A DNA stretch of 64,000 nt from Enterococcus mundtii. GTDB taxonomy: Bacteria > Bacillota > Bacilli > Lactobacillales > Enterococcaceae. The stretch's first letter is position 1. Every line of letters begins with the position of its first letter. Position numbers and translations under genes: made by a program. This document shows positions 1 to 64,000 of the stretch, one piece after another. The stretch covers positions 893,501 to 957,500 of the forward strand of contig NZ_CP025473.1 in the NCBI RefSeq assembly GCF_003957375.1, read 5' to 3'. Under the pieces are notes generated by a model that saw only the letters and a program-made list of their open reading frames with translations, made no database searches and was not told the DNA's origin.

Positions 1-1175
1 TTACTCAATGCGAAAGCAGTCAAACGACTACAAGATACTATAGGAGTGCAAGTAACGTTGACATTGCCTGTTATGCCAACTGGTTTGATTTCAACTGGAC
101 TATCCGTATTGCAAGCTTATTTAGAAGCAGGTGTCGATTTGACCAATGTCAATATTATGACGATGTGTTATGGTCCAAGTGTCACTGATCATGCACAAGG
201 ATCATTAGATGCGGTCGACCATACTATGTGGTCCAATTGAAGAATCATTATCGCCAAAATGCTGGTATCACTTTGACTGATGAAGAAGCGTATACAAAAT
301 TAGGTACAACTCTTTCGATTGGTTTTGAGAATGAAAAACATCATACTTCACGACAGAAATGTTCAATCAAGTTGTCGAACATGCAAGAGAACGTAAAATT
401 GGAATGGTTTCTTATTGGTCGATGAACCGCGATGCAAAAACAGATGGTGGACAAGGGCAAGTAAAGAACCAATTTGAATTCTTAAAAGTGAGTGAAACAG
501 TTGCTGAAGGTAATGAGGGCGGTGGAAGTGAAACTCCGGAAGATAAAGAAAAACCATCTGTTCCGACAAATCTTTCTGTTTGGAACATTAAAAAATAGCG
601 CGCATGTCAACTGGATGGCGACGACTGACAATGAAGGTGTGGCAAAATATAACTTGAGATTAGTAGGGAATGGACAAACGATCAATGTTACGACTACTTC
701 TCTTTCATACGCGTACACAAACTTAAAAGATGATATAAAATATACGGTAGAAATCAATGCTGAAGATCGTTCTGGAAATATTTCGGATACGGCAAAAGTT
801 GCATTCACAATTTTAGCGAATGTAGTAGATCCAGGGGAGCCGGGAGAACCAGGCGAACCAGGAGAGATTCCTGCATAGGAAGCGACAAAAGTTTACGTAA
901 GTGTTGATGTTGTTTCTTACAAAGGAGCATTATACCGTGCCAAATATTGGGCACAAAACAGTATTCCAAGTGAGTTAGGTTTGTATGGTCCTTGGGAATT
1001 GATTTCAGGAATGCCAGAAGGTGACCATGAGATCGCCGCGTGGGAAGCGAATAAAGTTTATGTACAAGGAAATCGAGTGACGTATAATGGGATCGTTTAT
1101 GAAGCGTAAGATTGGACACATAACAACGAGCCAAGCGAATCTAGTTTGTACGGTCCTTGGAAACAGATTGGATAA
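1..1175 (+). pseudogene. Decayed GH18 chitinase copy, 5' end outside window
   Basis: Conceptual translation follows the intact chitinase at 2135-3685 almost residue for residue, from its LTNAKAVKRLQDA stretch through the GH18 barrel, the fibronectin III domain and the carbohydrate-binding end. The reading frame is broken near 228 (two extra bases after ATG), near 340-358 (one base lost) and near 570-600. It then meets in-frame stops TAG at 876-878 and TAA at 1107-1109 before the family-type end at 1173-1175. It differs from the intact copy in having a Gly-Glu-Pro repeat linker and two C-terminal chitin-binding modules (CBM5/12 type, each ending in a YGPW motif) instead of one. The start and signal peptide lie left of the window. 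With five lesions it cannot encode a working enzyme. Confidence 0.93.
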
Positions 1176-1200
1176 AACATTCGAATAATAGGATCGTATA

Positions 1201-1236
1201 AAAAAGCTACGTGGGCATTCACGTAGCTTTTTTTCA
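1201..1236. terminator. Bidirectional intrinsic terminator
   Basis: A perfect 13-bp stem (1201-1213 with 1220-1232) encloses a 6-base loop, with A-rich sequence on the left and a T run on the right. It sits between the convergent chitinase pseudogene and tspO, so it can end transcripts from both sides. Confidence 0.85.
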
Positions 1237-1285
1237 TTGTTGTGTGATTCATTCTAGTAAGTTGTTATTAGTTAAAACCTATCGA

Positions 1286-1768
1286 TTAATTCAAAATAAA
1301 AATCGCGTAATTCAAGATAGATGCAAAAAATACCCATAAATAGTAAGGAATCGTCAACCACATGGCTGTACGATTGTGCAGCCATAAATGATAGACCAAA
1401 GCTGTTAAGAAAATCATTAATAAAGTGATATCGATTGCTGAAATCAACGTATTTCCAAGGTTGAAGAATAAAGCTGACCATAAAAGGTTGAAGATAAATT
1501 GAATAGTAAAGAGCCATAGTAGTTTAGAGCGGTGTTTTTGATTTTGTGTATTTAGAATAAAGTACAAAGAAATACCTATTAAAATATAGAGGACCGTCCA
1601 CATAGGGCCAAAAATCCAACTAGGTGGTGCAAAAGCTGGGAGTTGTAACGAGTAATAATATTTTCCTGGATTGCCGCTAAGAATGCCAGATAAAAATCCC
1701 AAAGCAACGATTCCGATCATGCAAACCCACAAACGATAATCTTTTAATCGATTGATAGTGTATACCAT
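1286..1768 (-). CDS. tspO: TspO/MBR family membrane protein
   Basis: This 160-residue protein belongs to the TspO/MBR family of small five-helix membrane proteins that bind porphyrins and have been linked to tetrapyrrole handling and stress. Five hydrophobic segments are visible, starting at about residues 13-30 and 48-70, then three more to the C terminus. The family signature PSWIFGPMWTVLYILIG lies near residues 49-65. The length is normal for the family. The ATG is preceded by AGGAG at good spacing on the minus strand. It stands alone, converging on the chitinase pseudogene and divergent from the intact chitinase. Its role in enterococci is not known to me; the family call is secure. Confidence 0.9.
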   Translation of the reverse strand: MVYTINRLKDYRLWVCMIGIVALGFLSGILSGNPGKYYYSLQLPAFAPPSWIFGPMWTVLYILIGISLYFILNTQNQKHRSKLLWLFTIQFIFNLLWSALFFNLGNTLISAIDITLLMIFLTALVYHLWLHNRTAMWLTIPYYLWVFFASILNYAIFILN

Positions 1769-2040
1769 AAAAAAACTCCTTTCTTTAGACAGTTTAACAT
1801 AATTATTTATAACAGCATCTATTTATGGCTTGTGATTCATTAAGTTATTTTAAAAAATGTTAATATAGCGTACATATTGACCAAAATAAATTAGTAACGA
1901 GGTGATTAAATCATTGTTAAAAGCATTTTTGTGTTGATTTTCAAACATTGTTGCAATGCCGGACATTTTATTTTTTACTTTTTTATTTAACTATAAAATG
2001 GAGATAGAACGATTAAATAACCTTAATTTCTTTTTTTATT

Positions 2041-2093
2041 TTGTTATATTATTTTGAGTTATCTGATATTATAAAATTTGTAATCGATTACGA
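2041..2093 (+). promoter_or_regulatory. Chitinase promoter region with cre-like operator
   Basis: The 366-base gap 1769-2134 holds no gene. TTGTTA (2041-2046) and GATATT (2064-2069) are 17 bases apart and could be the -35 and -10 boxes. Just downstream, 2078-2093 matches the CcpA cre consensus at all but the last position and contains the 12-base palindrome GTAATCGATTAC (2080-2091). A cre at the transcription start normally means repression by preferred sugars. The promoter call is tentative; the cre call is firmer. Confidence 0.6.
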
Positions 2094-2134
2094 ACAAGGG
2101 AAATAAATTAGTTGAATGGGGAGAGTTTGAAAAA

Positions 2135-3685
2135 ATGAAGAAAAAAAGTTTAAAAAAATTATTAGCTGGAGCAGCTTTGTGTAGCTTGTTAGTAGCACCA
2201 TTGTTTTTAAATGAAGAGCAAGGAGCGGCAACAGAGCAAACAGTTCGCGCAACACCTGATTTTGGTGTTGGTCAAGGAATCGAGTGGCCAGAACAAGTCG
2301 TAGCACCATTTGTAGATATCACAGCGTATACTTCAGATGAAGTACTGTCGAATAAAGGTGCTTTGAATATGGCAGAAATTGCTAGAGAAACAGGGCAACG
2401 TTTCTTTAATTTAGGATTTATGCAAGCTAGAGGAATCAAAAATGGTAAACTTGATTGGGCTTGGGGAAGCTTCAATGGTTTGAGTGAAAGTGATAATGAC
2501 AAATGGCAATATGAAGGAATCAAGCAATCGATCCGTGAGTTAAGAGAAGTAGGCGGAGATGCAGCTGTGTCATTTGGTGGATTAAATTCTGGAGCCTTTT
2601 GGGAAGTGGCACAAGATGAAGACATGCTTTATGATGCTTATATGGAAGTGATCCAAGGTTATGGTTTTACACGTATTGACTTTGATGTAGAAGCAGGTGC
2701 TATGGGATACCACGAAAATTTAACAAATGCTAAAGCGGTAAAACGATTACAAGATGCAACTGGTGTTGATGTAACGTTGACATTACCAGTTATGCCTACA
2801 GGATTGATTTCCACAGGATTATCTGTCTTGCAAGCTTATTTGGAAGCGGGTGTTGACTTAACTAACGTGAATATCATGACGATGTGTTATGGATCAAGTG
2901 TTACAGACTATGCGCAAGGTTCATTAGATGCGGTAGACAATACAATGATCCAATTAAAAAATCATTACAAACAATACGCTGGTAAAACATTAACGGATGA
3001 ACAAGCTTATGCAAAATTAGGTACGACTCCTTCTGTAGGATTTGAAAATGAACAACATCCTTACTTTACAACAGACATGTTCAACTTAGTTGTACAACAT
3101 GCCAAAGAACGAAAAATCGGTATGGTCTCATACTGGTCAATGAATCGTGATGCCAAAGTAGACGGTGGTCAAGGGCAAGTGAAAAACCAATATGAATTCT
3201 TAACTGTCGGTCAAAGATTTACAGATGGTTCCGAAATGCCTGAAGATACACAAAATCCATCAACACCGACAAATGTAGGCTCAGATTTCATTACGACACA
3301 GCGTGCGCGTATCAATTGGACAGCATCAACGGATAATGATCGCATTGCTCGTTATAATCTTAAATTAACAGGTGCGGGGGAAACAGTATCAGCGACAACA
3401 ATGGCTGTATCTCATACCTTTGAAAACTTGAAGAGCAATACGACTTACACCGTTGAAGTGATTGCGGAAGACCGTTCTGGAAATATTTCGGATGCAGCAA
3501 CTTATACTTTTACTACACTTGAAGAATCAGAATCTACTCTACCAACTTGGGATCCTGAAACTGTTTATTTTGAAGGGGATCGTGTTACATATGAAGGGCT
3601 GATCTATGAAGCAAAATATTGGACACAAAATGATATTCCGAGTGAATCTGGCCCGTATGGTCCATGGAGCCTTGTGACTGAATAA
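2135..3685 (+). CDS. Secreted GH18 chitinase with FnIII and chitin-binding domain
   Basis: This 516-residue protein hydrolyses beta-1,4 bonds of chitin outside the cell. A Lys-rich start and hydrophobic core (residues 1-25) form a signal peptide. The GH18 barrel follows, with the catalytic DxDxE motif at Asp182-Asp184-Glu186 (sequence IDFDVE). A fibronectin III domain spans about residues 375-455, and one CBM5/12 chitin-binding module ends the protein (TWDPETVYFEGDRVTY to YGPWS). The start is supported by GGGGAG at 2118-2123. A second, broken copy lies upstream and an AA10 LPMO downstream, so the three form a chitin-degradation locus. A cre-like site upstream suggests CcpA control. The domain calls are secure; whether the enzyme is endo- or exo-acting cannot be read from the sequence. 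Confidence 0.95.
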   Translation: MKKKSLKKLLAGAALCSLLVAPLFLNEEQGAATEQTVRATPDFGVGQGIEWPEQVVAPFVDITAYTSDEVLSNKGALNMAEIARETGQRFFNLGFMQARGIKNGKLDWAWGSFNGLSESDNDKWQYEGIKQSIRELREVGGDAAVSFGGLNSGAFWEVAQDEDMLYDAYMEVIQGYGFTRIDFDVEAGAMGYHENLTNAKAVKRLQDATGVDVTLTLPVMPTGLISTGLSVLQAYLEAGVDLTNVNIMTMCYGSSVTDYAQGSLDAVDNTMIQLKNHYKQYAGKTLTDEQAYAKLGTTPSVGFENEQHPYFTTDMFNLVVQHAKERKIGMVSYWSMNRDAKVDGGQGQVKNQYEFLTVGQRFTDGSEMPEDTQNPSTPTNVGSDFITTQRARINWTASTDNDRIARYNLKLTGAGETVSATTMAVSHTFENLKSNTTYTVEVIAEDRSGNISDAATYTFTTLEESESTLPTWDPETVYFEGDRVTYEGLIYEAKYWTQNDIPSESGPYGPWSLVTE

Positions 3686-3786
3686 TCGCTCCCTACTTAT
3701 TACTTCATAGAAAAATGATATATCGTAAAAATTATTAATAACTTATATGAAAAAATGATATTTAAGTTATTATTTATATAAATCTT

Positions 3787-3823
3787 AAAAAGAAGAGAGC
3801 CTGAAATAAGCTCTCTTCTTTTT
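3787..3823. terminator. Intrinsic terminator after chitinase
   Basis: A perfect 14-bp stem (3787-3800 with 3810-3823) has a 9-base loop and ends in a T run. It separates the chitinase from the LPMO, so the LPMO needs its own promoter. Confidence 0.85.
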
Positions 3824-3981
3824 GTTGAAATGTTAAGAAAACATTAATTATATCATAAAAATATTTAGGTGATCAACTATCTTTACCGCTAGTTAATCCT
3901 TGTTAAATTAATGTTTTATTCTTTTTTTAAAATTAGTTTATCCGAGATAAAGTTATAAAAGCATAATGTTTGTTTTTATTT

Positions 3982-3997
3982 TAGAAAACGTTTACAA
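3982..3997 (+). promoter_or_regulatory. cre-like CcpA operator upstream of the LPMO
   Basis: The sequence TAGAAAACGTTTACAA fits the cre consensus with one mismatch in the left arm and lies 29 bases before the LPMO start. The rest of the 341-base gap 3686-4026 is AT-rich and holds only the terminator above; no promoter box is clear enough to place. Confidence 0.65.
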
Positions 3998-4026
3998 TGA
4001 ATCTATCAAATATAGGAGGTTCAGTT

Positions 4027-4605
4027 ATGAAAAAGTTTAGTGTTATGATGTTCGTAGGAATTGTTATGTTAGGTTTGTTTGGTTTTGGTACATCTGGTTA
4101 TGCACATGGTTATGTAACATCTCCAGGGAGTCGTGCTTATTTTGGCACAGCAGCCGCAGGTAATTTGAATCAAAACGTTGGACGCGCACAATGGGAACCA
4201 CAAAGTATTGAAGCGCCTAAAAATACATTTATCGATGGAAAAATCGCGAGTGCAGGTGTTAGTGGATTTGAACCATTAGATGAACAGACAGCAAGTCGTT
4301 GGCATAAAAGTGTAATTAATTCTGGTGCTTTGAATATCACTTGGAACTTAACTGCACAACATCGTACAAGCACTTGGGATTACTATATTACAAAACCAGG
4401 TTGGAACCAAAATCAACCTTTGAAATTCAGCGATTTTGAATTGATCACAAAAATCGATGATAAAGCAACAATTCCACCAAAAACAGTAAATCAAACAATT
4501 ACTGTTCCTCAAGATAGAAAAGGCTACAACGTGATTTTGGCTGTTTGGAATATTTCAGATACAACAAATGCGTTCTATCAAGTAATTGATGTCAATGTTC
4601 AATAG
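4027..4605 (+). CDS. Secreted AA10 lytic polysaccharide monooxygenase (chitin-active type)
   Basis: This 192-residue protein is a copper enzyme that oxidatively cuts crystalline chitin (AA10, formerly CBM33) and so opens it to chitinase. The signal peptide runs to Ala26. Cleavage leaves His27 as the mature N terminus (HGYVTSPGSR), which with His112 (LTAQHRT) forms the copper-binding histidine brace. The C-terminal part keeps the usual WDYYITK and AVWNI motifs. It is a single catalytic domain without an extra binding module. I start at 4027 because AGGAGG (4014-4019) sits 7 bases upstream; an in-frame ATG at 3997 overlaps the cre site and has no ribosome-binding site. The neighbouring chitinase supports a shared role. 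Confidence 0.95.
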   Translation: MKKFSVMMFVGIVMLGLFGFGTSGYAHGYVTSPGSRAYFGTAAAGNLNQNVGRAQWEPQSIEAPKNTFIDGKIASAGVSGFEPLDEQTASRWHKSVINSGALNITWNLTAQHRTSTWDYYITKPGWNQNQPLKFSDFELITKIDDKATIPPKTVNQTITVPQDRKGYNVILAVWNISDTTNAFYQVIDVNVQ

Positions 4606-4647
4606 AGAACCCTTGAAGAGAACTCTTTTTAACTGATCATATAAAAG

Positions 4648-4692
4648 AACACCCATGAAGTGACTCTCGTTTTCATTTCATGGGTGTTTATT
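4648..4692 (+). terminator. Intrinsic terminator after the LPMO
   Basis: Arms 4648-4659 and 4677-4688 pair perfectly over 12 bp around a 17-base loop. Only a short T-rich tail follows, so it may be a moderate terminator. Confidence 0.7.
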
Positions 4693-4821
4693 TGTATGCT
4701 CGAACCAGCCCAAATCAAACGGTGTGGCGTTAGATGAGGAGCCCATTTTTTGGCGAACTTCAGGTTGTATTGTATGATAGAAATAAGGATATAAAAAGGG
4801 AAGGGTTACGGAGGAAATCAA

Positions 4822-5538
4822 ATGAAAAAAATTTTACGAAAAAAAAAGAAAAATAAAGAATCGATTGAAGATACTGTAATCGAAAATGAAGAAACAAAAA
4901 TAGAAGAAATATTGGAACAAACACCTGAAGAACAAAAAGAATTTGCTTCCTTTTTCGCTGAAACAATGAAAAGACTTCCTCAAAAAACATCCTCAGCTAT
5001 TTTACGAAATTTTGATTCGTCAAAAAGCAAAGCGGAACAAACATTAGCAAAGAGTAAAACACAATTCGATCGTTTATTTGAAGAATTCTTAAAAGGGGTA
5101 GATGAACCCTTACGTAGAAAATGCCATGCAACGATTCATGCGGCCTCTTTGACAGCGGCGATCATCGGTTGTTCACCGATCCCATTTTCAGATGCTTTTT
5201 TACTTGTACCTGTTCAGCTAACGATGATGGGACGTCTCCACAAGTTATTTGGACAATCATGGTCTGAATCATTAGGTAAAAGTGTCTCAAAAGAGTTGAT
5301 CGTTGTCAGTTTAGGTAGAAGTGCAGTAGGGAATATCATTAAAATCATTCCGGCAGTAGGTACAGTGGCTGGTGCAGCGATCAATGCAACAGTCGCTAGT
5401 ACGATCACCGAATCATTAGGATGGATCACAGTAAAAATGTTGAATGATGGCGAAGATATTTTTGATGATGTCATGTCTTTCAAGGGGCAAGTTCAAACAC
5501 TTTTTACTTTATTGAAACGAAAAAAACAAATGAAATAA
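4822..5538 (+). CDS. DUF697 (YcjF-like) membrane-associated protein
   Basis: The 238-residue product starts with a very basic patch (residues 1-15) and a Glu-rich, probably disordered stretch to about residue 40. From about residue 95 it carries the DUF697 signature: a CHATIHAASLTAAIIG helix, then SPIPFSDAFLLVPVQ, then Gly/Ala-rich hydrophobic helices to about residue 205. DUF697 domains occur alone or fused to GTPases and are thought to be membrane-bound, but no reaction is established. GGAGG lies just before the ATG. It is a single gene ended by a hairpin shared with the convergent methyltransferase gene. Function unknown. Confidence 0.8.
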   Translation: MKKILRKKKKNKESIEDTVIENEETKIEEILEQTPEEQKEFASFFAETMKRLPQKTSSAILRNFDSSKSKAEQTLAKSKTQFDRLFEEFLKGVDEPLRRKCHATIHAASLTAAIIGCSPIPFSDAFLLVPVQLTMMGRLHKLFGQSWSESLGKSVSKELIVVSLGRSAVGNIIKIIPAVGTVAGAAINATVASTITESLGWITVKMLNDGEDIFDDVMSFKGQVQTLFTLLKRKKQMK

Positions 5539-5563
5539 GGTTTGATCAGAAATAATCGAATAA

Positions 5564-5623
5564 AAAATAAGCATTGACCTCGGAAATAGTTTTGACTATT
5601 AAGTAGAGGAAAGTGCTTATTTT
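5564..5623. terminator. Bidirectional hairpin between convergent genes
   Basis: AAAATAAGCA (5564-5573) pairs with TGCTTATTTT (5614-5623). A further GACCTC/GAGG pairing lies inside, leaving a large loop. T runs lie on both strands, serving the DUF697 gene and the rRNA methyltransferase gene. Confidence 0.65.
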
Positions 5624-5652
5624 TTATAAGGATTCCGGCTGGCGTAACTGAA

Positions 5653-7029
5653 TTATTTTTTTGTTAATTTCACGACGACTTCACAACGTGCTGTTTGAGG
5701 GAACATGTCGACAGACTGCAGATACTCGACGTGAAATACTTTCGCTAATTGGACGAGGTCTCTTGCTAAAGTCGAAACATTGCAAGAAATATAAACGAAT
5801 TTTTGTGGTGGATTTTTTAAAATTGCTTGGATCAACTGCTCATCCAAACCAGTACGTGGCGGATCAACGATGATCCCATCCGGACGAAAGCCTTCATTCA
5901 ACCACTTTGGTAAGAGCTCTTCTGCCGTCCCCACTTCATAACGAGTATTCTCATATCCTAATCGTTGTGCGTTTTTCTGTGCATCTGCGATGGCTTGAGG
6001 GATAGTATCCATTCCACGCACTTCTTTTGCTTTGTTTGCCACACTCAAACCAATTGTCCCAACACCACAATAAGCATCTACGATTGTTTCTTCTGGTTGG
6101 ATGGCCAAAGCTTTGATTCCCTCACCGTATAAGACTTCTGTTTGTTGAGGATTCAACTGGAAAAAGGCACGAGGCGAAAGATCAAAAGTTACTTCATTGA
6201 TCCGTTCCTCAATAGCTTCTTTTCCCCAAAGGTGTTTTGTTTCGTCACCCATCACGAGGGAGGTTTTTAAAGGTTGCACGTTTTGCATGATCGAAACGAC
6301 TTCAGGGAGTTGTTGATTGATCTCACGAATCAGAGTATTTTTTTGTGGGAATTTTTGGCTCCGGGTGATAAAGACAACTTGTAGCTCACCTGTCTGTATA
6401 CCCACTCGAACCATGATTGTGCGGAAAATTCCGCTATCCGCACGTTCATCATAAATCGGTAAATCATATTTATTCAATAAATCGACGATTGTATTCATCA
6501 CTTTTTGTGTTGCAGGCTCTTGCACTAAACAATCAGTAATCGCCACTAAGTCATGAGAATTGGCTTGATAGAGTCCAGCTTCAATTTTATCTGTCTGTTT
6601 ATTTTTTCTCAATTGAAATTGCGCTTTGTTCCGGTAACGCCATGGATCCTCCATTCCAATCGTAGGTAAAAGTGGATACTTATGATAACCGGCGGGTTTG
6701 AATTTTTCTAAGGCTTGCAAAAGCAAATCTTTTTTGAAATCGAGTTGTGCATGGTACGCTAAATGTTGCAATTGGCAACCACCACATTCATAGTAGACTG
6801 GACATGGAGCAGTCACACGGTCACTACTTGTTTTTTTGACTTTGACGAGTTGGCCTTCGGCATAGCGAGGGGTCGCTTTGGTGATCTTCACTAGAACTTC
6901 TTCTTTAGGAAGAGCATACGGAACAAAGACGATCATGCGTTTAAAGTAGCCGATTCCTTCTCCGTTGATCCCTAAACGTTTAATTTTTAATGTGATCGTT
7001 TGGCCGTTTTTAACAATTGCTTCTGGCAT
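5653..7029 (-). CDS. rlmD: 23S rRNA (uracil-5-)-methyltransferase, RlmD/RlmCD family
   Basis: The 458-residue enzyme transfers methyl groups from SAM to uracil C5 in 23S rRNA. It has an N-terminal TRAM RNA-binding domain (about 5-65) and an iron-sulfur cluster site CPVYYECGGC with a further Cys at CLVQEP. The SAM site is DAYCGVGTIGLSVA, followed by the DPPRTGL motif and the catalytic Cys in ISCNVSTLARDL. In Gram-positive bacteria one such enzyme (RlmCD) can modify two positions, so the exact target here is not settled. I start at 7029 (MPEAIVKNG) because GGGAG precedes it; a 14-residue longer frame to 7071 has no ribosome-binding site. It is divergent from recX, with a TATAAT on its strand at 7072-7077. 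Confidence 0.93.
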   Translation of the reverse strand: MPEAIVKNGQTITLKIKRLGINGEGIGYFKRMIVFVPYALPKEEVLVKITKATPRYAEGQLVKVKKTSSDRVTAPCPVYYECGGCQLQHLAYHAQLDFKKDLLLQALEKFKPAGYHKYPLLPTIGMEDPWRYRNKAQFQLRKNKQTDKIEAGLYQANSHDLVAITDCLVQEPATQKVMNTIVDLLNKYDLPIYDERADSGIFRTIMVRVGIQTGELQVVFITRSQKFPQKNTLIREINQQLPEVVSIMQNVQPLKTSLVMGDETKHLWGKEAIEERINEVTFDLSPRAFFQLNPQQTEVLYGEGIKALAIQPEETIVDAYCGVGTIGLSVANKAKEVRGMDTIPQAIADAQKNAQRLGYENTRYEVGTAEELLPKWLNEGFRPDGIIVDPPRTGLDEQLIQAILKNPPQKFVYISCNVSTLARDLVQLAKVFHVEYLQSVDMFPQTARCEVVVKLTKK

Positions 7030-7134
7030 AGGTATCTCCCTTTTTATCATTATGTGGCTATATTCTAACATATTATAGCGAAAGTTGGGGATTTTCTATG
7101 TTATGATAGGAATATATGTTCGAGGAGGGATAGT

Positions 7135-7935
7135 TTGCTTTCTATTGCAAGAATCAGTAAAGGCAAGGGGCCTTTTTATCAGATCGATCTATCAGATGGC
7201 GAAACACTACAAGTATCAGAAGATATTTTAGTACGCTATCGTTTATTAAAAGGACAAGAATTGACAGAAGATAAATTAGCTGAAATCAAAAAAAGTACAG
7301 GTTATGATTTTGGTTTACAACAAGCATTAAATTATTTGAGTTACCAATTACGAACGGAAAAAGAAATTCGGATCTATTTAAAAGATAAAGAGATCGGACA
7401 AGAAGACCGTCATAAAATCATTGAAAAATTAAAAGGATTAGGTCTTGTTGACGATTTGACGTTTGGTGAAAGTTACGTCCGAACGAATATGCGTTTGAGT
7501 GATAAAGGACCAAAAAAATTAGCTCAACAAATGCAACAAAAAGGGCTCTCACCAGAAGTGATCGAGCAGTCTTTAAGCCAGTACCCATTTGAAGAGCAAG
7601 TAGAAAATGCACGGCAAACAGCGGAAAAGACTTACGAAAAAAATCGAGCCAAAAGCCAAAAGGATCTATTACGGAATATCCAACAGAAATTGATGACAAA
7701 AGGATTTACCAATGATGTGATCCAAGAAGCGATGCAAACCTTACCTCAAGAAACCGATCCAGAAGCTGAATATGAGCTTTTAGTACAACAAGGAGAGAAG
7801 ATCTGGCGTAAGAATAGTCGCTTTGAACCTCAAAAGAGAAAGATGAAAGTAAAGCAGGGTCTCTATCAAAAAGGCTTTGATTTTGAGATGATCCAGCGCT
7901 TTATTTTAGAAAAGGAAGAAGAAGCAAGTGAGTAG
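7135..7935 (+). CDS. recX: Regulatory protein RecX
   Basis: This 266-residue protein is a RecX, which binds RecA filaments and limits or modulates recombination. It is built from repeated three-helix units. The typical N-terminal part (residues 1-60) is followed by the QALNYLSYQLRTEKEIRIYL helix unit and KGLGLVDDLTFGESYV, then two further repeats. The length is that of the longer Firmicute RecX form. The start is TTG, set by GAGGAGGG at 7122-7129 and the lack of an in-frame ATG. The gene overlaps mutY by 8 bases, so the two are co-translated, linking recombination control with base-excision repair. Confidence 0.93.
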   Translation: MLSIARISKGKGPFYQIDLSDGETLQVSEDILVRYRLLKGQELTEDKLAEIKKSTGYDFGLQQALNYLSYQLRTEKEIRIYLKDKEIGQEDRHKIIEKLKGLGLVDDLTFGESYVRTNMRLSDKGPKKLAQQMQQKGLSPEVIEQSLSQYPFEEQVENARQTAEKTYEKNRAKSQKDLLRNIQQKLMTKGFTNDVIQEAMQTLPQETDPEAEYELLVQQGEKIWRKNSRFEPQKRKMKVKQGLYQKGFDFEMIQRFILEKEEEASE

Positions 7936-9112
7936 AGAATGGGAAAAGTGGTCCTTAGAAAAAACAACAGAATTTCAAGAACGTTTTATTGAATGGTATG
8001 AACTTGAAAAGAGAAATCTTCCTTGGCGTTACAATCAAGACCCTTATCGTATTTGGATATCAGAAATCATGTTGCAACAAACCAGAGTCGATACAGTCAT
8101 TGATTATTTTTATCGCTTTATGGAGTGGTTCCCAACCATCGAAGCGTTGGCGCAAGCACCCGAAGAAAAACTTCTGAAAGCTTGGGAAGGCTTAGGTTAC
8201 TACTCGCGGGCCAGAAATATTCAAGCTGCTGCAAAACAAATTATGGAAGATTTTGACGGAAAGATGCCACAAACGCCGGAAGAAATCAGTACATTAAAAG
8301 GGATTGGACCTTATACAACAGGGGCAATCGCAAGTATTGCTTTTGGGCTACCTGAACCAGCGATTGATGGAAATGTCATGCGTGTAGTTAGTCGGCTGTT
8401 CTGTATTGAAGAAGATATTGCGAAAGCATCGAGTCGCAAAGTATTTGATCAAGCCATGCGAAAAATCATTGACGAAGAGCATCCGGGTGAGTTCAATCAA
8501 GCATTGATGGATCTTGGCTCAGCAATCTGCACGCCGACCTCGCCTAAATGTGAGGAATGCCCGATCCAAGCTTTTTGTTTAGCAAAAGAAAAAGGGATCC
8601 AAACCGCCTATCCTGTCAAAACAAAAAAAGCAAAGCCGCGAAATGTTTATTATGTTTGTGCAGCGATTGAAAACGCAGAAGGTGCTTTTTATTTTGAACA
8701 ACGAGATCACCAAAAATTACTGGCTGATATGTGGACATTTCCGATGGCAGAAGTAACGAAAGAGGTATACGAAAAACTAGAAGCAGACTGGCAACCTAAG
8801 AACGAAATCAGTTTGTTTGATGAGGTTTTAGTCGCCGAAGATGTTGCTTCAGTATTGCCTTTTGCTCATGCGGATAAAATCGTATGGCAAAAACGTCACT
8901 TAGGGGAAGTGACGCATATCTTCAGTCATCTGAAATGGCATGTTTTATTGTTTTATGGTCGGTTGCCTAAGACTGAAAAAGACCTATCTGAAACTGGCAA
9001 ACAGACGCAGTGGCTGATACCAGAAGCATTTAAACAAGTGGTTTTCCCAAAAGTACAAATGAAGCTAGTCGAGCAGTTGAATAAAAATCGAAACAATAGT
9101 AATCCTTTCTAG
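7928..9112 (+). CDS. mutY: A/G-specific adenine glycosylase MutY
   Basis: The 394-residue enzyme removes adenine mispaired with 8-oxoguanine. The catalytic Glu46 lies in SEIMLQQTRV. The helix-hairpin-helix LKGIGPYTTGAIAS (123-136) binds DNA and Asp147 (AIDGNVMRV) completes the active site. An iron-sulfur loop of four Cys follows (ICTPTSPKCEECPIQAFC). The C-terminal third is the NUDIX-like domain that reads 8-oxoguanine. The start is GTG at 7928 inside recX, with GGAAGAAG just upstream. All key residues are present and the length is normal. Confidence 0.96.
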   Translation: MSREWEKWSLEKTTEFQERFIEWYELEKRNLPWRYNQDPYRIWISEIMLQQTRVDTVIDYFYRFMEWFPTIEALAQAPEEKLLKAWEGLGYYSRARNIQAAAKQIMEDFDGKMPQTPEEISTLKGIGPYTTGAIASIAFGLPEPAIDGNVMRVVSRLFCIEEDIAKASSRKVFDQAMRKIIDEEHPGEFNQALMDLGSAICTPTSPKCEECPIQAFCLAKEKGIQTAYPVKTKKAKPRNVYYVCAAIENAEGAFYFEQRDHQKLLADMWTFPMAEVTKEVYEKLEADWQPKNEISLFDEVLVAEDVASVLPFAHADKIVWQKRHLGEVTHIFSHLKWHVLLFYGRLPKTEKDLSETGKQTQWLIPEAFKQVVFPKVQMKLVEQLNKNRNNSNPF

Positions 9113-9129
9113 GCAAAGATGATTTTTAT

Positions 9130-9138
9130 TGCTATAAT
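9130..9138 (+). promoter_or_regulatory. Extended -10 promoter of ntdP
   Basis: TGCTATAAT (9130-9138) is an extended -10 box in the short gap between mutY and the DUF402 gene. No good -35 is needed for this class. Confidence 0.55.
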
Positions 9139-9204
9139 AATTACGATGTCGGTGTAATGAACACCCCAACACAAAGCACAAAATGTTGCTAAGGAAGGAT
9201 TGCG

Positions 9205-9738
9205 ATGGGAGTTCCAAAAGAAGGAGAGTTTGTAACGATCCAAAGTTATAAACACGACGGCAAATTGCATCGAACGTGGCGTGATACCATGGTATTGAAA
9301 ACAAGCGAACATTCAATGATCGGTGTCAATGATCATACTCTTGTAACAGAGTCTGATGGACGCCGTTGGGTGACGCGAGAACCAGCGATTGTATACTTTC
9401 ACAAAAAATACTGGTTCAATGTAATAGCAATGATCAGAGAAAAGGGGGTTTCCTATTATTGTAATCTGGCTTCACCTTTTTTATTAGATGATGAAGCATT
9501 AAAATATATTGATTATGACTTAGATATCAAGGTTTTTCCTGATGGCGAGAAGCGCTTGTTAGATGTCGATGAATATGAAATGCATAGTCAAATGATGAAT
9601 TATCCAAGTGATATTGACTTCATTTTAAAAGAAAACGTGAAGATTTTGGTTGACTGGATCAATAATGGAGATGGCCCATTCTCAGAAGGCTATATTGATA
9701 TTTGGTATGACCGTTACAAGCAATTGTCGCAAAAGTAA
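9205..9738 (+). CDS. ntdP: DUF402 nucleoside tri-/diphosphate phosphatase NtdP
   Basis: The 177-residue protein is a DUF402 member of the YgaC/NtdP type, which in staphylococci hydrolyses nucleoside tri- and diphosphates with divalent metal. It shows the family start [16 protein letters not shown], the core [16 protein letters not shown], the metal-site region [22 protein letters not shown] and the end [21 protein letters not shown]. The ATG follows AAGGA. It is transcribed alone from the extended -10 promoter at 9130-9138 and ends at a shared bidirectional terminator. Substrate assignment comes from homologues only. Confidence 0.88.
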
Positions 9739-9741
9739 ACG

Positions 9742-9787
9742 AAAACAGTAAGTAAGTGAAGGAATCTTCATCTTACTTACTGTTTTT
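9742..9787. terminator. Bidirectional intrinsic terminator
   Basis: A perfect 15-bp stem (9742-9756 with 9772-9786) has an A run to its left and T's to its right. It serves ntdP and the convergent acetyltransferase gene, whose stop codon touches it. Confidence 0.88.
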
Positions 9788-10232
9788 ACTTGGATGCTTC
9801 ACAAGTTTTTTTCATGTTGAGATGTTGGATGCCCGCATCTTCGAAGACTTCACCGTAGGCTTGATAATCAAGCTTCTCGTAAAAAGGAATAGCGGTCAGT
9901 TGAGCGCCTAATTTTATCGTATCAAAGCCTTGGTTTTTAGCAAAAGCCTCTGCTTCTCTTAGCAAGACTTGCCCCAAACCTTGTTGACGATATTCAGCAA
10001 GGATTGCCATACGTTGGACTTTTATCTGGCCATTTTCGAGTGGTAGTAAACGAACAGTACCTTGCGCCTCCTGTGCATCTGTATAAAGGACGAAATGGAT
10101 ACAATGTGCCTCATCCTGATCGATTTCTCTCTCAATGGGAACACCTTGCTCGACAACGAAGACTTGGTTTCTGATACGTACAGCATCGAGATAGATCGGA
10201 CTCATCGTATCTTTTGTATGAACTACTTTCAT
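9786..10232 (-). CDS. GNAT family N-acetyltransferase
   Basis: The 148-residue product has the GNAT fold that moves an acetyl group from acetyl-CoA to an amine. RIRNQVFVVEQGVP near the start and RLLPLENGQIKVQRMAI in the middle are typical of the ElaA/YjcF-like subgroup. The acetyl-CoA loop is QQGLGQVLL, followed by the family-type FYEKLDYQAYGEVFEDAGI. I start at 10232 (MKVVHTK), preceded by AAAGGTGG on the minus strand, rather than at the longer frame to 10304. The substrate cannot be told from the sequence. Confidence 0.88.
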   Translation of the reverse strand: MKVVHTKDTMSPIYLDAVRIRNQVFVVEQGVPIEREIDQDEAHCIHFVLYTDAQEAQGTVRLLPLENGQIKVQRMAILAEYRQQGLGQVLLREAEAFAKNQGFDTIKLGAQLTAIPFYEKLDYQAYGEVFEDAGIQHLNMKKTCEASK

Positions 10233-10358
10233 TAAACAGCCACCTTTCTTTTCAGTAGTATACTGTAAAGTGATCGGAATGGAAAGTGCATAAAATAAAA
10301 TCAAAAATAACAGATTTTTTCAAAAGAATGTTATATACTATCTTAAAAAAGGAAAGAA

Positions 10359-11492
10359 GTGAATTATTTGTTCGATAAGTTAAAACAATCAAAGTTGATG
10401 TTCTGGTCATTTGAATTGCTGATTTTAGCAACATTGATCTTAGTCTCCTCGAAAATCAGCTTTGTCTTCCAACCAATCGGGACATTCTTCTCCACATTAT
10501 TTGCACCAGTTTTGATTGCTGGTTTTTTGTATTATATTTTGAATCCAATCGTTGGATTATTGATGAAAACAAAAATGAAACGGATCTGGGCAGTAGCAAT
10601 TGTACTGTTATTGTTAGTTGCCGCTCTGATCTGGATCTTGTTAAGCGTCATCCCAAGTTTAGTCCAACAAATATCTTCCTTGGCCTCTAACACGCCGAAC
10701 TTTATCCGCCAAGTAGAGACTTGGTTAGGAGAAGTTGCACAATGGTCCGTATTCAAAGATGTCGATATCAATAAATATTTTGAACAACTAGATATTTCAT
10801 ATGGCACGATCATCCAACAATTTCTGAGTGGCTTGTCTAATAGCTTAGGTTCGATCGTTGGAACGATTGCTTCAGCGACCATCGTTATTATTACCGCGCC
10901 GTTCATCTTGTTTTACATGCTGAAAGATGGTGAAAAACTTGTACCGAACATCAAACGTTTCTTTCCAGAAAAACGAAGAGAGCAAATCGTTGAGTTGTTA
11001 GGGCAGTTGAATAAAACGTTAGCTAATTATATTAGTGGCCAAGCAATCGAATGCTTATTCGTTGGTACATTCACCTTTCTAGGTTATTTTGCACTAGGCG
11101 TAGATTATGCTTTCCTTTTCGGAGTAATTGCTGGATTGACTAACCTCATTCCTTATTTAGGGCCATATTTAGGTTTAGCTCCTGCCTTTTTAGTGACAGT
11201 ATTTAATGATCCATTCAAAGCATTGCTATGTTGTGTGGTCGTTTTGATCGTTCAGCAACTAGACGGAAATATCATTTATCCGAATGTCATTGGTAAATCA
11301 TTGAAGATCCATCCACTAACGATCATTATTGTTTTACTTGTTGCGGGAAACATTGCCGGTTTACTAGGGATTTTTCTAGGTGTACCTTTTTATGCGATCT
11401 GTAAAACAATCATTTCTTATGTCGTCAAGATCGTAAAAGAAGATAAACAAAACGAGAACAAGAAAAAAATTGCGACGACTCTTGAATCTTAA
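10359..11492 (+). CDS. AI-2E family (PerM-like) membrane transporter
   Basis: The 377-residue protein has seven to eight hydrophobic helices and belongs to the AI-2E/PerM family, whose members export autoinducer-2-like compounds or act as ion antiporters. An N-terminal pair of helices (about 18-75) is followed by a soluble segment rich in Gln/Trp/Asp. The conserved C-terminal half then has FILFYMLKDGE, NYISGQAIEC, LIPYLGPYLG and the Gly-rich last helices. The start is unclear: GTG at 10359 is only 2 bases from GGAAAG, while TTG at 10368 is spaced better. Transported substrate unknown. Confidence 0.88.
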   Translation: MNYLFDKLKQSKLMFWSFELLILATLILVSSKISFVFQPIGTFFSTLFAPVLIAGFLYYILNPIVGLLMKTKMKRIWAVAIVLLLLVAALIWILLSVIPSLVQQISSLASNTPNFIRQVETWLGEVAQWSVFKDVDINKYFEQLDISYGTIIQQFLSGLSNSLGSIVGTIASATIVIITAPFILFYMLKDGEKLVPNIKRFFPEKRREQIVELLGQLNKTLANYISGQAIECLFVGTFTFLGYFALGVDYAFLFGVIAGLTNLIPYLGPYLGLAPAFLVTVFNDPFKALLCCVVVLIVQQLDGNIIYPNVIGKSLKIHPLTIIIVLLVAGNIAGLLGIFLGVPFYAICKTIISYVVKIVKEDKQNENKKKIATTLES

Positions 11493-11556
11493 TGATCTTC
11501 TTAATGATCTAATGGGTATTTTTATTGCAAAGAAAATCGCTTTATGATACCATTTT

Positions 11557-11587
11557 AACGTGGCTAACTTTAGCCACGTTTTTTTCT
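11557..11587 (+). terminator. Intrinsic terminator
   Basis: AACGTGGCTA (11557-11566) pairs perfectly with TAGCCACGTT (11571-11580) around a 4-base loop, followed by a T run. It ends the AI-2E-family gene. Confidence 0.9.
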
Positions 11588-11630
11588 TTAAAAAAATAAA
11601 AATTTAAATGAATAAGGAGAGAATGCGATT

Positions 11631-13007
11631 ATGAATGCTGACCCTGAGAGTCAGTCGCTGTTAGCGCAAATTTTATTATTGATCATTTTGACATTGATCA
11701 ATGCTTTTTTAGCAGCTTCCGAAATTGCAGTTGTATCGATCAATAAAAATCGGATCGAACAAAAAGCGGAAGAAGGAGATGTTAAATCTAAAAAGCTTTT
11801 AAAAATATTGCAGAACCCAAATAACTTCCTATCAACTATCCAAGTAGGAATCACTTTGGTCAATATTTTATCTGGTGCATCTTTAGCTAATACTTTATCC
11901 GTAAGATTAGCCCCACTATTAGGTGGCGGTGCCGCAGCAAGAAGTATTGCAAATATTATCGTACTGGCTATTTTGACCTATGTTTCGATTGTTTTTGGAG
12001 AATTATACCCGAAAAGGATCGCTTTGAATAAATCAGAAGAGGTAGCGAATTTTACCTCAGGTATGATCCGAATGATCGGTGTCGTAGCGAAACCTTTCGT
12101 GTGGCTGTTATCTGCATCTACCAGCTTGCTGGCACGGATAACACCAATGACTTTTGACGATGAAGATTCAAAGATGACCCGCGACGAAATGCGGTATATG
12201 CTTGAAAACGAAGGGGTATTGAACAACGAAGAGTTGGAAATGCTTCAAGGTGTCTTTTCTTTAGACACAAAAGTTGCAAGGGAAGTAATGGTTCCTCGAA
12301 CAGATGCTTTTATGATCGACATTAATGACTCCATTGAAGAAAATGTCAACGAAGTACTATCGGAGAATTACTCAAGGATTCCTGTTTATAATGAAGACAA
12401 AGATAAAGTTGTTGGAATCCTTCATACGAAAAATTTATTAAAAGCTGCCCATAAATTTGGGTTCGAAAATTTAGAGATCAAAAAAATCATGCAAGAACCA
12501 CTTTTTGTTCCAGAAACGATTTTTATTGATGATCTATTATATGAAATGAAAAAAACACAAAACCAAATGGCGATTCTATTAGATGAATATGGCGGAGTCG
12601 TAGGTTTAGTGACACTGGAAGATCTACTTGAAGAAATCGTTGGAGAAATCGATGACGAATCAGATGAAGTAGAAAATCTCTACGAACAAGTCGGTGACTA
12701 TGAATATATCATTCAAGGTCGAATGCTGATCGATGAATTTAATGAGGCGTTTGAAAGCAATCTCCATATGAGTGATGTGGATACGATGGCTGGCTACTTG
12801 ATCACAGCTTTGGGCATGATTCCCGATGAAGGAGAAAAACTTTCATTCGATGTTGAAAACATTACCTTGATTTCTGAAGAAATGGAAGGTTCTAGAATAC
12901 TTAAAATTCGTGTGATCTTCCATGATCCAGAAGAGATAGAAGCTGAGCCTGAAGAAGAACGTCGCTATTTCAAAAAAGATTTTGAAGACGACGAACCACG
13001 AAGATAA
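11631..13007 (+). CDS. CNNM/CorC-type CBS-domain membrane protein
   Basis: This 458-residue protein has the layout of the HlyC/CorC family: a four-helix DUF21/CNNM membrane domain (about 10-190), a pair of CBS domains (about 215-340; MVPRTDAF to [15 protein letters not shown]) and a C-terminal CorC_HlyC domain (about 355-440). Homologues take part in magnesium export or resistance (MpfA in staphylococci). The membrane domain has the expected small-residue helix [27 protein letters not shown] precedes the ATG and a terminator lies just upstream, so it is transcribed separately. The ion is inferred from family only. Confidence 0.9.
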
Positions 13008-13036
13008 GACACCTTCGATGATCTTTTAACGAAATG

Positions 13037-13087
13037 AAGAGCGGATATATTACTTGCTTTCTGAAGTGATGTATCTGTTCTTTTTTT
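13037..13087 (+). terminator. Probable intrinsic terminator
   Basis: Segments 13037-13054 and 13063-13081 pair over about 18 positions with several G-U pairs and two mismatches, followed by a run of seven T. Weaker than its neighbours but correctly placed after the CBS-domain gene. Confidence 0.6.
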
Positions 13088-13252
13088 GGAGATATCAAAT
13101 GAAAAGAAAAAGTAAAACTGTTTCGCTTACTTTTTCAATCAGAAGATCCATGCTATACTATTTGAGTTGAAGAAAAGGATAGAGGATCTATCGAATAGTT
13201 GAAGGGTTTCTTTTTATTGAAGCAATAGACAAATGAAGAATGGAGTAAATAT

Positions 13253-14833
13253 ATGAACAATCCAGAATTAAAACAGCAAGTGGACAATCGACGCACATTT
13301 GCGATCATTTCCCATCCGGATGCGGGGAAAACAACGATCACCGAACAACTGCTTTTATTTGGTGGTGCGATTCGCCAAGCAGGAACGGTCAAAGGAAAGA
13401 AAACAGGTAATTTTGCAAAATCCGACTGGATGGAAATCGAAAAACAACGTGGAATTTCTGTTACCAGTTCAGTGATGCAATTTGATTATCATGGTAAAAG
13501 AGTCAATATTCTAGACACACCTGGGCATGAAGATTTCTCAGAAGATACGTATCGTACCTTGATGGCGGTAGATAGTGCGGTCATGGTCATCGATAGCGCA
13601 AAAGGGATTGAAGCACAAACGAAAAAACTTTTCCAAGTAGTCAAAAGAAGAGGAATTCCTATCTTCACCTTCATCAATAAATTGGATCGAGATGGTCGAG
13701 AACCGCTTGATTTATTAGAAGAATTAGAAGAGTTATTAGATATCGAATCTTGTCCAATGAATTGGCCAATCGGTATGGGGAAAGGACTGGAAGGATTATA
13801 CGATATCCATCATAATCGAGTAGAATTTTATCGTCCTGAGAATTATCAAGATGAACGCTTAGCTCAATTAGATGAAGAAGGCCACTTGCCAGAGAATCAT
13901 CCGCTCAGAAATAATTCATTGTACGAGCAAGTATTAGAAGAAGTAGAGCTGTTAAAAGAAGCCGGGGATTCCTTTAATGAAGAAAAAATCGCACGTGGGG
14001 AGCAGACGCCAGTATTTTTCGGTTCAGCTCTAACTAATTTTGGTGTTCAGACATTTTTAGAAACATTCGTTGATTTGGCGCCATCTCCTTATGGACATAA
14101 AACACGTGAAGAGCAAGTAGTCAGCCCGTATGAACAAGAGTTTTCTGGGTTTGTCTTTAAGATCCAAGCCAATATGAATCCAGCTCACCGAGATCGTATT
14201 GCATTTGTACGAATCTGTTCAGGTACATTTGAACGTGGAATAGACGTTTCATTACAGCGGACGAACAAAAAATTGAAATTGAGTAATGTCACGCAGTTTA
14301 TGGCAGATGCCAGAGAAAACGTTGAAAATGCTGTGGCAGGAGATATCATTGGTGTGTATGACACTGGAAACTATCAAATCGGTGACACATTATATGAAGG
14401 AAAACTAAAAGTAGCTTATGAAGAATTACCTTCATTTACCCCTGAGCTTTTCATGAAAGTAACGGCTAAAAATGTGATGAAACAAAAATCATTCCACAAG
14501 GGAATCAATCAATTGGTACAAGAAGGTGCCATTCAATTATATAAAACCTATGTGACCGAAGAATACATCATCGGAGCAGTTGGACAATTGCAATTTGAAG
14601 TTTTCCAATATCGGATGTTGAATGAATACAATGCAGAAGTGATCATGTCGCCAATGGGTAACAAGATTGCCCGTTGGATCGAGCCGGAAGATCTGGATGA
14701 AAAAATGAGTTCTAGTCGTAACATCTTAGCGAGAGATCGCTTCGATCAACCGCTATTCTTATTTGAGAATCAGTTTGCAGAGCGTTGGTTTGCGGACAAA
14801 TATCCAAACGTAAAATTAAAAAGTTTGATGTAA
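13253..14833 (+). CDS. prfC: Peptide chain release factor 3
   Basis: The 526-residue GTPase recycles release factors RF1 and RF2 from the ribosome after termination. The G1 loop is [11 protein letters not shown] (about 22-32), G2 and switch regions follow with [14 protein letters not shown]3 is [16 protein letters not shown], and G4 is INKLDRDG. Domain II and the RF3 C-terminal domain (from about 390) follow, with [12 protein letters not shown] near the end. The length is normal. It has its own leader of about 170 bases and a strong terminator downstream. Confidence 0.96.
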
Positions 14834-14915
14834 TCAGTGATTCCTATTGCCTGTACAGTGGTTCCCTTTTAAAATAAAAACTTAAAAATATTCATTTAGC
14901 ATATAAATTAAAACG

Positions 14916-14958
14916 AACACACGACGATTCCTGTTTTCAGTGAATTGTCGTGTGTTTT
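14916..14958 (+). terminator. Intrinsic terminator after prfC
   Basis: A near-perfect 15-bp stem (14916-14930 with 14942-14956, one mismatch) encloses an 11-base loop and runs into T's. Confidence 0.85.
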
Positions 14959-15077
14959 TGTTGGATCTTAACGTTTTTTTGTTTATTTTGAAAAAATCAA
15001 TTAAAATCAAATAAAAAAACAGATTAGAATATTTTTGCGTACATATATATAAAATAAGCAAAGAAAGTAGGGATCAA

Positions 15078-15305
15078 ATGGAAACAGAAATCGAAAAAAA
15101 ACAGCGTATTGAAAGAAAAAGAGCAAAAATGCGTCGAGTATGTCAAATGTTGGATATTGAGAATTGGGAAAAAAATGAACGAATCGTCACAGAAATACGC
15201 TCGATCATCCAAACGGATCGACCTGTAAAGGGGAGGGAAGTTGGAAATAGGAAAAAGAAAAAAGGGAATGCCAAGTACCTTCGACAAAACCCTTTTGATT
15301 CATGA
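15078..15305 (+). CDS. Small very basic hypothetical protein
   Basis: A 75-residue frame with about one third Lys plus Arg and no membrane segment. Residues 1-50 look helical (EIEKKQRIERKRAKMRR), and the tail is a run of Lys and Asn. AGTAGGGA precedes the ATG by a normal distance and TATAAA lies about 30 bases upstream, so it may be expressed. I recognise no family. It lies between the prfC terminator and the convergent DUF1827 gene. It could be a nucleic-acid-binding peptide, but that rests on charge alone. The frame could also be spurious. Confidence 0.5.
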   Translation: METEIEKKQRIERKRAKMRRVCQMLDIENWEKNERIVTEIRSIIQTDRPVKGREVGNRKKKKGNAKYLRQNPFDS

Positions 15306-15318
15306 TTTATTTTTTTAC

Positions 15319-15639
15319 CTACATAGCAATTGGTGCATTTAAATTTTTTTTTGGAATAGAGATTTCTACTAAGCCCGGTAACTCGATCACTTGGATGTCT
15401 TCAGGATGGTACTCAGCGTCATGGATTTTTTTTAAGAAGTAATGTTGGATTTCTTCAATTTCCTTTGGTTGGATATTGCGATTTTCATTCATCAGGACGA
15501 TTTCATTGTGCTCGGGAGCTTCTGTATAAATAACGGTTGTGTTTCCTGCGGTATACACCTTCACCATATGTGCATCTGTATTTTCTAATTGATTTAAAAC
15601 TAATCGTGAATGACTGTTTGTTACATTAACTAGTTTCAT
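15319..15639 (-). CDS. DUF1827 family protein
   Basis: This 106-residue protein looks like a DUF1827 member, a small soluble family confined to streptococci, enterococci and relatives, with no known reaction. The start KLVNVTNSHSRLVLNQLENT and the middle YTEAPEHNEIVLMNENR are the recognisable parts. I start at 15639 because AGAGGTGAG precedes that ATG on the minus strand; three residues upstream there is another in-frame ATG without a site. It lies just downstream of clpE in the same direction but behind a strong terminator. The position next to clpE seems to recur in related genera (from memory). Confidence 0.75.
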   Translation of the reverse strand: MKLVNVTNSHSRLVLNQLENTDAHMVKVYTAGNTTVIYTEAPEHNEIVLMNENRNIQPKEIEEIQHYFLKKIHDAEYHPEDIQVIELPGLVEISIPKKNLNAPIAM

Positions 15640-15764
15640 GGCGCTCACCTCTCTTATGTATTTAAGAAATAACTTACATTAATTATAATTTTTTTTTAGT
15701 AAAATGAACAGCATTTTGTCTTCTTAAAAATGAACGGATGAGAAAAAATCGTTACTTCTTTTCC

Positions 15765-15805
15765 AAAAATAAAAACAAAAGCGGAGAGTGACAAACTCTC
15801 CGCTC
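15765..15805 (-). terminator. clpE terminator
   Basis: AGCGGAGAGT (15780-15789) pairs perfectly with 15795-15804 around a 5-base loop. On the minus strand it is followed by a T-rich tract (A-rich 15765-15779 on the plus strand). Confidence 0.88.
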
Positions 15806-15832
15806 GATTTTTACTACCATACTAACAAGGAA

Positions 15833-18070
15833 TTATTCTGTCGGTTCGTTGTTTGCTTCTTTGACCAAACGTTCAGGTTTAGACGTAATGACGATTTTGC
15901 CGTCTTTATCTAATTTTGCTTTAAGATCTGAGATCGTTGGATGATCAAGATAGAATTCGGCAATGCCGTCTTCGATTTGTTCTTGAATCGTCCGACGTAA
16001 TGGTCGGGCACCCATTGATGGATCGTAACCAAGATCAACCAGCTTTTCTTTGACATTCGTAGGAACGTCCACATGTAATTGTTGAGCCGCCAACAATTGA
16101 TTGACATCATCAAGCATGAGAGTAACGATCGTCATCAAGTTTTCTTTTGATAAAGCACTGAACTCGATGATTCCATCAAAACGATTCAAGAATTCTGGTG
16201 TGAAGTAGTTGTTCAATTGATTCAAGACAGAACGAGTCACACCTTCGCGAGCAGCACCAAAGCCAACATTGGCTTCTACTTTTCCAGTTCCTGCATTACT
16301 TGTCATAATGATGATTGTATCTTTGAAGCTGACCGTACGACCTTGCGCATCGGTTAAACGTCCATCATCTAAGATCTGTAGGAACATGTGTAAGACATCT
16401 GGATGTGCTTTTTCTACTTCATCAAGCAGAACCAGACTATACGGGTTTCTACGTACTTTTTCAGTCAATTGACCAGCTTCTTCGTAACCGACATAGCCTG
16501 GAGGGGAACCAATCAATTTTGCGACACTGTGTTTTTCCATGTATTCTGACATATCAAAACGGATCATCGATTCTTCAGATCCAAACAATTCATAAGCTAG
16601 TTGCTTCGCTAATTCTGTTTTACCAACACCAGTAGGACCAACAAATAAGAAAGAACCAATCGGACGGTTTTTCTTGCTTAGACCAACTCGATTACGACGA
16701 ATGGCTTTGGCTACCCGGTCAACCGCATCGTCTTGCCCGATTACATGTTTTTTCAAGTCGTCCGCTAAGTTTTTCAATTGAGTTTGTTCTTTTTCTTTCA
16801 GTTCACCAACTGGGATGCCTGTACGTTGTTCAACGATTTTTTCCATATCCTTTTCAGAGATTACTGGGATTTCTTCTTCTGAGAGTTGCCGTTCTTGCAT
16901 TTTTTTTAATTTATTGATTTGATCGCGATAATAAGCTGCTTTTTCGAAATCTTCTTCTTTAGAAGCCAACAACTTTTGTTCTTCCGCTTCTTCCAATTTC
17001 TTTTCGATCATTTTTGGATCAACGATTTGGATCGTTAAGTTTTTCTTAGATCCTGTTTCATCCAGTAAATCGATGGCTTTATCCGGTAAAAAACGATCTT
17101 GGATATAGCGATTGGACAATCTAGCCGCAGCTTCGACTGCAGCATCTGTGTATTTGACATGATGATAGTCTTCATAGCGCTTTTGTAATCCTTTTAAAAT
17201 ACTGATCGTTTCATCTACAGAAGGTTCATCAACACGAACAGGTTGCATGCGGCGTTCTAACGCAGCATCTTTTTCAATGATCCGGTATTCATTCAATGTC
17301 GTTGCCCCAACCATTTGTAATTCGCCACGAGCTAACGCAGGTTTTAATATGTTTCCGGCATCCATGTTACCATCGCCAGCTGAACCAGCCCCAACGATTT
17401 CATGAACTTCATCTATAAATAAAATGACATTTTCGGCTTGTCTGATTTCTTCGATCAGTTTTTGCATCCGTTCTTCAAATTGGCCTCTGATTCCTGTGCC
17501 TTGGACAAGTGAAACAACATCTAAGCGAATCACTTCTTTATCTAGTAATTTTTGTGGAACATCGCCATCAACGATTTTTTGAGCGAGTCCTTCAACCACA
17601 GCCGTTTTACCGACACCTGGTTCTCCAATCAATACAGGGTTGTTCTTTGTGCGACGATTCAAGATTTCGATTACGCGCTTGATTTCATCATCTCGGCCGA
17701 TGACTGGATCGATTTCACCTTGGCGTGCTTCTTCTGTAATATTGATACCGTATTCGCCTAAAAGACCATCTGAAGCGGGTCCTTGTGGTGGTTGTCCACC
17801 ATTGAAGTTGTTGTTCCCACCAAACTGAGTAGGGGGTGTTTGTTCATAATTTCCTTGTTGTTGCATTTGACGAGACATCGAACGAAACAGATCGTCCAGA
17901 CTCCCAAAGCCAAATGGATCATTTTGGGCCATACTTGTTAGACCTCCATTTTGCTGATTTTTGATTTTTTGGTAACAGCTCTGACAATAGTCAAGTTGTG
18001 TACGTTGGCCATTGACAGTCGCATACAAGTGAATCGTTGCTTCATTTTTTCCACAGTTTTGACAAAGCAT
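15833..18070 (-). CDS. clpE: ATP-dependent Clp protease ATP-binding subunit ClpE
   Basis: The 745-residue AAA+ unfoldase feeds damaged proteins to ClpP. A ClpE-specific N-terminal zinc finger (CQNC and CQSC, residues 3-39) is followed by a Gln/Gly/Asn-rich linker. ATPase domain 1 has Walker [18 protein letters not shown]-type coiled-coil middle segment (about 360-410) precedes ATPase domain 2 with [15 protein letters not shown] start at 18070 (MLCQNCG) because AAAGGA is 11 bases upstream; the longer frame to 18091 starts inside that site. A CtsR operator and promoter lie upstream, so it belongs to the class III heat-shock regulon. Confidence 0.95.
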
Positions 18071-18180
18071 AAAACATTCACGTCCTTTCAAACATTAGTC
18101 ATTAAGTCTATTTTACATCGCGCCTATCTTTGGGTAAAAGAATAACACTCGATCAACAAACCTTATAAAAGTCATACCTC

Positions 18181-18235
18181 GTTGACCATTACTGACCATT
18201 TAATTTTATTATACTAATTTTTTGAATTGACGCAA
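18181..18235 (-). promoter_or_regulatory. clpE promoter with CtsR operator
   Basis: On the minus strand TTGCGT (18230-18235) and TATAAT (18208-18213) are 16 bases apart. Just downstream, two heptads GGTCAGT and GGTCAAC with a 3-base spacer (18181-18197) match the CtsR direct repeat. The operator covers the early transcribed region, so CtsR would block clpE until heat or misfolding stress. The rest of the 543-base gap before ptsH (18236-18485) shows one more GGTCAAA (18361-18367) but nothing I can name. Confidence 0.82.
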
Positions 18236-18485
18236 GCAATTGGTTCTTTTGTTCATACAATGTGACAAACCATTTGGGTAAGAACCTTAAGTTGTCGACG
18301 AATTTGTAGGGGATCTAGCTGAAATTTCAAGAATCGTTCAATTACTCGACAAACAATGATTGGTCAAACGATTCATGAGATATAAAAAAACATGCAATTT
18401 ATTAAAACAGGAATAATCGTCACTATGCATGAAACACTTCTACAGAATACTTTATTGGATTTTCTCTCAATTTAAATGAAAACTG

Positions 18486-18537
18486 TTGTATCTAAGGAAA
18501 AAAAATGGTAATCTTTACAGATGAAAGGGTTCATCTG
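18486..18537 (+). promoter_or_regulatory. ptsHI promoter and 5' leader hairpin
   Basis: TTGTAT (18486-18491) and TAATCT (18509-18514) are 17 bases apart, with a TG extension before the -10. The predicted transcript would begin at or within an 8-bp hairpin, CAGATGAA (18518-18525) with TTCATCTG (18530-18537), about 75 bases before the ptsH start. Such a 5' hairpin could stabilise the mRNA. Confidence 0.6.
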
Positions 18538-18613
18538 ATTAGTTCTATCATGGATTGCTAAAAAAGAAAACCCTCACATAAAAACAACACTCACTTAAAG
18601 GAGACCGATTAAT

Positions 18614-18880
18614 ATGGAAAAGAAAGAATTTCACGTAGTAGCAGAAACTGGGATCCACGCACGTCCAGCTACTCTATTAGTACAAACAGCAAGCAAATTT
18701 AACTCTGATGTAAACTTAGAGTATAAAGGTAAATCAGTAAACTTAAAATCTATCATGGGCGTTATGTCTTTAGGTGTAGGTCAAGGTTCTGACGTTACTA
18801 TCACTGCTGAAGGTGCTGACGAAGCTGATGCTATGGCAGCTATCGTTGAAACAATGAAGAAAGAAGGCTTATCTGAATAA
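18614..18880 (+). CDS. ptsH: Phosphocarrier protein HPr
   Basis: HPr (88 residues) passes phosphate from enzyme I to sugar-specific PTS components. His15 in GIHARPAT is the catalytic site. Ser46 in LKSIMGVM is the regulatory site phosphorylated by HPr kinase, which makes HPr a CcpA co-repressor. AAAGGAGA precedes the ATG. The gene overlaps ptsI by one base (TAATG), so both are translated together. HPr-Ser-P with CcpA would act on the cre-like sites seen at the chitinase and LPMO genes. Confidence 0.98.
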
Positions 18881-20607
18881 TGGTTGAAATGCTAAAAGGG
18901 ATCGCCGCTAGTGACGGAGTAGCCGTTGCAAAAGCTTACCTGCTAGTTCAACCGGATTTATCATTCAGTAAGACGACAGTTGAGGATACTTCAGCTGAAG
19001 AAGCTCGCTTAGATGATGCTTTAGCAAAATCAACTGAAGAATTACAACAAATTCGTGAAAAAGCAGCGCAAAGCTTAGGTGAAGCAGAAGCGCAAGTATT
19101 TGACGCACATTTAATGGTTCTTTCAGATCCTGAAATGATAGGTCAAATCAAACAAAACATCAAAGATAACAGTGTAAATGCTGAATCAGCTCTTAAAGAA
19201 GTAACGGATATGTATATCGGGATGTTCGAAGCAATGGAAGATAATGCTTACATGCAAGAACGTGCAGCAGATATTCGTGACGTTGCAAAACGTATTTTAG
19301 CACATCTTCTAGGTGTGACTCTACCAAACCCTTCAATGATCAATGAAGAAGTTGTTGTCGTAGCGCATGATTTGACGCCAAGTGACACTGCTCAATTAGA
19401 TCGTAACTTCGTAAAAGCTTTTGTAACAGATATCGGTGGACGTACATCGCATTCTGCAATCATGGCTCGTTCTCTTGAAATTCCAGCAATCGTTGGAACA
19501 AAAGAAATCACTGCGAAGGTCAAAGAAGGCGTAATGTTAGCTGTTAATGGGATCGAAGGCGATGTAGTCATTGAGCCAACAGCAGAACAAAAAGCCGAAT
19601 TTGAAAAAATCGGCGCAGATTATGCTGCACAAAAAGCAGAATGGGAAAAACTGAAACATGCTGAGACAGTGACTGCCGATGGCAAACACTTTGAATTAGC
19701 AGCCAACATTGGTACACCTAAAGATTTAGTCGGTGTACACAACAATGGTGGTGAAGCAGTTGGACTTTATCGTACAGAATTCCTTTATATGGATTCACCA
19801 GATTTTCCTACTGAAGAAGATCAATATGTTGCTTATAAAGCAGTATTGGAAGGAATGGAAGGAAAACCTGTCGTTGTTCGTACAATGGATATCGGTGGAG
19901 ATAAAGAATTACCATACTTGCAATTGCCGCATGAAATGAATCCTTTCTTAGGATACCGTGCATTACGTATCAGCTTATCAGAACAAGGTGACGATATGTT
20001 CCGTACGCAAATGCGTGCGTTATTACGTGCCTCTGTACATGGAAACTTGCGTATCATGTTCCCAATGGTTGCTACACTAAAAGAATTCCGTAGTGCAAAA
20101 GCAATCTTTGAAGAAGAAAAACAAAAATTAGTAAATGAAGGCATTGAAGTCTCTGATTCGATCCAAGTAGGGATTATGATCGAGATTCCAGCTGCAGCCG
20201 TTATTGCGGACAAATTTGCTAAAGAAGTAGACTTCTTCTCAGTAGGAACAAACGACTTGATCCAATACACAATGGCAGCTGACCGTATGAACGAACGTGT
20301 TTCTTACTTGTACCAACCATACAACCCATCAATTCTACGTTTGATCAAAAACGTCATTGATGCAGCACATGCTGAAGGTAAATGGGCTGGTATGTGTGGA
20401 GAAATGGCCGGCGATCAAATGGCTGTTCCTTTACTAGTAGGTATGGGATTAGATGAGTTCTCAATGAGTGCAACATCGATCTTAAAAACACGTAGCTTGA
20501 TGAAACGTTTAGATACAAGCAAAATGGCTGAACTAGCGGATCGTGCCCTAAACGAGTGCGACACAATGGAAGAAGTCGTAGAACTTGTGAATGAATATCT
20601 AGCTTGA
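18880..20607 (+). CDS. ptsI: PTS enzyme I (phosphoenolpyruvate-protein phosphotransferase)
   Basis: The 575-residue enzyme I takes phosphate from PEP and gives it to HPr. The active-site His is in [12 protein letters not shown] (about residue 191 from this start). The PEP-binding barrel holds [30 protein letters not shown] and the Cys-containing MCGEMAGD. The length is normal. An ATG three codons on (18889) is an alternative start, but 18880 fits the coupled TAATG junction with ptsH. A strong terminator follows directly, so the operon is ptsH-ptsI only. Confidence 0.98.
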
Positions 20608-20614
20608 TTTTTGG

Positions 20615-20648
20615 AACAGGCACAGTATTTTGCTGTGCCTGTTTTTTT
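20615..20648 (+). terminator. ptsHI terminator
   Basis: An 11-bp perfect stem (20615-20625 with 20633-20643) is followed by a run of seven T. Confidence 0.92.
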
Positions 20649-20740
20649 GTCTTCTTGCAATAATAAATAAAATTCTGTCCAAACTTACAAGTTTGTTGGG
20701 AAAAAATCGGACTTAAGGTTGAGTGACAGCTTTCACGCTG

Positions 20741-20749
20741 TGTTATAAT
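20741..20749 (+). promoter_or_regulatory. Extended -10 promoter of bgsA-bgsB
   Basis: TGTTATAAT is a perfect -10 with TG extension, 22 bases before the bgsA start. GTGACA (20723-20728) at 15 bases is a weak -35. Confidence 0.6.
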
Positions 20750-20770
20750 ATAAGAGTGAGGGGAACGTAG

Positions 20771-21811
20771 ATGAAGGTATTATTATATTTTGAAAGTGAG
20801 AAGATACTTTCTAAGTCCGGCATTGGTCGTGCACTTGATCATCAAAAGCGTGCGCTTAAAGATGTAGGGATCTCCTATACTTTAGATAGTAAGGAAGACT
20901 ATGATATTTTGCACATCAATACATATGGTATCAATAGTCATAACATGGTCAACAAAGCGCGTAAAAACGGTAAAAAAATTATTTATCATGCGCATTCAAC
21001 GGAGGAAGATTTTCGAAATTCCTTTATCGGTTCGAATCAATTAGCACCATTTGTAAAAAAATATTTAGTCGGATTGTATGAAAAGGCAGATTACTTGATT
21101 ACACCAACCCCATATTCAAAAAAATTATTACAAAGTTATGGCATCGATTTACCAATTCAATCGATTTCCAATGGGATCGATTTGGAAAAGTACCAACCAG
21201 ACCCTGTCAAAGAACAAAAATTCAGGGAGTATTTCAAACTTTCACCTGATCAAAAAGTGATTATTTGTGTAGGACTGTTTTTTGCAAGAAAAGGAATCAT
21301 TGATTTTGTTGAAATAGCCAAACAATTACCGGAATATACATTCATCTGGTTTGGTCATGTGCCGATGTATTCGATCCCAAGTAATATCCGAAAAATCGTG
21401 AAAGAAGATCATCCCGATAATGTCATTTTTCCAGGTTATATTCGAGGAGAGATCATCGAAGGAGCATACTCAGGAGCGGATCTGTTCTTTTTCCCTTCTT
21501 ATGAAGAAACGGAAGGTATTGTCGTACTGGAAGCTTTAGCAAGTAAACAAAATGTGTTAGTACGTGATATTCCAGTCTATGATGATTGGCTTGAAGATCA
21601 AAAAAATTGTTATATGGGGAGAAACAATGAAGAGTTTTCAAAACTCATTCAAAAAATCATTCAACATGAAGTACCTAGTTTAGTTGAATCTGGCTATCAA
21701 ACGGCTGAAGAACGAAGTATCAAAAGAATTGGTGAACAACTTCAATCCGTTTATCAACAAGTGCTAAAGGCATCCGATTCTTCAGATGAACAAATGCAAG
21801 AATCAAAATAA
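20771..21811 (+). CDS. bgsA: Glycolipid glycosyltransferase, BgsA/LafB type
   Basis: This 346-residue GT4-family retaining enzyme probably adds the second sugar to monoglucosyl-diacylglycerol, giving the glycolipid that anchors lipoteichoic acid. The GT-B fold shows an N-terminal Rossmann half (YDILHINTYGINSH), ISNGIDLEKYQPD at the linker and the nucleotide-sugar motif SYEETEGIVVLEALAS (E-x7-E). The family is assigned from the pairing and order with the next gene, which matches bgsA-bgsB of E. faecalis and lafB-lafA of other Firmicutes. The two genes are 23 bases apart. The exact sugar and linkage are inferred. Confidence 0.82.
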   Translation: MKVLLYFESEKILSKSGIGRALDHQKRALKDVGISYTLDSKEDYDILHINTYGINSHNMVNKARKNGKKIIYHAHSTEEDFRNSFIGSNQLAPFVKKYLVGLYEKADYLITPTPYSKKLLQSYGIDLPIQSISNGIDLEKYQPDPVKEQKFREYFKLSPDQKVIICVGLFFARKGIIDFVEIAKQLPEYTFIWFGHVPMYSIPSNIRKIVKEDHPDNVIFPGYIRGEIIEGAYSGADLFFFPSYEETEGIVVLEALASKQNVLVRDIPVYDDWLEDQKNCYMGRNNEEFSKLIQKIIQHEVPSLVESGYQTAEERSIKRIGEQLQSVYQQVLKASDSSDEQMQESK

Positions 21812-21834
21812 AGGTTGTTTGGAGGCGAAAAAAG

Positions 21835-23058
21835 ATGAAAATCGGCTTTTTTACCGATACCTATTTTCCACAGGTAAGTGGTGTAGCTACATCTATCAAG
21901 ACATTAAAAGAAGAACTCGAAAAAATGGGACATGACGTTTATATATTTACGACAACAGATCCCAATGCAGACAAGTTAGAAAAAGATGTAATTCGTATGC
22001 CCAGTGTTCCTTTTGTATCATTCAAAGAACGTCGAGTAGTGGTACGAGGAATGTGGTACGCCTATTTAGTGGCAAAAGAATTAGAATTAGATCTTATCCA
22101 TACTCACACTGAGTTTGGAGCGGGTGTTCTTGGCAAGATGGTCGCAAAAAAATTAAAGATCCCATCGATCCATACGTATCACACGATGTATGAAGATTAC
22201 CTTCATTATATTGCAAAAGGGAAAGTGATTCGACAATCCCATGTCAAATACTTATCTCGTCTATTTGTGAACCATACGACAGGTGTGGTTTGCCCAAGTG
22301 AGCGTGTGATCGAAACACTGCGAAGCTATGGGGTGACAGCGCCATTACGAGTGATACCAACAGGGATCGATATCGAAAAATTCAAACGTCCAGAAATCAC
22401 ACAAGAACAAATCAACGAATTACGGACCTCATTAGGAGTAAAAGAAAACGGCTTGATGATTTTATCTTTAAGTCGGATCTCTTACGAAAAAAATATCCAA
22501 GCGTTGATCCAAGGGTTTCCGGAAGTCATCAAACACTATCCAGATGCACGACTAGTCATAGTCGGAAACGGACCTTATGTTGAGCAACTAAAAGAACTGA
22601 TCACGTCACTGGATTTAGCTGATGCGGTTCAATTTACTGGGGAAGTCGATAACAATGACGTCGCGTTCTATTATCGTGCGGCTGATTATTTTGTGTGTGC
22701 TTCGACATCAGAAACACAAGGATTGACGTATACAGAAGCAATGGCGGCTGGTACACCATGTGTAGTTGAAGGAAATGATTATTTGAATCGTTTATTTGAT
22801 CATGCTTCCCTTGGTCGAACATTTGAACGAGATGAAGACTTTGCATCTGCACTTATTGATTATATCGAAAGCAAAGTTGAAAAAAATCCAGAAGTGTTTG
22901 AAAAGAAACTTTACGAAATCTCTGCTACTCATTTTGGTCAATCAATGATCGAATTTTATGAAGATATGCTTGTGTATTACAAAGAAGAGATGCGTAAAAA
23001 AGAAGAAGAAGCATCCATCGAACGGATTAAAATTAAATTAAATTCTTTCAAAAGATAA
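21835..23058 (+). CDS. bgsB: 1,2-diacylglycerol 3-glucosyltransferase, BgsB/LafA type
   Basis: The 407-residue GT4 enzyme likely transfers glucose from UDP-glucose to diacylglycerol, the first step of glycolipid synthesis. Hallmarks are FFTDTYFPQVSGVATSI at the start, HTHTEFGAGVLGK with HTYHTMYEDYLHY, IPTGIDIEKF at the domain linker and the donor-site ASTSETQGLTYTEAMAAG. A basic amphipathic C terminus (EEMRKKEEEASIERIKIKL) could dock at the membrane. GGAGG lies 9 bases before the ATG. Loss of this step in enterococci is known to alter lipoteichoic acid and biofilm formation. Confidence 0.87.
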   Translation: MKIGFFTDTYFPQVSGVATSIKTLKEELEKMGHDVYIFTTTDPNADKLEKDVIRMPSVPFVSFKERRVVVRGMWYAYLVAKELELDLIHTHTEFGAGVLGKMVAKKLKIPSIHTYHTMYEDYLHYIAKGKVIRQSHVKYLSRLFVNHTTGVVCPSERVIETLRSYGVTAPLRVIPTGIDIEKFKRPEITQEQINELRTSLGVKENGLMILSLSRISYEKNIQALIQGFPEVIKHYPDARLVIVGNGPYVEQLKELITSLDLADAVQFTGEVDNNDVAFYYRAADYFVCASTSETQGLTYTEAMAAGTPCVVEGNDYLNRLFDHASLGRTFERDEDFASALIDYIESKVEKNPEVFEKKLYEISATHFGQSMIEFYEDMLVYYKEEMRKKEEEASIERIKIKLNSFKR

Positions 23059-23080
23059 AAAAACAGTGAATAATCCTAAA

Positions 23081-23125
23081 AAAATCCTTGTTTCTAGCGT
23101 ATACTAGCATAGAAACAAGGATTTT
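23081..23125. terminator. Perfect 16-bp inverted repeat, probable terminator
   Basis: AAAATCCTTGTTTCTA (23081-23096) pairs with 23110-23125 without mismatch around a 13-base loop that itself holds GTATAC. The tail has only four T's before the next ribosome-binding site, so it may attenuate rather than stop, or protect the bgsB mRNA end. Confidence 0.7.
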
Positions 23126-23145
23126 ATCGTTTAGGAGGGCAAAAG

Positions 23146-24033
23146 ATGAAAATTGGTTTTATCGGTACAGGAGTTATGGGAAGCGCGATTGTTCGTCATT
23201 TACAAAAAGCTGGCCACGAACTGACTGTTTATAATCGTACGAAAGCAAAAGCTGCGCCACTTATGGAAGAAGGGGCAGTATGGGCAGATAGTCCACAAGA
23301 AGTAGCTGAGATGAGCCAAGTTATCTTTACAATGGTCGGCTATCCTCAAGATGTGGAAGAAATCTATTATGGTGAGAAAGGCATTTTCAAAGCAGGTATA
23401 ATTGGAAAAACAGTCATAGATTTAACGACAAGTACGCCAACACTTGCTGAAAAAATTGCAGCAAGCGCACAAGAGCTTGGAGCGGATGCCTTAGATGCCC
23501 CTGTCTCAGGGGGCGATCTAGGAGCAAAAAATGGCACCTTAACGATCATGGTGGGTGGAAAAGAGAATGTCTACGAGCAAGTATTACCACTATTTCGCGA
23601 GTTTGGAACAACATTTACGTTACATGGTTCAGCTGGAAAAGGACAACATACAAAAATGGCAAACCAAATCATGATTGCCGGAACAATGACTGGCATGACA
23701 GAGATGCTTGTTTATGCACAGAAAGCTGACTTAGACTTAGAAAAAGTGATTGCCACGCTTTCAGGCGGCAGTGCGGCAAACTGGTCATTAAGTAATTATG
23801 CACCTCGTATATTACAAGAGAACTATACACCAGGTTTTTTTGTCAAACATTTTATCAAAGATTTGAAGATTGCTTTAGCCGAAGCAGAAAAAGTAGGGTT
23901 GGACTTACCAGCGACCAAAGAAGCCCGAAACCTGTATGAAAAGTTAGCAGAAAAGGGTTTTGAGAACGATGGAACACAAGCATTGATCAAGCTTTGGTGG
24001 GCAGATGGCAGACAGCCGAAAAAAAAATCCTAA
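23146..24033 (+). CDS. NAD(P)-dependent beta-hydroxyacid dehydrogenase family protein
   Basis: This 295-residue enzyme belongs to the 3-hydroxyisobutyrate / tartronate-semialdehyde / glyoxylate reductase family. The dinucleotide site GFIGTGVMGSAI is at residues 4-15. The substrate motif DAPVSGGDLGAKNGTLTIM is near 119-137, the catalytic Lys lies in GKGQHTKMANQ near 170, and the C-terminal helical domain follows. TAGGAGGG precedes the ATG. It sits behind the palindrome at 23081-23125 and just before the ykuJ-like gene. The substrate cannot be decided from the sequence. Confidence 0.9.
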   Translation: MKIGFIGTGVMGSAIVRHLQKAGHELTVYNRTKAKAAPLMEEGAVWADSPQEVAEMSQVIFTMVGYPQDVEEIYYGEKGIFKAGIIGKTVIDLTTSTPTLAEKIAASAQELGADALDAPVSGGDLGAKNGTLTIMVGGKENVYEQVLPLFREFGTTFTLHGSAGKGQHTKMANQIMIAGTMTGMTEMLVYAQKADLDLEKVIATLSGGSAANWSLSNYAPRILQENYTPGFFVKHFIKDLKIALAEAEKVGLDLPATKEARNLYEKLAEKGFENDGTQALIKLWWADGRQPKKKS

Positions 24034-24118
24034 AAAACTAGTTTTTTTGGAGAAAATCAATGCAAGTCGACGATGCTTTTGATACAATATAACAGAACTA
24101 AGAAAAGGAGGACCTCCG

Positions 24119-24349
24119 ATGGCACATTCACAATTAGTCGCAATCATTAAACGACTGGAGGCTATGGTCGAATCAGCAGACAATGAGCTGCAAGTTCGTC
24201 GCTTTGAAAAAGAGGGCGTAGAAAAATGCACCGTAACTTATGATAAAGCGACAGAAACATTTGAACTAACTGAAACAGACACACATCAACAATACGAATT
24301 CGACAATATCGATATCGTTGCGATGGAGATCTATGATTTGATTCAATAA
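24119..24349 (+). CDS. YkuJ/DUF1797 family small protein
   Basis: A 76-residue acidic protein of the YkuJ family (DUF1797), whose members form small alpha-beta dimers of unknown role. The family start SQLVAIIKRLEAM and the end FDNIDIVAMEIYDLI are clear. A very strong AAAGGAGG lies 7 bases before the ATG. It ends at a terminator shared with the convergent UvrC-like gene. Confidence 0.83.
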   Translation: MAHSQLVAIIKRLEAMVESADNELQVRRFEKEGVEKCTVTYDKATETFELTETDTHQQYEFDNIDIVAMEIYDLIQ

Positions 24350-24364
24350 GATTTCGAGCTAGCT

Positions 24365-24414
24365 AAAAGAGCCTGGGATTCAACCAATGCGTTGGATTCC
24401 AGACTCTTTTTTTG
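24365..24414. terminator. Bidirectional intrinsic terminator
   Basis: An imperfect stem of about 18 bp (24365-24383 with 24390-24408, two mismatches) has A's on the left and a run of seven T on the right. It overlaps the 3' end of the minus-strand nuclease gene. Confidence 0.8.
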
Positions 24415-25336
24415 ATTCCTGTTCGTCTTTTGCCAGTTTACGTTGGTAGCTGATCAAGATTTGAACAGGATCGATTTCTTCTTGAGACAGTTGTCGCTTG
24501 AGTGATAACCTATTGTCTTTCTCATAATAGAAATGAGGCGTTTTTCCAGGTTCTGTGATCGTTGTATCAGCCACTTGACCGTAGGAAATCAAGAAATGTT
24601 TGATCTTGGTCTCATCGCTAGCTAACGGCATGCTCAATGTGATTCTCGGTGTACGTAAAAATTTTTTTTGTTCTTGTATCCGTCCAGTAAAGTACGTGAT
24701 CAATTCGATATCTCGCTGTAGAATAGCCGCCTTCTCAAAATTAAGCTGATTAATAAAATGTAATTGTCGTTTTTTTAAATAGCCTAACAATTTCTTGTTT
24801 CTTCCTTGCAATAGACCTTGGATCTCTTTCTTTTTTTGGTCAAAGCTCAATACCTTCATTTCAGGAAGTTGAACTTGTAACGCCAAATGACTGATTTCAG
24901 AAAGCCAAGGCATTTGATAGTTCTCTTCGATGATTCGAAGGATACTAGGCATTTTTTTATAAAGACGAAAAGGGCCATAAGTTCTTGCGGTAGGAATATT
25001 CGTGAGAAAAAGACCATCGGATTGAATATGTAAATAGTTATAGTTGTCAAAATAATTCATCCGACGATTGTAGATAGGGCGATAGTGTTGGATCAATTGA
25101 CACTCTAATAATAAGGCATCTAGTTCAGTATCAACGACAATGATCTCAAAATCCGCAATCGAACGAACTAAGCGCAAGACTTTTTTCGAGTGTTGTTTAT
25201 TTTGATGAAAATACGTACTTACGCGATTTTTTAAATTTTTAGCTTTACCCACATAAATAATTTTTCCATCGCTATTTTTCATCAAGTAAACACCAGGTAA
25301 TAAAGGCAGGTTTTTTACTTTCTCTTTTAAGTGCAT
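24380..25336 (-). CDS. Short UvrC-like GIY-YIG nuclease (Cho-like) with UVR motif
   Basis: The 318-residue protein matches only the N-terminal half of UvrC. A GIY-YIG nuclease domain covers about residues 10-95 (GVYLMKNSDGKIIYVGKA with the Arg of LKNRVSTYF). A UvrB/UvrC-type UVR motif lies near 185-215 (FINQLNFEKAAILQRDIEL). The RNase H-like and helix-hairpin-helix domains of full UvrC (about 600 residues) are missing, and the frame ends naturally at a terminator, so this is a short form and not a truncation. E. coli Cho is of similar size and makes the 3' incision in nucleotide excision repair but lacks the UvrB-binding part. The start follows AGGGGAG. I infer a backup incision nuclease that can dock on UvrB. 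Confidence 0.85.
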   Translation of the reverse strand: MHLKEKVKNLPLLPGVYLMKNSDGKIIYVGKAKNLKNRVSTYFHQNKQHSKKVLRLVRSIADFEIIVVDTELDALLLECQLIQHYRPIYNRRMNYFDNYNYLHIQSDGLFLTNIPTARTYGPFRLYKKMPSILRIIEENYQMPWLSEISHLALQVQLPEMKVLSFDQKKKEIQGLLQGRNKKLLGYLKKRQLHFINQLNFEKAAILQRDIELITYFTGRIQEQKKFLRTPRITLSMPLASDETKIKHFLISYGQVADTTITEPGKTPHFYYEKDNRLSLKRQLSQEEIDPVQILISYQRKLAKDEQESKKESGIQRIG

Positions 25337-25370
25337 AAGCGCTCCCCTAATTGAATTTGAACTAAAAAAG

Positions 25371-25398
25371 ATTATAACAGATTTAAAAAAATGAACAA
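25371..25398 (-). promoter_or_regulatory. Promoter of the UvrC-like gene
   Basis: On the minus strand TTGTTC (25393-25398) and TATAAT (25371-25376) are 16 bases apart, with a TG extension of the -10. I see no clear LexA/DinR-type operator around it, unlike cho of E. coli, which is SOS-controlled. Confidence 0.65.
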
Positions 25399-25437
25399 TA
25401 AAAGGGATTATATTTTATAAATAATTTATAGAGATAC

Positions 25438-25450
25438 TTTGATAATCAAA
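25438..25450 (+). promoter_or_regulatory. Distal FabT box
   Basis: TTTGATAATCAAA is a perfect 13-base match to the FabT palindrome (TTTGATNATCAAA). It lies about 145 bases upstream of the promoter-proximal pair, in the AT-rich 310-base gap between the UvrC-like gene and fabT. Confidence 0.75.
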
Positions 25451-25566
25451 ATATTTTTTTATTCTTTTATTTTAATTTTTAGAGGTTAAAAGGTTGATAT
25501 TAAAGCATTTTCCCATAAATTTAAAATTAAAAAAAATTAATAATGCAAAAAAATCTAGTTAAAAGG

Positions 25567-25623
25567 TTGCATTTTGAAAAAAGTTAAGATATAGTTTGAA
25601 CATCAAAAGATTTGATAATCAAA
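25567..25623 (+). promoter_or_regulatory. fab operon promoter with two tandem FabT boxes
   Basis: TTGCAT (25567-25572) and TATAGT (25590-25595) are exactly 17 bases apart. TTTGAACATCAAA (25595-25607, one mismatch) and TTTGATAATCAAA (25611-25623, perfect) are FabT operators 16 bases apart, covering the expected start site. FabT bound to long-chain acyl-ACP would block this promoter, giving feedback control of the operon and of fabT itself. Confidence 0.85.
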
Positions 25624-25646
25624 CTAATTTTAGTGGATGGTGGAAC

Positions 25647-26087
25647 ATGGAACCTGATTTTAATACAGTAAATGATTATCTCGTTAGTGTCTTCAATGAT
25701 ATTTTGACGATCGAAGAATCCGAATTAAAAAAGTCACAATTCAAAGATCTGTCGATTACAGAGATGCATACGATCGAGGCAATCGGTATGTACAAGAAAA
25801 AGACAACTTCAGAAGTAGCCAAAGAACTGTCGATTACTGTTGGGACCTTGACCACTGCTATCAACAAGTTAGTTAGGAAAGGCTATGTTGAGCGTATCCG
25901 TAGTGAAGACGACCGACGAGTGGTGAAGCTGGGGTTGACCAAAAAAGGTAAGTTACTTTACCGCGTGCATCAGCATTTCCATCGTGAAATGGTCAAAAAC
26001 ATTATGGATGGTATGGCTACCGACGAACAACAAGCTTTGCTGTCTGCATTGAAAAACTTGCATGATTTCTTGCGAGATTACAAGTGA
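25647..26087 (+). CDS. fabT: MarR-family fatty-acid regulator FabT
   Basis: This 146-residue winged-helix repressor senses acyl-ACP and shuts down fatty-acid synthesis. The MarR core is SITEMHTIEAIG, then TSEVAKELSITVGTLTTAIN as recognition helix region, then the wing RSEDDRRVVKLGLTKKG. The start at 25647 (MEPDFNTVNDYL) is chosen because it aligns with known FabT N termini and follows GGATGGTGG; the longer frame from 25596 would run through the operators. It heads the fab cluster and its own operators lie directly upstream. Confidence 0.95.
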   Translation: MEPDFNTVNDYLVSVFNDILTIEESELKKSQFKDLSITEMHTIEAIGMYKKKTTSEVAKELSITVGTLTTAINKLVRKGYVERIRSEDDRRVVKLGLTKKGKLLYRVHQHFHREMVKNIMDGMATDEQQALLSALKNLHDFLRDYK

Positions 26088-26096
26088 GGAAGTTTA

Positions 26097-27059
26097 ATGG
26101 AACAATTTGGAACGATCACAGCAACGGCAAGTGTCTTACCGGAAAAAATCATCACAAACGATGATCTCTCAAAAATGATGGATACTTCGGATGAATGGAT
26201 TTCATCTCGTACAGGAATCAAAGAGAGACATTGTGTGACCGAGCAGGAGACTTCCGATTTGTGTTACCTCGTTGCCGAAAAATTACTAAAGAAAAAAACA
26301 CTCGATCCAAAGGAACTCGATTTTATTATCGTTGCTACGATGTCGCCTGATTATACATCGCCTTCTGTAGCAACTTTAGTTCAAGGAAGGATCGGCGCAA
26401 CCAAAGCAATCGCCTTTGATATCAGCGCTGCGTGTTCAGGATTTGTTTATGCTTTGAGTGTTGCAGAAAAACTGATTCGCTGTGGATCAATGAAAGGTTT
26501 AGTAATTGGTGGCGAAACATTATCTAAACTGATCGATTGGACGGATCGTTCAACCGCTGTCTTGTTTGGTGATGGTGCTGGTGGGATTTTGTTAGAAGCT
26601 GGCTCAGATCAAAAATTATTGAGAGAATCGCTAGCGGCAGATGGTTCGCGTGCGCAATCTCTTACTTCTGGCTATCAACCAAATCAATCGCCTTTATACA
26701 CGAAAGATTCAGAAGGTTCTTACTATTTAAAAATGGTTGGACGGGATATTTTTGACTTTGCTGTAAGAGATGTCGCGCTGAACATCAAGGAACTCATTCA
26801 AGACACACCTGTTGATTATCTGCTTTTGCATCAAGCAAACTTACGAATCATTGAAAAGATTGCTCGCAAGGTAAAAATTCCCCAGGAGCAATTTCTAACG
26901 AACATGGATAAATATGGCAATACTTCCGCAGCAAGCATCCCGATTCTTTTAGATGAAGCGATAGAAAGCGGAAAAATCACCTTAGGTCAAAAACAAAAAG
27001 TGGTATTTACAGGTTATGGTGGAGGATTGACATGGGGAAGTATCCTCATGGAACTATAA
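26097..27059 (+). CDS. fabH: 3-oxoacyl-ACP synthase III (FabH)
   Basis: The 320-residue enzyme starts fatty-acid synthesis by joining acetyl-CoA (or branched primers) to malonyl-ACP. The Cys-His-Asn triad is visible: Cys in ISAACSGFVYAL (near 112), His in LLLHQANLRI, Asn in KYGNTSAASIP. The nine-base gap from fabT and AGGAAG before the ATG show co-translation. Length is normal. Confidence 0.97.
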   Translation: MEQFGTITATASVLPEKIITNDDLSKMMDTSDEWISSRTGIKERHCVTEQETSDLCYLVAEKLLKKKTLDPKELDFIIVATMSPDYTSPSVATLVQGRIGATKAIAFDISAACSGFVYALSVAEKLIRCGSMKGLVIGGETLSKLIDWTDRSTAVLFGDGAGGILLEAGSDQKLLRESLAADGSRAQSLTSGYQPNQSPLYTKDSEGSYYLKMVGRDIFDFAVRDVALNIKELIQDTPVDYLLLHQANLRIIEKIARKVKIPQEQFLTNMDKYGNTSAASIPILLDEAIESGKITLGQKQKVVFTGYGGGLTWGSILMEL

Positions 27060-27113
27060 ACTGATAAAAATAAAAAATATAAAATAAAGAAACAATATCG
27101 GAGGAATTATCAT

Positions 27114-27338
27114 ATGGTATTCGAAAAAATTCAAGAAATCATTGCGGAAGAATTAGGGAAAGACGCAGAAGAAATCAAATTAACGACAAACATCCAAGAA
27201 GACCTTGAAGCTGATAGCTTGGATTTATTCCAAATCATCAACGAGATCGAAGATGAATTTGATGTAAAAATCGAAACAGAAGACGGCATCAAAACAGTTC
27301 AAGATTTAGTCACTTATGTTGAAAAACAAACTGCATAA
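27114..27338 (+). CDS. acpP: Acyl carrier protein
   Basis: The 74-residue acidic protein carries growing acyl chains on a phosphopantetheine arm attached to the Ser of ADSLDLFQI (about residue 36). GGAGG precedes the ATG. It is followed by a terminator-like hairpin, so its transcript level can differ from that of the downstream genes, which suits a protein needed in excess. Confidence 0.96.
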
Positions 27339-27357
27339 TCATCAAGATTAGGTTGGG

Positions 27358-27401
27358 GGCTGGGACATTTTCCGAAAAAAGGAATGTCTTAGCCTTTTTT
27401 T
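27358..27401 (+). terminator. Intrinsic terminator/attenuator between acpP and fabD
   Basis: GGCTGGGACATT (27358-27369) pairs with AATGTCTTAGCC (27383-27394), two of the twelve pairs being G-U, and seven T's follow. It sits where fabK is found in related operons. It should let a share of transcripts stop after acpP. Confidence 0.8.
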
Positions 27402-27448
27402 AAATGAAACAAAAAGCTATCTATCCTGAATATAAATTGGAGATTATG

Positions 27449-28369
27449 ATGAAAACAGCATTTTTATTTAGCGGACAAGGTGCACAATATCAAGGAATGG
27501 GTCAAGACCTCTACCATGAACCCATCGTGAAACAGACTTTTGATGAAGCTAGTCAGATCTTGGGCTATGATATGGCGGAGCTTTGTTTTTCAACAAATGA
27601 ACGTTTGGATCAAACGATCTATACGCAGCCAGCTATTTTAACTGTCAGCATTGCGTTCTATCGTTTGCTGAAAGAACATGGAATCACTCCTCAAGCCGTT
27701 TTAGGGCTTAGTTTAGGTGAGTATTCTGCTTTAGTGGCCAGTGGTGCGCTCTCCTTTAGAGAAGCGGTAGCATTGGTCGAAAAAAGAGGCACGTTTATGA
27801 CAGACGCTGCACCTAACGGTAGTGGGAAAATGGTAGCTGTGATGAATGCACCGGTAGATGTCATCGAGAGCTGTTGTAAGCAGGCAGAAGAAGCGGGGAT
27901 CGTTTCCCCTGCAAATTACAATACACCTCAGCAAATCGTCATCGGAGGCGAAGAAAAAGCAGTGGATCAAGCGGTGGCACTGTTACAAGAACAAGGGATC
28001 AAAAGAATGATCCCACTCAATGTAAGTGGCCCTTTCCATACAGCAATCTTAGAACCTGCTGCTAGACAATTAGCGGAAGAACTAAGCAACATCGTTTTTT
28101 CAGAGCCTGAAATACCTGTGATCAGCAATACCACGACAGAACTCATGACGAAAGAAAGAATCCCAGGTTTACTTGAAAAACAAGTGATGAAACCCGTTCG
28201 TTTTTACGAAAGTATCGAAAAACTTAAAGATTTAGGGATCGATCAAGTGGTCGAAGTCGGACCCGGTAAAGTATTAAGTGGCTTTATGAAAAAAATCGAC
28301 AAGTCGATCGCCGTCGCACGTGTGGAGAATCAACAAACATTTGAAGAAACAATCAATCGATTGTCATAG
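27449..28369 (+). CDS. fabD: Malonyl-CoA:ACP transacylase
   Basis: The 306-residue enzyme moves malonyl from CoA to ACP. It starts with the family signature KTAFLFSGQGAQYQGMG. The catalytic Ser lies in GLSLGEYSAL and the His in NVSGPFHTAIL. I choose ATG 27449 because TTGGAG lies 6 bases before it; ATG 27446 is only 3 bases away, and the longer frame from 27404 starts next to the terminator T run. It is followed by fabG after 10 bases. Confidence 0.95.
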   Translation: MKTAFLFSGQGAQYQGMGQDLYHEPIVKQTFDEASQILGYDMAELCFSTNERLDQTIYTQPAILTVSIAFYRLLKEHGITPQAVLGLSLGEYSALVASGALSFREAVALVEKRGTFMTDAAPNGSGKMVAVMNAPVDVIESCCKQAEEAGIVSPANYNTPQQIVIGGEEKAVDQAVALLQEQGIKRMIPLNVSGPFHTAILEPAARQLAEELSNIVFSEPEIPVISNTTTELMTKERIPGLLEKQVMKPVRFYESIEKLKDLGIDQVVEVGPGKVLSGFMKKIDKSIAVARVENQQTFEETINRLS

Positions 28370-28379
28370 GAGGCAAGTT

Positions 28380-29117
28380 ATGGACGTAACTGGAAAAAAT
28401 GTATTTATTACAGGTAGTACGCGAGGAATTGGTGAAGCAATCGCTTTAGCCTTTGCCAAAGCAGGCGCAAACATCTTCTTAAATGGTCGTGGAGAGATCC
28501 CAGCCGAAAAAATCAATGCGATCAAAGCGTATGGGGTTGAATGCATAGGGATCTCAGGTGATATCTCCGATTATGATAAAGCAGGAGAGATGATCAAAGA
28601 AGCAGAACAGCAGCTCGGTTCTGTCGATATTTTGGTCAATAATGCGGGAGTTACGAATGATAAACTTGTCTTACGTATGGATGCAGATGATTTCAAAAAA
28701 TGTTTGGATATCAATCTAACAGGAACGTTCAATATGACACAGCATGTGTTAAAGAAAATGATGAAAAAAAGAGAAGGCGCAATCATCAATCTTTCAAGTG
28801 TTTCAGGATTGATCGGTAACTTGGGTCAAGCCAATTATGCGGCAAGTAAAGCAGGGGTTGTCGGTTTTACTAAATCTGTTGCAAGAGAAGTTGCCACACG
28901 AGGAATCACATGTAATGTGATTGCTCCGGGGTTTGTCACTACAGATATGACAGATGTATTATCCGAAAAAGTAAGAGAACAAGCAGAAAAACAAATTCCA
29001 ATGCAACGTTTCGGCCAAGTGGAAGATATTGCGGAAGCCGCATTGTTTTTAGCGAAAAGTTCGTATATCACAGGTCAAGTCATCAATGTTGACGGCGGAT
29101 TGGTCATGCACGGATAG
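28380..29117 (+). CDS. fabG: 3-oxoacyl-ACP reductase
   Basis: The 245-residue short-chain dehydrogenase reduces 3-oxoacyl-ACP with NADPH. TGSTRGIGEAIA binds the cofactor, NNAGVTNDKL is the structural motif, and the catalytic Ser-Tyr-Lys are in NLSSVSG and YAASKAG. The start at 28380 follows AGGAGG; the frame upstream overlaps fabD and is not used. Confidence 0.96.
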   Translation: MDVTGKNVFITGSTRGIGEAIALAFAKAGANIFLNGRGEIPAEKINAIKAYGVECIGISGDISDYDKAGEMIKEAEQQLGSVDILVNNAGVTNDKLVLRMDADDFKKCLDINLTGTFNMTQHVLKKMMKKREGAIINLSSVSGLIGNLGQANYAASKAGVVGFTKSVAREVATRGITCNVIAPGFVTTDMTDVLSEKVREQAEKQIPMQRFGQVEDIAEAALFLAKSSYITGQVINVDGGLVMHG

Positions 29118-29129
29118 GGAGGAAAATTT

Positions 29130-30365
29130 ATGAATCGAGTAGTAATTACAGGTTATGGAGTCACTTCACCGATAGGTAATGATGCAGATAGTTTTTTAGC
29201 TAGTTTAAAGGCAGGGACAAATGGCATTGCACCGATCACAAAATTTGATGCAACAGACACGGGAATCACATTAGCAGGTGAAGTAAAAGACTTTCCTTTT
29301 GATAAATACTTTGTAAAAAAAGATAGCAAACGTATGGATATGTTTTCGATCTATGGCATTTATGCTGCAATGGAAGCCTTGACGATGAGTGGGATCGAAA
29401 AAGAAACGATCAATCAAGATCGTTTTGGCGTTATCGTTGGCTCTGGGATTGGTGGGTTACCAACGATCGAAAGCCAAGTCATCCGCATGCACGACAAAGG
29501 AGCCAATCGTGTATCACCAATGTTTGTTCCAATGTCGATCGCCAATATGGCAGCTGGTAATATTGCGTTGCGTGTAGGGGCGAAAGGGATTTGTACGTCG
29601 ATCGTGACCGCTTGTGCCAGTGGAACGAATGCGATTGGTGAAGCATTCCGCAACATCAAACATGGTTATTCCGATATCATCCTTGCAGGTGGAACAGAAG
29701 CAACAATCTGTGAAATGGGGATCGCTGGATTTGCGGCATTGACTGCTTTGTCAACATCGACAGATCCTGAACGTGGATCGATGCCATTTGATGAAGACCG
29801 TAATGGTTTTGTCATGGGTGAAGGGGCAGGAGTATTAGTTCTTGAATCACTGGAACATGCACAAGCTCGTGGCGCAAAAATCTTTGGTGAAGTTGTGGGT
29901 TACGGCTCAAATTGTGATGCTTACCATATGACAGCACCAACACCAGATGGTTCTGGGGCGTCAAAAGCAATGAAATTGGCGATGGAAGAAGCGGGTATCG
30001 ATGCAAAAGAAGTGGGCTATATCAACGCACATGGAACAAGTACACCTGCAAACGATCAAGCAGAAGCTAAAGCGATCCAAATCGCATTAGGAGACTCTTT
30101 CAAAGAAACCTATGTCAGCAGTACGAAATCAATGACTGGACATTTATTAGGTGCTGCAGGTGGGATTGAGGCGCTTGCCACTTTGATGGCGTTAGAGCAT
30201 CAGTTTATTCCACCGAACATCAATGTTGAAAAACAAGATCCTGAAATCGATCTGAACGTTGTGATCAATGAAAGTAAACCAGCTGAACTGTCTTATGCCA
30301 TGAGTAATTCACTAGGATTTGGTGGACATAATGCTGTACTATGTATGAAACGCTGGGAGGAATAA
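29130..30365 (+). CDS. fabF: 3-oxoacyl-ACP synthase II
   Basis: The 411-residue condensing enzyme elongates acyl-ACP with malonyl-ACP. The catalytic Cys lies in VTACASGTNAIGEAF and the two His in NAHGTSTPAND and GHLLGAAGG. AGGGAGG precedes the ATG. The last codon overlaps the start of accB by one base (TAATG), so accB translation is coupled. Confidence 0.97.
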   Translation: MNRVVITGYGVTSPIGNDADSFLASLKAGTNGIAPITKFDATDTGITLAGEVKDFPFDKYFVKKDSKRMDMFSIYGIYAAMEALTMSGIEKETINQDRFGVIVGSGIGGLPTIESQVIRMHDKGANRVSPMFVPMSIANMAAGNIALRVGAKGICTSIVTACASGTNAIGEAFRNIKHGYSDIILAGGTEATICEMGIAGFAALTALSTSTDPERGSMPFDEDRNGFVMGEGAGVLVLESLEHAQARGAKIFGEVVGYGSNCDAYHMTAPTPDGSGASKAMKLAMEEAGIDAKEVGYINAHGTSTPANDQAEAKAIQIALGDSFKETYVSSTKSMTGHLLGAAGGIEALATLMALEHQFIPPNINVEKQDPEIDLNVVINESKPAELSYAMSNSLGFGGHNAVLCMKRWEE

Positions 30366-30847
30366 TGTTGAAGATCAATGAAATCAAAGAATTAGTCAGT
30401 CAATTTGATCAGTCAACTTTAACAGAATTTGACTTGAAAGACGGACAATTTGAATTATATATGAATAAAAATGAAATGAGTCGGGGAATGGGACAAACAG
30501 TACCAACAACGAGTGCTTCTGAACTACAACCTCAACAAGTTGTACCGACTTTACCAAAAGAAGAAAGCCACTCTGTACAACCAGAAGCAGTTGCGCCGAC
30601 AATTGATGGGACTGAAGTGAAATCACCAATCGTTGGAATCGTCTATCTACAACCATCTCCTGACAAGCCAGCATTCAAGAAAGTAGGAGACAAAGTCGCT
30701 AAGGGTGAAGTGATCTGTATCATTGAAGCAATGAAATTGATGAACGAAGTAACTAGTGATGTCGATGGTGAGATCGTTGCGATCTTGATCGACAATGAAG
30801 AAGTCGTAGAATACGGACAACCACTCTTTATCATCCAACCAAATTAA
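30365..30847 (+). CDS. accB: Acetyl-CoA carboxylase biotin carboxyl carrier protein
   Basis: The 160-residue protein holds the biotin that shuttles CO2 between AccC and the AccDA carboxyltransferase. An N-terminal helix region and a Pro/Gln-rich linker (about 45-80) precede the biotinyl domain, where the biotin Lys lies in EAMKLMNEV. Start at 30365 overlaps the fabF stop; GGGAGG lies within the fabF end. Confidence 0.96.
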
Positions 30848-30866
30848 GCCAAGGAGAACCAGACCT

Positions 30867-31286
30867 ATGAATATACAAGAAATCAAAGAAATCATCCCTC
30901 ATCGCTATCCGCTGTTGCTGATTGATCGAGTGGAAGAAATCGTCGAAGGCGAACGGATCGTTGCTAAAAAAAATGTGACGATCAATGAACCTTTTTTCCA
31001 AGGACATTTTCCAGAAGAACCTGTGATGCCGGGGGTATTGATCGTAGAAGCGATGGCCCAAGCAGGAGCAGTAGCTCTATTATCATTGGAACAGTTCAAA
31101 GGAAAAACTGCTTACTTTGGCGGATTAGATAAAGCGAAGTTTCGTAAAAAAGTGACTCCTGGAGATACGTTGATATTAGAAGTGGAAATTACTAAAATCA
31201 AGTCTTCTGCAGGAATAGGCAAAGGAATTGCAAAAGTGGACGGCAAAAAAGTTGCTGAAGCTGAATTAACCTTTATGATTGGATAG
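30867..31286 (+). CDS. fabZ: 3-hydroxyacyl-ACP dehydratase FabZ
   Basis: The 139-residue hotdog-fold enzyme removes water from 3-hydroxyacyl-ACP. [11 protein letters not shown] opens the fold and the active-site His and Glu are in [20 protein letters not shown]. Enterococci often carry a second, isomerising dehydratase (FabN) elsewhere with fabO; this one, within the acc-fab cluster, is the non-isomerising type by position. Confidence 0.95.
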
Positions 31287-31293
31287 GTGAGTT

Positions 31294-32673
31294 ATGTTTT
31301 CAAAAGTCTTGATAGCAAATCGCGGCGAAATAGCCGTACGGATCATTCGTGCCTGCCGTGAGCTTGGAATCCAAACCGTTGCGGTCTATTCTGAAGCGGA
31401 TGCGGAGGCATTACACACACAATTAGCAGACGAAGCCGTCTGCATCGGTCCTGCAAGAGCAACAGATTCCTATTTGAATGTACAAGCAGTTCTAAGTGCA
31501 GCCATCGTTACAAAAGCAGAAGCAATCCATCCTGGATTTGGATTCTTATCTGAGAACAGTCGATTTGCTTCGATGTGTGAAGAATGTAATATCGTCTTTA
31601 TTGGTCCTAAAAGTAGAACGATCGATGATATGGGGAATAAAATCAACGCACGTCAGTTGATGCAACAAGCAGATGTTCCTGTGATCCCAGGTAGTGATGG
31701 TGTGCTATCGACTGTTGAAGAAGCACTGGAAGTGGCAGAAAAAATTGGCTATCCAGTGATGCTCAAAGCCGCCGCTGGTGGTGGCGGTAAAGGAATCCGC
31801 AAAGTCTTGTCAAAAGAAGAATTACCACAACATTTTTCATCCGCCCAACAAGAGGCAGCAGCTGCTTTTGGTAACGATGATATGTATTTGGAAAAAATCA
31901 TTTATCCTGCAAGACATATTGAAGTGCAAATATTAGGTGATCAATTTGGTCATGTTCTGCATCTAGGTGAACGTGATTGTTCCTTACAAAGAAATAATCA
32001 AAAAGTCTTAGAAGAATCACCATCTGTTGTGATCTCTGAGGAAAAACGAAATCACTTGGGTGCAGCAGCTGTCAGAGCAGCAAAGGCAGTGAACTATGAA
32101 AATGCAGGAACGATCGAATTTTTAATGGATGAATCCGGTGATTTTTATTTTATGGAAATGAACACCCGCATCCAAGTCGAGCATCCAGTAACAGAAATGG
32201 TCACAAATATCGATCTTGTCAAAAAACAAATCGAGGTTGCGGCCGGACGACCACTAGAGATCCAACAAGAAGATATCATTTTCCAAGGTCATGCGATCGA
32301 ATGCCGGATCAACGCAGAAAATCCAGCATTTCATTTCGCTCCTTCACCAGGTAAAATCAAGAATTTGTTGCTACCAGCTGGTGGTATGGGATTAAGAGTC
32401 GATAGTGCGGTTTATTCAGGTTACACGATTCCACCTTATTATGATTCAATGATTGCTAAGGTCATCGTACATGGCGATACACGTTTCGATGCGTTGATGA
32501 AAATGCAACGGGCATTGAGCGAGATCGTGACAGATGGCGTGATCACGAATGCTGAATTCCAAATGGATCTGATCAGTCACCCTGCAGTGATTGCTGGTGA
32601 TTACAGTACCGCATTCTTACAAGAAGAGTTTTTACCAAACTGGATTCCCGAGACGGAGATAGGAGACGAATAA
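31294..32673 (+). CDS. accC: Acetyl-CoA carboxylase biotin carboxylase subunit
   Basis: The 459-residue ATP-grasp enzyme carboxylates the biotin on AccB. It begins with [19 protein letters not shown]. The ATP-binding Gly-rich loop is [14 protein letters not shown], followed by [14 protein letters not shown] with the catalytic Arg. The start lies seven bases after fabZ. Full length. Confidence 0.97.
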
Positions 32674-32674
32674 G

Positions 32675-33544
32675 ATGGCTTTATTCAAAAAGAAAAAATA
32701 CATTCGAATCAATCCTAATCGAGAAATCAAGCCAACGAATGCACCATCGGTCCCTGACAATATGTGGGCGAAATGCCCAAATTGTAAACATATCATCTAC
32801 ACAAAAGATATCGGGGAAGAAAAAGTATGTCCACACTGTAGTTATAACTTTAGGATCGGCGCATGGCAGCGATTAGCGTTGATCATTGATGAGAAAAGTT
32901 TAGAGGAATGGGATACGGATCTTGTCACAAAAGATCCCCTTGATTTTCCTGAGTATCAAGAAAAGATTAGCAAGATGCAAGAAAAGACTGGCTTACATGA
33001 AGCAGTTCTGACAGGTCAAGCGACTATTAAAGGCATTCCTTTTGCTATCGGTGTCATGGACCCTAATTTTATTATGGGAAGTATGGGGACGATCGTAGGG
33101 GAAAAGATCACTCGCTTGTTTGAACGTGCGGCGAGTAAAAAATTACCCGTTGTATTGTTCACTGCTTCAGGGGGCGCCCGGATGCAAGAAGGAATTTTCT
33201 CTCTCATGCAAATGGCCAAAATCTCCGCAGCGGTCAAACGTCATAGCAATAAACAACTATTTTATTTGACTGTCTTGACAGATCCGACGACCGGTGGTGT
33301 TACCGCCAGCTTTGCGATGGAAGGGGATATCATCTTAGCTGAACCGCAAAGTTTGATTGGCTTTGCCGGCCGCCGAGTGATTGAACAAACAATCAAACAA
33401 GAGCTACCAGAAGATTTCCAAAAAGCAGAATTTTTACTGGAACATGGCTTTGTGGATCAAATCGTTCCACGAAAAGAACTCAAGGATACGATCCATCAAT
33501 TACTAGAATTGCATACGCAGAAAGGATGGATCAACCATGAATAA
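32675..33544 (+). CDS. accD: Acetyl-CoA carboxylase carboxyltransferase beta subunit
   Basis: The 289-residue subunit carries the four-Cys zinc ribbon CPNC ... CPHC (about residues 34-56) and the beta half of the carboxyltransferase site ([10 protein letters not shown] and [11 protein letters not shown]). It starts one base after the accC stop and overlaps accA by 8 bases, ensuring matched amounts of both subunits. Confidence 0.97.
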
Positions 33545-34322
33545 AACTGCTCATGATATCGTCCAACTGGCGCGAGCAAAAGATCGTTGGACAAGTCTTG
33601 ATTTTTTTGAAACGATTTTTGAAGGCTTCCAAGAATTTCATGGTGATCGCTTATTTGGTGACGATGAAGCGATTGTCGGAGGTGTGGCAAAACTAGCAGG
33701 AAAACCTGTGACCGTCATTGGTATCCAAAAAGGTCGTGACTTACAAGAAAATATTCGCCGGAATTTTGGTTCTCCTCATCCGGAAGGTTATCGTAAAGCA
33801 CTGCGTTTAATGAAACAAGCAGAAAAATTCAACCGTCCGGTCATTACGTTGATCAACACTGCAGGTGCTTATTGTGGAATTGGTGCAGAAGAACGTGGCG
33901 AAGGGGAAGCGATTGCCCGTAATCTATTAGAAATGTCGGATTTAAAGGTACCAATCATCAGTATCATTATTGGTGAAGGCGGTAGTGGCGGGGCATTAGC
34001 CTTGGCATTGGCTGATGAAGTCTGGATGTTAGAACAAACGATCTATGCTGTTTTATCACCAGAAGGCTTTGCTTCGATTCTTTGGAAAGACGGCAGTCGG
34101 GCAGCCGAAGCCGCTGAATTGATGAAAGTCGCTGCTGGTGAATTATTAGAGTTAGACGTCATCGATCGAGTGATCCCCGAAACATTCAATGGAGAGCCTT
34201 TAGGCAAGGGAAAAGTTGCGCGTATGATGCAAAAAGCATTGATCGAAAAACTGAACGAACTCTGTCTGAAACCAACCGAAGAATTAATTGAACAACGCTA
34301 CCAACGTTTTCGTAAATATTAA
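33537..34322 (+). CDS. accA: Acetyl-CoA carboxylase carboxyltransferase alpha subunit
   Basis: The 261-residue subunit pairs with AccD to pass CO2 from biotin to acetyl-CoA, making malonyl-CoA. Motifs include [30 protein letters not shown] and [12 protein letters not shown]. It is the short form typical of Lactobacillales. It ends the cluster before a terminator. Confidence 0.97.
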
Positions 34323-34361
34323 AGGTATTGCGTCATATACAGACGTCGCTTATGTAAATGA

Positions 34362-34395
34362 AAAACTGTAGAGGGATTCCTCTATAGTTTTTTTG
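34362..34395 (+). terminator. Terminator of the fab-acc cluster
   Basis: A 13-bp stem (34362-34374 with 34379-34391, perfect but for the loop edge) with a 4-base loop runs into seven T's. Confidence 0.9.
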
Positions 34396-34568
34396 TGTAT
34401 GAACAAATAGGTCAATGGCTAATAGATGATGGTTGCTTGTGTGTCAATAAATCATGAAAAGTATTGATTATTGTCGATACAGAATTCATGTAAAAATAGT
34501 ATTCTAAAACATAATTTTGTTATTTTTAATTTATATGATATCTTTGTTCAAAAAGAGTTGATGCAGTG

Positions 34569-35068
34569 TTGGGAAAATTGTTGAATGTTCTTTTTATGGT
34601 GTGTTATTTACGGTAACGCTATTTTTGACTGGCTGTTCTAAAGCGGATGATCATCAATTAGAAAATGCCGAGATCGTTCAACTAACGAATACTGGGGCGA
34701 TACAAAATAGAGGTAGTTATACTCTTAAAGAGGGTAATTTAGAAATCATGAAAGAAATCCAACTGGCACAAAACCTAGATCAAGTCCGATCTAATCTAAA
34801 ACTCTCAAGCAGTGAAGAACAAGAAATCAAAAGTTTGCTGACACCTGATTTTACAACCGAAGAACAAGAATTAAAAACGGCTGAACTTTTTCAAACGTTT
34901 GTTAAAGAAATCAAACATGTAACAGTCGAAGTAAATCAGAAGAAAACAACAACATTAGTCGGAAAGGATTATCGAAAAGAATTTTCTGGGGTAGGTGAAG
35001 TGGGAATCGTTTATCTAACTCACATAAGATTGAATATAGTTTTGTGTCAGGAAATGAGGAATAGTTGA
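34569..35068 (+). pseudogene. Degenerate lipoprotein gene
   Basis: From GTG 34601 a frame reads LFTVTLFLTGCSKADD, with a lipobox (LTGC) but no charged n-region and no ribosome-binding site; TGA at 34559 blocks extension upstream. In the other frame, TTG 34569 gives GKLLNVLFMV, the missing half of a signal peptide. Joining the two frames at the GTGTG at 34599-34603 by removing two bases would restore a normal lipoprotein leader, so a dinucleotide slip is likely. The 3' end also reads more naturally (HKIEYSFVSGNEE) in a shifted frame. The body is Glu/Gln/Lys-rich; I know no family. Possibly phase-variable, more likely decayed. The 278-base gap before it holds only the cluster terminator and AT-rich sequence. 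Confidence 0.55.
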
Positions 35069-35099
35069 TTAAAGAAATAAACTGAATAGAGAATGATAT

Positions 35100-35127
35100 A
35101 AGCTGAGACCTAGTACTCGGCTTTTTT
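35100..35127 (+). terminator. Intrinsic terminator
   Basis: AAGCTGAG (35100-35107) pairs with CTCGGCTT (35116-35123), one G-U, 8-base loop, then seven T's. It isolates the ABC transporter operon. Confidence 0.75.
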
Positions 35128-35251
35128 TCATTACCTGTAGCGAAATAATAAAATAAATATTCTTAATTCGTCATTATTATTCATTTTTAAAGTATAAAAG
35201 CGAAATAAAATAAATAAATATACAAAAAATAGTTTATTTTTGAAATTTTCA

Positions 35252-35260
35252 TGCTATAAT
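35252..35260 (+). promoter_or_regulatory. Extended -10 promoter of the amino-acid ABC operon
   Basis: TGCTATAAT lies 31 bases before the binding-protein start. There is no T-box or other leader structure in the short 5' region. Confidence 0.6.
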
Positions 35261-35290
35261 GACAGAACAAAATGAATAAGGGGCGAGACA

Positions 35291-36109
35291 ATGAAAAAGA
35301 TTTCAGGAATTATTTTGTTTTTAGTTACAACATTCGCATTAGGAGCTTGTGGCAATGGGGATGCAGCAGAATCAAACGATCAATTGGCAGAGATCAAGGA
35401 AAGTGGTGTATTGAAAGTAGCAACATCTGCTGACTATGCGCCGTTTGAATTTCATACGATCGTCGATGGGAAAGATCAAATCGTCGGATCAGACATTGAT
35501 TTAGCAAAGGCTATTGCAGATGAACTTGGTGTGAAACTGGAGCTTTCAGATATGAGTTTCAATACAGTGTTAGCCTCTTTAAAAGAAGGGAAAGTCGATG
35601 TAGCGATTTCAGCGATTTCAGCGACCGCAGAACGGAAAGAACAATTTGATTTCACCGATAACTATTACAATCCGCCACAAGTTCTTGTGATCAACAAAAA
35701 AGACCAAGGGACATTAACAAGCATTGATCACTTGGCAGGTAAAAGCTTAGGGGCGCAAAAAGGCTCGATCCAAGAAGCAGTGATCAACGAACAAATCCAA
35801 GAAGCTAAAGTAGTCACGATCGATAAGGTGCCAAATATGGTGATTGAGATCAATCAAGGTTCACTTGATGGCATGGTCGTTGAACAAACGATTGCCGAAG
35901 CATATATCGCTCAAAATCCCAACTTGATGATTGCAGATATTCCTTTGGAACAATCAGATGATGAAGCTTTTGCTATTGCCTTACCAAAAGGGAGTACAGA
36001 ATTACAAGAAGAGTTGAATAAAATTATCAAAAAACTAAGTGATGAGGGAAAAATCAATGAATTCATCAAAAAAAATCATGAACTAGCTGAACAAACAGCG
36101 AAAGAATAG
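35291..36109 (+). CDS. Polar amino-acid ABC transporter, substrate-binding lipoprotein
   Basis: The 272-residue protein is an extracellular solute-binding protein of family 3. A signal peptide with lipobox LGAC (Cys about 20) anchors it. The ligand-binding fold shows ATSADYAPFEF, GSDIDLAKAIADELGV and AISAISATAERKEQFDFTD. The Asp/Arg-type ligand contacts suggest a polar amino acid such as glutamine, arginine or cystine, but the exact one cannot be read. It heads a three-gene operon with permease and ATPase. Confidence 0.93.
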   Translation: MKKISGIILFLVTTFALGACGNGDAAESNDQLAEIKESGVLKVATSADYAPFEFHTIVDGKDQIVGSDIDLAKAIADELGVKLELSDMSFNTVLASLKEGKVDVAISAISATAERKEQFDFTDNYYNPPQVLVINKKDQGTLTSIDHLAGKSLGAQKGSIQEAVINEQIQEAKVVTIDKVPNMVIEINQGSLDGMVVEQTIAEAYIAQNPNLMIADIPLEQSDDEAFAIALPKGSTELQEELNKIIKKLSDEGKINEFIKKNHELAEQTAKE

Positions 36110-36120
36110 AGGGACGCAGT

Positions 36121-36810
36121 GTGAATTTTTCGTTTTTAGATAAGTACTTACCTTATTTTTTATCCGGCGCGGTCGTTACGATCGTCATTTCGATCTTGAC
36201 AGTCATCTTTGGTACAATAATCGGCTTAGCCATGGCATTGATGAAGCGCTCAAAGATCAAGCCTTTGAATTGGTTAGCTAATAGTTATATCGAATTACTA
36301 AGAGGCACACCGATGTTATTACAGATCATGATCGGATTCATCTTATTGCAACGTTTCTTTCCAGCGCTGGATTGGTCCGTGGGGATTTTAACGATCGACT
36401 TAGGGCGTTTGATACCAGGAATCATCGTATTATCACTGAACTCTGGGGCGTATGTTGCTGAAATCATCCGTGGAGGAATTACGGCTGTTGATATGGGACA
36501 AACAGAAGCTTCGTATTCACTAGGCTTACGTCCTATACAAGCGATGCGTTATGTCATTTTTCCACAAGCGTTGAGAAATATTCTGCCACCATTAGGAAAT
36601 GAGTTTGTAACGTTGATCAAAGATTCTTCTTTACTGACAGTGATCGGTATCAATGAATTGATGGGATCTGCTCAAATCGTTATCTCAAACTCCTATATCC
36701 CATTGGAACCTTATTTTATTGCCGCAGGGTTATACTTCGTTATGACCTTTGTCACATCGCGGTTGTTGAGTAGTTGGGAGAAAAAACTCGGAAAAGGATA
36801 TCAACGTTAG
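36121..36810 (+). CDS. Polar amino-acid ABC transporter, permease
   Basis: The 229-residue inner-membrane protein of the HisM/GlnP family has about five helices. The coupling motif that contacts the ATPase is in [20 protein letters not shown] (EAA loop). The start is GTG, 11 bases after the binding-protein stop and preceded by AGGGACG. A single permease gene implies a homodimer. Confidence 0.92.
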
Positions 36811-36823
36811 GAGAGAATGTGAT

Positions 36824-37558
36824 ATGGAAAAATCAATAGTAACGATCAAACAGCTAAGTAAATCATTTGCAGAAACAGAAGTATTGAAAGGAATTACTAC
36901 GACCATTTCCGCAGGGGAGGTCGTGGTAATCATCGGTCCTTCAGGTTCAGGAAAAAGTACGTTTCTCCGTTGTTTGAATCTACTCGAATCTCCTACAGCT
37001 GGTACGGTGGAGTTTGAGGGGAGGGATATCACACACAAGCAACACGATATTTTTAAAACAAGAGAAAAAATGGGCATGGTTTTTCAACAGTTCAATCTAT
37101 TTCCCAATATGACAGTATTAGAAAATATCACCTTATCACCAATCAAAGTGAAAAAAATGCCTAAGAAAGAAGCCGAGGCGATCGCTTTGGAATTATTGGC
37201 AAAAGTTGGTTTGTCAGATAAAGCCACCGCCTACCCATATTCTTTATCAGGTGGGCAGCAGCAACGGATAGCGATTGCCCGAGCGTTGGCAATGCAACCA
37301 GACGTCATGTTGTTCGATGAGCCCACTTCGGCACTTGATCCAGAAATGGTGGGTGAGGTGCTCTCCGTTATGTTGCAACTAGCACAAGAAGGGATGACGA
37401 TGGTCATTGTCACTCATGAAATTGGCTTTGCAAAAGAAGTGGGGGATCGGATCATTTTTATGGATCAAGGGCAAATCCTTGAAGAAGGAACACCTGTCGA
37501 AGTATTTGAACGAACCAGTCATCCTCGGACGATCGATTTCCTAGCAAAAGTCTTATAG
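36824..37558 (+). CDS. Polar amino-acid ABC transporter, ATPase
   Basis: The 244-residue GlnQ/HisP-type ATPase drives uptake. Walker A is GPSGSGKST, the Q-loop is in [13 protein letters not shown], the signature is LSGGQQQR, Walker B is [12 protein letters not shown] and the switch His is in [17 protein letters not shown] lies 10 bases before the ATG. It ends the operon. Confidence 0.96.
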
Positions 37559-37671
37559 TAAGAAAAGATATACGATATAGGTAGATTTAGATGTTTTTTT
37601 CGAGTCTGCCTGTAGATGATGATGTTAGTCCTCAAGCAATCCGCAAAAATGAATACAAAGAATACCTTTGA

Positions 37672-37732
37672 AAAACAGCAACCAACTTCTTAAATAATAA
37701 GAAACTATTATAGAAGCTGGTTGCTGTTTTTT
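37672..37732. terminator. Long hairpin terminator
   Basis: A 19-bp stem with one mismatch (37672-37690 with 37712-37730) and a 21-base loop has A's before and T's after. It lies in the 311-base gap 37559-37869, which otherwise holds only the yqeG promoter (TATAAT at 37808-37813). A 79-residue minus-strand frame through the hairpin is not credible. Confidence 0.85.
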
Positions 37733-37869
37733 GGCACTGATTACTTTTGTCATAACTATAGGGAAAAGGTTTAATGTATAGAGGTAGTTTTTTTTTAGAT
37801 TTTACAGTATAATATGGGGTTGAGGAGTACATATCGTGCTCCTTCATTTTTTGCAGATGAGGAGACAAC

Positions 37870-38397
37870 ATGTTTTCAAATTATAAACCTACATGGATGG
37901 TAGAAGCCGTCTATAAAATTACCCCTGCACAACTGAAAAAACTAGGGATCAAAGCCGTCTTGACGGACCTTGATAATACACTGATTGCTTGGAATAATCC
38001 AGATGGAACGGAAGAATTGTTCACTTGGATTTTAGAAATGAGAAATGCGGGCATACCAGTAGTCGTTGTTTCTAACAACAACTCAGAACGCGTAGCTCGT
38101 GCAGTTAAAAAATTTGAGCTACTTTATGTGGCAAGAGCGTTGAAACCTTTGCCAGTGGGAATCAATAAAGCAAAAAAAATGTTGGATCTGGCAGACGAAG
38201 AGATCATCATGATTGGTGATCAGATCATGACCGATATTCGTGGCGCGAATAGTGCCGGTATCCGTAGTGTCTTAGTTAAACCAATCATTGAAACTGATAG
38301 TTGGAAGACGAAATTCAATCGGTTCTGGGAACGTAAGATCATGAGTTATTTAGTAAAGAAACATCCAGATATGGATTGGCGAGGTGGCATTGAATGA
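37870..38397 (+). CDS. yqeG: YqeG family HAD IIIA-type phosphatase
   Basis: The 175-residue protein shows the HAD motifs: DLDNTLIAW (nucleophile Asp), VVSNNN, Lys in NKAKK and GDQIMTDIRGAN. It is related to phosphatidylglycerophosphate phosphatases, and its partner in bacteria is not settled. GGAGAC precedes the ATG. It overlaps yqeH by 4 bases (ATGA) and leads the conserved yqeG-yqeH-yqeI-nadD-yqeK-rsfS-yqeM block. Confidence 0.93.
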   Translation: MFSNYKPTWMVEAVYKITPAQLKKLGIKAVLTDLDNTLIAWNNPDGTEELFTWILEMRNAGIPVVVVSNNNSERVARAVKKFELLYVARALKPLPVGINKAKKMLDLADEEIIMIGDQIMTDIRGANSAGIRSVLVKPIIETDSWKTKFNRFWERKIMSYLVKKHPDMDWRGGIE

Positions 38398-39503
38398 ACG
38401 AAGAATTACAATGTATCGGTTGTGGTGTGATGATCCAAACAGAATATCCTGATGAATTAGGTTATACACCAAAAGCAGCACTCGAAAAAGGGTTAGCAAC
38501 AGGAGATGTTTATTGTCAACGTTGTTTCCGTTTGAGACATTATAATGAGATCCAAGATGTATCATTGACAGATGATGATTTCTTGCAATTACTAAATGAA
38601 TTAGGTCAAAAAGACGCATTGATCGTCAATGTGGTGGATATTTTCGACTTCAATGGCTCACTGATTCCTGGGTTACATCGTTTTGTCGGAAACAATCCAG
38701 TTCTTTTGGTTGGGAACAAAGTCGATATTTTACCTAAATCATTGAAAAAATCAAAAATGATCCAATGGATGAATGAGCGTGCCTATGAAGCGGGGCTAAG
38801 ACCTGTTGAAGTGTTGTTGACAAGCGCAAAAAAAGCACCTGAAATGACAACACTTCTAAAAAAGATCGAAAAATATCGTGAGGGTCGAGATGTATATATC
38901 GTTGGTGTGACGAATGTCGGAAAATCGACATTGATCAATCAAATCATCAAAAATACGGCAGGCGTCCAAGAAGTGATCACAACTTCGCAATTCCCAGGAA
39001 CAACGTTAGACAAAATCGAGATTCCATTGGATGATGGGCAATTTTTGATCGATACACCAGGAATTATCCATCGCCATCAAATGGCCCACTATTTAGGCAA
39101 AAAAGACTTACGTATCATTGCACCGACGAAGGAAATCAAGCCTAAGGTGTATCAGCTGAATGAAGGTCAAACGCTTTTCCTTGGAGGATTAGCTCGATTC
39201 GACTTTATAAGTGGCAAACGGGGTTCATTTATTGCTTATGTATCAAATGATGTCAATTTACATCGGACAAAATTAGAAAAAGCCGATGCTTTTTATGAAA
39301 AACATGTCGGTGGCTTATTACAACCACCACGTCCGAATGAAGTCAGTGAATTCCCTGAACTTGTTCGCTTTGAGTTTTCTGTAAAAGAAAAGACAGATAT
39401 CGTCTTTGCAGGACTAGGCTGGATCACGGTAACGGAACCAGCAGTCATCGCAGGCTGGGCACCAAAAGGGGTACATGTGTTAAGAAGAAAAGCACTGATT
39501 TAA
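38394..39503 (+). CDS. yqeH: Ribosome biogenesis GTPase YqeH
   Basis: The 369-residue GTPase is needed for 30S subunit assembly. An N-terminal zinc finger (CIGC ... CQRC, residues 5-43) is followed by a circularly permuted GTPase domain whose motifs run G4 (NKVD), G5 (TSAKK), G1 (GVTNVGKST), G2 (PGTTLDK) and G3 (DTPG). The C-terminal domain probably binds RNA. All motifs are intact. Confidence 0.96.
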   Translation: MNEELQCIGCGVMIQTEYPDELGYTPKAALEKGLATGDVYCQRCFRLRHYNEIQDVSLTDDDFLQLLNELGQKDALIVNVVDIFDFNGSLIPGLHRFVGNNPVLLVGNKVDILPKSLKKSKMIQWMNERAYEAGLRPVEVLLTSAKKAPEMTTLLKKIEKYREGRDVYIVGVTNVGKSTLINQIIKNTAGVQEVITTSQFPGTTLDKIEIPLDDGQFLIDTPGIIHRHQMAHYLGKKDLRIIAPTKEIKPKVYQLNEGQTLFLGGLARFDFISGKRGSFIAYVSNDVNLHRTKLEKADAFYEKHVGGLLQPPRPNEVSEFPELVRFEFSVKEKTDIVFAGLGWITVTEPAVIAGWAPKGVHVLRRKALI

Positions 39504-39518
39504 GAAAGAAGGAAAAAC

Positions 39519-39830
39519 ATGAGTTTAAGAGGAAAGCAAAAACGATTTTTACGTAGTCAGGCACACCATCTTCAACCAATCTTCCAAATCGGTAAAGGTG
39601 GGATCAATGAAGCAATGATCGTCCAAATCGAAGAAGCACTTGAAAAAAGAGAATTGATCAAAGTATCATTGCTGCAAAATACAGATGAAATCGCAGAAGA
39701 TGTGGCACAAGTATTAGAACAAGCCATCGCATGTGAAGTGGTTCAGATCATCGGACGCGTGCTTGTTTTATACAAAGCATCATCCAAAGAGAAATATCAA
39801 CGGATATCTAAAGAAGTACATGCAATCTAA
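39519..39830 (+). CDS. yhbY: Ribosome assembly RNA-binding protein YhbY/YqeI
   Basis: The 103-residue protein is a single CRM domain (LRGKQKRFLRSQAHHLQPI, then FQIGKGGINEAMI, the GxxG-type loop), which binds pre-50S RNA. GAAGGAAAA precedes the ATG. It lies between yqeH and nadD in the usual order. Confidence 0.93.
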   Translation: MSLRGKQKRFLRSQAHHLQPIFQIGKGGINEAMIVQIEEALEKRELIKVSLLQNTDEIAEDVAQVLEQAIACEVVQIIGRVLVLYKASSKEKYQRISKEVHAI

Positions 39831-39842
39831 GGAGTGACGAAG

Positions 39843-40490
39843 ATGAAATCGCAAGCGAAATCCTTTGTTCGATCTCAAGTATTTCCAAAAGAAATGCCCC
39901 ATCTTTACGAGAAAAGAAAACAGGTGGGGATCTTGGGCGGAACTTTCAATCCTGTGCATCTAGCCCATCTAGTGATGGCAGAACAAGTAGGACAGAATTT
40001 AGGACTAGACCATGTCTGTTTAATGCCTTCCTATCAACCACCTCATGTGGATGAAAAGCCAACTATACCGGCAGAACATCGCTTAAACATGCTGGAACTT
40101 GCGATCGAAGACAATCCTTTTCTAACGGTTGAAACGATTGAAATCGAACGAGGTGGCAAAAGCTATACGTATGACACGATGAAGGCTTTGACTCAAAATA
40201 ATCCTGATACGGACTACTATTTTATCATTGGCGGTGATATGGTCGAATATTTACCAAAGTGGTACAAAATCGACGAGTTATTGACAATGGTCCACTTTGT
40301 CGGTATCCATCGACGTGGGTGTCAAGAAGAAACCCCATATCCTGTGATTTGGGTCGATGTCCCTGAGATTGATCTAAGTTCGACAAAGATTCGTCAAAAA
40401 ATCCAACAAGGATGTTCCGTCCGTTATTTGATCCCAGATAAAGTCTTGGATTATATTCAGAAAGAAGGCTTGTATCAACATGAATTATAG
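39843..40490 (+). CDS. nadD: Nicotinate-nucleotide adenylyltransferase
   Basis: The 215-residue enzyme makes nicotinic acid adenine dinucleotide from NaMN and ATP, a step of NAD synthesis. The nucleotidyltransferase motifs GGTFNPVHLAHL and the late SSTKIRQ are present. About 26 extra residues precede the core. I start at 39843 because AAGGAG (39829-39834) lies 8 bases upstream; the GTG at 39834 sits within that site. It overlaps yqeK by 11 bases. Confidence 0.94.
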   Translation: MKSQAKSFVRSQVFPKEMPHLYEKRKQVGILGGTFNPVHLAHLVMAEQVGQNLGLDHVCLMPSYQPPHVDEKPTIPAEHRLNMLELAIEDNPFLTVETIEIERGGKSYTYDTMKALTQNNPDTDYYFIIGGDMVEYLPKWYKIDELLTMVHFVGIHRRGCQEETPYPVIWVDVPEIDLSSTKIRQKIQQGCSVRYLIPDKVLDYIQKEGLYQHEL

Positions 40491-41064
40491 TACAGATTAT
40501 ACGGCCTATACTCGAGAAATCTTGATGCAAAAAGTCCAAATGAGAATGAGTGAACAGCGCTTCAAACATGTCTTAGGTGTAGAACAAACAGCTATTGCAC
40601 TTGCTGAAAGGTATGGTTGCTCGCCAGAAAAAGCGAGTATCGCCGCATTGACACATGATTATGCAAAAGAACGACCAGACGATGAGTTTATCTTATTCAT
40701 CGAACGTGAGCAACTTGATCCAGAGTTATTAGCTTATGGAAATGCGATTTGGCACGGATTAGTCGGTGCATCATTTGTTGAACGAGAATTAGACATCACT
40801 GATGAGGAGATCTTACAAGCAATCCGTCTCCATACGACAGGAGCTGCTGAGATGTCCTTACTCGATAAAATCATCTATGTGGCTGACTATATCGAACCAG
40901 GACGTTCCTTCCCAGATGTCAAAGAAGCCCGTGAGATTGCCATGATCGATTTAGATGAAGCAGTTGCATTCGAAACCAAACATACATTAGCACATTTAAT
41001 TGCGCAAGAAATCAAAATTTATCCAAAAACAATTGAAACATATAATCATTGGGTAGCAAAATAG
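40480..41064 (+). CDS. yqeK: HD-domain Ap4A hydrolase YqeK
   Basis: The 194-residue HD-domain phosphohydrolase belongs to the YqeK family, shown in other Gram-positives to split diadenosine tetraphosphate symmetrically into two ADP. Metal ligands are His in RFKHVLGVEQ, the HD pair in ALTHDYAKE, His in NAIWHGLVG and Asp in VADYIEPGR. It is the sixth-last gene of the block and shares its start with the nadD end. Confidence 0.93.
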   Translation: MNYSTDYTAYTREILMQKVQMRMSEQRFKHVLGVEQTAIALAERYGCSPEKASIAALTHDYAKERPDDEFILFIEREQLDPELLAYGNAIWHGLVGASFVERELDITDEEILQAIRLHTTGAAEMSLLDKIIYVADYIEPGRSFPDVKEAREIAMIDLDEAVAFETKHTLAHLIAQEIKIYPKTIETYNHWVAK

Positions 41065-41088
41065 CTGACCCATTAGGAGGAAATCATC

Positions 41089-41442
41089 ATCGATAGTAAA
41101 GAACAATTAAAAATCGCTGTCCAAGCAGCAGATTCAAAACGTGCAGAAGATATTTTAGCTTTAGACGTCCGTAAAGTGTCGCTATTAGCTGACTACTTTA
41201 TGATCTGTTCAGCAAACAGTGAACGTCAGATCAATGCCATCGTGGAAGAAATCATTGAAAAAGAAGAAGAAAGCAAATACGAAGTAAAACGCGTAGAAGG
41301 AAAAGAAGGCGGCAAATGGATCCTGATCGATCTAGGTGATTTGATCATCCATGTATTCCATGCCCCAGAACGTGGTTTTTATAATTTAGAGAAATTATGG
41401 TCAGATGCGCCACTTGTCGATTTGACTGAATGGTTGGATTAA
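41089..41442 (+). CDS. rsfS: Ribosomal silencing factor RsfS with probable ATC start
   Basis: RsfS (about 117 residues) binds L14 on the 50S subunit and blocks subunit joining when nutrients run short. The whole family fold reads in one frame from about 41092: DSKEQLKIAVQAADSKRAED, LDVRKVSLLADYF, then EGKEGGKWILIDLGDLIIHV and ERGFYNLEKLW. Upstream in frame is TAG at 41074-41076, and between it and GTG 41176 there is no ATG, GTG or TTG. Starting at 41176 would remove the first helix. The only start with a ribosome-binding site is one of three tandem ATC codons (41083, 41086, 41089) behind a perfect AGGAGG (41075-41080). I choose 41089 by spacing. Confidence 0.85.
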   Translation: MDSKEQLKIAVQAADSKRAEDILALDVRKVSLLADYFMICSANSERQINAIVEEIIEKEEESKYEVKRVEGKEGGKWILIDLGDLIIHVFHAPERGFYNLEKLWSDAPLVDLTEWLD

Positions 41443-41443
41443 C

Positions 41444-42205
41444 ATGGCCTACGAAACATTTGCCTTTATTTACGATGAAGTCATGGATGACGGGCTTTAT
41501 GAACAATGGCTCGCATTTTCTAAACGCCATTTGCCTGAAACAACTAAAAACATCCTTGAACTAGCTTGTGGTACAGGAGCATTAGCTGTGGCTTTTGCCA
41601 AAGATGGCTACAATGTAACTGGCTTGGATCTATCAGAAGAAATGCTGATGATCGCCAGTCAACGTGCCTATGGAGAAGAAGCAACGGTACAATTTGTTGA
41701 AGGGAATATGTTAGATCTATCAGAGAGTGGGCAATACCAAGCCATCACTTGTTTTTCAGATTCTTTGTGCTATATGCAAAACGATCAAGAAGTACAACAA
41801 GTATTCGATGAAGTCTATCAGGCACTGGAAGAAAACGGCCGCTTCTTGTTTGATGTCCATTCCGTTTATCAAATCGATCAAGTATTTCCGGAGTATAGTT
41901 ATCATTATCAAGGAGACGATTTTGCCTTTCTTTGGGACAGTTATACGGGGAAAGAAAAACATAGCATTGAACATTATTTGACATTCTTTGTCGAATCACA
42001 AGAAAAAGACGGTACGTTCACACGTGAAGATGAATTACATCAAGAACGTACGTATCCACTAGAAAACTACTTGCGGATGTTAGAGAATAGCGGATTTGCT
42101 AAAGTAGAAGTATTCGCTGATTTTACAGACGAAACACCTAACGAAGAATCCAGACGTTGGTTTTTTGTCGCCCAGAAAGAAGAAGGCGAAATCGACGAAC
42201 TGTAG
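41444..42205 (+). CDS. yqeM: Class I SAM-dependent methyltransferase YqeM
   Basis: The 253-residue protein has the SAM site ILELACGTGALAVAFA (about 38-53) with VTGLDLSEEML and the post-motif ITCFSDSLCYM. It is the usual last member of the yqe block and starts one base after the rsfS stop. No substrate is known for this family. Ends at a hairpin. Confidence 0.9.
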   Translation: MAYETFAFIYDEVMDDGLYEQWLAFSKRHLPETTKNILELACGTGALAVAFAKDGYNVTGLDLSEEMLMIASQRAYGEEATVQFVEGNMLDLSESGQYQAITCFSDSLCYMQNDQEVQQVFDEVYQALEENGRFLFDVHSVYQIDQVFPEYSYHYQGDDFAFLWDSYTGKEKHSIEHYLTFFVESQEKDGTFTREDELHQERTYPLENYLRMLENSGFAKVEVFADFTDETPNEESRRWFFVAQKEEGEIDEL

Positions 42206-42212
42206 CGAACAA

Positions 42213-42259
42213 CAAAAAGGAGAGACGGCTGGATCAAAAAGCTTAGTCTCTTCTTTTTT
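42213..42259 (+). terminator. Terminator of the yqe block
   Basis: An imperfect stem of about 16 bp (42213-42229 with 42241-42257) contains AGAGAC/GTCTCT and ends in a T run. Confidence 0.78.
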
Positions 42260-42282
42260 ACTAGGCGAAAGGAGAAAAGCGA

Positions 42283-43464
42283 ATGAAAGTATGTGGCATC
42301 ATTGTTGAATATAATCCCTTTCACAATGGTCATCTTTATCATGTCCAGCAAGCACGAGAACGAACCGGTGCCGACGTAGTGATTGCGGTGATGAGTGGCA
42401 ATTTTTTGCAGCGAGGTGAACCGGCGATTTTAGATAAGTGGCAACGTGCAGAAGTAGCCTTGAAAAACGGCGTGGATCTCGTGGTTGAATTACCAATCGA
42501 GTGGGCAGTACAATCTGCTGATTATTTTGCTAAAGGAGCAGTTCAACTGTTGCAAAAATTAAACTGTGACTATTTATGTTTTGGAACAGAAGATGAAGCG
42601 ACCTTCGATTATCAAGCATTTGGTCAATTTGTCTTGCACCATCAGGATCAAATCACCAAAGCTTTTCAAGGGTTGCCCGATCAGACAATGAGTTATCCGC
42701 AAAAGATGACACAGGTATTCAAGCACGTCTATCCAGAAATCTCACTTGATTTTTCCTCGCCTAATCATATTCTAGGGCTGAGCTATGCAAAAGAAAATGC
42801 TACCTATGACCATCCAATGGAACTAGTTCCGATCAACCGTAAAGGGGCTGGTTATCATGATGAAGAATTACCAAAAGAAACAATAGCCAGTGCCACAGCG
42901 ATTCGTAAAGCATTAACGGAAAATCAATCGATTTCTGCAACAGTTCCCTCAGAGACAGAGAGATTTTTAAAGACAGAAAGTTTGCAAACTTGGACATCTT
43001 ATTGGCCCTTGCTAAAATATCGTCTTCTTTCCTCCACTGTTGACTCGTTGCAAAAAATCTACCAGATGACGGAAGGTTTAGAGATCAGGATGTTAGAAGC
43101 GGCAAAGACAGCTAATACATTTTACGAGTTCGTCGAACAAGTCAAAACAAAACGCTATACGTGGACGAGAATCCAGCGCTTGTCGTGCTACGTGTTATTG
43201 AATATCCAAAAAGAAGAGATGAGAGAACAACAGATGCAAGAATACATCCATGTGTTGGGCTTTACAGCAGCAGGTAGAGCATGTCTCAAAAATAAAAAAG
43301 CCTTAGGCCTTTTTGCGAAAATAGGCAAAAAAGAAGCGCAAGTGGCGAAACTACTTGTTCGCAGTGATCAAATCTATTGCTTAGGTGGCGAAGTAGCGGA
43401 ACAAGTATTTGGGCGAAAACCAGTCTTTATCGAAACGATCGAAGAGAAAAAAAGCTTCACATAA
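42283..43464 (+). CDS. tmcAL: tRNA(Met) cytidine acetate ligase
   Basis: The 393-residue enzyme (TmcAL, formerly YlbM) uses ATP and acetate to form N4-acetylcytidine at the wobble base of elongator tRNA-Met. It has the nucleotidyltransferase start [16 protein letters not shown] and the motif [23 protein letters not shown] lies 10 bases before the ATG. It lies between the yqe block and the YebC2 gene, as in other Lactobacillales. Confidence 0.95.
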
Positions 43465-43562
43465 ACCTGATTCACAAGTATAATGAAACAGGACGTTTTG
43501 TGTGTTCCCGCACGAATCAAAAAGAATCTATTCTATATCAAATCAGAAAGCGAAGTGAAACT

Positions 43563-44282
43563 ATGGGACGTAAATGGGCCAATATCGTAGCTAAAAAAAC
43601 AGCTAAAGATGCAAACAACAGCCGAATTTATGCGAAGTTCGGAATTGAAATCTATGCAGCAGCAAAATCAGGTGATCCTGACCCACACGCTAACCAAAAA
43701 CTACGTTTCGTCATTGAGCGCGCTAAAACTTATAATGTACCAAAACATATCATCGACCGAGCAATTGAAAAAGCAAAAGGTTCAGGGGATGAAACATATT
43801 CTGAATTGCGCTATGAAGGATTTGGACCAAATGGCTCAATGGTGATCGTAGACACATTGACCAACAACGTAAACCGAACAGCCGCTGATGTGCGTGCAGC
43901 ATTCGGTAAAAACGGCGGAAATATGGGGGTCTCTGGGGCAGTATCTTATATGTTCGACAATACCGCGATTTTTGGTTTTGCCGGTGAAGATGCAGATGAA
44001 ATCTTAGAATACTTGATGGAAAAGGACATCGATGTACGTGATGTCATGGAAGAAGATGGCCAAATCATCGTTTACGGAGAAGTGCCAGATTTCCACAGTA
44101 TTCAAGAAGCACTAAAAGAAAAAGGCATCACTGACTTTTCAATTGCGGAGATCCAAATGATCCCTCAAAACGAAGTGACGTTGACTGGCGAAGACTTGGA
44201 ACAATTCGAAAAAATGATTGATGTATTAGAAGATCTAGAAGATGTTCAACACGTCTTCCATAATGTTGCCTTAGAAGATTAA
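43563..44282 (+). CDS. YebC/PmpR family protein, YebC2 (YeeN) subtype
   Basis: The 239-residue protein begins [20 protein letters not shown], matching the B. subtilis YeeN subtype (YebC2) rather than the AGHSKW start of classical YebC. YebC2 has been reported to relieve ribosome stalling at proline stretches; older annotation calls the family transcriptional regulators. [14 protein letters not shown] and [20 protein letters not shown] are family blocks. I start at 43563; the longer frame from 43377 overlaps tmcAL. Confidence 0.9.
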
Positions 44283-44300
44283 TTGAATAAAGCGGATAAA

Positions 44301-44414
44301 AGAGGTCGGAACAGAAATGTTTAATCTCGAGAAATAAGGCGCTTGCCACGAAAATTGTTTTTCAAATTTTTGTGGCAAGCGCCTTATTTCTGAAGATATA
44401 CTTCTGTTCCCACC
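44301..44414. repeat. Nested-hairpin repeat, copy 1
   Basis: Outer arms GGAACAGAA (44308-44316) and TTCTGTTCC (44402-44410) pair perfectly. Inside, an 18-bp perfect stem (44332-44349 with 44372-44389) has a loop whose ends also pair (GAAAATTG with CAAATTTTTG). The element is a direct relative of 45405-45525 and 57351-57450. It lies just after the YebC2 gene, where it can act as a terminator. It resembles the EFAR class of enterococcal palindromes by description, though I cannot compare sequences. Confidence 0.85.
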
Positions 44415-44750
44415 GTTTATTTGGTTGGAGGTACTAAGAGAGGTCGAATGTCTCGGATATAAAAAAATGAAACAGCTGTTATCCTGTTCGAAAAGTCAAT
44501 GTCATGTTTCGCTTTCGTACTTTTATTTATACGATTTTTTCGGAGAAGAGAAAATATTGGTGAGGCTAAAAAAGGAGTATATTCATACGACACGAAAGAA
44601 AGAGAACAAATACAGAGTAGTTAAATTAAAAATCCTGTGTTATTTGTTACAGTTTTTTTGTGATTTATTATCATTTCTATTTCAACCTGTGTTATTATTA
44701 AAGTATCGTGAGTAAACGAATAGTAATTTGATGTAGGCGGGGAAAGAATA
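44415..44750 (+). other. Non-coding stretch before the 212-residue gene
   Basis: A 96-residue frame at 44425-44715 begins in the repeat tail, lacks a proper ribosome-binding site and has no recognisable composition, so I leave it out. TGTTATTAT near 44690-44699 is a possible extended -10 for the next gene. Nothing else is seen. Confidence 0.5.
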
Positions 44751-45389
44751 ATGGAAGCAAAAATTAATCTAGAGCCATTCGAACGTATTCTAAGCGGTTA
44801 CCAAAAAGTAGAAGAGTTGGCAGTCAATATCACCGATTGCTCGAAGCTTGCACAAAAATATGCACCTTATGGGGTAGAAGGCTATCGTTTAGGAAACTAT
44901 ATAGGCACAGGCTATTTGAATCGTTATCTAGAATGTATGGTTGATCGCGCGCCCATGCTGATCTATAAAAAAAAATATTTGATTCCATTGCTTTTTCGAC
45001 GTTCTGACTCAGCATTTCAGTTGTTTGAGGAAGATTATCGGATGGAAGCTTTCTTTTTATTATTGGACTGGAGTCTGAAGCATCAACCAGAAAAGATATT
45101 GATTGAAACAAGTCAAAAAGTAGATACGAAAAAAGAAAAAGTCATTGATACAGCTTATTTGGCTTTTCGTGTATCAGAAATATTGGATAGTGGGGGTTAC
45201 CCGATCAGTAATTTCCAAACAGTCGAACAATTTATGGATTGGAATCGTATTTATCGTCTGATCGATAATGGAGGGATTGGTCGCCATAGTAAAGTATTTG
45301 ACCCAGAATATCCCGAAAATATCGAAGAATTGCGAATGATCGTCTCACTTGTTCGTTTGAAATACCCAAACACAGAATTGATGTTGTGA
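44751..45389 (+). CDS. Unrecognised soluble protein, 212 residues
   Basis: I recognise no family. The product is soluble, with no signal peptide, membrane segment or Cys cluster. Blocks that may matter are GVEGYRLGNYIGTGYLNRYL (about 45-64), FRRSDSAFQLFEEDYRMEAFF (about 83-103), a Lys/Glu-rich stretch at 110-130 and SNFQTVEQFMDWNRIYRLID (about 162-181). GGCGGGGAAAG precedes the ATG. Codon use and GC look like the neighbours. It is the only gene between two direct copies of the nested-hairpin repeat (44301-44414 and 45405-45525), which separate it from the YebC2 gene and helD. Function unknown. Confidence 0.75.
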   Translation: MEAKINLEPFERILSGYQKVEELAVNITDCSKLAQKYAPYGVEGYRLGNYIGTGYLNRYLECMVDRAPMLIYKKKYLIPLLFRRSDSAFQLFEEDYRMEAFFLLLDWSLKHQPEKILIETSQKVDTKKEKVIDTAYLAFRVSEILDSGGYPISNFQTVEQFMDWNRIYRLIDNGGIGRHSKVFDPEYPENIEELRMIVSLVRLKYPNTELML

Positions 45390-45404
45390 TCGATAGATGA
45401 ATAA

Positions 45405-45525
45405 AAAGAGGCAGAGACAGAAGTGTTTAGCCTCGAGAAATAAGGCGCCATCCCCGAAAATTGTTTTTTCAATTTTTTGTGGATGACGCCTTATTTTTTT
45501 AAGAGGTTACTTCTGCTCTCGCCGT
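45405..45525. repeat. Nested-hairpin repeat, copy 2
   Basis: Same orientation and order as copy 1. Outer arms are 45415-45425 and 45510-45521 (one base bulge); the inner stem is 45440-45454 with 45482-45495 (one bulge). The block TCGAGAAATAAGGCGC is shared with copy 1. It is followed at 45541-45561 by GTGGTGCGAGAGGAC, also seen after copy 3. It lies between the 3' ends of the 212-residue gene and helD and probably terminates both. Confidence 0.87.
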
Positions 45526-45589
45526 ATATTCAGTTTAAGGTGGTGCGAGAGGACTGATTCCCCTGATGCTTTTTATTTTTAATAACGAA

Positions 45590-47872
45590 TCAATCTAAAG
45601 CGAGAGACTCATGAGTTTCAGTAACCAATGTTTGTAGAAAAGAAGCGCCTTTCGCTGATGTAAATAGGATCAATTCATGCATGGCACGCGTACACATTGT
45701 ATATAAGATTTGTTTGTCATGACTGGAATTAAAATGTGCATCATCGACATTCCATAAAAAGACTCGGTCAAATTCTAATCCTTTTGCTAGATAAGCAGGA
45801 AGAAGGATAATCGAACGTTTCATAAAATCAGACTCATCAGCAATCAATTGGACTTGATCTTTCAGTGATACAGGCAAATGTTCATAGAGTGCTTCACATT
45901 CAGCAATCGTTTTACCAATGATCGCGGTACGCCAATATTTTGCTTGCTCTTTCGTGTCAATGATCGTTTGTTCCAACCAGTTGATTTTGCTTGTAGATGA
46001 ATCACTTTGGACGATCAACGGTAGGCGACCTTCACGAGCCGTTGTTTCCACAAGATTGTCGTGAGCTAAGAAATGATTGGCAAAATCAGTGATTTGCTTC
46101 GTGGAGCGGTAGCTCGTCGTCAATTGGAATTGGGTCACTTCTTTCTCTGGGAAAAGCGATTCTAACGAACCAGTGATCGTCTCATTCCCAAAAACATTTT
46201 GGTTCAGATCCCCACAAAATGTTAGATTTGCAGTTGGGTAGATTGATTGTAGCAATGCGACCTGCGAAGGAGCAAAATCTTGCATTTCATCAATGAAAAT
46301 ATACCTTGCCTTTTGTGCGACTGATACAGGATGGATTCGACGCATCAATAGGAAGTACAAGACGGCATCTTCCTGTGGCAATTCTCTTTTCCGCAAGTTC
46401 ATTTTGACTTCTTTTAGATGTTCGTTCCAAGAAGTTTCGCTGATTCCATGGGCGGTTAACATAGTTTTAGGAATCGTTTGTAAAAAGTGAAGAAACTGTT
46501 TCGGTAAGTTGACGAATTGATAATGTAAAATTCCTCGATGAACTTTACGGAATCTTTTTTTCACGATTTGATTCGTGAGTTTTTTACGCAATGATTTTTC
46601 TTTTTGTTCCGTGTATTCTAAATTTGGATCGGTTGCGTATAGTTCTTGAAGTTGTTCTTCCGCAAGTTCTTTAACCCATTTCTGACGGGTTTCATCCTTT
46701 TGCAGACCGCCTAATTTTTTCAATAACTTTGTCTGTAATAAAGATAGACGTTGATGCAATGGAAGTAGTTCATTGGTTTCTTGGTACCATCTTCGGATCG
46801 CTTCTTTGGATAGGATCGTTCGACCGTTGATTTTCATCTCACGGAACAATGGCCCAAAATCAGTGATCGTCTGGATGTAAGTCTCAAGGTGATCAACGAA
46901 AGTCAATCCGGCCTTCAACGTTTTTATCGGGTCATCGGCACCAGAAAGGAAACCGATTTCTTGTTGTTCTTCTTCAGTCAACTCAAATTCAGGAACCAAT
47001 TGCTGTAAATAATTTTTGAATGTTTGTGTTGGAACACCACTTTCACCAAGAGACGGTAAAACAGTGGAGATGTAATCAGAAAACAGATGGTTTGGTGAGA
47101 ACAATAAGACGTTCTCAGCATCTAGCCATTTCCGATTATGATAAAGGATGAATGCGATACGTTGAAGTAATGCCGAAGTCTTACCGCTTCCAGCAATTCC
47201 TTCGATCAGCATCACTTTACTGTTGGTGTCACGGATGATGGCATTTTGTGCTTTTTGGATCGTCGATACGATGTTTTTCATGTGAGCACTTGATGCGTCA
47301 TCCAAGATTTCTAATAGAAAATCATCATTGATGACTTCAGATGTATCGACCATGGAGACGATTTTTCCTTCAACGATTTTAAACTGTCGTTTCAAGAGAA
47401 GTTCGACGCCGATTTTTTCGACATCTGTTTCATAAAAAGCAGGACCGATTTCTCCTTCGTAATACAGGTTAGCGATCGGTGCACGCCAGTCGATCACGAT
47501 GGTTTCTTCTTCTGTATCTCTCAATGAGGCGATGCCAAGATAGAGAGTTTCTTTTTCCGTTTCTTCTTTGAAATCGATACGAGCAAAGTAAGGACTTTCT
47601 TTCATTACTTCCAATGTTTGCAGACGTTTTTGTTGAGATTCTAATGTGTGGTATTTTAAAAGCAATTCTTGTTCATGTTGGCGGTATTCGACCACTGACT
47701 CATAAAAAGACTCGTTGGAGCCGCTACGTATTTTGTGATTAGCTGTTTCTTTTGTGGAGTCATTCATTTTTTCAGTCAAGTCGCTTAATTTGCGATTCAA
47801 TAGGCGTTGTTCAAGCTGGATCATTTGTGTGGTTTCTTCCACATGCTGTTGTTCTAATTGTCTTTCATTCAT
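45590..47872 (-). CDS. helD: RNA polymerase recycling motor HelD
   Basis: The 760-residue protein is a UvrD-like superfamily 1 ATPase that binds RNA polymerase and clears stalled complexes. A long N-terminal coiled coil (about 1-85), which reaches into the polymerase secondary channel, comes first. The conserved TIVIDWRAPIANLYYEG block and Walker A EGIAGSGKTSALLQRIAF follow, then DEMQDFAPSQ (Walker B) and QLTTSYRSTKQI late in the protein. AAGGAG precedes the ATG on the minus strand. It is a single gene converging on repeat copy 2. Confidence 0.93.
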   Translation of the reverse strand: MNERQLEQQHVEETTQMIQLEQRLLNRKLSDLTEKMNDSTKETANHKIRSGSNESFYESVVEYRQHEQELLLKYHTLESQQKRLQTLEVMKESPYFARIDFKEETEKETLYLGIASLRDTEEETIVIDWRAPIANLYYEGEIGPAFYETDVEKIGVELLLKRQFKIVEGKIVSMVDTSEVINDDFLLEILDDASSAHMKNIVSTIQKAQNAIIRDTNSKVMLIEGIAGSGKTSALLQRIAFILYHNRKWLDAENVLLFSPNHLFSDYISTVLPSLGESGVPTQTFKNYLQQLVPEFELTEEEQQEIGFLSGADDPIKTLKAGLTFVDHLETYIQTITDFGPLFREMKINGRTILSKEAIRRWYQETNELLPLHQRLSLLQTKLLKKLGGLQKDETRQKWVKELAEEQLQELYATDPNLEYTEQKEKSLRKKLTNQIVKKRFRKVHRGILHYQFVNLPKQFLHFLQTIPKTMLTAHGISETSWNEHLKEVKMNLRKRELPQEDAVLYFLLMRRIHPVSVAQKARYIFIDEMQDFAPSQVALLQSIYPTANLTFCGDLNQNVFGNETITGSLESLFPEKEVTQFQLTTSYRSTKQITDFANHFLAHDNLVETTAREGRLPLIVQSDSSTSKINWLEQTIIDTKEQAKYWRTAIIGKTIAECEALYEHLPVSLKDQVQLIADESDFMKRSIILLPAYLAKGLEFDRVFLWNVDDAHFNSSHDKQILYTMCTRAMHELILFTSAKGASFLQTLVTETHESLALD

Positions 47873-48068
47873 TGCATCGTTTACTCCTTCCGCCGTAAAT
47901 AACGAATTAAAAGTATAGCACAGTTTGACTAAAAAAGGTACACAAGTGAGTTAACTAAAAATAAACGTAAAACTACATGAGAGTGATAGTTGTTTTCATT
48001 TAGGGGTTTTTAGTTTTAATGGCTTTAGAGAACAGGTATTCTAAATGTGGAGAAAGGAGCTGAACAAA

Positions 48069-49877
48069 ATGACACATTTTAAAAAATTTGCGATGACATT
48101 ACTGATTGGAGCGGTGGCCCTCATCAGTGAGTTTATGTTCGATCGTCCTCGCCTTGCGTTTATGATTATTGCTATCACTGGTGGTACACTCGCCTTCTTG
48201 ATGTTTGTCGAAATGATCAAAACGCTGCGTTCAGGGAAATATGGGGTCGATATTTTAGCGATTACAGCTATTGTTGCGACATTGCTCGTCAATGAATATT
48301 GGGCGAGTTTGATGATTTTGATCATGTTGACAGGTGGCGAAAGTTTGGAAGACTATGCGCAAAAAAAAGCAGGTCAGGAATTGCAGTCCCTATTAGATAA
48401 TACGCCAAGAACTGCCCATAAACTGCAAGGAGATCAACAACTTGATGTTGCGGTAGACACACTTGAGATCGGCGATTATCTGGTGATCAAACCAGGAGAA
48501 ATCGTTCCAGCTGACGGACGAGTGATCATGGGGGAATCTACTTTTGACGAAGCATCACTGACTGGAGAAGCAAAACCGATGAGCAAGAAAGTCGGTGATG
48601 AATTGATGTCCGGTTCGATTAATGGAGACTCATCTGTCAAAATGGTGGTTGAGAAACGGGCAGAAGATAGCCAGTATCAATTAATTATCAAACTAGTAGA
48701 GGAATCGAAAGAAAAACCCGCACGTTTTGTCCGTCTAGCAGATCGTTATGCTGTTCCTTTTACTTTGATCGCTTACTTGATCGGCGGAATCGCTTGGTGG
48801 GTCAGTGGTGATCCTGTACGCTTTGCGCAAGTTTTAGTTGTAGCATCGCCATGTCCATTGATTTTGGCTGCACCTGTTGCTCTAGTAGCGGGAATGAGTC
48901 GTTCAAGTAAAAGTGGCATCGTTGTCAAGACTGGTACCGCTGTGGAAAAATTAGCAGAGACTAAAACGATTGCCTTTGATAAGACAGGAACGATCACCAA
49001 AGGAATACTTGAAGTAACTGGTGTCGCTCCCGTTCAAGGGTTTTCAGAAGCGGAATTATTACGTGTGGCGGCGAGTGCGGAACAAGGCTCAGCCCATATC
49101 TTGGCCCGTTCCTTAGTTCGAGCAGTTCCCCAATTGTTACCAGTCACTGATTTAAAAGAAATCTCAGGGCAAGGGATTAGCGCTACGGTTGATGGCTTGC
49201 AGGTTAAAGTAGGGAATGCACGCTTTATTGATGTTCCGGAAGCTGAAACAGACAGGACTGCGATCTATGTGGCGATTGATGAAAAATATGCCGGTACGAT
49301 CTACTTTTCAGACACAATCCGTCCAGAAGCAAATAAAACAATCGCTCGCTTGAAAGCTCAAGGCATCACCGACTTACTGATGGTGACTGGGGACGGTCGT
49401 ACGGTTGCAGAAGCAATTGCCGAGGAAGTTGGCTTGACCGAAGTTCATGCTCGTTGTTTACCACAAGATAAATTAACGATTTTAACTAGTATCCCCAAAG
49501 AAAAGCGGCCTGTCACGATGGTAGGAGATGGTGTCAATGATGCTCCTGCCTTGACTGTCGCAGATGTAGGCATCGCCATGGGCGCACATGGCTCAACTGC
49601 TGCAAGTGAAAGCGCAGATGTCGTCATTTTGAAAGATGATTTAGAACGAGTGGCAGAAGCAGTGATGATTTCTAGAGAAACGATGAAAGTAGCGAAACAA
49701 TCTGTTTTGATTGGTATTTTTGTCTGTGTCTTTTTGATGATCGTTGCCAGTACAGGAGTTATTCCAGCATTGTTTGGCGCGATGCTTCAAGAAGTTGTGG
49801 ATACAGTTTCCATTTTAAGTGCGTTACGTGCCAAAAAACCAGTGAAACAACAACATACCATGATCACACAAAATTAA
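48069..49877 (+). CDS. Heavy-metal P-type ATPase with SPC motif
   Basis: The 602-residue pump shows the P1B layout: four N-terminal membrane helices, an actuator domain with TGEAKP, the metal-path helix ASPCPLILAAPVAL (Ser260-Pro261-Cys262), the phosphorylation motif DKTGT (Asp304), GDGVNDAPAL and two last helices with QEVVDTVSILSALR. SPC rather than CPC places it nearer the P1B-4 (cobalt, zinc, iron) pumps than CopA or CadA. It has no N-terminal HMA or Cys-rich metal-binding domain. I start at 48069 because AAAGGAG lies 9 bases upstream. The metal is inferred only; iron, zinc or cobalt are candidates. Confidence 0.9.
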   Translation: MTHFKKFAMTLLIGAVALISEFMFDRPRLAFMIIAITGGTLAFLMFVEMIKTLRSGKYGVDILAITAIVATLLVNEYWASLMILIMLTGGESLEDYAQKKAGQELQSLLDNTPRTAHKLQGDQQLDVAVDTLEIGDYLVIKPGEIVPADGRVIMGESTFDEASLTGEAKPMSKKVGDELMSGSINGDSSVKMVVEKRAEDSQYQLIIKLVEESKEKPARFVRLADRYAVPFTLIAYLIGGIAWWVSGDPVRFAQVLVVASPCPLILAAPVALVAGMSRSSKSGIVVKTGTAVEKLAETKTIAFDKTGTITKGILEVTGVAPVQGFSEAELLRVAASAEQGSAHILARSLVRAVPQLLPVTDLKEISGQGISATVDGLQVKVGNARFIDVPEAETDRTAIYVAIDEKYAGTIYFSDTIRPEANKTIARLKAQGITDLLMVTGDGRTVAEAIAEEVGLTEVHARCLPQDKLTILTSIPKEKRPVTMVGDGVNDAPALTVADVGIAMGAHGSTAASESADVVILKDDLERVAEAVMISRETMKVAKQSVLIGIFVCVFLMIVASTGVIPALFGAMLQEVVDTVSILSALRAKKPVKQQHTMITQN

Positions 49878-49987
49878 AGGCAAAATGATAAAAGAGACTT
49901 TTCAGCAAAATCTTTTTGCGGTATGATGCAAGGAGAGAAGCAATAGTTGATCAATAAAAAAATGAACGATGAAAGGAAGTTGAGAAC

Positions 49988-50167
49988 ATGCCATTCGTAC
50001 ATGTTGAATTAGTCGAAGGACGTAGCCCAGAACAATTAGAAAATATGATGAAAGATATCACCGAGGCTGTCCATAAAAATACGCAAGCACCAAAAGAACA
50101 CATTCATGTAATTATCAACGAAATGAAAAGAGGCACGTATGGTGTCAATGGTGAATGGAAAAAATAA
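49988..50167 (+). CDS. 4-oxalocrotonate tautomerase family protein
   Basis: A 59-residue protein of the tautomerase superfamily. After Met removal Pro1 is the catalytic base ([20 protein letters not shown]), and [20 protein letters not shown] closes the fold, with Arg38-type catalytic Arg. AAAGGAAG precedes the ATG. It lies between the metal ATPase and the thrS leader. Physiological substrate unknown, as for most members. Confidence 0.92.
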
Positions 50168-50224
50168 GTGAATTCGAGACTTGATTTTTTGAAATAATAA
50201 TGGTTAAATAAACACATAGATGAT

Positions 50225-50447
50225 TGATGAGAAAGACAACTGAATTTGAGAGTCTTCGACAAGAGAGGAAAAGCTAGGCTGAAACTTTTCCAGGAGAAAA
50301 CCAAAGGATGACCACTTTCGAAACCTTTGTTGAAACAGAGGCGGTCGTACCGTTATCACGCTTGAGGAACACGCATGTCGTATTCAAAATTAGGTGGAAC
50401 CACGAATTTTTCGTCCTAGTATCTGTACAGATACTAGGACTTTTTTT
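50225..50447 (+). promoter_or_regulatory. T-box leader of thrS
   Basis: The 324-base gap before thrS holds a T-box riboswitch. The T-box sequence AGGTGGAACCACG is at 50392-50404. A perfect 28-base palindrome (50413-50440) followed by seven T's is the terminator, which competes with the antiterminator formed by the T-box. Stem I lies at about 50257-50345, and an ACC (Thr codon) at 50311-50313, in ACCACTT, is the likely specifier, matching the context known from B. subtilis thrS. Uncharged tRNA-Thr would allow read-through into thrS. Confidence 0.92.
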
Positions 50448-50491
50448 ATTGGTGGCGAAGCTAAAAATGGAAATTTAAAGGAGGAACCTCT

Positions 50492-52426
50492 ATGATAAAA
50501 ATGACATTTCCTGATGGTGCAGTCAAAGAGTATGCGCCAGGGATCACCACTGCAGAAATTGCAGAAAGTATTTCTAAAAGTTTAGCTAAAAAAGCCTTAG
50601 CTGGAAAAGTGAATGGCGAACTGATCGACTTGAACCGCGGGATCGAAGAGGATGGCTCAATCGAGATTGTGACACCTGATCATGAAGACGCACTTGCTTT
50701 GATTCGTCATTCAAGTGCTCATTTGATGGCACAAGCCATGCGCCGTTTGTATCCAAATATCCACTTTGGTGTAGGACCAGCAATCGATTCAGGATTTTAC
50801 TACGATACTGATAACGGTGAGAGCCAAGTCAGTGCAGAAGACCTACCAGCGATCGAAGCGGAAATGATGGCGATCGTCAAAGAAAATTTGCCGATCGAAC
50901 GTCGTGTGTTATCAAAACAAGAAGCATTAGAAATCTTTGCAAGTGACCCTTACAAAATCGAACTGATCAGCGAATTACCAGAAGACGAAGTGATCACTGC
51001 CTACCAACAAGGAGAATTCATCGATTTATGTCGTGGCCCACATGTTCCATCAACTGGTCGTATCCAAGTCTTCAAATTACTATCTGTGGCAGGGGCTTAC
51101 TGGCGTGGAAATTCAAATAACCAAATGATGCAACGTGTTTATGGAACAGCATTTTTTGATAAAAAAGCGTTAAAAGAGTTTATCCAAATGCGCGAAGAAG
51201 CAAAAGAAAGAGACCATCGCAAACTAGGAAAAGAGCTAGATTTATTCATGGTAGCACCTGAAGTTGGCTCTGGTTTACCTTTCTGGTTACCAAAAGGTGC
51301 AACGATCCGTCGTACGATCGAACGTTACATCGTAGACAAAGAAATCAGCTTAGGCTATCAACATGTGTATACACCGATCATGGGGGACGTAGAGTTATAC
51401 AAAACTTCTGGCCACTGGGATCATTACCAAGAAGATATGTTTCCACCAATGGATATGGGAGATGGCGAGATGCTCGTACTACGCCCAATGAACTGCCCAC
51501 ATCATATGATGGTCTACAAAAATACAATCCATTCTTACCGTGAGTTACCGATCCGTATCGCAGAACTAGGTATGATGCACCGTTATGAAAAATCAGGTGC
51601 ATTGTCTGGTTTACAACGCGTACGTGAAATGACATTGAATGACGGACATACATTTGTTCGTCCAGACCAGATCAAAGATGAATTCAAACGTACGTTGGAG
51701 TTGATGGTCGCAGTTTACGCTGATTTCAATATTACAGACTATCGCTTCCGTTTAAGCTACCGTGATCCAAACAACACAGACAAATATTTTGACGATGATG
51801 CAATGTGGGAAAAAGCACAGATCATGTTAAAAGCTGCGATGGATGAAATGGAACTTGACTATTTTGAAGCGGAAGGAGAAGCAGCCTTCTATGGACCAAA
51901 ATTAGATGTTCAAGTTAAAACAGCATTGGGAACAGAAGAAACATTATCAACGATCCAATTAGACTTCTTATTACCAGAACGCTTTGATTTGACTTATGTA
52001 GGAGAAGATGGTGAAAATAATCATCGTCCAGTTGTTATCCACCGAGGCATCGTTTCAACAATGGAACGCTTTGTGGCATACTTGACAGAAGTATACAAAG
52101 GTGCATTCCCAACTTGGTTGGCACCGATCCAAGCAACGATCATCCCAGTTTCAGTTGATGCTCATTCAGATTACGCTTATGAAATCAAAGAACGTCTACA
52201 AATGAAAGGCTTGCGTATAGAAGTCGACGATCGCAATGAAAAAATGGGCTATAAGATCCGGGCTTCACAAACGCAAAAAATCCCATACCAAATCGTGGTT
52301 GGGGATAAAGAAGTGGCAGATGCAACAGTCAATATCCGCCGATATGGTAGTAAAGAGACTGCCGTAGAGGACTTGAATATCTTTGTCGATGCGATGACAG
52401 AAGAGGTTCATAATTACAGCCGTTAA
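50492..52426 (+). CDS. thrS: Threonyl-tRNA synthetase
   Basis: The 644-residue class II enzyme charges tRNA-Thr. It has the TGS domain (about 1-62), the editing domain with [11 protein letters not shown] and the Cys/His editing site, the catalytic core (motif 2 in [19 protein letters not shown], zinc Cys in RPMNCPHHM) and the anticodon-binding domain from about 540. GGAGG precedes the ATG. It is controlled by the T-box leader and ended by a strong terminator. Confidence 0.97.
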
Positions 52427-52456
52427 ACTGGGTGTGTAAGCAAACTAAAACCTAAT

Positions 52457-52495
52457 AAAAAAAGGAAGGACAAAAGATTGTTCCTTCCTTTTTTA
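52457..52495 (+). terminator. thrS terminator
   Basis: A 14-base purine arm (52457-52470) pairs with 52481-52494 apart from one bulge; T run follows. Confidence 0.85.
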
Positions 52496-52576
52496 TGTGG
52501 GCCATTCTTACACACGTGAAAACGCTAAATCAAGCTAAAATAAATGCATCAGAAAAATAAAGGGGAATGGAAGAGC

Positions 52577-53366
52577 ATGTATCAACCAATCCAACCTCAC
52601 CATCTGTTTTAGCAGTCGTATAAAGAAAAGATAGATTATAGAGAAACGTTTCTCCCGGACTTAGCAGATGTCTTGTTGTATATGTGGGAATCTATTGCAA
52701 TTGATTTCAGTGGTACGGTCAACGATGTGAACATCGCCGACGGTTGCATTGATTTGCTTGTCAATGTTTTGGCGCAATCTGTTTTCGATACTGGTTTAAG
52801 TAAAACGGACTTCAACTTTCTCTCAAGGTTGCCCGAACACTATATTGGTTTTCGCTTAAAGCAAGCCGTTTTTTTTTGTCTTAACTGGTCGAGAAGCAAC
52901 AGCAGCGATGGATCAAGTGTTGTTCATTGAAGAAGTAGATGTTAGGTTTGATACATCCCTTTTTTTACGCTCACGATTGAAGAAATGAAAGAATCACTGA
53001 TCAGCTATTTGTCCGGATTAGCTAGATGTATCTCTTCGACGGAATACATTCAGTTATTTGAAAAACTATATATAAAAAAATTAGCTTCCCCACAAGCATT
53101 ATACGAATATATGAGACTTAGTCCAAGGCATGTCCAACGGCTATTCAAAAAGCAGTACGGTCTCATCCCAAAATTGGCTCTATCGACCCATAGTTTGACC
53201 ATTTTATTAAAACAACCTACTGATTGAAGGGAGCTTGTTGGAAATGATTATGACCACTCCCATTTTATCAATGAGTTCAAAAAAAATTGGCCTCACACCC
53301 ATTGAGTTTGTTAAGTTGAATGAGCAGCGAAAAATGTCGCTTCTATCCAATACGTTACTAACCTAA
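52577..53366 (+). pseudogene. Decayed AraC-family regulator
   Basis: Joined across frames, the translation gives an AraC regulator: an N-terminal sensor part with ADGCIDLLVNVL, a middle EEMKESLISYLSGL, the first helix-turn-helix LSPRHVQRLFKKQYGL, and remnants of the second (YDHSHFINEFKK, then GLTPIEFVKLNEQRKMSLLSN in another frame). TAG at 52610-52612 stops it at codon 12. Frameshifts lie in the nine-T run at 52869-52877, in the T run near 52960-52970, and again near 53230-53300, along with TGA at 53225-53227. It cannot make a working protein. It is next to a decayed VOC gene that it may once have controlled. Confidence 0.85.
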
Positions 53367-53408
53367 GTTGCTACAATGAAACTAACTTAAAAAAGAAGTG
53401 GTCAATAG

Positions 53409-53814
53409 ATGAACTTTAATTAGGCAAAATTGGGTTGTTGATTCAAAAAATTATGGGGAATGCTATGATTTTTACACAAAAAAATCAGGATAGGTTCCTA
53501 CATGGGGAGATATAAAAAGTCCGTATACGTCATTTGCTATGGCAACAGGAGAACCTAACTGTTTTGATATAACGTTAGCAAAAGAAATGTCTTTGGTTAA
53601 AGGGTATATACAGTATGCTGAAAATGGAGTCTCTGATACAGTGGTGATCACATTACCTACGAAGGGTATCCAAAAAGAATATAAGAAGTTAACCGCAAAT
53701 GGGGTCACTTTTTTAGGTGAACCACAGAAAATAGAGGCTTGGAGAGGATTTATCAGTGCCTACTTTAGGGACCCAGAAGGCAATTTGTTTGAACTGGATG
53801 ACAGTATTAGTTGA
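53409..53814 (+). pseudogene. Decayed VOC (glyoxalase-fold) family gene
   Basis: The frames together read as a VOC-superfamily protein of about 130 residues: a start with VDSKNYGECYDFYTKK, then VPTWGDIKSPYTSFAMATGE, and the intact 3' part ISAYFRDPEGNLFELDDS. Stops and shifts occur at 53421-53423 (TAG), near 53440 and near 53490 (TAG). The last 91 residues remain open from ATG 53539 but lack the N-terminal module and a ribosome-binding site. Confidence 0.82.
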
Positions 53815-53902
53815 TGTTGTATATTGCTTCTTTTATTTTTTTCTTTAAGATGGGCAAACTGTCTGATTCTGTGAAATTCCATAAATGATAAGTCAAATGA
53901 AA

Positions 53903-53948
53903 CCAAGATTAGAGTGTGACATGTTGCCACTTATATCTTGGCTTTTTT
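53903..53948 (+). terminator. Intrinsic terminator
   Basis: A 14-base stem with two mismatches (53903-53916 with 53928-53941) is followed by six T's. It closes the decayed region; the 279-base gap before rpiR holds only this and an AT-rich promoter region. Confidence 0.75.
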
Positions 53949-54093
53949 AGCGATTGATTTTTAGGAATAACAGTAATCGGTTGAGCAGGTAGAGAACAAA
54001 GGATATTCTCTATTTTCTTGTTTAGTATGAGAATTGTTTGCCTTTGAGTATGATATAATGACATAGACATTTAGAAAAAGGGATGTGTATGAG

Positions 54094-54939
54094 ATGAGCG
54101 TAGTGAGTCGCATTGAAAGTATGATGAATGACTATTCTTCTGCTGAAAGAAAACTAGCAGATTATATCGTCACACATGTAGAAAAAATACCAACGATGAC
54201 AGCCAATGAGTTAGCAGAAGCGGCGGGCCTGAGCGCTCCCACAGTTGTTCGTTTCTCCAAAAAACTTGGCTTTCAAAGTTTAACGGATTTTAAAATCACT
54301 ATTTCCACCGAATTACAAGCAGGTATCGTGGAAGGATTCAGCGATATTGAACCAAATGAATCATTTTATTCGATCAAACATAAATTAGGGAATAATGCGC
54401 AAGTAGCGATCAAAGAAACCGTGGATATTTTAGAAGAAGAGATGATCCAACGTGTCGTTGAGCGTCTGGAAGAAGCACAAACAGTTTACCTATATGGTGT
54501 GGGCGCTTCTTCTTTAGTCGTTGAGGATATCCTCCAAAAATGGTCTCGTGTAGGAAAACCAATCATTTTTGAAAAAGACATCCACGTCTTATTGCCACAA
54601 TTAGTGAGTAATGAAACAAAAAAAGTCCTATGGCTTGTCTCTAACTCAGGAAACAGTAAAGAAGTGGTGATGATCGGACAGTTAGCCAAAGAAATGGGAA
54701 TCGATGTTATCGCATTGACTCAATTTGGAAATAACCGATTAAGTAAATTGGCCGATGTCGTTGTCCAGACATCAAGACCAAAAGAAATCACGAACCGAAG
54801 TGCAGCAACTAACTCATTATTGGCTCAATTTGCAACGATCGATATCATTTTTTATCTTTATATGGCAAAGAATGAAAAATTAACTGAGAAAGTCACTCAA
54901 ACCAAAGAAGTAATCAAAAATTATGTCAAACAAAAATGA
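54094..54939 (+). CDS. RpiR/MurR family transcriptional regulator
   Basis: The 281-residue regulator has an N-terminal RpiR helix-turn-helix (about 1-77, with TANELAEAAGLSAPTVVRFSKKLGF) and a C-terminal SIS sugar-phosphate isomerase domain (about 125-250, with VYLYGVGASS and LVSNSGNSKE). Such proteins respond to phosphosugars. I start at 54094 because the GTG at 54085 is only 2 bases from AAAAGGGA. No sugar operon adjoins it, so the target and effector are unknown. Confidence 0.9.
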   Translation: MSVVSRIESMMNDYSSAERKLADYIVTHVEKIPTMTANELAEAAGLSAPTVVRFSKKLGFQSLTDFKITISTELQAGIVEGFSDIEPNESFYSIKHKLGNNAQVAIKETVDILEEEMIQRVVERLEEAQTVYLYGVGASSLVVEDILQKWSRVGKPIIFEKDIHVLLPQLVSNETKKVLWLVSNSGNSKEVVMIGQLAKEMGIDVIALTQFGNNRLSKLADVVVQTSRPKEITNRSAATNSLLAQFATIDIIFYLYMAKNEKLTEKVTQTKEVIKNYVKQK

Positions 54940-55193
54940 AATAACAGATGATAGTTTTCCACAATGTCATATTTGTTCCCATTGTTTCACAGTAAAAGAA
55001 AACTTTATTTTCAAAAATAACCATATTTTTTAAAGTTTTTTAGAATCCATTTTTGTGACACATTACTTGTTTGTGAAACAAACTAGTCTTTTTTTGGTCG
55101 AGAATTAAAGAATTTCTTGCGGATCAGGATTTTACTTTTTAATTTTGTTTTTTTTAGGTACAATGGAGCCTATAAGTAGGCGAAAAAGAAGGA

Positions 55194-57350
55194 ATGATGA
55201 AAAGTTTTATGAAAAAAAATACAAATAATTCTTGGTTAGATCGAATAAAAAAAGGAACACAAGAACCAAAAAATAAAACGTTTCGACGTTCGCATGTTCC
55301 CTTTCGTTTAAATTTCCTTTTTTTCATTATATTTACGTTGTTCGTGTCATTGATTGCTCGATTAGGTTATTTGCAGATCGTAAACAGTGAGGAACTCGAA
55401 GCAAAAGTCAAATCATCTTCGTCTCTAACGGTACAAGTAAGTTCACCCCGAGGCATGATCTACGATGCCACTGGGAAAGCTTTGGTGACAAATCAAGCCA
55501 ACCAAGCAATCACATTCACGAGAGGCAGAAATATGACAGCGGAGGATTTGCTGAAAACAGCAAATACTTTGACACAGTTGATCGATATGCCAGTAGATGA
55601 AAATTTGACTACACGTGATAAAAAGGATTTTTGGTTAGCAGATCCCGATCATTTGAAAGTTGCGACTGAACGCCTATCGGCAAAAGAAAAAAGCTTGAGT
55701 ACGAGTGAGCAATACCAAGCAACTGTAGATAAAGTGACAGATGAGGAAATCAATTTCAATGAGGAACAATTGAAAGCAGCAACGATTTTTAAACGAATGA
55801 ATAATGCTTACGAATTGAATACAGTTTTCATCAAAAATTCTGGTGTTACCGATCAAGAATTGGCGATCGTGGCAGAACATGCATCAGACCTGCCAGGTGT
55901 TTCAACAGGAACTGACTGGGTACGCCAGTATAATGCGGCGGATTCCATAAAGAGTATTTTAGGAAGCGTAACATCAGAAAAACAAGGCTTACCTGCCGAT
56001 CAAGTAGAAGAATTCTTGGCAAAAGGCTACTCACGTAATGACCGCGTAGGCCAAAGCTATTTAGAAAAACAATATGAAGATGTCTTGCAAGGAACAAAGA
56101 CACAATATGAAATCACTTTAGATAATAATGGAAATGTCATCCAACAAAAAGAATTGTATGCAGGAGAAAAAGGATCGAATTTGATGTTATCGATCAATGC
56201 AGAGTTCCAAGCGAAGGTCGAAGAGATCCTTAGAAACAATTATCAAAAATTAGTCGATAATGGAAAAGCCCAATATTCACCAGGTGCGTATGTAGTCGCG
56301 ATGAATCCTCAAACAGGTGAAGTATTAGCGATGACGGGTTTCAGCCATGAGCAAGGCTCAAAAGAGTTGACTGAAAATGCCCTTGGTACGATCACGAATG
56401 CCTTTGTTCCAGGATCTGTTGTAAAGGCGGGGACGTTAGCCGCCGGTTGGCAAAGTGGCGTGATCAGCGGTAATCAAGTATTAGTAGATGAACCGATTCG
56501 ATTACAAGGCTCTTCAGAAAAAAGTTCCGTCTTCAATCGTACTGGATCTGTACCGTTGGATGTGGTCCAAGCGTTAGAGCTTTCATCAAATACCTATATG
56601 ATCAAAGTAGCGTTGAAGATGCTTGGGTTAGAGTATGTACCAAATATGGGCTTACCTAGTCTAAGTGAAGAGGCACAAGCGTATGAACAATTGCGTGACA
56701 GCTTTAAACAATTTGGACTTGGAACAGTCACAGGGATCGATTTACCAAATGAGTCTGCGGGGATCTCACACTCTGTTGAATACATGAAGAAATTCAATGC
56801 AGACAACGGAAAAGACTGGTTCACACCAGGAAACTTTACTGACTTGGCATTTGGCCAGTTCGATACGTATACCCCGATCCAGTTAGCGCAATATGCAGCA
56901 ACGGTAGCAAACGGTGGAAAAAGAATCCAACCACGCATTGTCAAAGGCATTTACGGGAACGACGAGAATGGGAACTTAGGTGAAGTGAAAAAAGAGATGG
57001 AACCAGTTGTCGAAAATACAGTAGACGTGTCTCCTGAAGAGATGGCCCTTTTACGCGAAGGATTCCATCAAGTAGTCCATGGAACAAATGCCTACACGAC
57101 TGCTCGATCATTAGCAGATGCAAAAATGGATCTTTCTGCTAAAACAGGAACAGCTGAAACAGTCGCTGAAGGTCATCCCGATATTGTAACAGTCAATAGT
57201 AATATTGTGGCCTACGGACCAACAGAAAATCCTGAGATTGCGGTAAGTGTTGTCTTACCAAACCTGCTAGATGAAAAAGACCATATGAATTCGGTCATAG
57301 CCAAAGAGATTATGAATACTTATTACGATATGTTCATGGCAAACAGATAA
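55194..57350 (+). CDS. Class B penicillin-binding protein, PBP2b-like
   Basis: The 718-residue transpeptidase cross-links cell-wall peptides, probably in elongation. A basic cytoplasmic tail (1-38), one membrane anchor (about 40-62), and the PBP dimer domain (SSPRGMIYDATGKALV) come first. The transpeptidase domain has SxxK at PGSVVKAGT, SxN at LSSNTY and KTG at SAKTGTAE. In E. faecalis the homologous gene (pbp2b) also lies close to thrS. The 254-base gap upstream contains a TACAAT-type -10 near 55159. Repeat copy 3 follows directly. Confidence 0.92.
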   Translation: MMKSFMKKNTNNSWLDRIKKGTQEPKNKTFRRSHVPFRLNFLFFIIFTLFVSLIARLGYLQIVNSEELEAKVKSSSSLTVQVSSPRGMIYDATGKALVTNQANQAITFTRGRNMTAEDLLKTANTLTQLIDMPVDENLTTRDKKDFWLADPDHLKVATERLSAKEKSLSTSEQYQATVDKVTDEEINFNEEQLKAATIFKRMNNAYELNTVFIKNSGVTDQELAIVAEHASDLPGVSTGTDWVRQYNAADSIKSILGSVTSEKQGLPADQVEEFLAKGYSRNDRVGQSYLEKQYEDVLQGTKTQYEITLDNNGNVIQQKELYAGEKGSNLMLSINAEFQAKVEEILRNNYQKLVDNGKAQYSPGAYVVAMNPQTGEVLAMTGFSHEQGSKELTENALGTITNAFVPGSVVKAGTLAAGWQSGVISGNQVLVDEPIRLQGSSEKSSVFNRTGSVPLDVVQALELSSNTYMIKVALKMLGLEYVPNMGLPSLSEEAQAYEQLRDSFKQFGLGTVTGIDLPNESAGISHSVEYMKKFNADNGKDWFTPGNFTDLAFGQFDTYTPIQLAQYAATVANGGKRIQPRIVKGIYGNDENGNLGEVKKEMEPVVENTVDVSPEEMALLREGFHQVVHGTNAYTTARSLADAKMDLSAKTGTAETVAEGHPDIVTVNSNIVAYGPTENPEIAVSVVLPNLLDEKDHMNSVIAKEIMNTYYDMFMANR

Positions 57351-57450
57351 CAGAGGTCAGAGCAGAAGTATTTAGCCTCAAAAAATAAGGCGCCATCCAC
57401 AAAGATTTTGTGGATGGCGCCTTATTTTCGAAGAGCTTACTTCTGCTCCC
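57351..57450. repeat. Nested-hairpin repeat, copy 3
   Basis: Outer arms GAGCAGAAGTA (57360-57370) and TACTTCTGCTC (57438-57448) pair perfectly. The inner stem (57382-57403 with 57407-57428) is 22 bp, perfect, with a loop of only 3 bases, making it the tightest copy. It starts at the PBP stop codon and lies before the convergent HAD gene, so it probably terminates both. GTGGTGCGAGAGGACG follows at 57471-57485 as after copy 2. Confidence 0.88.
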
Positions 57451-57504
57451 GCTGTTTATTTGGTTTTAAGTGGTGCGAGAGGACGACTGCCCCAGACAGA
57501 TTTT

Positions 57505-58314
57505 TTATAATGAAAGTAATTTTTCAAGGTAATTCGCCAAACCGTCTTCTTCATTCGTTTGCTCAGTGACATCGTTGGCTACGCCTTTTAGTTGCTCAGT
57601 CCCGTTAGCCATTGCCACACCCCAGCCCGCATATTCAAGAAGTTCTAGGTCATTATGTTCATCACCAAAAGCAATCACATCTTTTTGTTCGATCGATAGG
57701 TAATTCGCTACTTGATGGATTCCTTTCGCTTTTTCGATCCCTTTTGAAACAATCTCTAGTATCGCCATTGGGCCACCCCAAGTCCTTACATCGATATGCT
57801 TCCCAAATTGACGTGTTAGTTCGGCAGAAACTTGTTCAGCATATTGTTTTTCTGTACGTATCAATAAGGACGTAGGGTTAGTTGTTAGATTTCGTGGAGA
57901 CAGTAGGTTTTCTGGTTTAGGATTTGATGAAGCAAAGAATTTTGCGTCAAAAAAATCAAAAGTATCGATAAAGAAAGTGTCGCGATTCTCCGCAGCAATA
58001 AAATCTAGATTCAATTGATTTTTTTGCGCTAAGATCTCAAAAACAATCTCTTTGTTGATCAATGTTTCTTGTTCCCCAGCCCATTGTTGCTTTGGGATAT
58101 GCACAAGCGCACCGTTAAAGTTGACCATCGGTGTTGTCAATTCTAACTGTTGATAATATTGATAACTCATTCGATAAGGACGTCCGGTTGCAATACTGAC
58201 ATGATGTCCAGCATCAATGGCTTTTCTCAATGTCTCTTGGGTTTTAGAAGTAATGATCGACTCAGGATTCAACGTTGTTCCATCCAAGTCGATCGCAATC
58301 AATTTTTTGTTCAA
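57505..58314 (-). CDS. Cof-type HAD-IIB family phosphatase
   Basis: The 269-residue protein has HAD motif I in IAIDLDGTTLN, motif II in SIATGRPY, the Cof cap domain, Lys in KGIEKAKGI and motif IV GDEHNDLELLEYAG. Members dephosphorylate sugar phosphates or nucleotides such as FMN. I prefer the TTG start at 58314 (NKKLIAIDLDGT) with AAAGGA 9 bases upstream; an ATG three codons earlier (58323) abuts that site. Substrate unknown. Confidence 0.88.
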   Translation of the reverse strand: MNKKLIAIDLDGTTLNPESIITSKTQETLRKAIDAGHHVSIATGRPYRMSYQYYQQLELTTPMVNFNGALVHIPKQQWAGEQETLINKEIVFEILAQKNQLNLDFIAAENRDTFFIDTFDFFDAKFFASSNPKPENLLSPRNLTTNPTSLLIRTEKQYAEQVSAELTRQFGKHIDVRTWGGPMAILEIVSKGIEKAKGIHQVANYLSIEQKDVIAFGDEHNDLELLEYAGWGVAMANGTEQLKGVANDVTEQTNEEDGLANYLEKLLSL

Positions 58315-58437
58315 TGCTGTCATTCCTTTCAAACAACGATTTGTTTTAGTCTAGCATATTTCAATGAATAAACAAGGTACAGATCTTTCTGAAAAATAAA
58401 TGCTTTAAAGCAAAAATAGAAAACAATTAAACCAAAT

Positions 58438-58519
58438 CGAACTAAACACGAACGTTAAAAGGCAAAAATGACATTTCATAAAGATTTTTGTTGAAAAACG
58501 AATGAAATGTCTATATAAT
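58438..58519 (+). promoter_or_regulatory. Purine-permease promoter with PurBox-like sites
   Basis: TTGAAA (58491-58496) and TATAAT (58514-58519) are 17 bases apart, a near-consensus promoter. Two CGAAC cores at 58438-58442 and 58449-58453, one helical turn apart in AT-rich flanks, resemble PurR PurBoxes and centre about 75-85 bases before the start, the position known for PurR-activated genes in Lactococcus. A reversed GTTCG (58529-58533) lies just after the start site. The rest of the 292-base gap shows nothing else. Confidence 0.6.
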
Positions 58520-58606
58520 CTATAAATGTTCGACGGAAAATTATATTTGGATTTATTTTTACATATTATATAGTCCGTTAGAAAAAATCAGGGAGTGGAA
58601 ATTTTT

Positions 58607-60043
58607 ATGGAAAAGTTTTTCCAACTAAAGAAAAATAATACAAATGTACCAACAGAAATAATGGCTGGTGTAACAACGTTTTTTGCCATGAGTTATATAT
58701 TATTTGTTAATCCGACGATCTTGTCAGCTGCTGGCATGCCATTTCAGGCGGTCTTTTTAGCGACGATCATTGCTTCGATCATCGGTACTTTAGTTATGGG
58801 ATTATTTGCTAATGTGCCTTATGCACAAGCCCCAGGAATGGGTTTGAATGCTTTCTTCACATTCACAGTTGTTTTTGGGTTAGGTTATTCTTGGCAAGAA
58901 GCATTAGCTATGGTCTTTATTTGTGGGTTGATTAATGTATTTATTACAGTAACAAATATTCGGAAAATGATCATCCATGCCATTCCTGAGAGTTTACAAC
59001 ATGCAATCGGCGGTGGTATAGGGATTTTTGTTGCATATGTTGGGATCAAAAATGCTGGATTTTTGTCTTTTTCTGCAGATCAATCAGCGATAACTAGTTC
59101 TGTGGTTGATAATGGTCAAGTGACGAATGTGACGATCAACGGTGGGATTGTCCCAGAACTTGCAAACTTCAATAATGCGCCAATCTTATTAGCAATTATT
59201 GGGCTAGTGTTGACATCGATTTTAGTCGTTAAAAATGTTCGCGGCGCGATCTTGATCGGAATTGTCGTTACAACGATCATCGGGATCTTGATGGGGGTCG
59301 TTGATCTAGGAACGATCGATTGGGAACAAAATTCTTTGGGGAATTCGATCAATGAACTGGGAACAACTTTTGGCGCAGCATTCGGTGCGGAAGGGATGCA
59401 ATCATTATTTAGTGATAGCTCTAAGATTCCACAAGTACTGATGACGATCATCGCATTTAGTTTATCCGATATATTTGATACGATCGGAACATTCATCGGT
59501 ACCGGTAGACGCACAGGAATCTTCTCTAAAGAAGATGAAGAAGCTTTAGAAGACGGGCGAGGATTAAAAACAAAAATGGATAAAGCATTGTTTGCTGATG
59601 CAATCGCTACATCGATCGGTGCGATTTTTGGAACATCAAATACCACGACTTATGTTGAATCGGCAGCTGGAATCGGTGCTGGTGGACGTACAGGGTTGAC
59701 CTCAGTCGTCGTAGCTGTATTATTTGCTTTGAGTAGTTTATTCTCTCCACTGATTGCTATTGTACCGGCACAAGCAACTGCCCCAGCTTTGATCTTAGTT
59801 GGTGTGATGATGATGGCTTCGTTTGCTGATATCAATTGGTTAGATATGGAAGAAGCATTACCTGCATTTTTTGCGTCGATCTTCATGGGATTAGCTTACA
59901 GCATCTCTTACGGAATCGCTGCTGGATTTATCTTCTATACGATCATGAAAGTGATCAAAGGCAAAACAAACGAGATTTCAATTGCTTTATGGGTTGTTGA
60001 TATTTTATTCATTCTCAACTTCGTTATTTTAGCAATCATTTAA
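58607..60043 (+). CDS. NCS2 family purine permease (AzgA/PbuG type)
   Basis: The 478-residue proton symporter has about 12-14 membrane helices and takes up hypoxanthine, guanine or adenine. Hallmarks are AGVTTFFAMSYILFVNP (about 21-37), the Gly-rich APGMGLNAFFTF, and SLSDIFDTIGTFIGTGRR followed by FGTSNTTTYVESAAGIGAG. The start at 58607 follows GGGAGTGG. PurBox-like sites upstream suit a purine transporter. The base preferred cannot be told. Confidence 0.92.
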   Translation: MEKFFQLKKNNTNVPTEIMAGVTTFFAMSYILFVNPTILSAAGMPFQAVFLATIIASIIGTLVMGLFANVPYAQAPGMGLNAFFTFTVVFGLGYSWQEALAMVFICGLINVFITVTNIRKMIIHAIPESLQHAIGGGIGIFVAYVGIKNAGFLSFSADQSAITSSVVDNGQVTNVTINGGIVPELANFNNAPILLAIIGLVLTSILVVKNVRGAILIGIVVTTIIGILMGVVDLGTIDWEQNSLGNSINELGTTFGAAFGAEGMQSLFSDSSKIPQVLMTIIAFSLSDIFDTIGTFIGTGRRTGIFSKEDEEALEDGRGLKTKMDKALFADAIATSIGAIFGTSNTTTYVESAAGIGAGGRTGLTSVVVAVLFALSSLFSPLIAIVPAQATAPALILVGVMMMASFADINWLDMEEALPAFFASIFMGLAYSISYGIAAGFIFYTIMKVIKGKTNEISIALWVVDILFILNFVILAII

Positions 60044-60054
60044 AAGACATTTTT

Positions 60055-60097
60055 AATAGGAGTGAAGAGTAGGCTAACTCTTTGCTCCTATTTTATT
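60055..60097 (+). terminator. Intrinsic terminator
   Basis: AATAGGAG (60055-60062) pairs with CTCCTATT (60085-60092), with a further AGAGT/ACTCT inside; T-rich tail. Confidence 0.75.
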
Positions 60098-60197
60098 TGG
60101 TCTATGTCCTCTTTGACAAAAATGAATGGTACTGGCACATACGTTGCACACACGTACAAAAATAGGTATGATAATAGAGACGAAAGAAGGGTGATAG

Positions 60198-61394
60198 ATG
60201 AAGGTTCAATGGAGAAAAAATTTATTCGTAGCTTGGATAGGCTGCTTTTTTACTGGTTCAAGTATCAGTTTAGTTATGCCGTTCATTCCAGTTTACGTCG
60301 AACAACTAGGTACACCTAAGGATCAAATTGAATTATTTTCAGGATTAGCGATTTCAGTAACAGCCTTTGCTGCAGCGATCGTTGCGCCTATTTGGGGAAA
60401 TCTAGCCGATCGAAAAGGACGGAAGATGATGATGATCCGGGCAGCAGCCGGTATGACGATCACTATGGGATCACTAGCTTTTGTCCCAAATGCTTATTGG
60501 CTTTTGGTCATGCGTTTCTTTAATGGGATTTTATCTGGATACATACCTAATGCGACAGCGATGATTGCTTCACAAGCGCCTAAAGAGAAAAGTGGTTGGG
60601 CGTTAGGCACGCTTTCTACTGGGGCAGTGGCAGGGACGCTGATTGGTCCCTCAATGGGAGGCGCTTTGGCGCAATGGTTCGGAATGGAAAATGTTTTTTT
60701 GATTACTGGAGGGTTATTACTGATCACCACGATCTTAACAATTTTCATGGTAAAAGAAGATTTCCAGCCGGTAGAGAAAAAAGATATGATCAGTACCAAA
60801 GAAGTTTTTGCTAAAATGGATCACTTTTTTGTGTTAGTCGGTTTATTTGTCACTACTCTGATCTTACAGTTAGGGATCACTACGATCAGCCCAATCTTAA
60901 CATTGTACATTCGGGAATTGAGTGGTGACACATCAAATATCTTATTTGTTAGTGGTCTGATTGTTTCAGTATCAGGTGTTTCAGCAGTATTTTCTTCTCC
61001 AAGACTGGGGAAATTAGGCGATAAGATCGGAAATCAGAAAGTGCTGTTAGCAGGTTTGGTACTTTCGTTTTGTTGTTACTTACCAATGGCATTTGTGACT
61101 ACACCTTTACAATTAGGGATCTTACGGTTTATATTAGGTTTTTCGACAGGGGCGTTGATGCCATCGATCAATACATTGATCAGCAAGATCACACCAGAAG
61201 AAGGTGTCAGTCGAGTATATAGCTATAACCAAATGTTTACAAACTTTGGTCAAGTACTAGGACCGATGTTAGGTTCGACAGTCGCTCATGCGTACAATTA
61301 CAGTACAGTGTTTATTGTGACTAGTCTCTTTGTTCTGACGAATATTCTTTTATCACTATTTAATTTTAGAAAAGTACTTCATCAAAAACTATGA
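60198..61394 (+). CDS. MFS multidrug efflux transporter, PmrA-like
   Basis: The 398-residue transporter has 12 helices of the DHA1 drug:proton antiporter group. The A-motif-like loop GNLADRKGRKMMMIRAAAG lies between helices 2 and 3, and motif C is in GTLIGPSMGGAL. The N-terminal half is very close to S. pneumoniae PmrA as I remember it (AWxGxFxTGSSISLVMPF, ALGTLSTGAVAGTL). It may export fluoroquinolones and dyes. AAAGGGTG precedes the ATG. Ends at a strong terminator. Confidence 0.88.
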   Translation: MKVQWRKNLFVAWIGCFFTGSSISLVMPFIPVYVEQLGTPKDQIELFSGLAISVTAFAAAIVAPIWGNLADRKGRKMMMIRAAAGMTITMGSLAFVPNAYWLLVMRFFNGILSGYIPNATAMIASQAPKEKSGWALGTLSTGAVAGTLIGPSMGGALAQWFGMENVFLITGGLLLITTILTIFMVKEDFQPVEKKDMISTKEVFAKMDHFFVLVGLFVTTLILQLGITTISPILTLYIRELSGDTSNILFVSGLIVSVSGVSAVFSSPRLGKLGDKIGNQKVLLAGLVLSFCCYLPMAFVTTPLQLGILRFILGFSTGALMPSINTLISKITPEEGVSRVYSYNQMFTNFGQVLGPMLGSTVAHAYNYSTVFIVTSLFVLTNILLSLFNFRKVLHQKL

Positions 61395-61400
61395 TCAAGA

Positions 61401-61437
61401 AAAAACAGATTGGAGTATTTCTCCAATCTGTTCGGCT
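61401..61437. terminator. Bidirectional intrinsic terminator
   Basis: AACAGATTGGAG (61404-61415) pairs perfectly with 61421-61432 around 5 bases; A run before, T-rich after. Shared by the MFS gene and the convergent yjzD-like gene. Confidence 0.85.
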
Positions 61438-61438
61438 T

Positions 61439-61633
61439 TTATGAATGTGAAGCGGACGAAGTTTCTTTTTTAGGTGTTGCAACAGCGCTGATCAAAATGA
61501 CGATCAATCCTGCAACCAATGAAATAATAGTCGTCATGGTAAAATCATATGGGCTACTAGACAATGCACCACCGATATAGCCAACCACTTGACCTAAAAT
61601 GACTGCCCAAAATAATGTGACGATATATCGCAT
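61439..61633 (-). CDS. YjzD/DUF2929 family small membrane protein
   Basis: A 64-residue protein with two membrane helices (about 4-24 and 33-53) and a polar Ser/Lys tail, matching the YjzD (DUF2929) family start RYIVTLFWAVILGQVVGYI. Start at 61633 follows AGAGGTG on the minus strand. Function unknown. Confidence 0.8.
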   Translation of the reverse strand: MRYIVTLFWAVILGQVVGYIGGALSSSPYDFTMTTIISLVAGLIVILISAVATPKKETSSASHS

Positions 61634-61855
61634 ATCAAACACCTCTTTTCTAAGTTCAGTTTACCAGATTTTTTTTGAATGTAAAGGGAGAAACAGGCAT
61701 GCAACGTCAGTGGATAGTATAAAAGTGTAGATCGTTCGTCAGATAGGAAAAGCATGAAGAAAGACGAATACACGTAACCAGTCCTACAAGATAACGAGTT
61801 GATGTTACGAATATTCCCCTAAAAAGAAAGTGAATGGAAAAGGTGGTATGTAAAA

Positions 61856-64000
61856 ATGTTTCTTCCACAACTTTGTACGATCACCTCGTATTCTTTGTTG
61901 CAAAGTACGATTCGCATAAACGAATACGTTCAAGAAGCAAAGAAACTAGGCTATCAAACATTAGCGATCACAGATAAGGATGTGCTATCTGGGGCAGCGG
62001 AATTTTACCGCATCTGTATGAATGAAAAAATACAACCAATTATTGGACTGAACTTGACCTACCAGTTTCAAGAACGTTATTATGAGTTATTACTCTACGC
62101 AAAAGATAGAATCGGCTACCAACAATTGATCAAGCTCTCAAGCAAGAAAATGATCCGAGAAAAAATAGAGCTTCACGAGATCGATGAACTCGATCATTTG
62201 CTTGTCGTTTTACCAGCCAAAAAATCGATTGCTGATGACTACGGTGTGTCAGCATCATTTGATAGTCATTGGCAAAGTTTGCAAGGGAAAATAGCATCTT
62301 CTCATCTTTATGTAGGAGTCACAGAAGAAACGCACCTAGAAGCTCCAGAATGGCTAGCTTATTTACGAGCAAATCAATTTCAACTTTGTGCATTACATCC
62401 GATTGCTAGTTTGCACCAAGAGGAACTTTTTTCTTTAGAGACAATGAAACATCTTCGTGAAGGTACGCAACTTTCTTTTGATGAAGTGCGACAAACGACT
62501 CGCGATTCAGGTGCAGGGTTTTTGCTTCCTGAAGCAGAGTTAAGACAAAGATTCATGACCGCAGGATTGGAGGAAGCGTTAAACAATGCGCACCAGTTAG
62601 CTAAGTCAGTCACATTTGAATTTCAGTTTCATCAGAAATTACTACCACATTATCCTGTGCCAGATAATCGTGCTGCTGGAGAGTATTTACAGGAACTCTG
62701 CCAGAAGCAATTAGGGAAGCGAGTTAAAAAAATCACCCCAGCTTATCAAGAACGATTAGATTATGAACTGTCGGTGATCCACCAGATGGGGTTTGATGAT
62801 TACTTCTTGATCGTTTGGGATGTCATGGCTTTTGCCCATGAAAACAACATCGTTACTGGTGCTGGTCGTGGCTCAGCAGCGGGGTCATTAGTCGCCTACG
62901 TGTTGGAGATCACGGATGTCGATCCATTGGAGTATGACTTGTTATTTGAACGTTTTTTGAATCCAGAACGATATACGATGCCAGATATCGATCTAGACAT
63001 ACCCGATAACCGAAGAGAAGAAGTACTGATCTATGTCCGTGAGAAATACGGGCAATATCATATGGCCCAAATCGCAACATTCGGAACTATGGCAGCTAAA
63101 ATGGTACTTAGAGATGTGGCTCGAGTCTTTGGATTATCGCAAAGCGAAGCTAATCGTTGGTCCAAAGCGATTCCCAACCAATTGAAAATGACATTGAATG
63201 AGGCGTATCGGACTTCGAACAAGCTGGTTGAGCTAGTCCAGGCGAGTGAGAAAAATCAATTATTATTCCAAACAGCAAAAATACTTGAAGGTTTGCCACG
63301 ACACGTTTCCACCCATGCAGCCGGAGTCGTTTTAAGTGATAAGAATCTACTAGAGTTAGTTCCTTTACAAAAAGGATCCGATGAAGCATATTTGACTCAG
63401 TATACAATGAACGATGTCGAAGCTATCGGGCTGTTAAAAATGGATTTTCTTGGATTAAGAAATCTGTCCATTATCGATTACACAGTGAAAGCAATCAAAC
63501 GTGTCGAAAACAAAGTTATCCAACTCAAAGAAATCCCATTAGATGATTCTAAAACGCTACAGCTTTTTCAACAAGGCGAAACAACGGGGGTTTTTCAATT
63601 TGAATCTGCGGGGATTCGGAACGTCTTACGGAGATTAGGGCCAGAAAACATCGAAGATATTGCCGCAGTCAACGCCTTATATCGTCCTGGACCAATGCAA
63701 AATATCGATACATTTATCGCTCGTAAAAAAGGGAAGGAAAGAATCTATTATCTCGATGATTCATTGGAGCCGATTTTAAACAATACGTATGGTGTCATTG
63801 TCTATCAGGAACAGATCATGCAGATCGCTTCAACCATGGCTGGATTTTCTCTTGGCCAAGCGGATATTTTAAGGCGAGCAATTAGTAAAAAGAAAAAAGA
63901 AGTGATTGATCAAGAAAGAGATCATTTTGTTCAAGGTGCCAACCAACAAGGGTACAGTAAGGAAAAGGCTAATGAAGTGTACGAATATATCGAACGCTTT
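61856..64000 (+). CDS. dnaE: DNA polymerase III alpha subunit DnaE, 3' end outside window
   Basis: The first 715 residues of a DnaE polymerase, which extends RNA primers before PolC takes over. An N-terminal PHP-like domain (about 1-200) precedes the polymerase core with GAGRGSAAGSLVAYV, the catalytic Asp pair in MPDIDLDIPDNRRE, ATFGTMAAKMVLRDVAR, LPRHVSTHAAGVVLS and ALYRPGPMQ. The metal-binding histidines normally found at the start of PHP (HVHSxYS-type) are replaced (LCTITSYSLL), so this PHP is not expected to bind metals. AAAGGTGG lies about 9 bases before the ATG. The gene runs off the window in frame. Confidence 0.96.
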   Translation, partial: MFLPQLCTITSYSLLQSTIRINEYVQEAKKLGYQTLAITDKDVLSGAAEFYRICMNEKIQPIIGLNLTYQFQERYYELLLYAKDRIGYQQLIKLSSKKMIREKIELHEIDELDHLLVVLPAKKSIADDYGVSASFDSHWQSLQGKIASSHLYVGVTEETHLEAPEWLAYLRANQFQLCALHPIASLHQEELFSLETMKHLREGTQLSFDEVRQTTRDSGAGFLLPEAELRQRFMTAGLEEALNNAHQLAKSVTFEFQFHQKLLPHYPVPDNRAAGEYLQELCQKQLGKRVKKITPAYQERLDYELSVIHQMGFDDYFLIVWDVMAFAHENNIVTGAGRGSAAGSLVAYVLEITDVDPLEYDLLFERFLNPERYTMPDIDLDIPDNRREEVLIYVREKYGQYHMAQIATFGTMAAKMVLRDVARVFGLSQSEANRWSKAIPNQLKMTLNEAYRTSNKLVELVQASEKNQLLFQTAKILEGLPRHVSTHAAGVVLSDKNLLELVPLQKGSDEAYLTQYTMNDVEAIGLLKMDFLGLRNLSIIDYTVKAIKRVENKVIQLKEIPLDDSKTLQLFQQGETTGVFQFESAGIRNVLRRLGPENIEDIAAVNALYRPGPMQNIDTFIARKKGKERIYYLDDSLEPILNNTYGVIVYQEQIMQIASTMAGFSLGQADILRRAISKKKKEVIDQERDHFVQGANQQGYSKEKANEVYEYIERF

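Follow-up and report, generated by a model that had tools for sequence, protein, structure and literature searches.

From which codon is a gene translated when its reading frame offers none of the usual starts? This question is raised by rsfS in the window, that is, the whole stretch of 64,000 nucleotides from Enterococcus mundtii that was analysed here. In E. coli and other organisms, RsfS attaches to uL14 and keeps the ribosomal subunits from joining in poor media and in stationary phase (PMC3400551). In the window, the rsfS frame matches TIGR00090 (profile search; E=3.5e-34, 116.9 bits, cut-off 56.9), and its match to PF02410 (E=8.5e-33) covers positions 2-98 of 98, which is the whole RsfS domain. 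The product belongs to the RsfS / iojap / YbeB family, and by homology it would also bind uL14 and block subunit joining. It is the single rsfS match in the window's genome. The neighbours of yqeK and rsfS in the gene order of Table 1 are presumably yqeH, yhbY, nadD, a methyltransferase gene and tmcAL. Positions 41070-41100, read directly, are ccatTAGGAGGaaATCATCATCgatagtaaa. The original prediction held that the complete RsfS fold lies in one frame lacking any ATG, GTG or TTG between the TAG at 41074 and the GTG at 41176, and that translation starts at ATC; the reading of the window sequence, together with the TIGR00090 and PF02410 matches, confirms the first point. The second would be unusual, as to our knowledge conserved AUU, AUC or AUA starts are known for merely a handful of bacterial genes. 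A reconstruction over 36 genome groups is reported to have found one switch to AUU among 61,358 ancestral AUG starts (PMC5622118).

Table 1. Features of the rsfS start region and its surroundings (window positions)
Feature	Position	Strand	Remarks
yqeH-yhbY-nadD-yqeK-rsfS-methyltransferase-tmcAL	window	all one direction	yqeK and rsfS named by NCBIfam
Predicted RNA hairpin before the rsfS Shine-Dalgarno sequence	41050..41072	+	yqeK Trp-Val-Ala codons and yqeK-rsfS spacer
yqeK end	41064	+	24 nt before 41089
In-frame stop TAG	41074-41076	+	part of TAGGAGG; closes the rsfS frame upstream
rsfS Shine-Dalgarno sequence AGGAGG	41075..41080	+	direct reading; overlaps the in-frame TAG 41074-41076
First two ATC codons (41083, 41086)	41083..41088	+	probably untranslated spacer between Shine-Dalgarno sequence and start
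Most likely rsfS start, AUC (AUA in most relatives)	41089..41091	+	8 nt after AGGAGG
rsfS coding sequence	41089..41442	+	117 aa if the start is 41089, plus stop TAA 41440-41442
GTG, first canonical in-frame codon	41176..41178	+	rejected as start

In the following, AUH stands for AUA, AUC or AUU, SD for the Shine-Dalgarno sequence, and columns 1, 2 and 3 for the alignment columns of the window's ATC codons at 41083, 41086 and 41089. The search of the window's family (f1) covered 105 genomes; rsfS was found in 104, and all 104 loci were read (L184 in part). Only in G019, which is 74% complete, was no rsfS found. The search of the order covered 198 genomes, 26 of them in f1. Outside f1, 70 loci were read, comprising all 25 genomes of f8, a Vagococcus-type sister group of the window's family, and 45 loci from f2, f3, f4, f6, f7 and f9, while 102 order genomes, including the one of f5, were left unread. 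The start columns were also aligned for 80 named loci, which partly overlap with these sets, and for 15 genomes of the same genus, the window's included.

Across the 104 family loci, column 3 holds ATA in 84, ATC in 11, ATT in 4, AAA in 3, AAG in 1, AGT in 1 and ATG in none; in f8 it holds ATT in 12, ATA in 9, ATC in 3 and TTA in 1. An ATG at this place in related strains would have pointed to a local error or mutation, and none of the 129 loci has one, though ten carry ATG one to three codons earlier. Starts were assigned by a rule in which a canonical codon beside the column wins and AUH is taken otherwise (L127, L152 and L180 were set by eye), which gave ATA in 92 of the 129 loci, ATC in 12, ATT in 10 and ATG in 10, with 5 ambiguous. 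An AUH start is assigned in 114 loci, which represent 21 of the 23 genera, all but g8 and g11. The ATG starts fall in g8 (L168, L172, L174), g11 (L164, L180, L184) and f8 (L216, L218, L224, L257), and in the ambiguous loci (L013, L014, L127, L176, L183) a canonical codon crowds or overlaps the SD. Among the 99 AUH loci of the family, 80 have no ATG, GTG or TTG from the upstream in-frame stop to the AUH codon, and of the remaining 19, 10 have their nearest canonical codon at least 10 codons off.

Outside f1 and f8, a canonical start precedes residue 10 in 44 of the 45 order loci. A canonical rsfS start is lacking in 16 of the 31 named loci that NCBI ranks as Enterococcaceae (Vagococcus included) and in 0 of the 47 named loci of Lactobacillaceae, Carnobacteriaceae, Bacillaceae and Listeriaceae. 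Two unplaced Lactobacillales MAGs both have a canonical start, yet carry ATA in column 3.

A quick protein tree was built from YqeK, RsfS from codon 5 onwards and the methyltransferase (149 rows, 20 of them outside both groups). The 129 family and f8 rows group together with an SH-aLRT of 93, many forks in the tree being weak, and the rows with ATG starts are nested among AUH rows. At least 5 changes are needed between AUG and AUH, and within the 114 AUH rows at least 8 from one AUH codon to another. As 10 of 129 loci have an ATG start by the rule, the weak start appears to be dispensable in some lineages. A-to-G is normally an easy change and yet column 3 never holds ATG, which on this rough tree suggests selection against AUG, though a count of changes on a tree does not separate such selection from slow change.

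Within its gene neighbourhood, the absence of a canonical start is all but confined to rsfS. For rsfS, 61 of 104 family loci are without a canonical start in the stretch from the upstream stop to residue 10, compared with 0/74 for yhbY, 1/98 for nadD, 0/104 for yqeK, 0/103 for the methyltransferase gene and 0/98 for tmcAL, together 1 of 477 tests, from which edge loci (25 for yhbY, 6 for nadD) were excluded and in which loci without a match were uncounted. The figure for rsfS is conservative, because the test accepts as a start any ATG, GTG or TTG that occurs by chance ahead of residue 10, even one far upstream. The sole neighbour case is nadD of L180 (G067), which has no ATG, GTG or TTG from the upstream stop to residue 10.

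Would the protein instead begin at GTG 41176, with everything upstream untranslated? This GTG is the first canonical codon in the frame. But the NG86 dN/dS ratio is 0.02-0.16 for codons 4-33 in eight genera and 0.03-0.12 for codons 34-118; only pairs with dS within 0.05-2 were used, and the values are rough as dS is near saturation. Codons 4-33 appear to be under purifying selection, hence GTG 41176 is not the start. Its column holds GTG in 15 of 129 loci, and a protein starting there would lose the first 25 of the 98 PF02410 positions, a quarter of the domain. A start at 41176, which the original prediction had named as one of two findings that would overturn it, is ruled out on these grounds as very unlikely. 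That a sequencing or assembly error has destroyed an ATG in the window is hardly credible and can likewise be ruled out, since relatives carry the same state: the three identical ATC codons recur in G007 and in E. mundtii CVM N55263, whose RsfS proteins are 100% and 99% identical to that of the window, and no family locus has ATG in the column. The comparison of 129 loci, the neighbour controls and the dN/dS values together strongly support an ATC start.

The next question is which of the three codons is used. All three are identical in the window, the second lies at a usable distance of 5 nt from the SD (the first at 2 nt), and column 2 is ATC in 57 of the 104 family loci. Initiation at the first or second codon (41083, 41086), or at more than one of them, is nevertheless quite unlikely, as many relatives have codons in columns 1 and 2 that do not resemble starts (ACC, ACT, CCT, AAG, AGG, AAA and others), and the excess of ATA is seen in column 3 only. 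Column 1 holds ATT in 43 family loci, ATC in 9 and ATA once (L175), and column 2, besides its ATC, holds ATT in 4 and ATA in none, the rest being other codons. Of the 99 AUH family loci, in contrast, 84 have ATA in column 3, whereas ATA makes up 201 of 3376 isoleucine codons (6%) in yqeK, in the methyltransferase gene and in the post-start part of rsfS across the f1 loci. Column 3 is therefore no ordinary isoleucine codon, and the enrichment of ATA is confined to it. The three tandem ATC codons behind AGGAGG that had been noted in the window do exist, but only the third is conserved.

Relatives with ordinary starts point to the same column. Column 3 is ATG in Bacillus and Neobacillus, TTG in Listeria and ATG or TTG in most lactobacilli, while some lactobacilli have ATG one codon earlier and Carnobacteriaceae start rsfS two codons before the column. 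In a sequence search of the PDB, query residue 4 aligns with residue 2 of 6sj5 and 6sj6, which we take to be S. aureus RsfS, and query residue 5 with residue 3 of BH1328 (2o5a), so that residue 1 of these chains falls at codon 3. The SD is placed accordingly: in 111 of the 114 loci with an AUH start, a run of at least 5 SD bases lies 7-10 nt before the AUH codon, and the spacing is 8 nt in 80 loci and 9 nt in 26. For comparison, 38 open frames of the window with a comparable SD before ATG, GTG or TTG have a median spacing of 7 (range 2-16), a loose control that took frames of at least 150 codons, chose their starts by the best SD and left their status as genes unchecked.

It was also considered that the codon at 41089 is an internal isoleucine codon and that the start lies further upstream. 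This candidate was rejected for most loci because the gap between stop and AUH codon is short and ATA is enriched in column 3 only. From the in-frame stop to the AUH codon there are 2 codons in 13 of the 99 AUH family loci, 4 in 43 and 5 in 8. In the 13 loci with two codons (g4, g14, g15, g17), which stand between an in-frame TGA and the AUH codon, neither is ATG, GTG or TTG in 11. In L152 the conserved region is preceded by two additional codons, yet the ATA lies at the proper distance from the SD. An in-frame ATG five codons downstream of the AUH codon, present in 24 of 99 AUH family loci, counts against the AUH start. In the f2 loci L261, L262 and L264, a TTG appears to be the start two codons upstream, codon 3 being ATA, GTA and ATT, respectively; in the Carnobacteriaceae-like L261 and L264, to which the internal-codon reading does apply, the TTG is the likely start. 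Judging from f2, the SD may have moved to act on a codon inside the gene, and the AUH start may have originated in this way.

The best-known gene of this kind is infC, which encodes IF3 and in E. coli starts with AUU. E. coli infC is autoregulated, with IF3 reading its own start codon (cited in PMC13009471), and infC of S. aureus is reported to start at AUA by Ribo-Ret (PMC13009471). The comparison with infC had been part of the original prediction, and it gains strong support from the family's own genes. Of the 103 family genomes that carry infC, 50 loci were read, all from the Enterococcus family. The start region is GGAGG TGA ATG ACC ATA in 49 of them, with ACG in place of ATG in L287, and the ATA, 9 nt after GGAGG, is invariant (50/50). 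The in-frame ATG, 3 nt after GGAGG, is seen in L285, the window's genome, among the 49, and a start at this ATG would add two residues relative to the ATA. The invariance of the ATA, taken with the S. aureus result, suggests that enterococcal infC starts at AUA, with the upstream ATG as a rival. Such a start suggests in turn that rsfS and infC share one layout, GGAGG, 8-9 nt and AUH. Unlike enterococcal infC, with its ATG two codons before the ATA, rsfS is mostly without such an ATG.

We consider it likely that rsfS is translated from a non-AUG start, the AUC at 41089, which is recruited by the SD but used inefficiently, and that IF3 should reject many of the complexes formed on it. In this mechanism, the strong SD 8 nt upstream would bring the 30S subunit to the AUC, and the weak codon would make initiation inefficient, several-fold lower than from AUG according to the literature. 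IF3 prevents premature association of the 50S subunit, and complexes on non-canonical codons are lost faster in its presence (PMC8266586). Judged by its codon class, rsfS is probably discriminated in this manner, and IF3 would reject many 30S complexes on its start, as for infC. RsfS would then be low in fast growth, and would rise when there is little IF3 per 30S subunit or when proofreading is relaxed. Such a feedback would let the levels of RsfS and IF3, both of which keep the subunits apart, move together. Both proteins are reported to be raised in E. coli cells that have no RimM (PMC13246957), which we count in favour of this explanation. We propose more tentatively that IF3 senses infC and rsfS as a pair in the Enterococcus and Vagococcus groups, a loss of start-codon proofreading raising both anti-association factors. 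Like infC, rsfS has a weak AUH start and a strong SD, and both products prevent premature joining of 30S and 50S. Unlike in the autoregulation of E. coli infC, control of rsfS by IF3 would act in trans, as we know of no inspection of start codons by RsfS.

The main rival remains a reading in which the start is the same and the weak codon is a fixed dimmer by which RsfS stays far less abundant than ribosomes, and conveys no signal from IF3; we regard this as a real possibility, at rather less than an even chance. AUA and AUU starts of S. aureus yield about 10% of the AUG output in poor medium, and while ccpN reaches up to 30% of AUG in rich medium, cvfC1 shows no medium effect (PMC13009471), as a fixed setting would have it. 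The better initiation on ccpN in rich medium does not favour a rise of RsfS in starvation. Weak rsfS starts also occur elsewhere, namely TTG in E. coli and Listeria and CTG in L281. A fixed setting, however, could equally use UUG, GUG or a poor SD, whereas rsfS pairs a strong SD with a codon drawn specifically from the AUH class, and infC seems to do likewise. The start of E. coli and Listeria rsfS is that of the same gene and weaker than AUG, but UUG is a member of the canonical trio and lies outside the class that IF3 rejects.

Another explanation is translational coupling, in which ribosomes terminating on yqeK slide or re-initiate at the weak codon, with a hairpin aiding or blocking them. 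The short distance from the yqeK end and the recurrence in g1 of a predicted hairpin around the yqeK stop speak for it, but the yqeK-rsfS spacer varies in length and content among relatives, and most genera lack the hairpin while having the AUH start, so we regard coupling as unlikely. The yqeK stop overlaps the loop of the predicted hairpin. In g1 its MFE is at most -5.5 in 14 of the 15 loci, with a mean z of -2.8; the mean z is below -3 in g7 and g12 (2 loci each) and above -2 in the other 14 genera. In predictions for L002-L014 the hairpin occurs at the same place, with a spacer arm that differs between species yet still pairs. That it hides the SD was rejected, since it precedes the SD rather than lying on it and is predicted in few genera only; it may be incidental.

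Although the original prediction was right to name infC, its statement that such starts are known mainly from there was too narrow. Published AUH-type starts include pcnB of E. coli, ccpN and cvfC1, as well as citZ in some laboratory strains of S. aureus (PMC13009471). The ccpN (AUA) and cvfC1 (AUU) genes of S. aureus resemble rsfS in having a conserved AUH codon and a strong SD, and their starts are conserved among staphylococci, that of ccpN also with B. subtilis (PMC13009471). They differ in function, ccpN encoding a repressor of gluconeogenesis and cvfC1 a small protein. Initiation at both of their start codons was seen by Ribo-Ret (PMC13009471). With pcnB, rsfS shares the AUH start, though gene and phylum are different. 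The inefficient AUU start of E. coli pcnB reportedly limits its expression, going by the title of a 2002 study by Binns and Masters. With no usable canonical start, a strong SD at normal spacing and conservation across species, rsfS probably joins infC, pcnB, ccpN and cvfC1 in the small set of genes with a conserved weak start.

A conserved AUH start is known as a kind, and among the open-access matches listed (titles and abstract openings) we found no report of one for rsfS or of conservation to this depth, though a preprint by Gvozdjak and Samanta may list rsfS. The name rsfS has 0 occurrences in the main text of the S. aureus paper on non-AUG starts (PMC13009471), and a term search of the main text of the Enterococcus Grad-seq paper gave no RsfS (PMC10117718). 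A rare start has been retained across 21 of the 23 genera sampled, and the gene concerned itself belongs to translation. Gene callers that expect ATG, GTG or TTG could miss or truncate rsfS, so enterococcal RsfS models may be wrong at the N terminus. The weak start could hold RsfS at a low level and couple its synthesis to the condition of the translation apparatus. If infC and rsfS are indeed a pair sensed by IF3, a ribosome-silencing protein would be controlled by the fidelity of initiation itself, which raises the question of whether IF3 proofreading regulates genes beyond its own. Two loci outside the window's family have CTG at the start of rsfS: L281 (g49), the one order locus outside f1 and f8 with no ATG, GTG or TTG before residue 10, and L092 (Lacticaseibacillus parakribbianus), which carries a GTG ahead of its SD in addition to the CTG in the start column.
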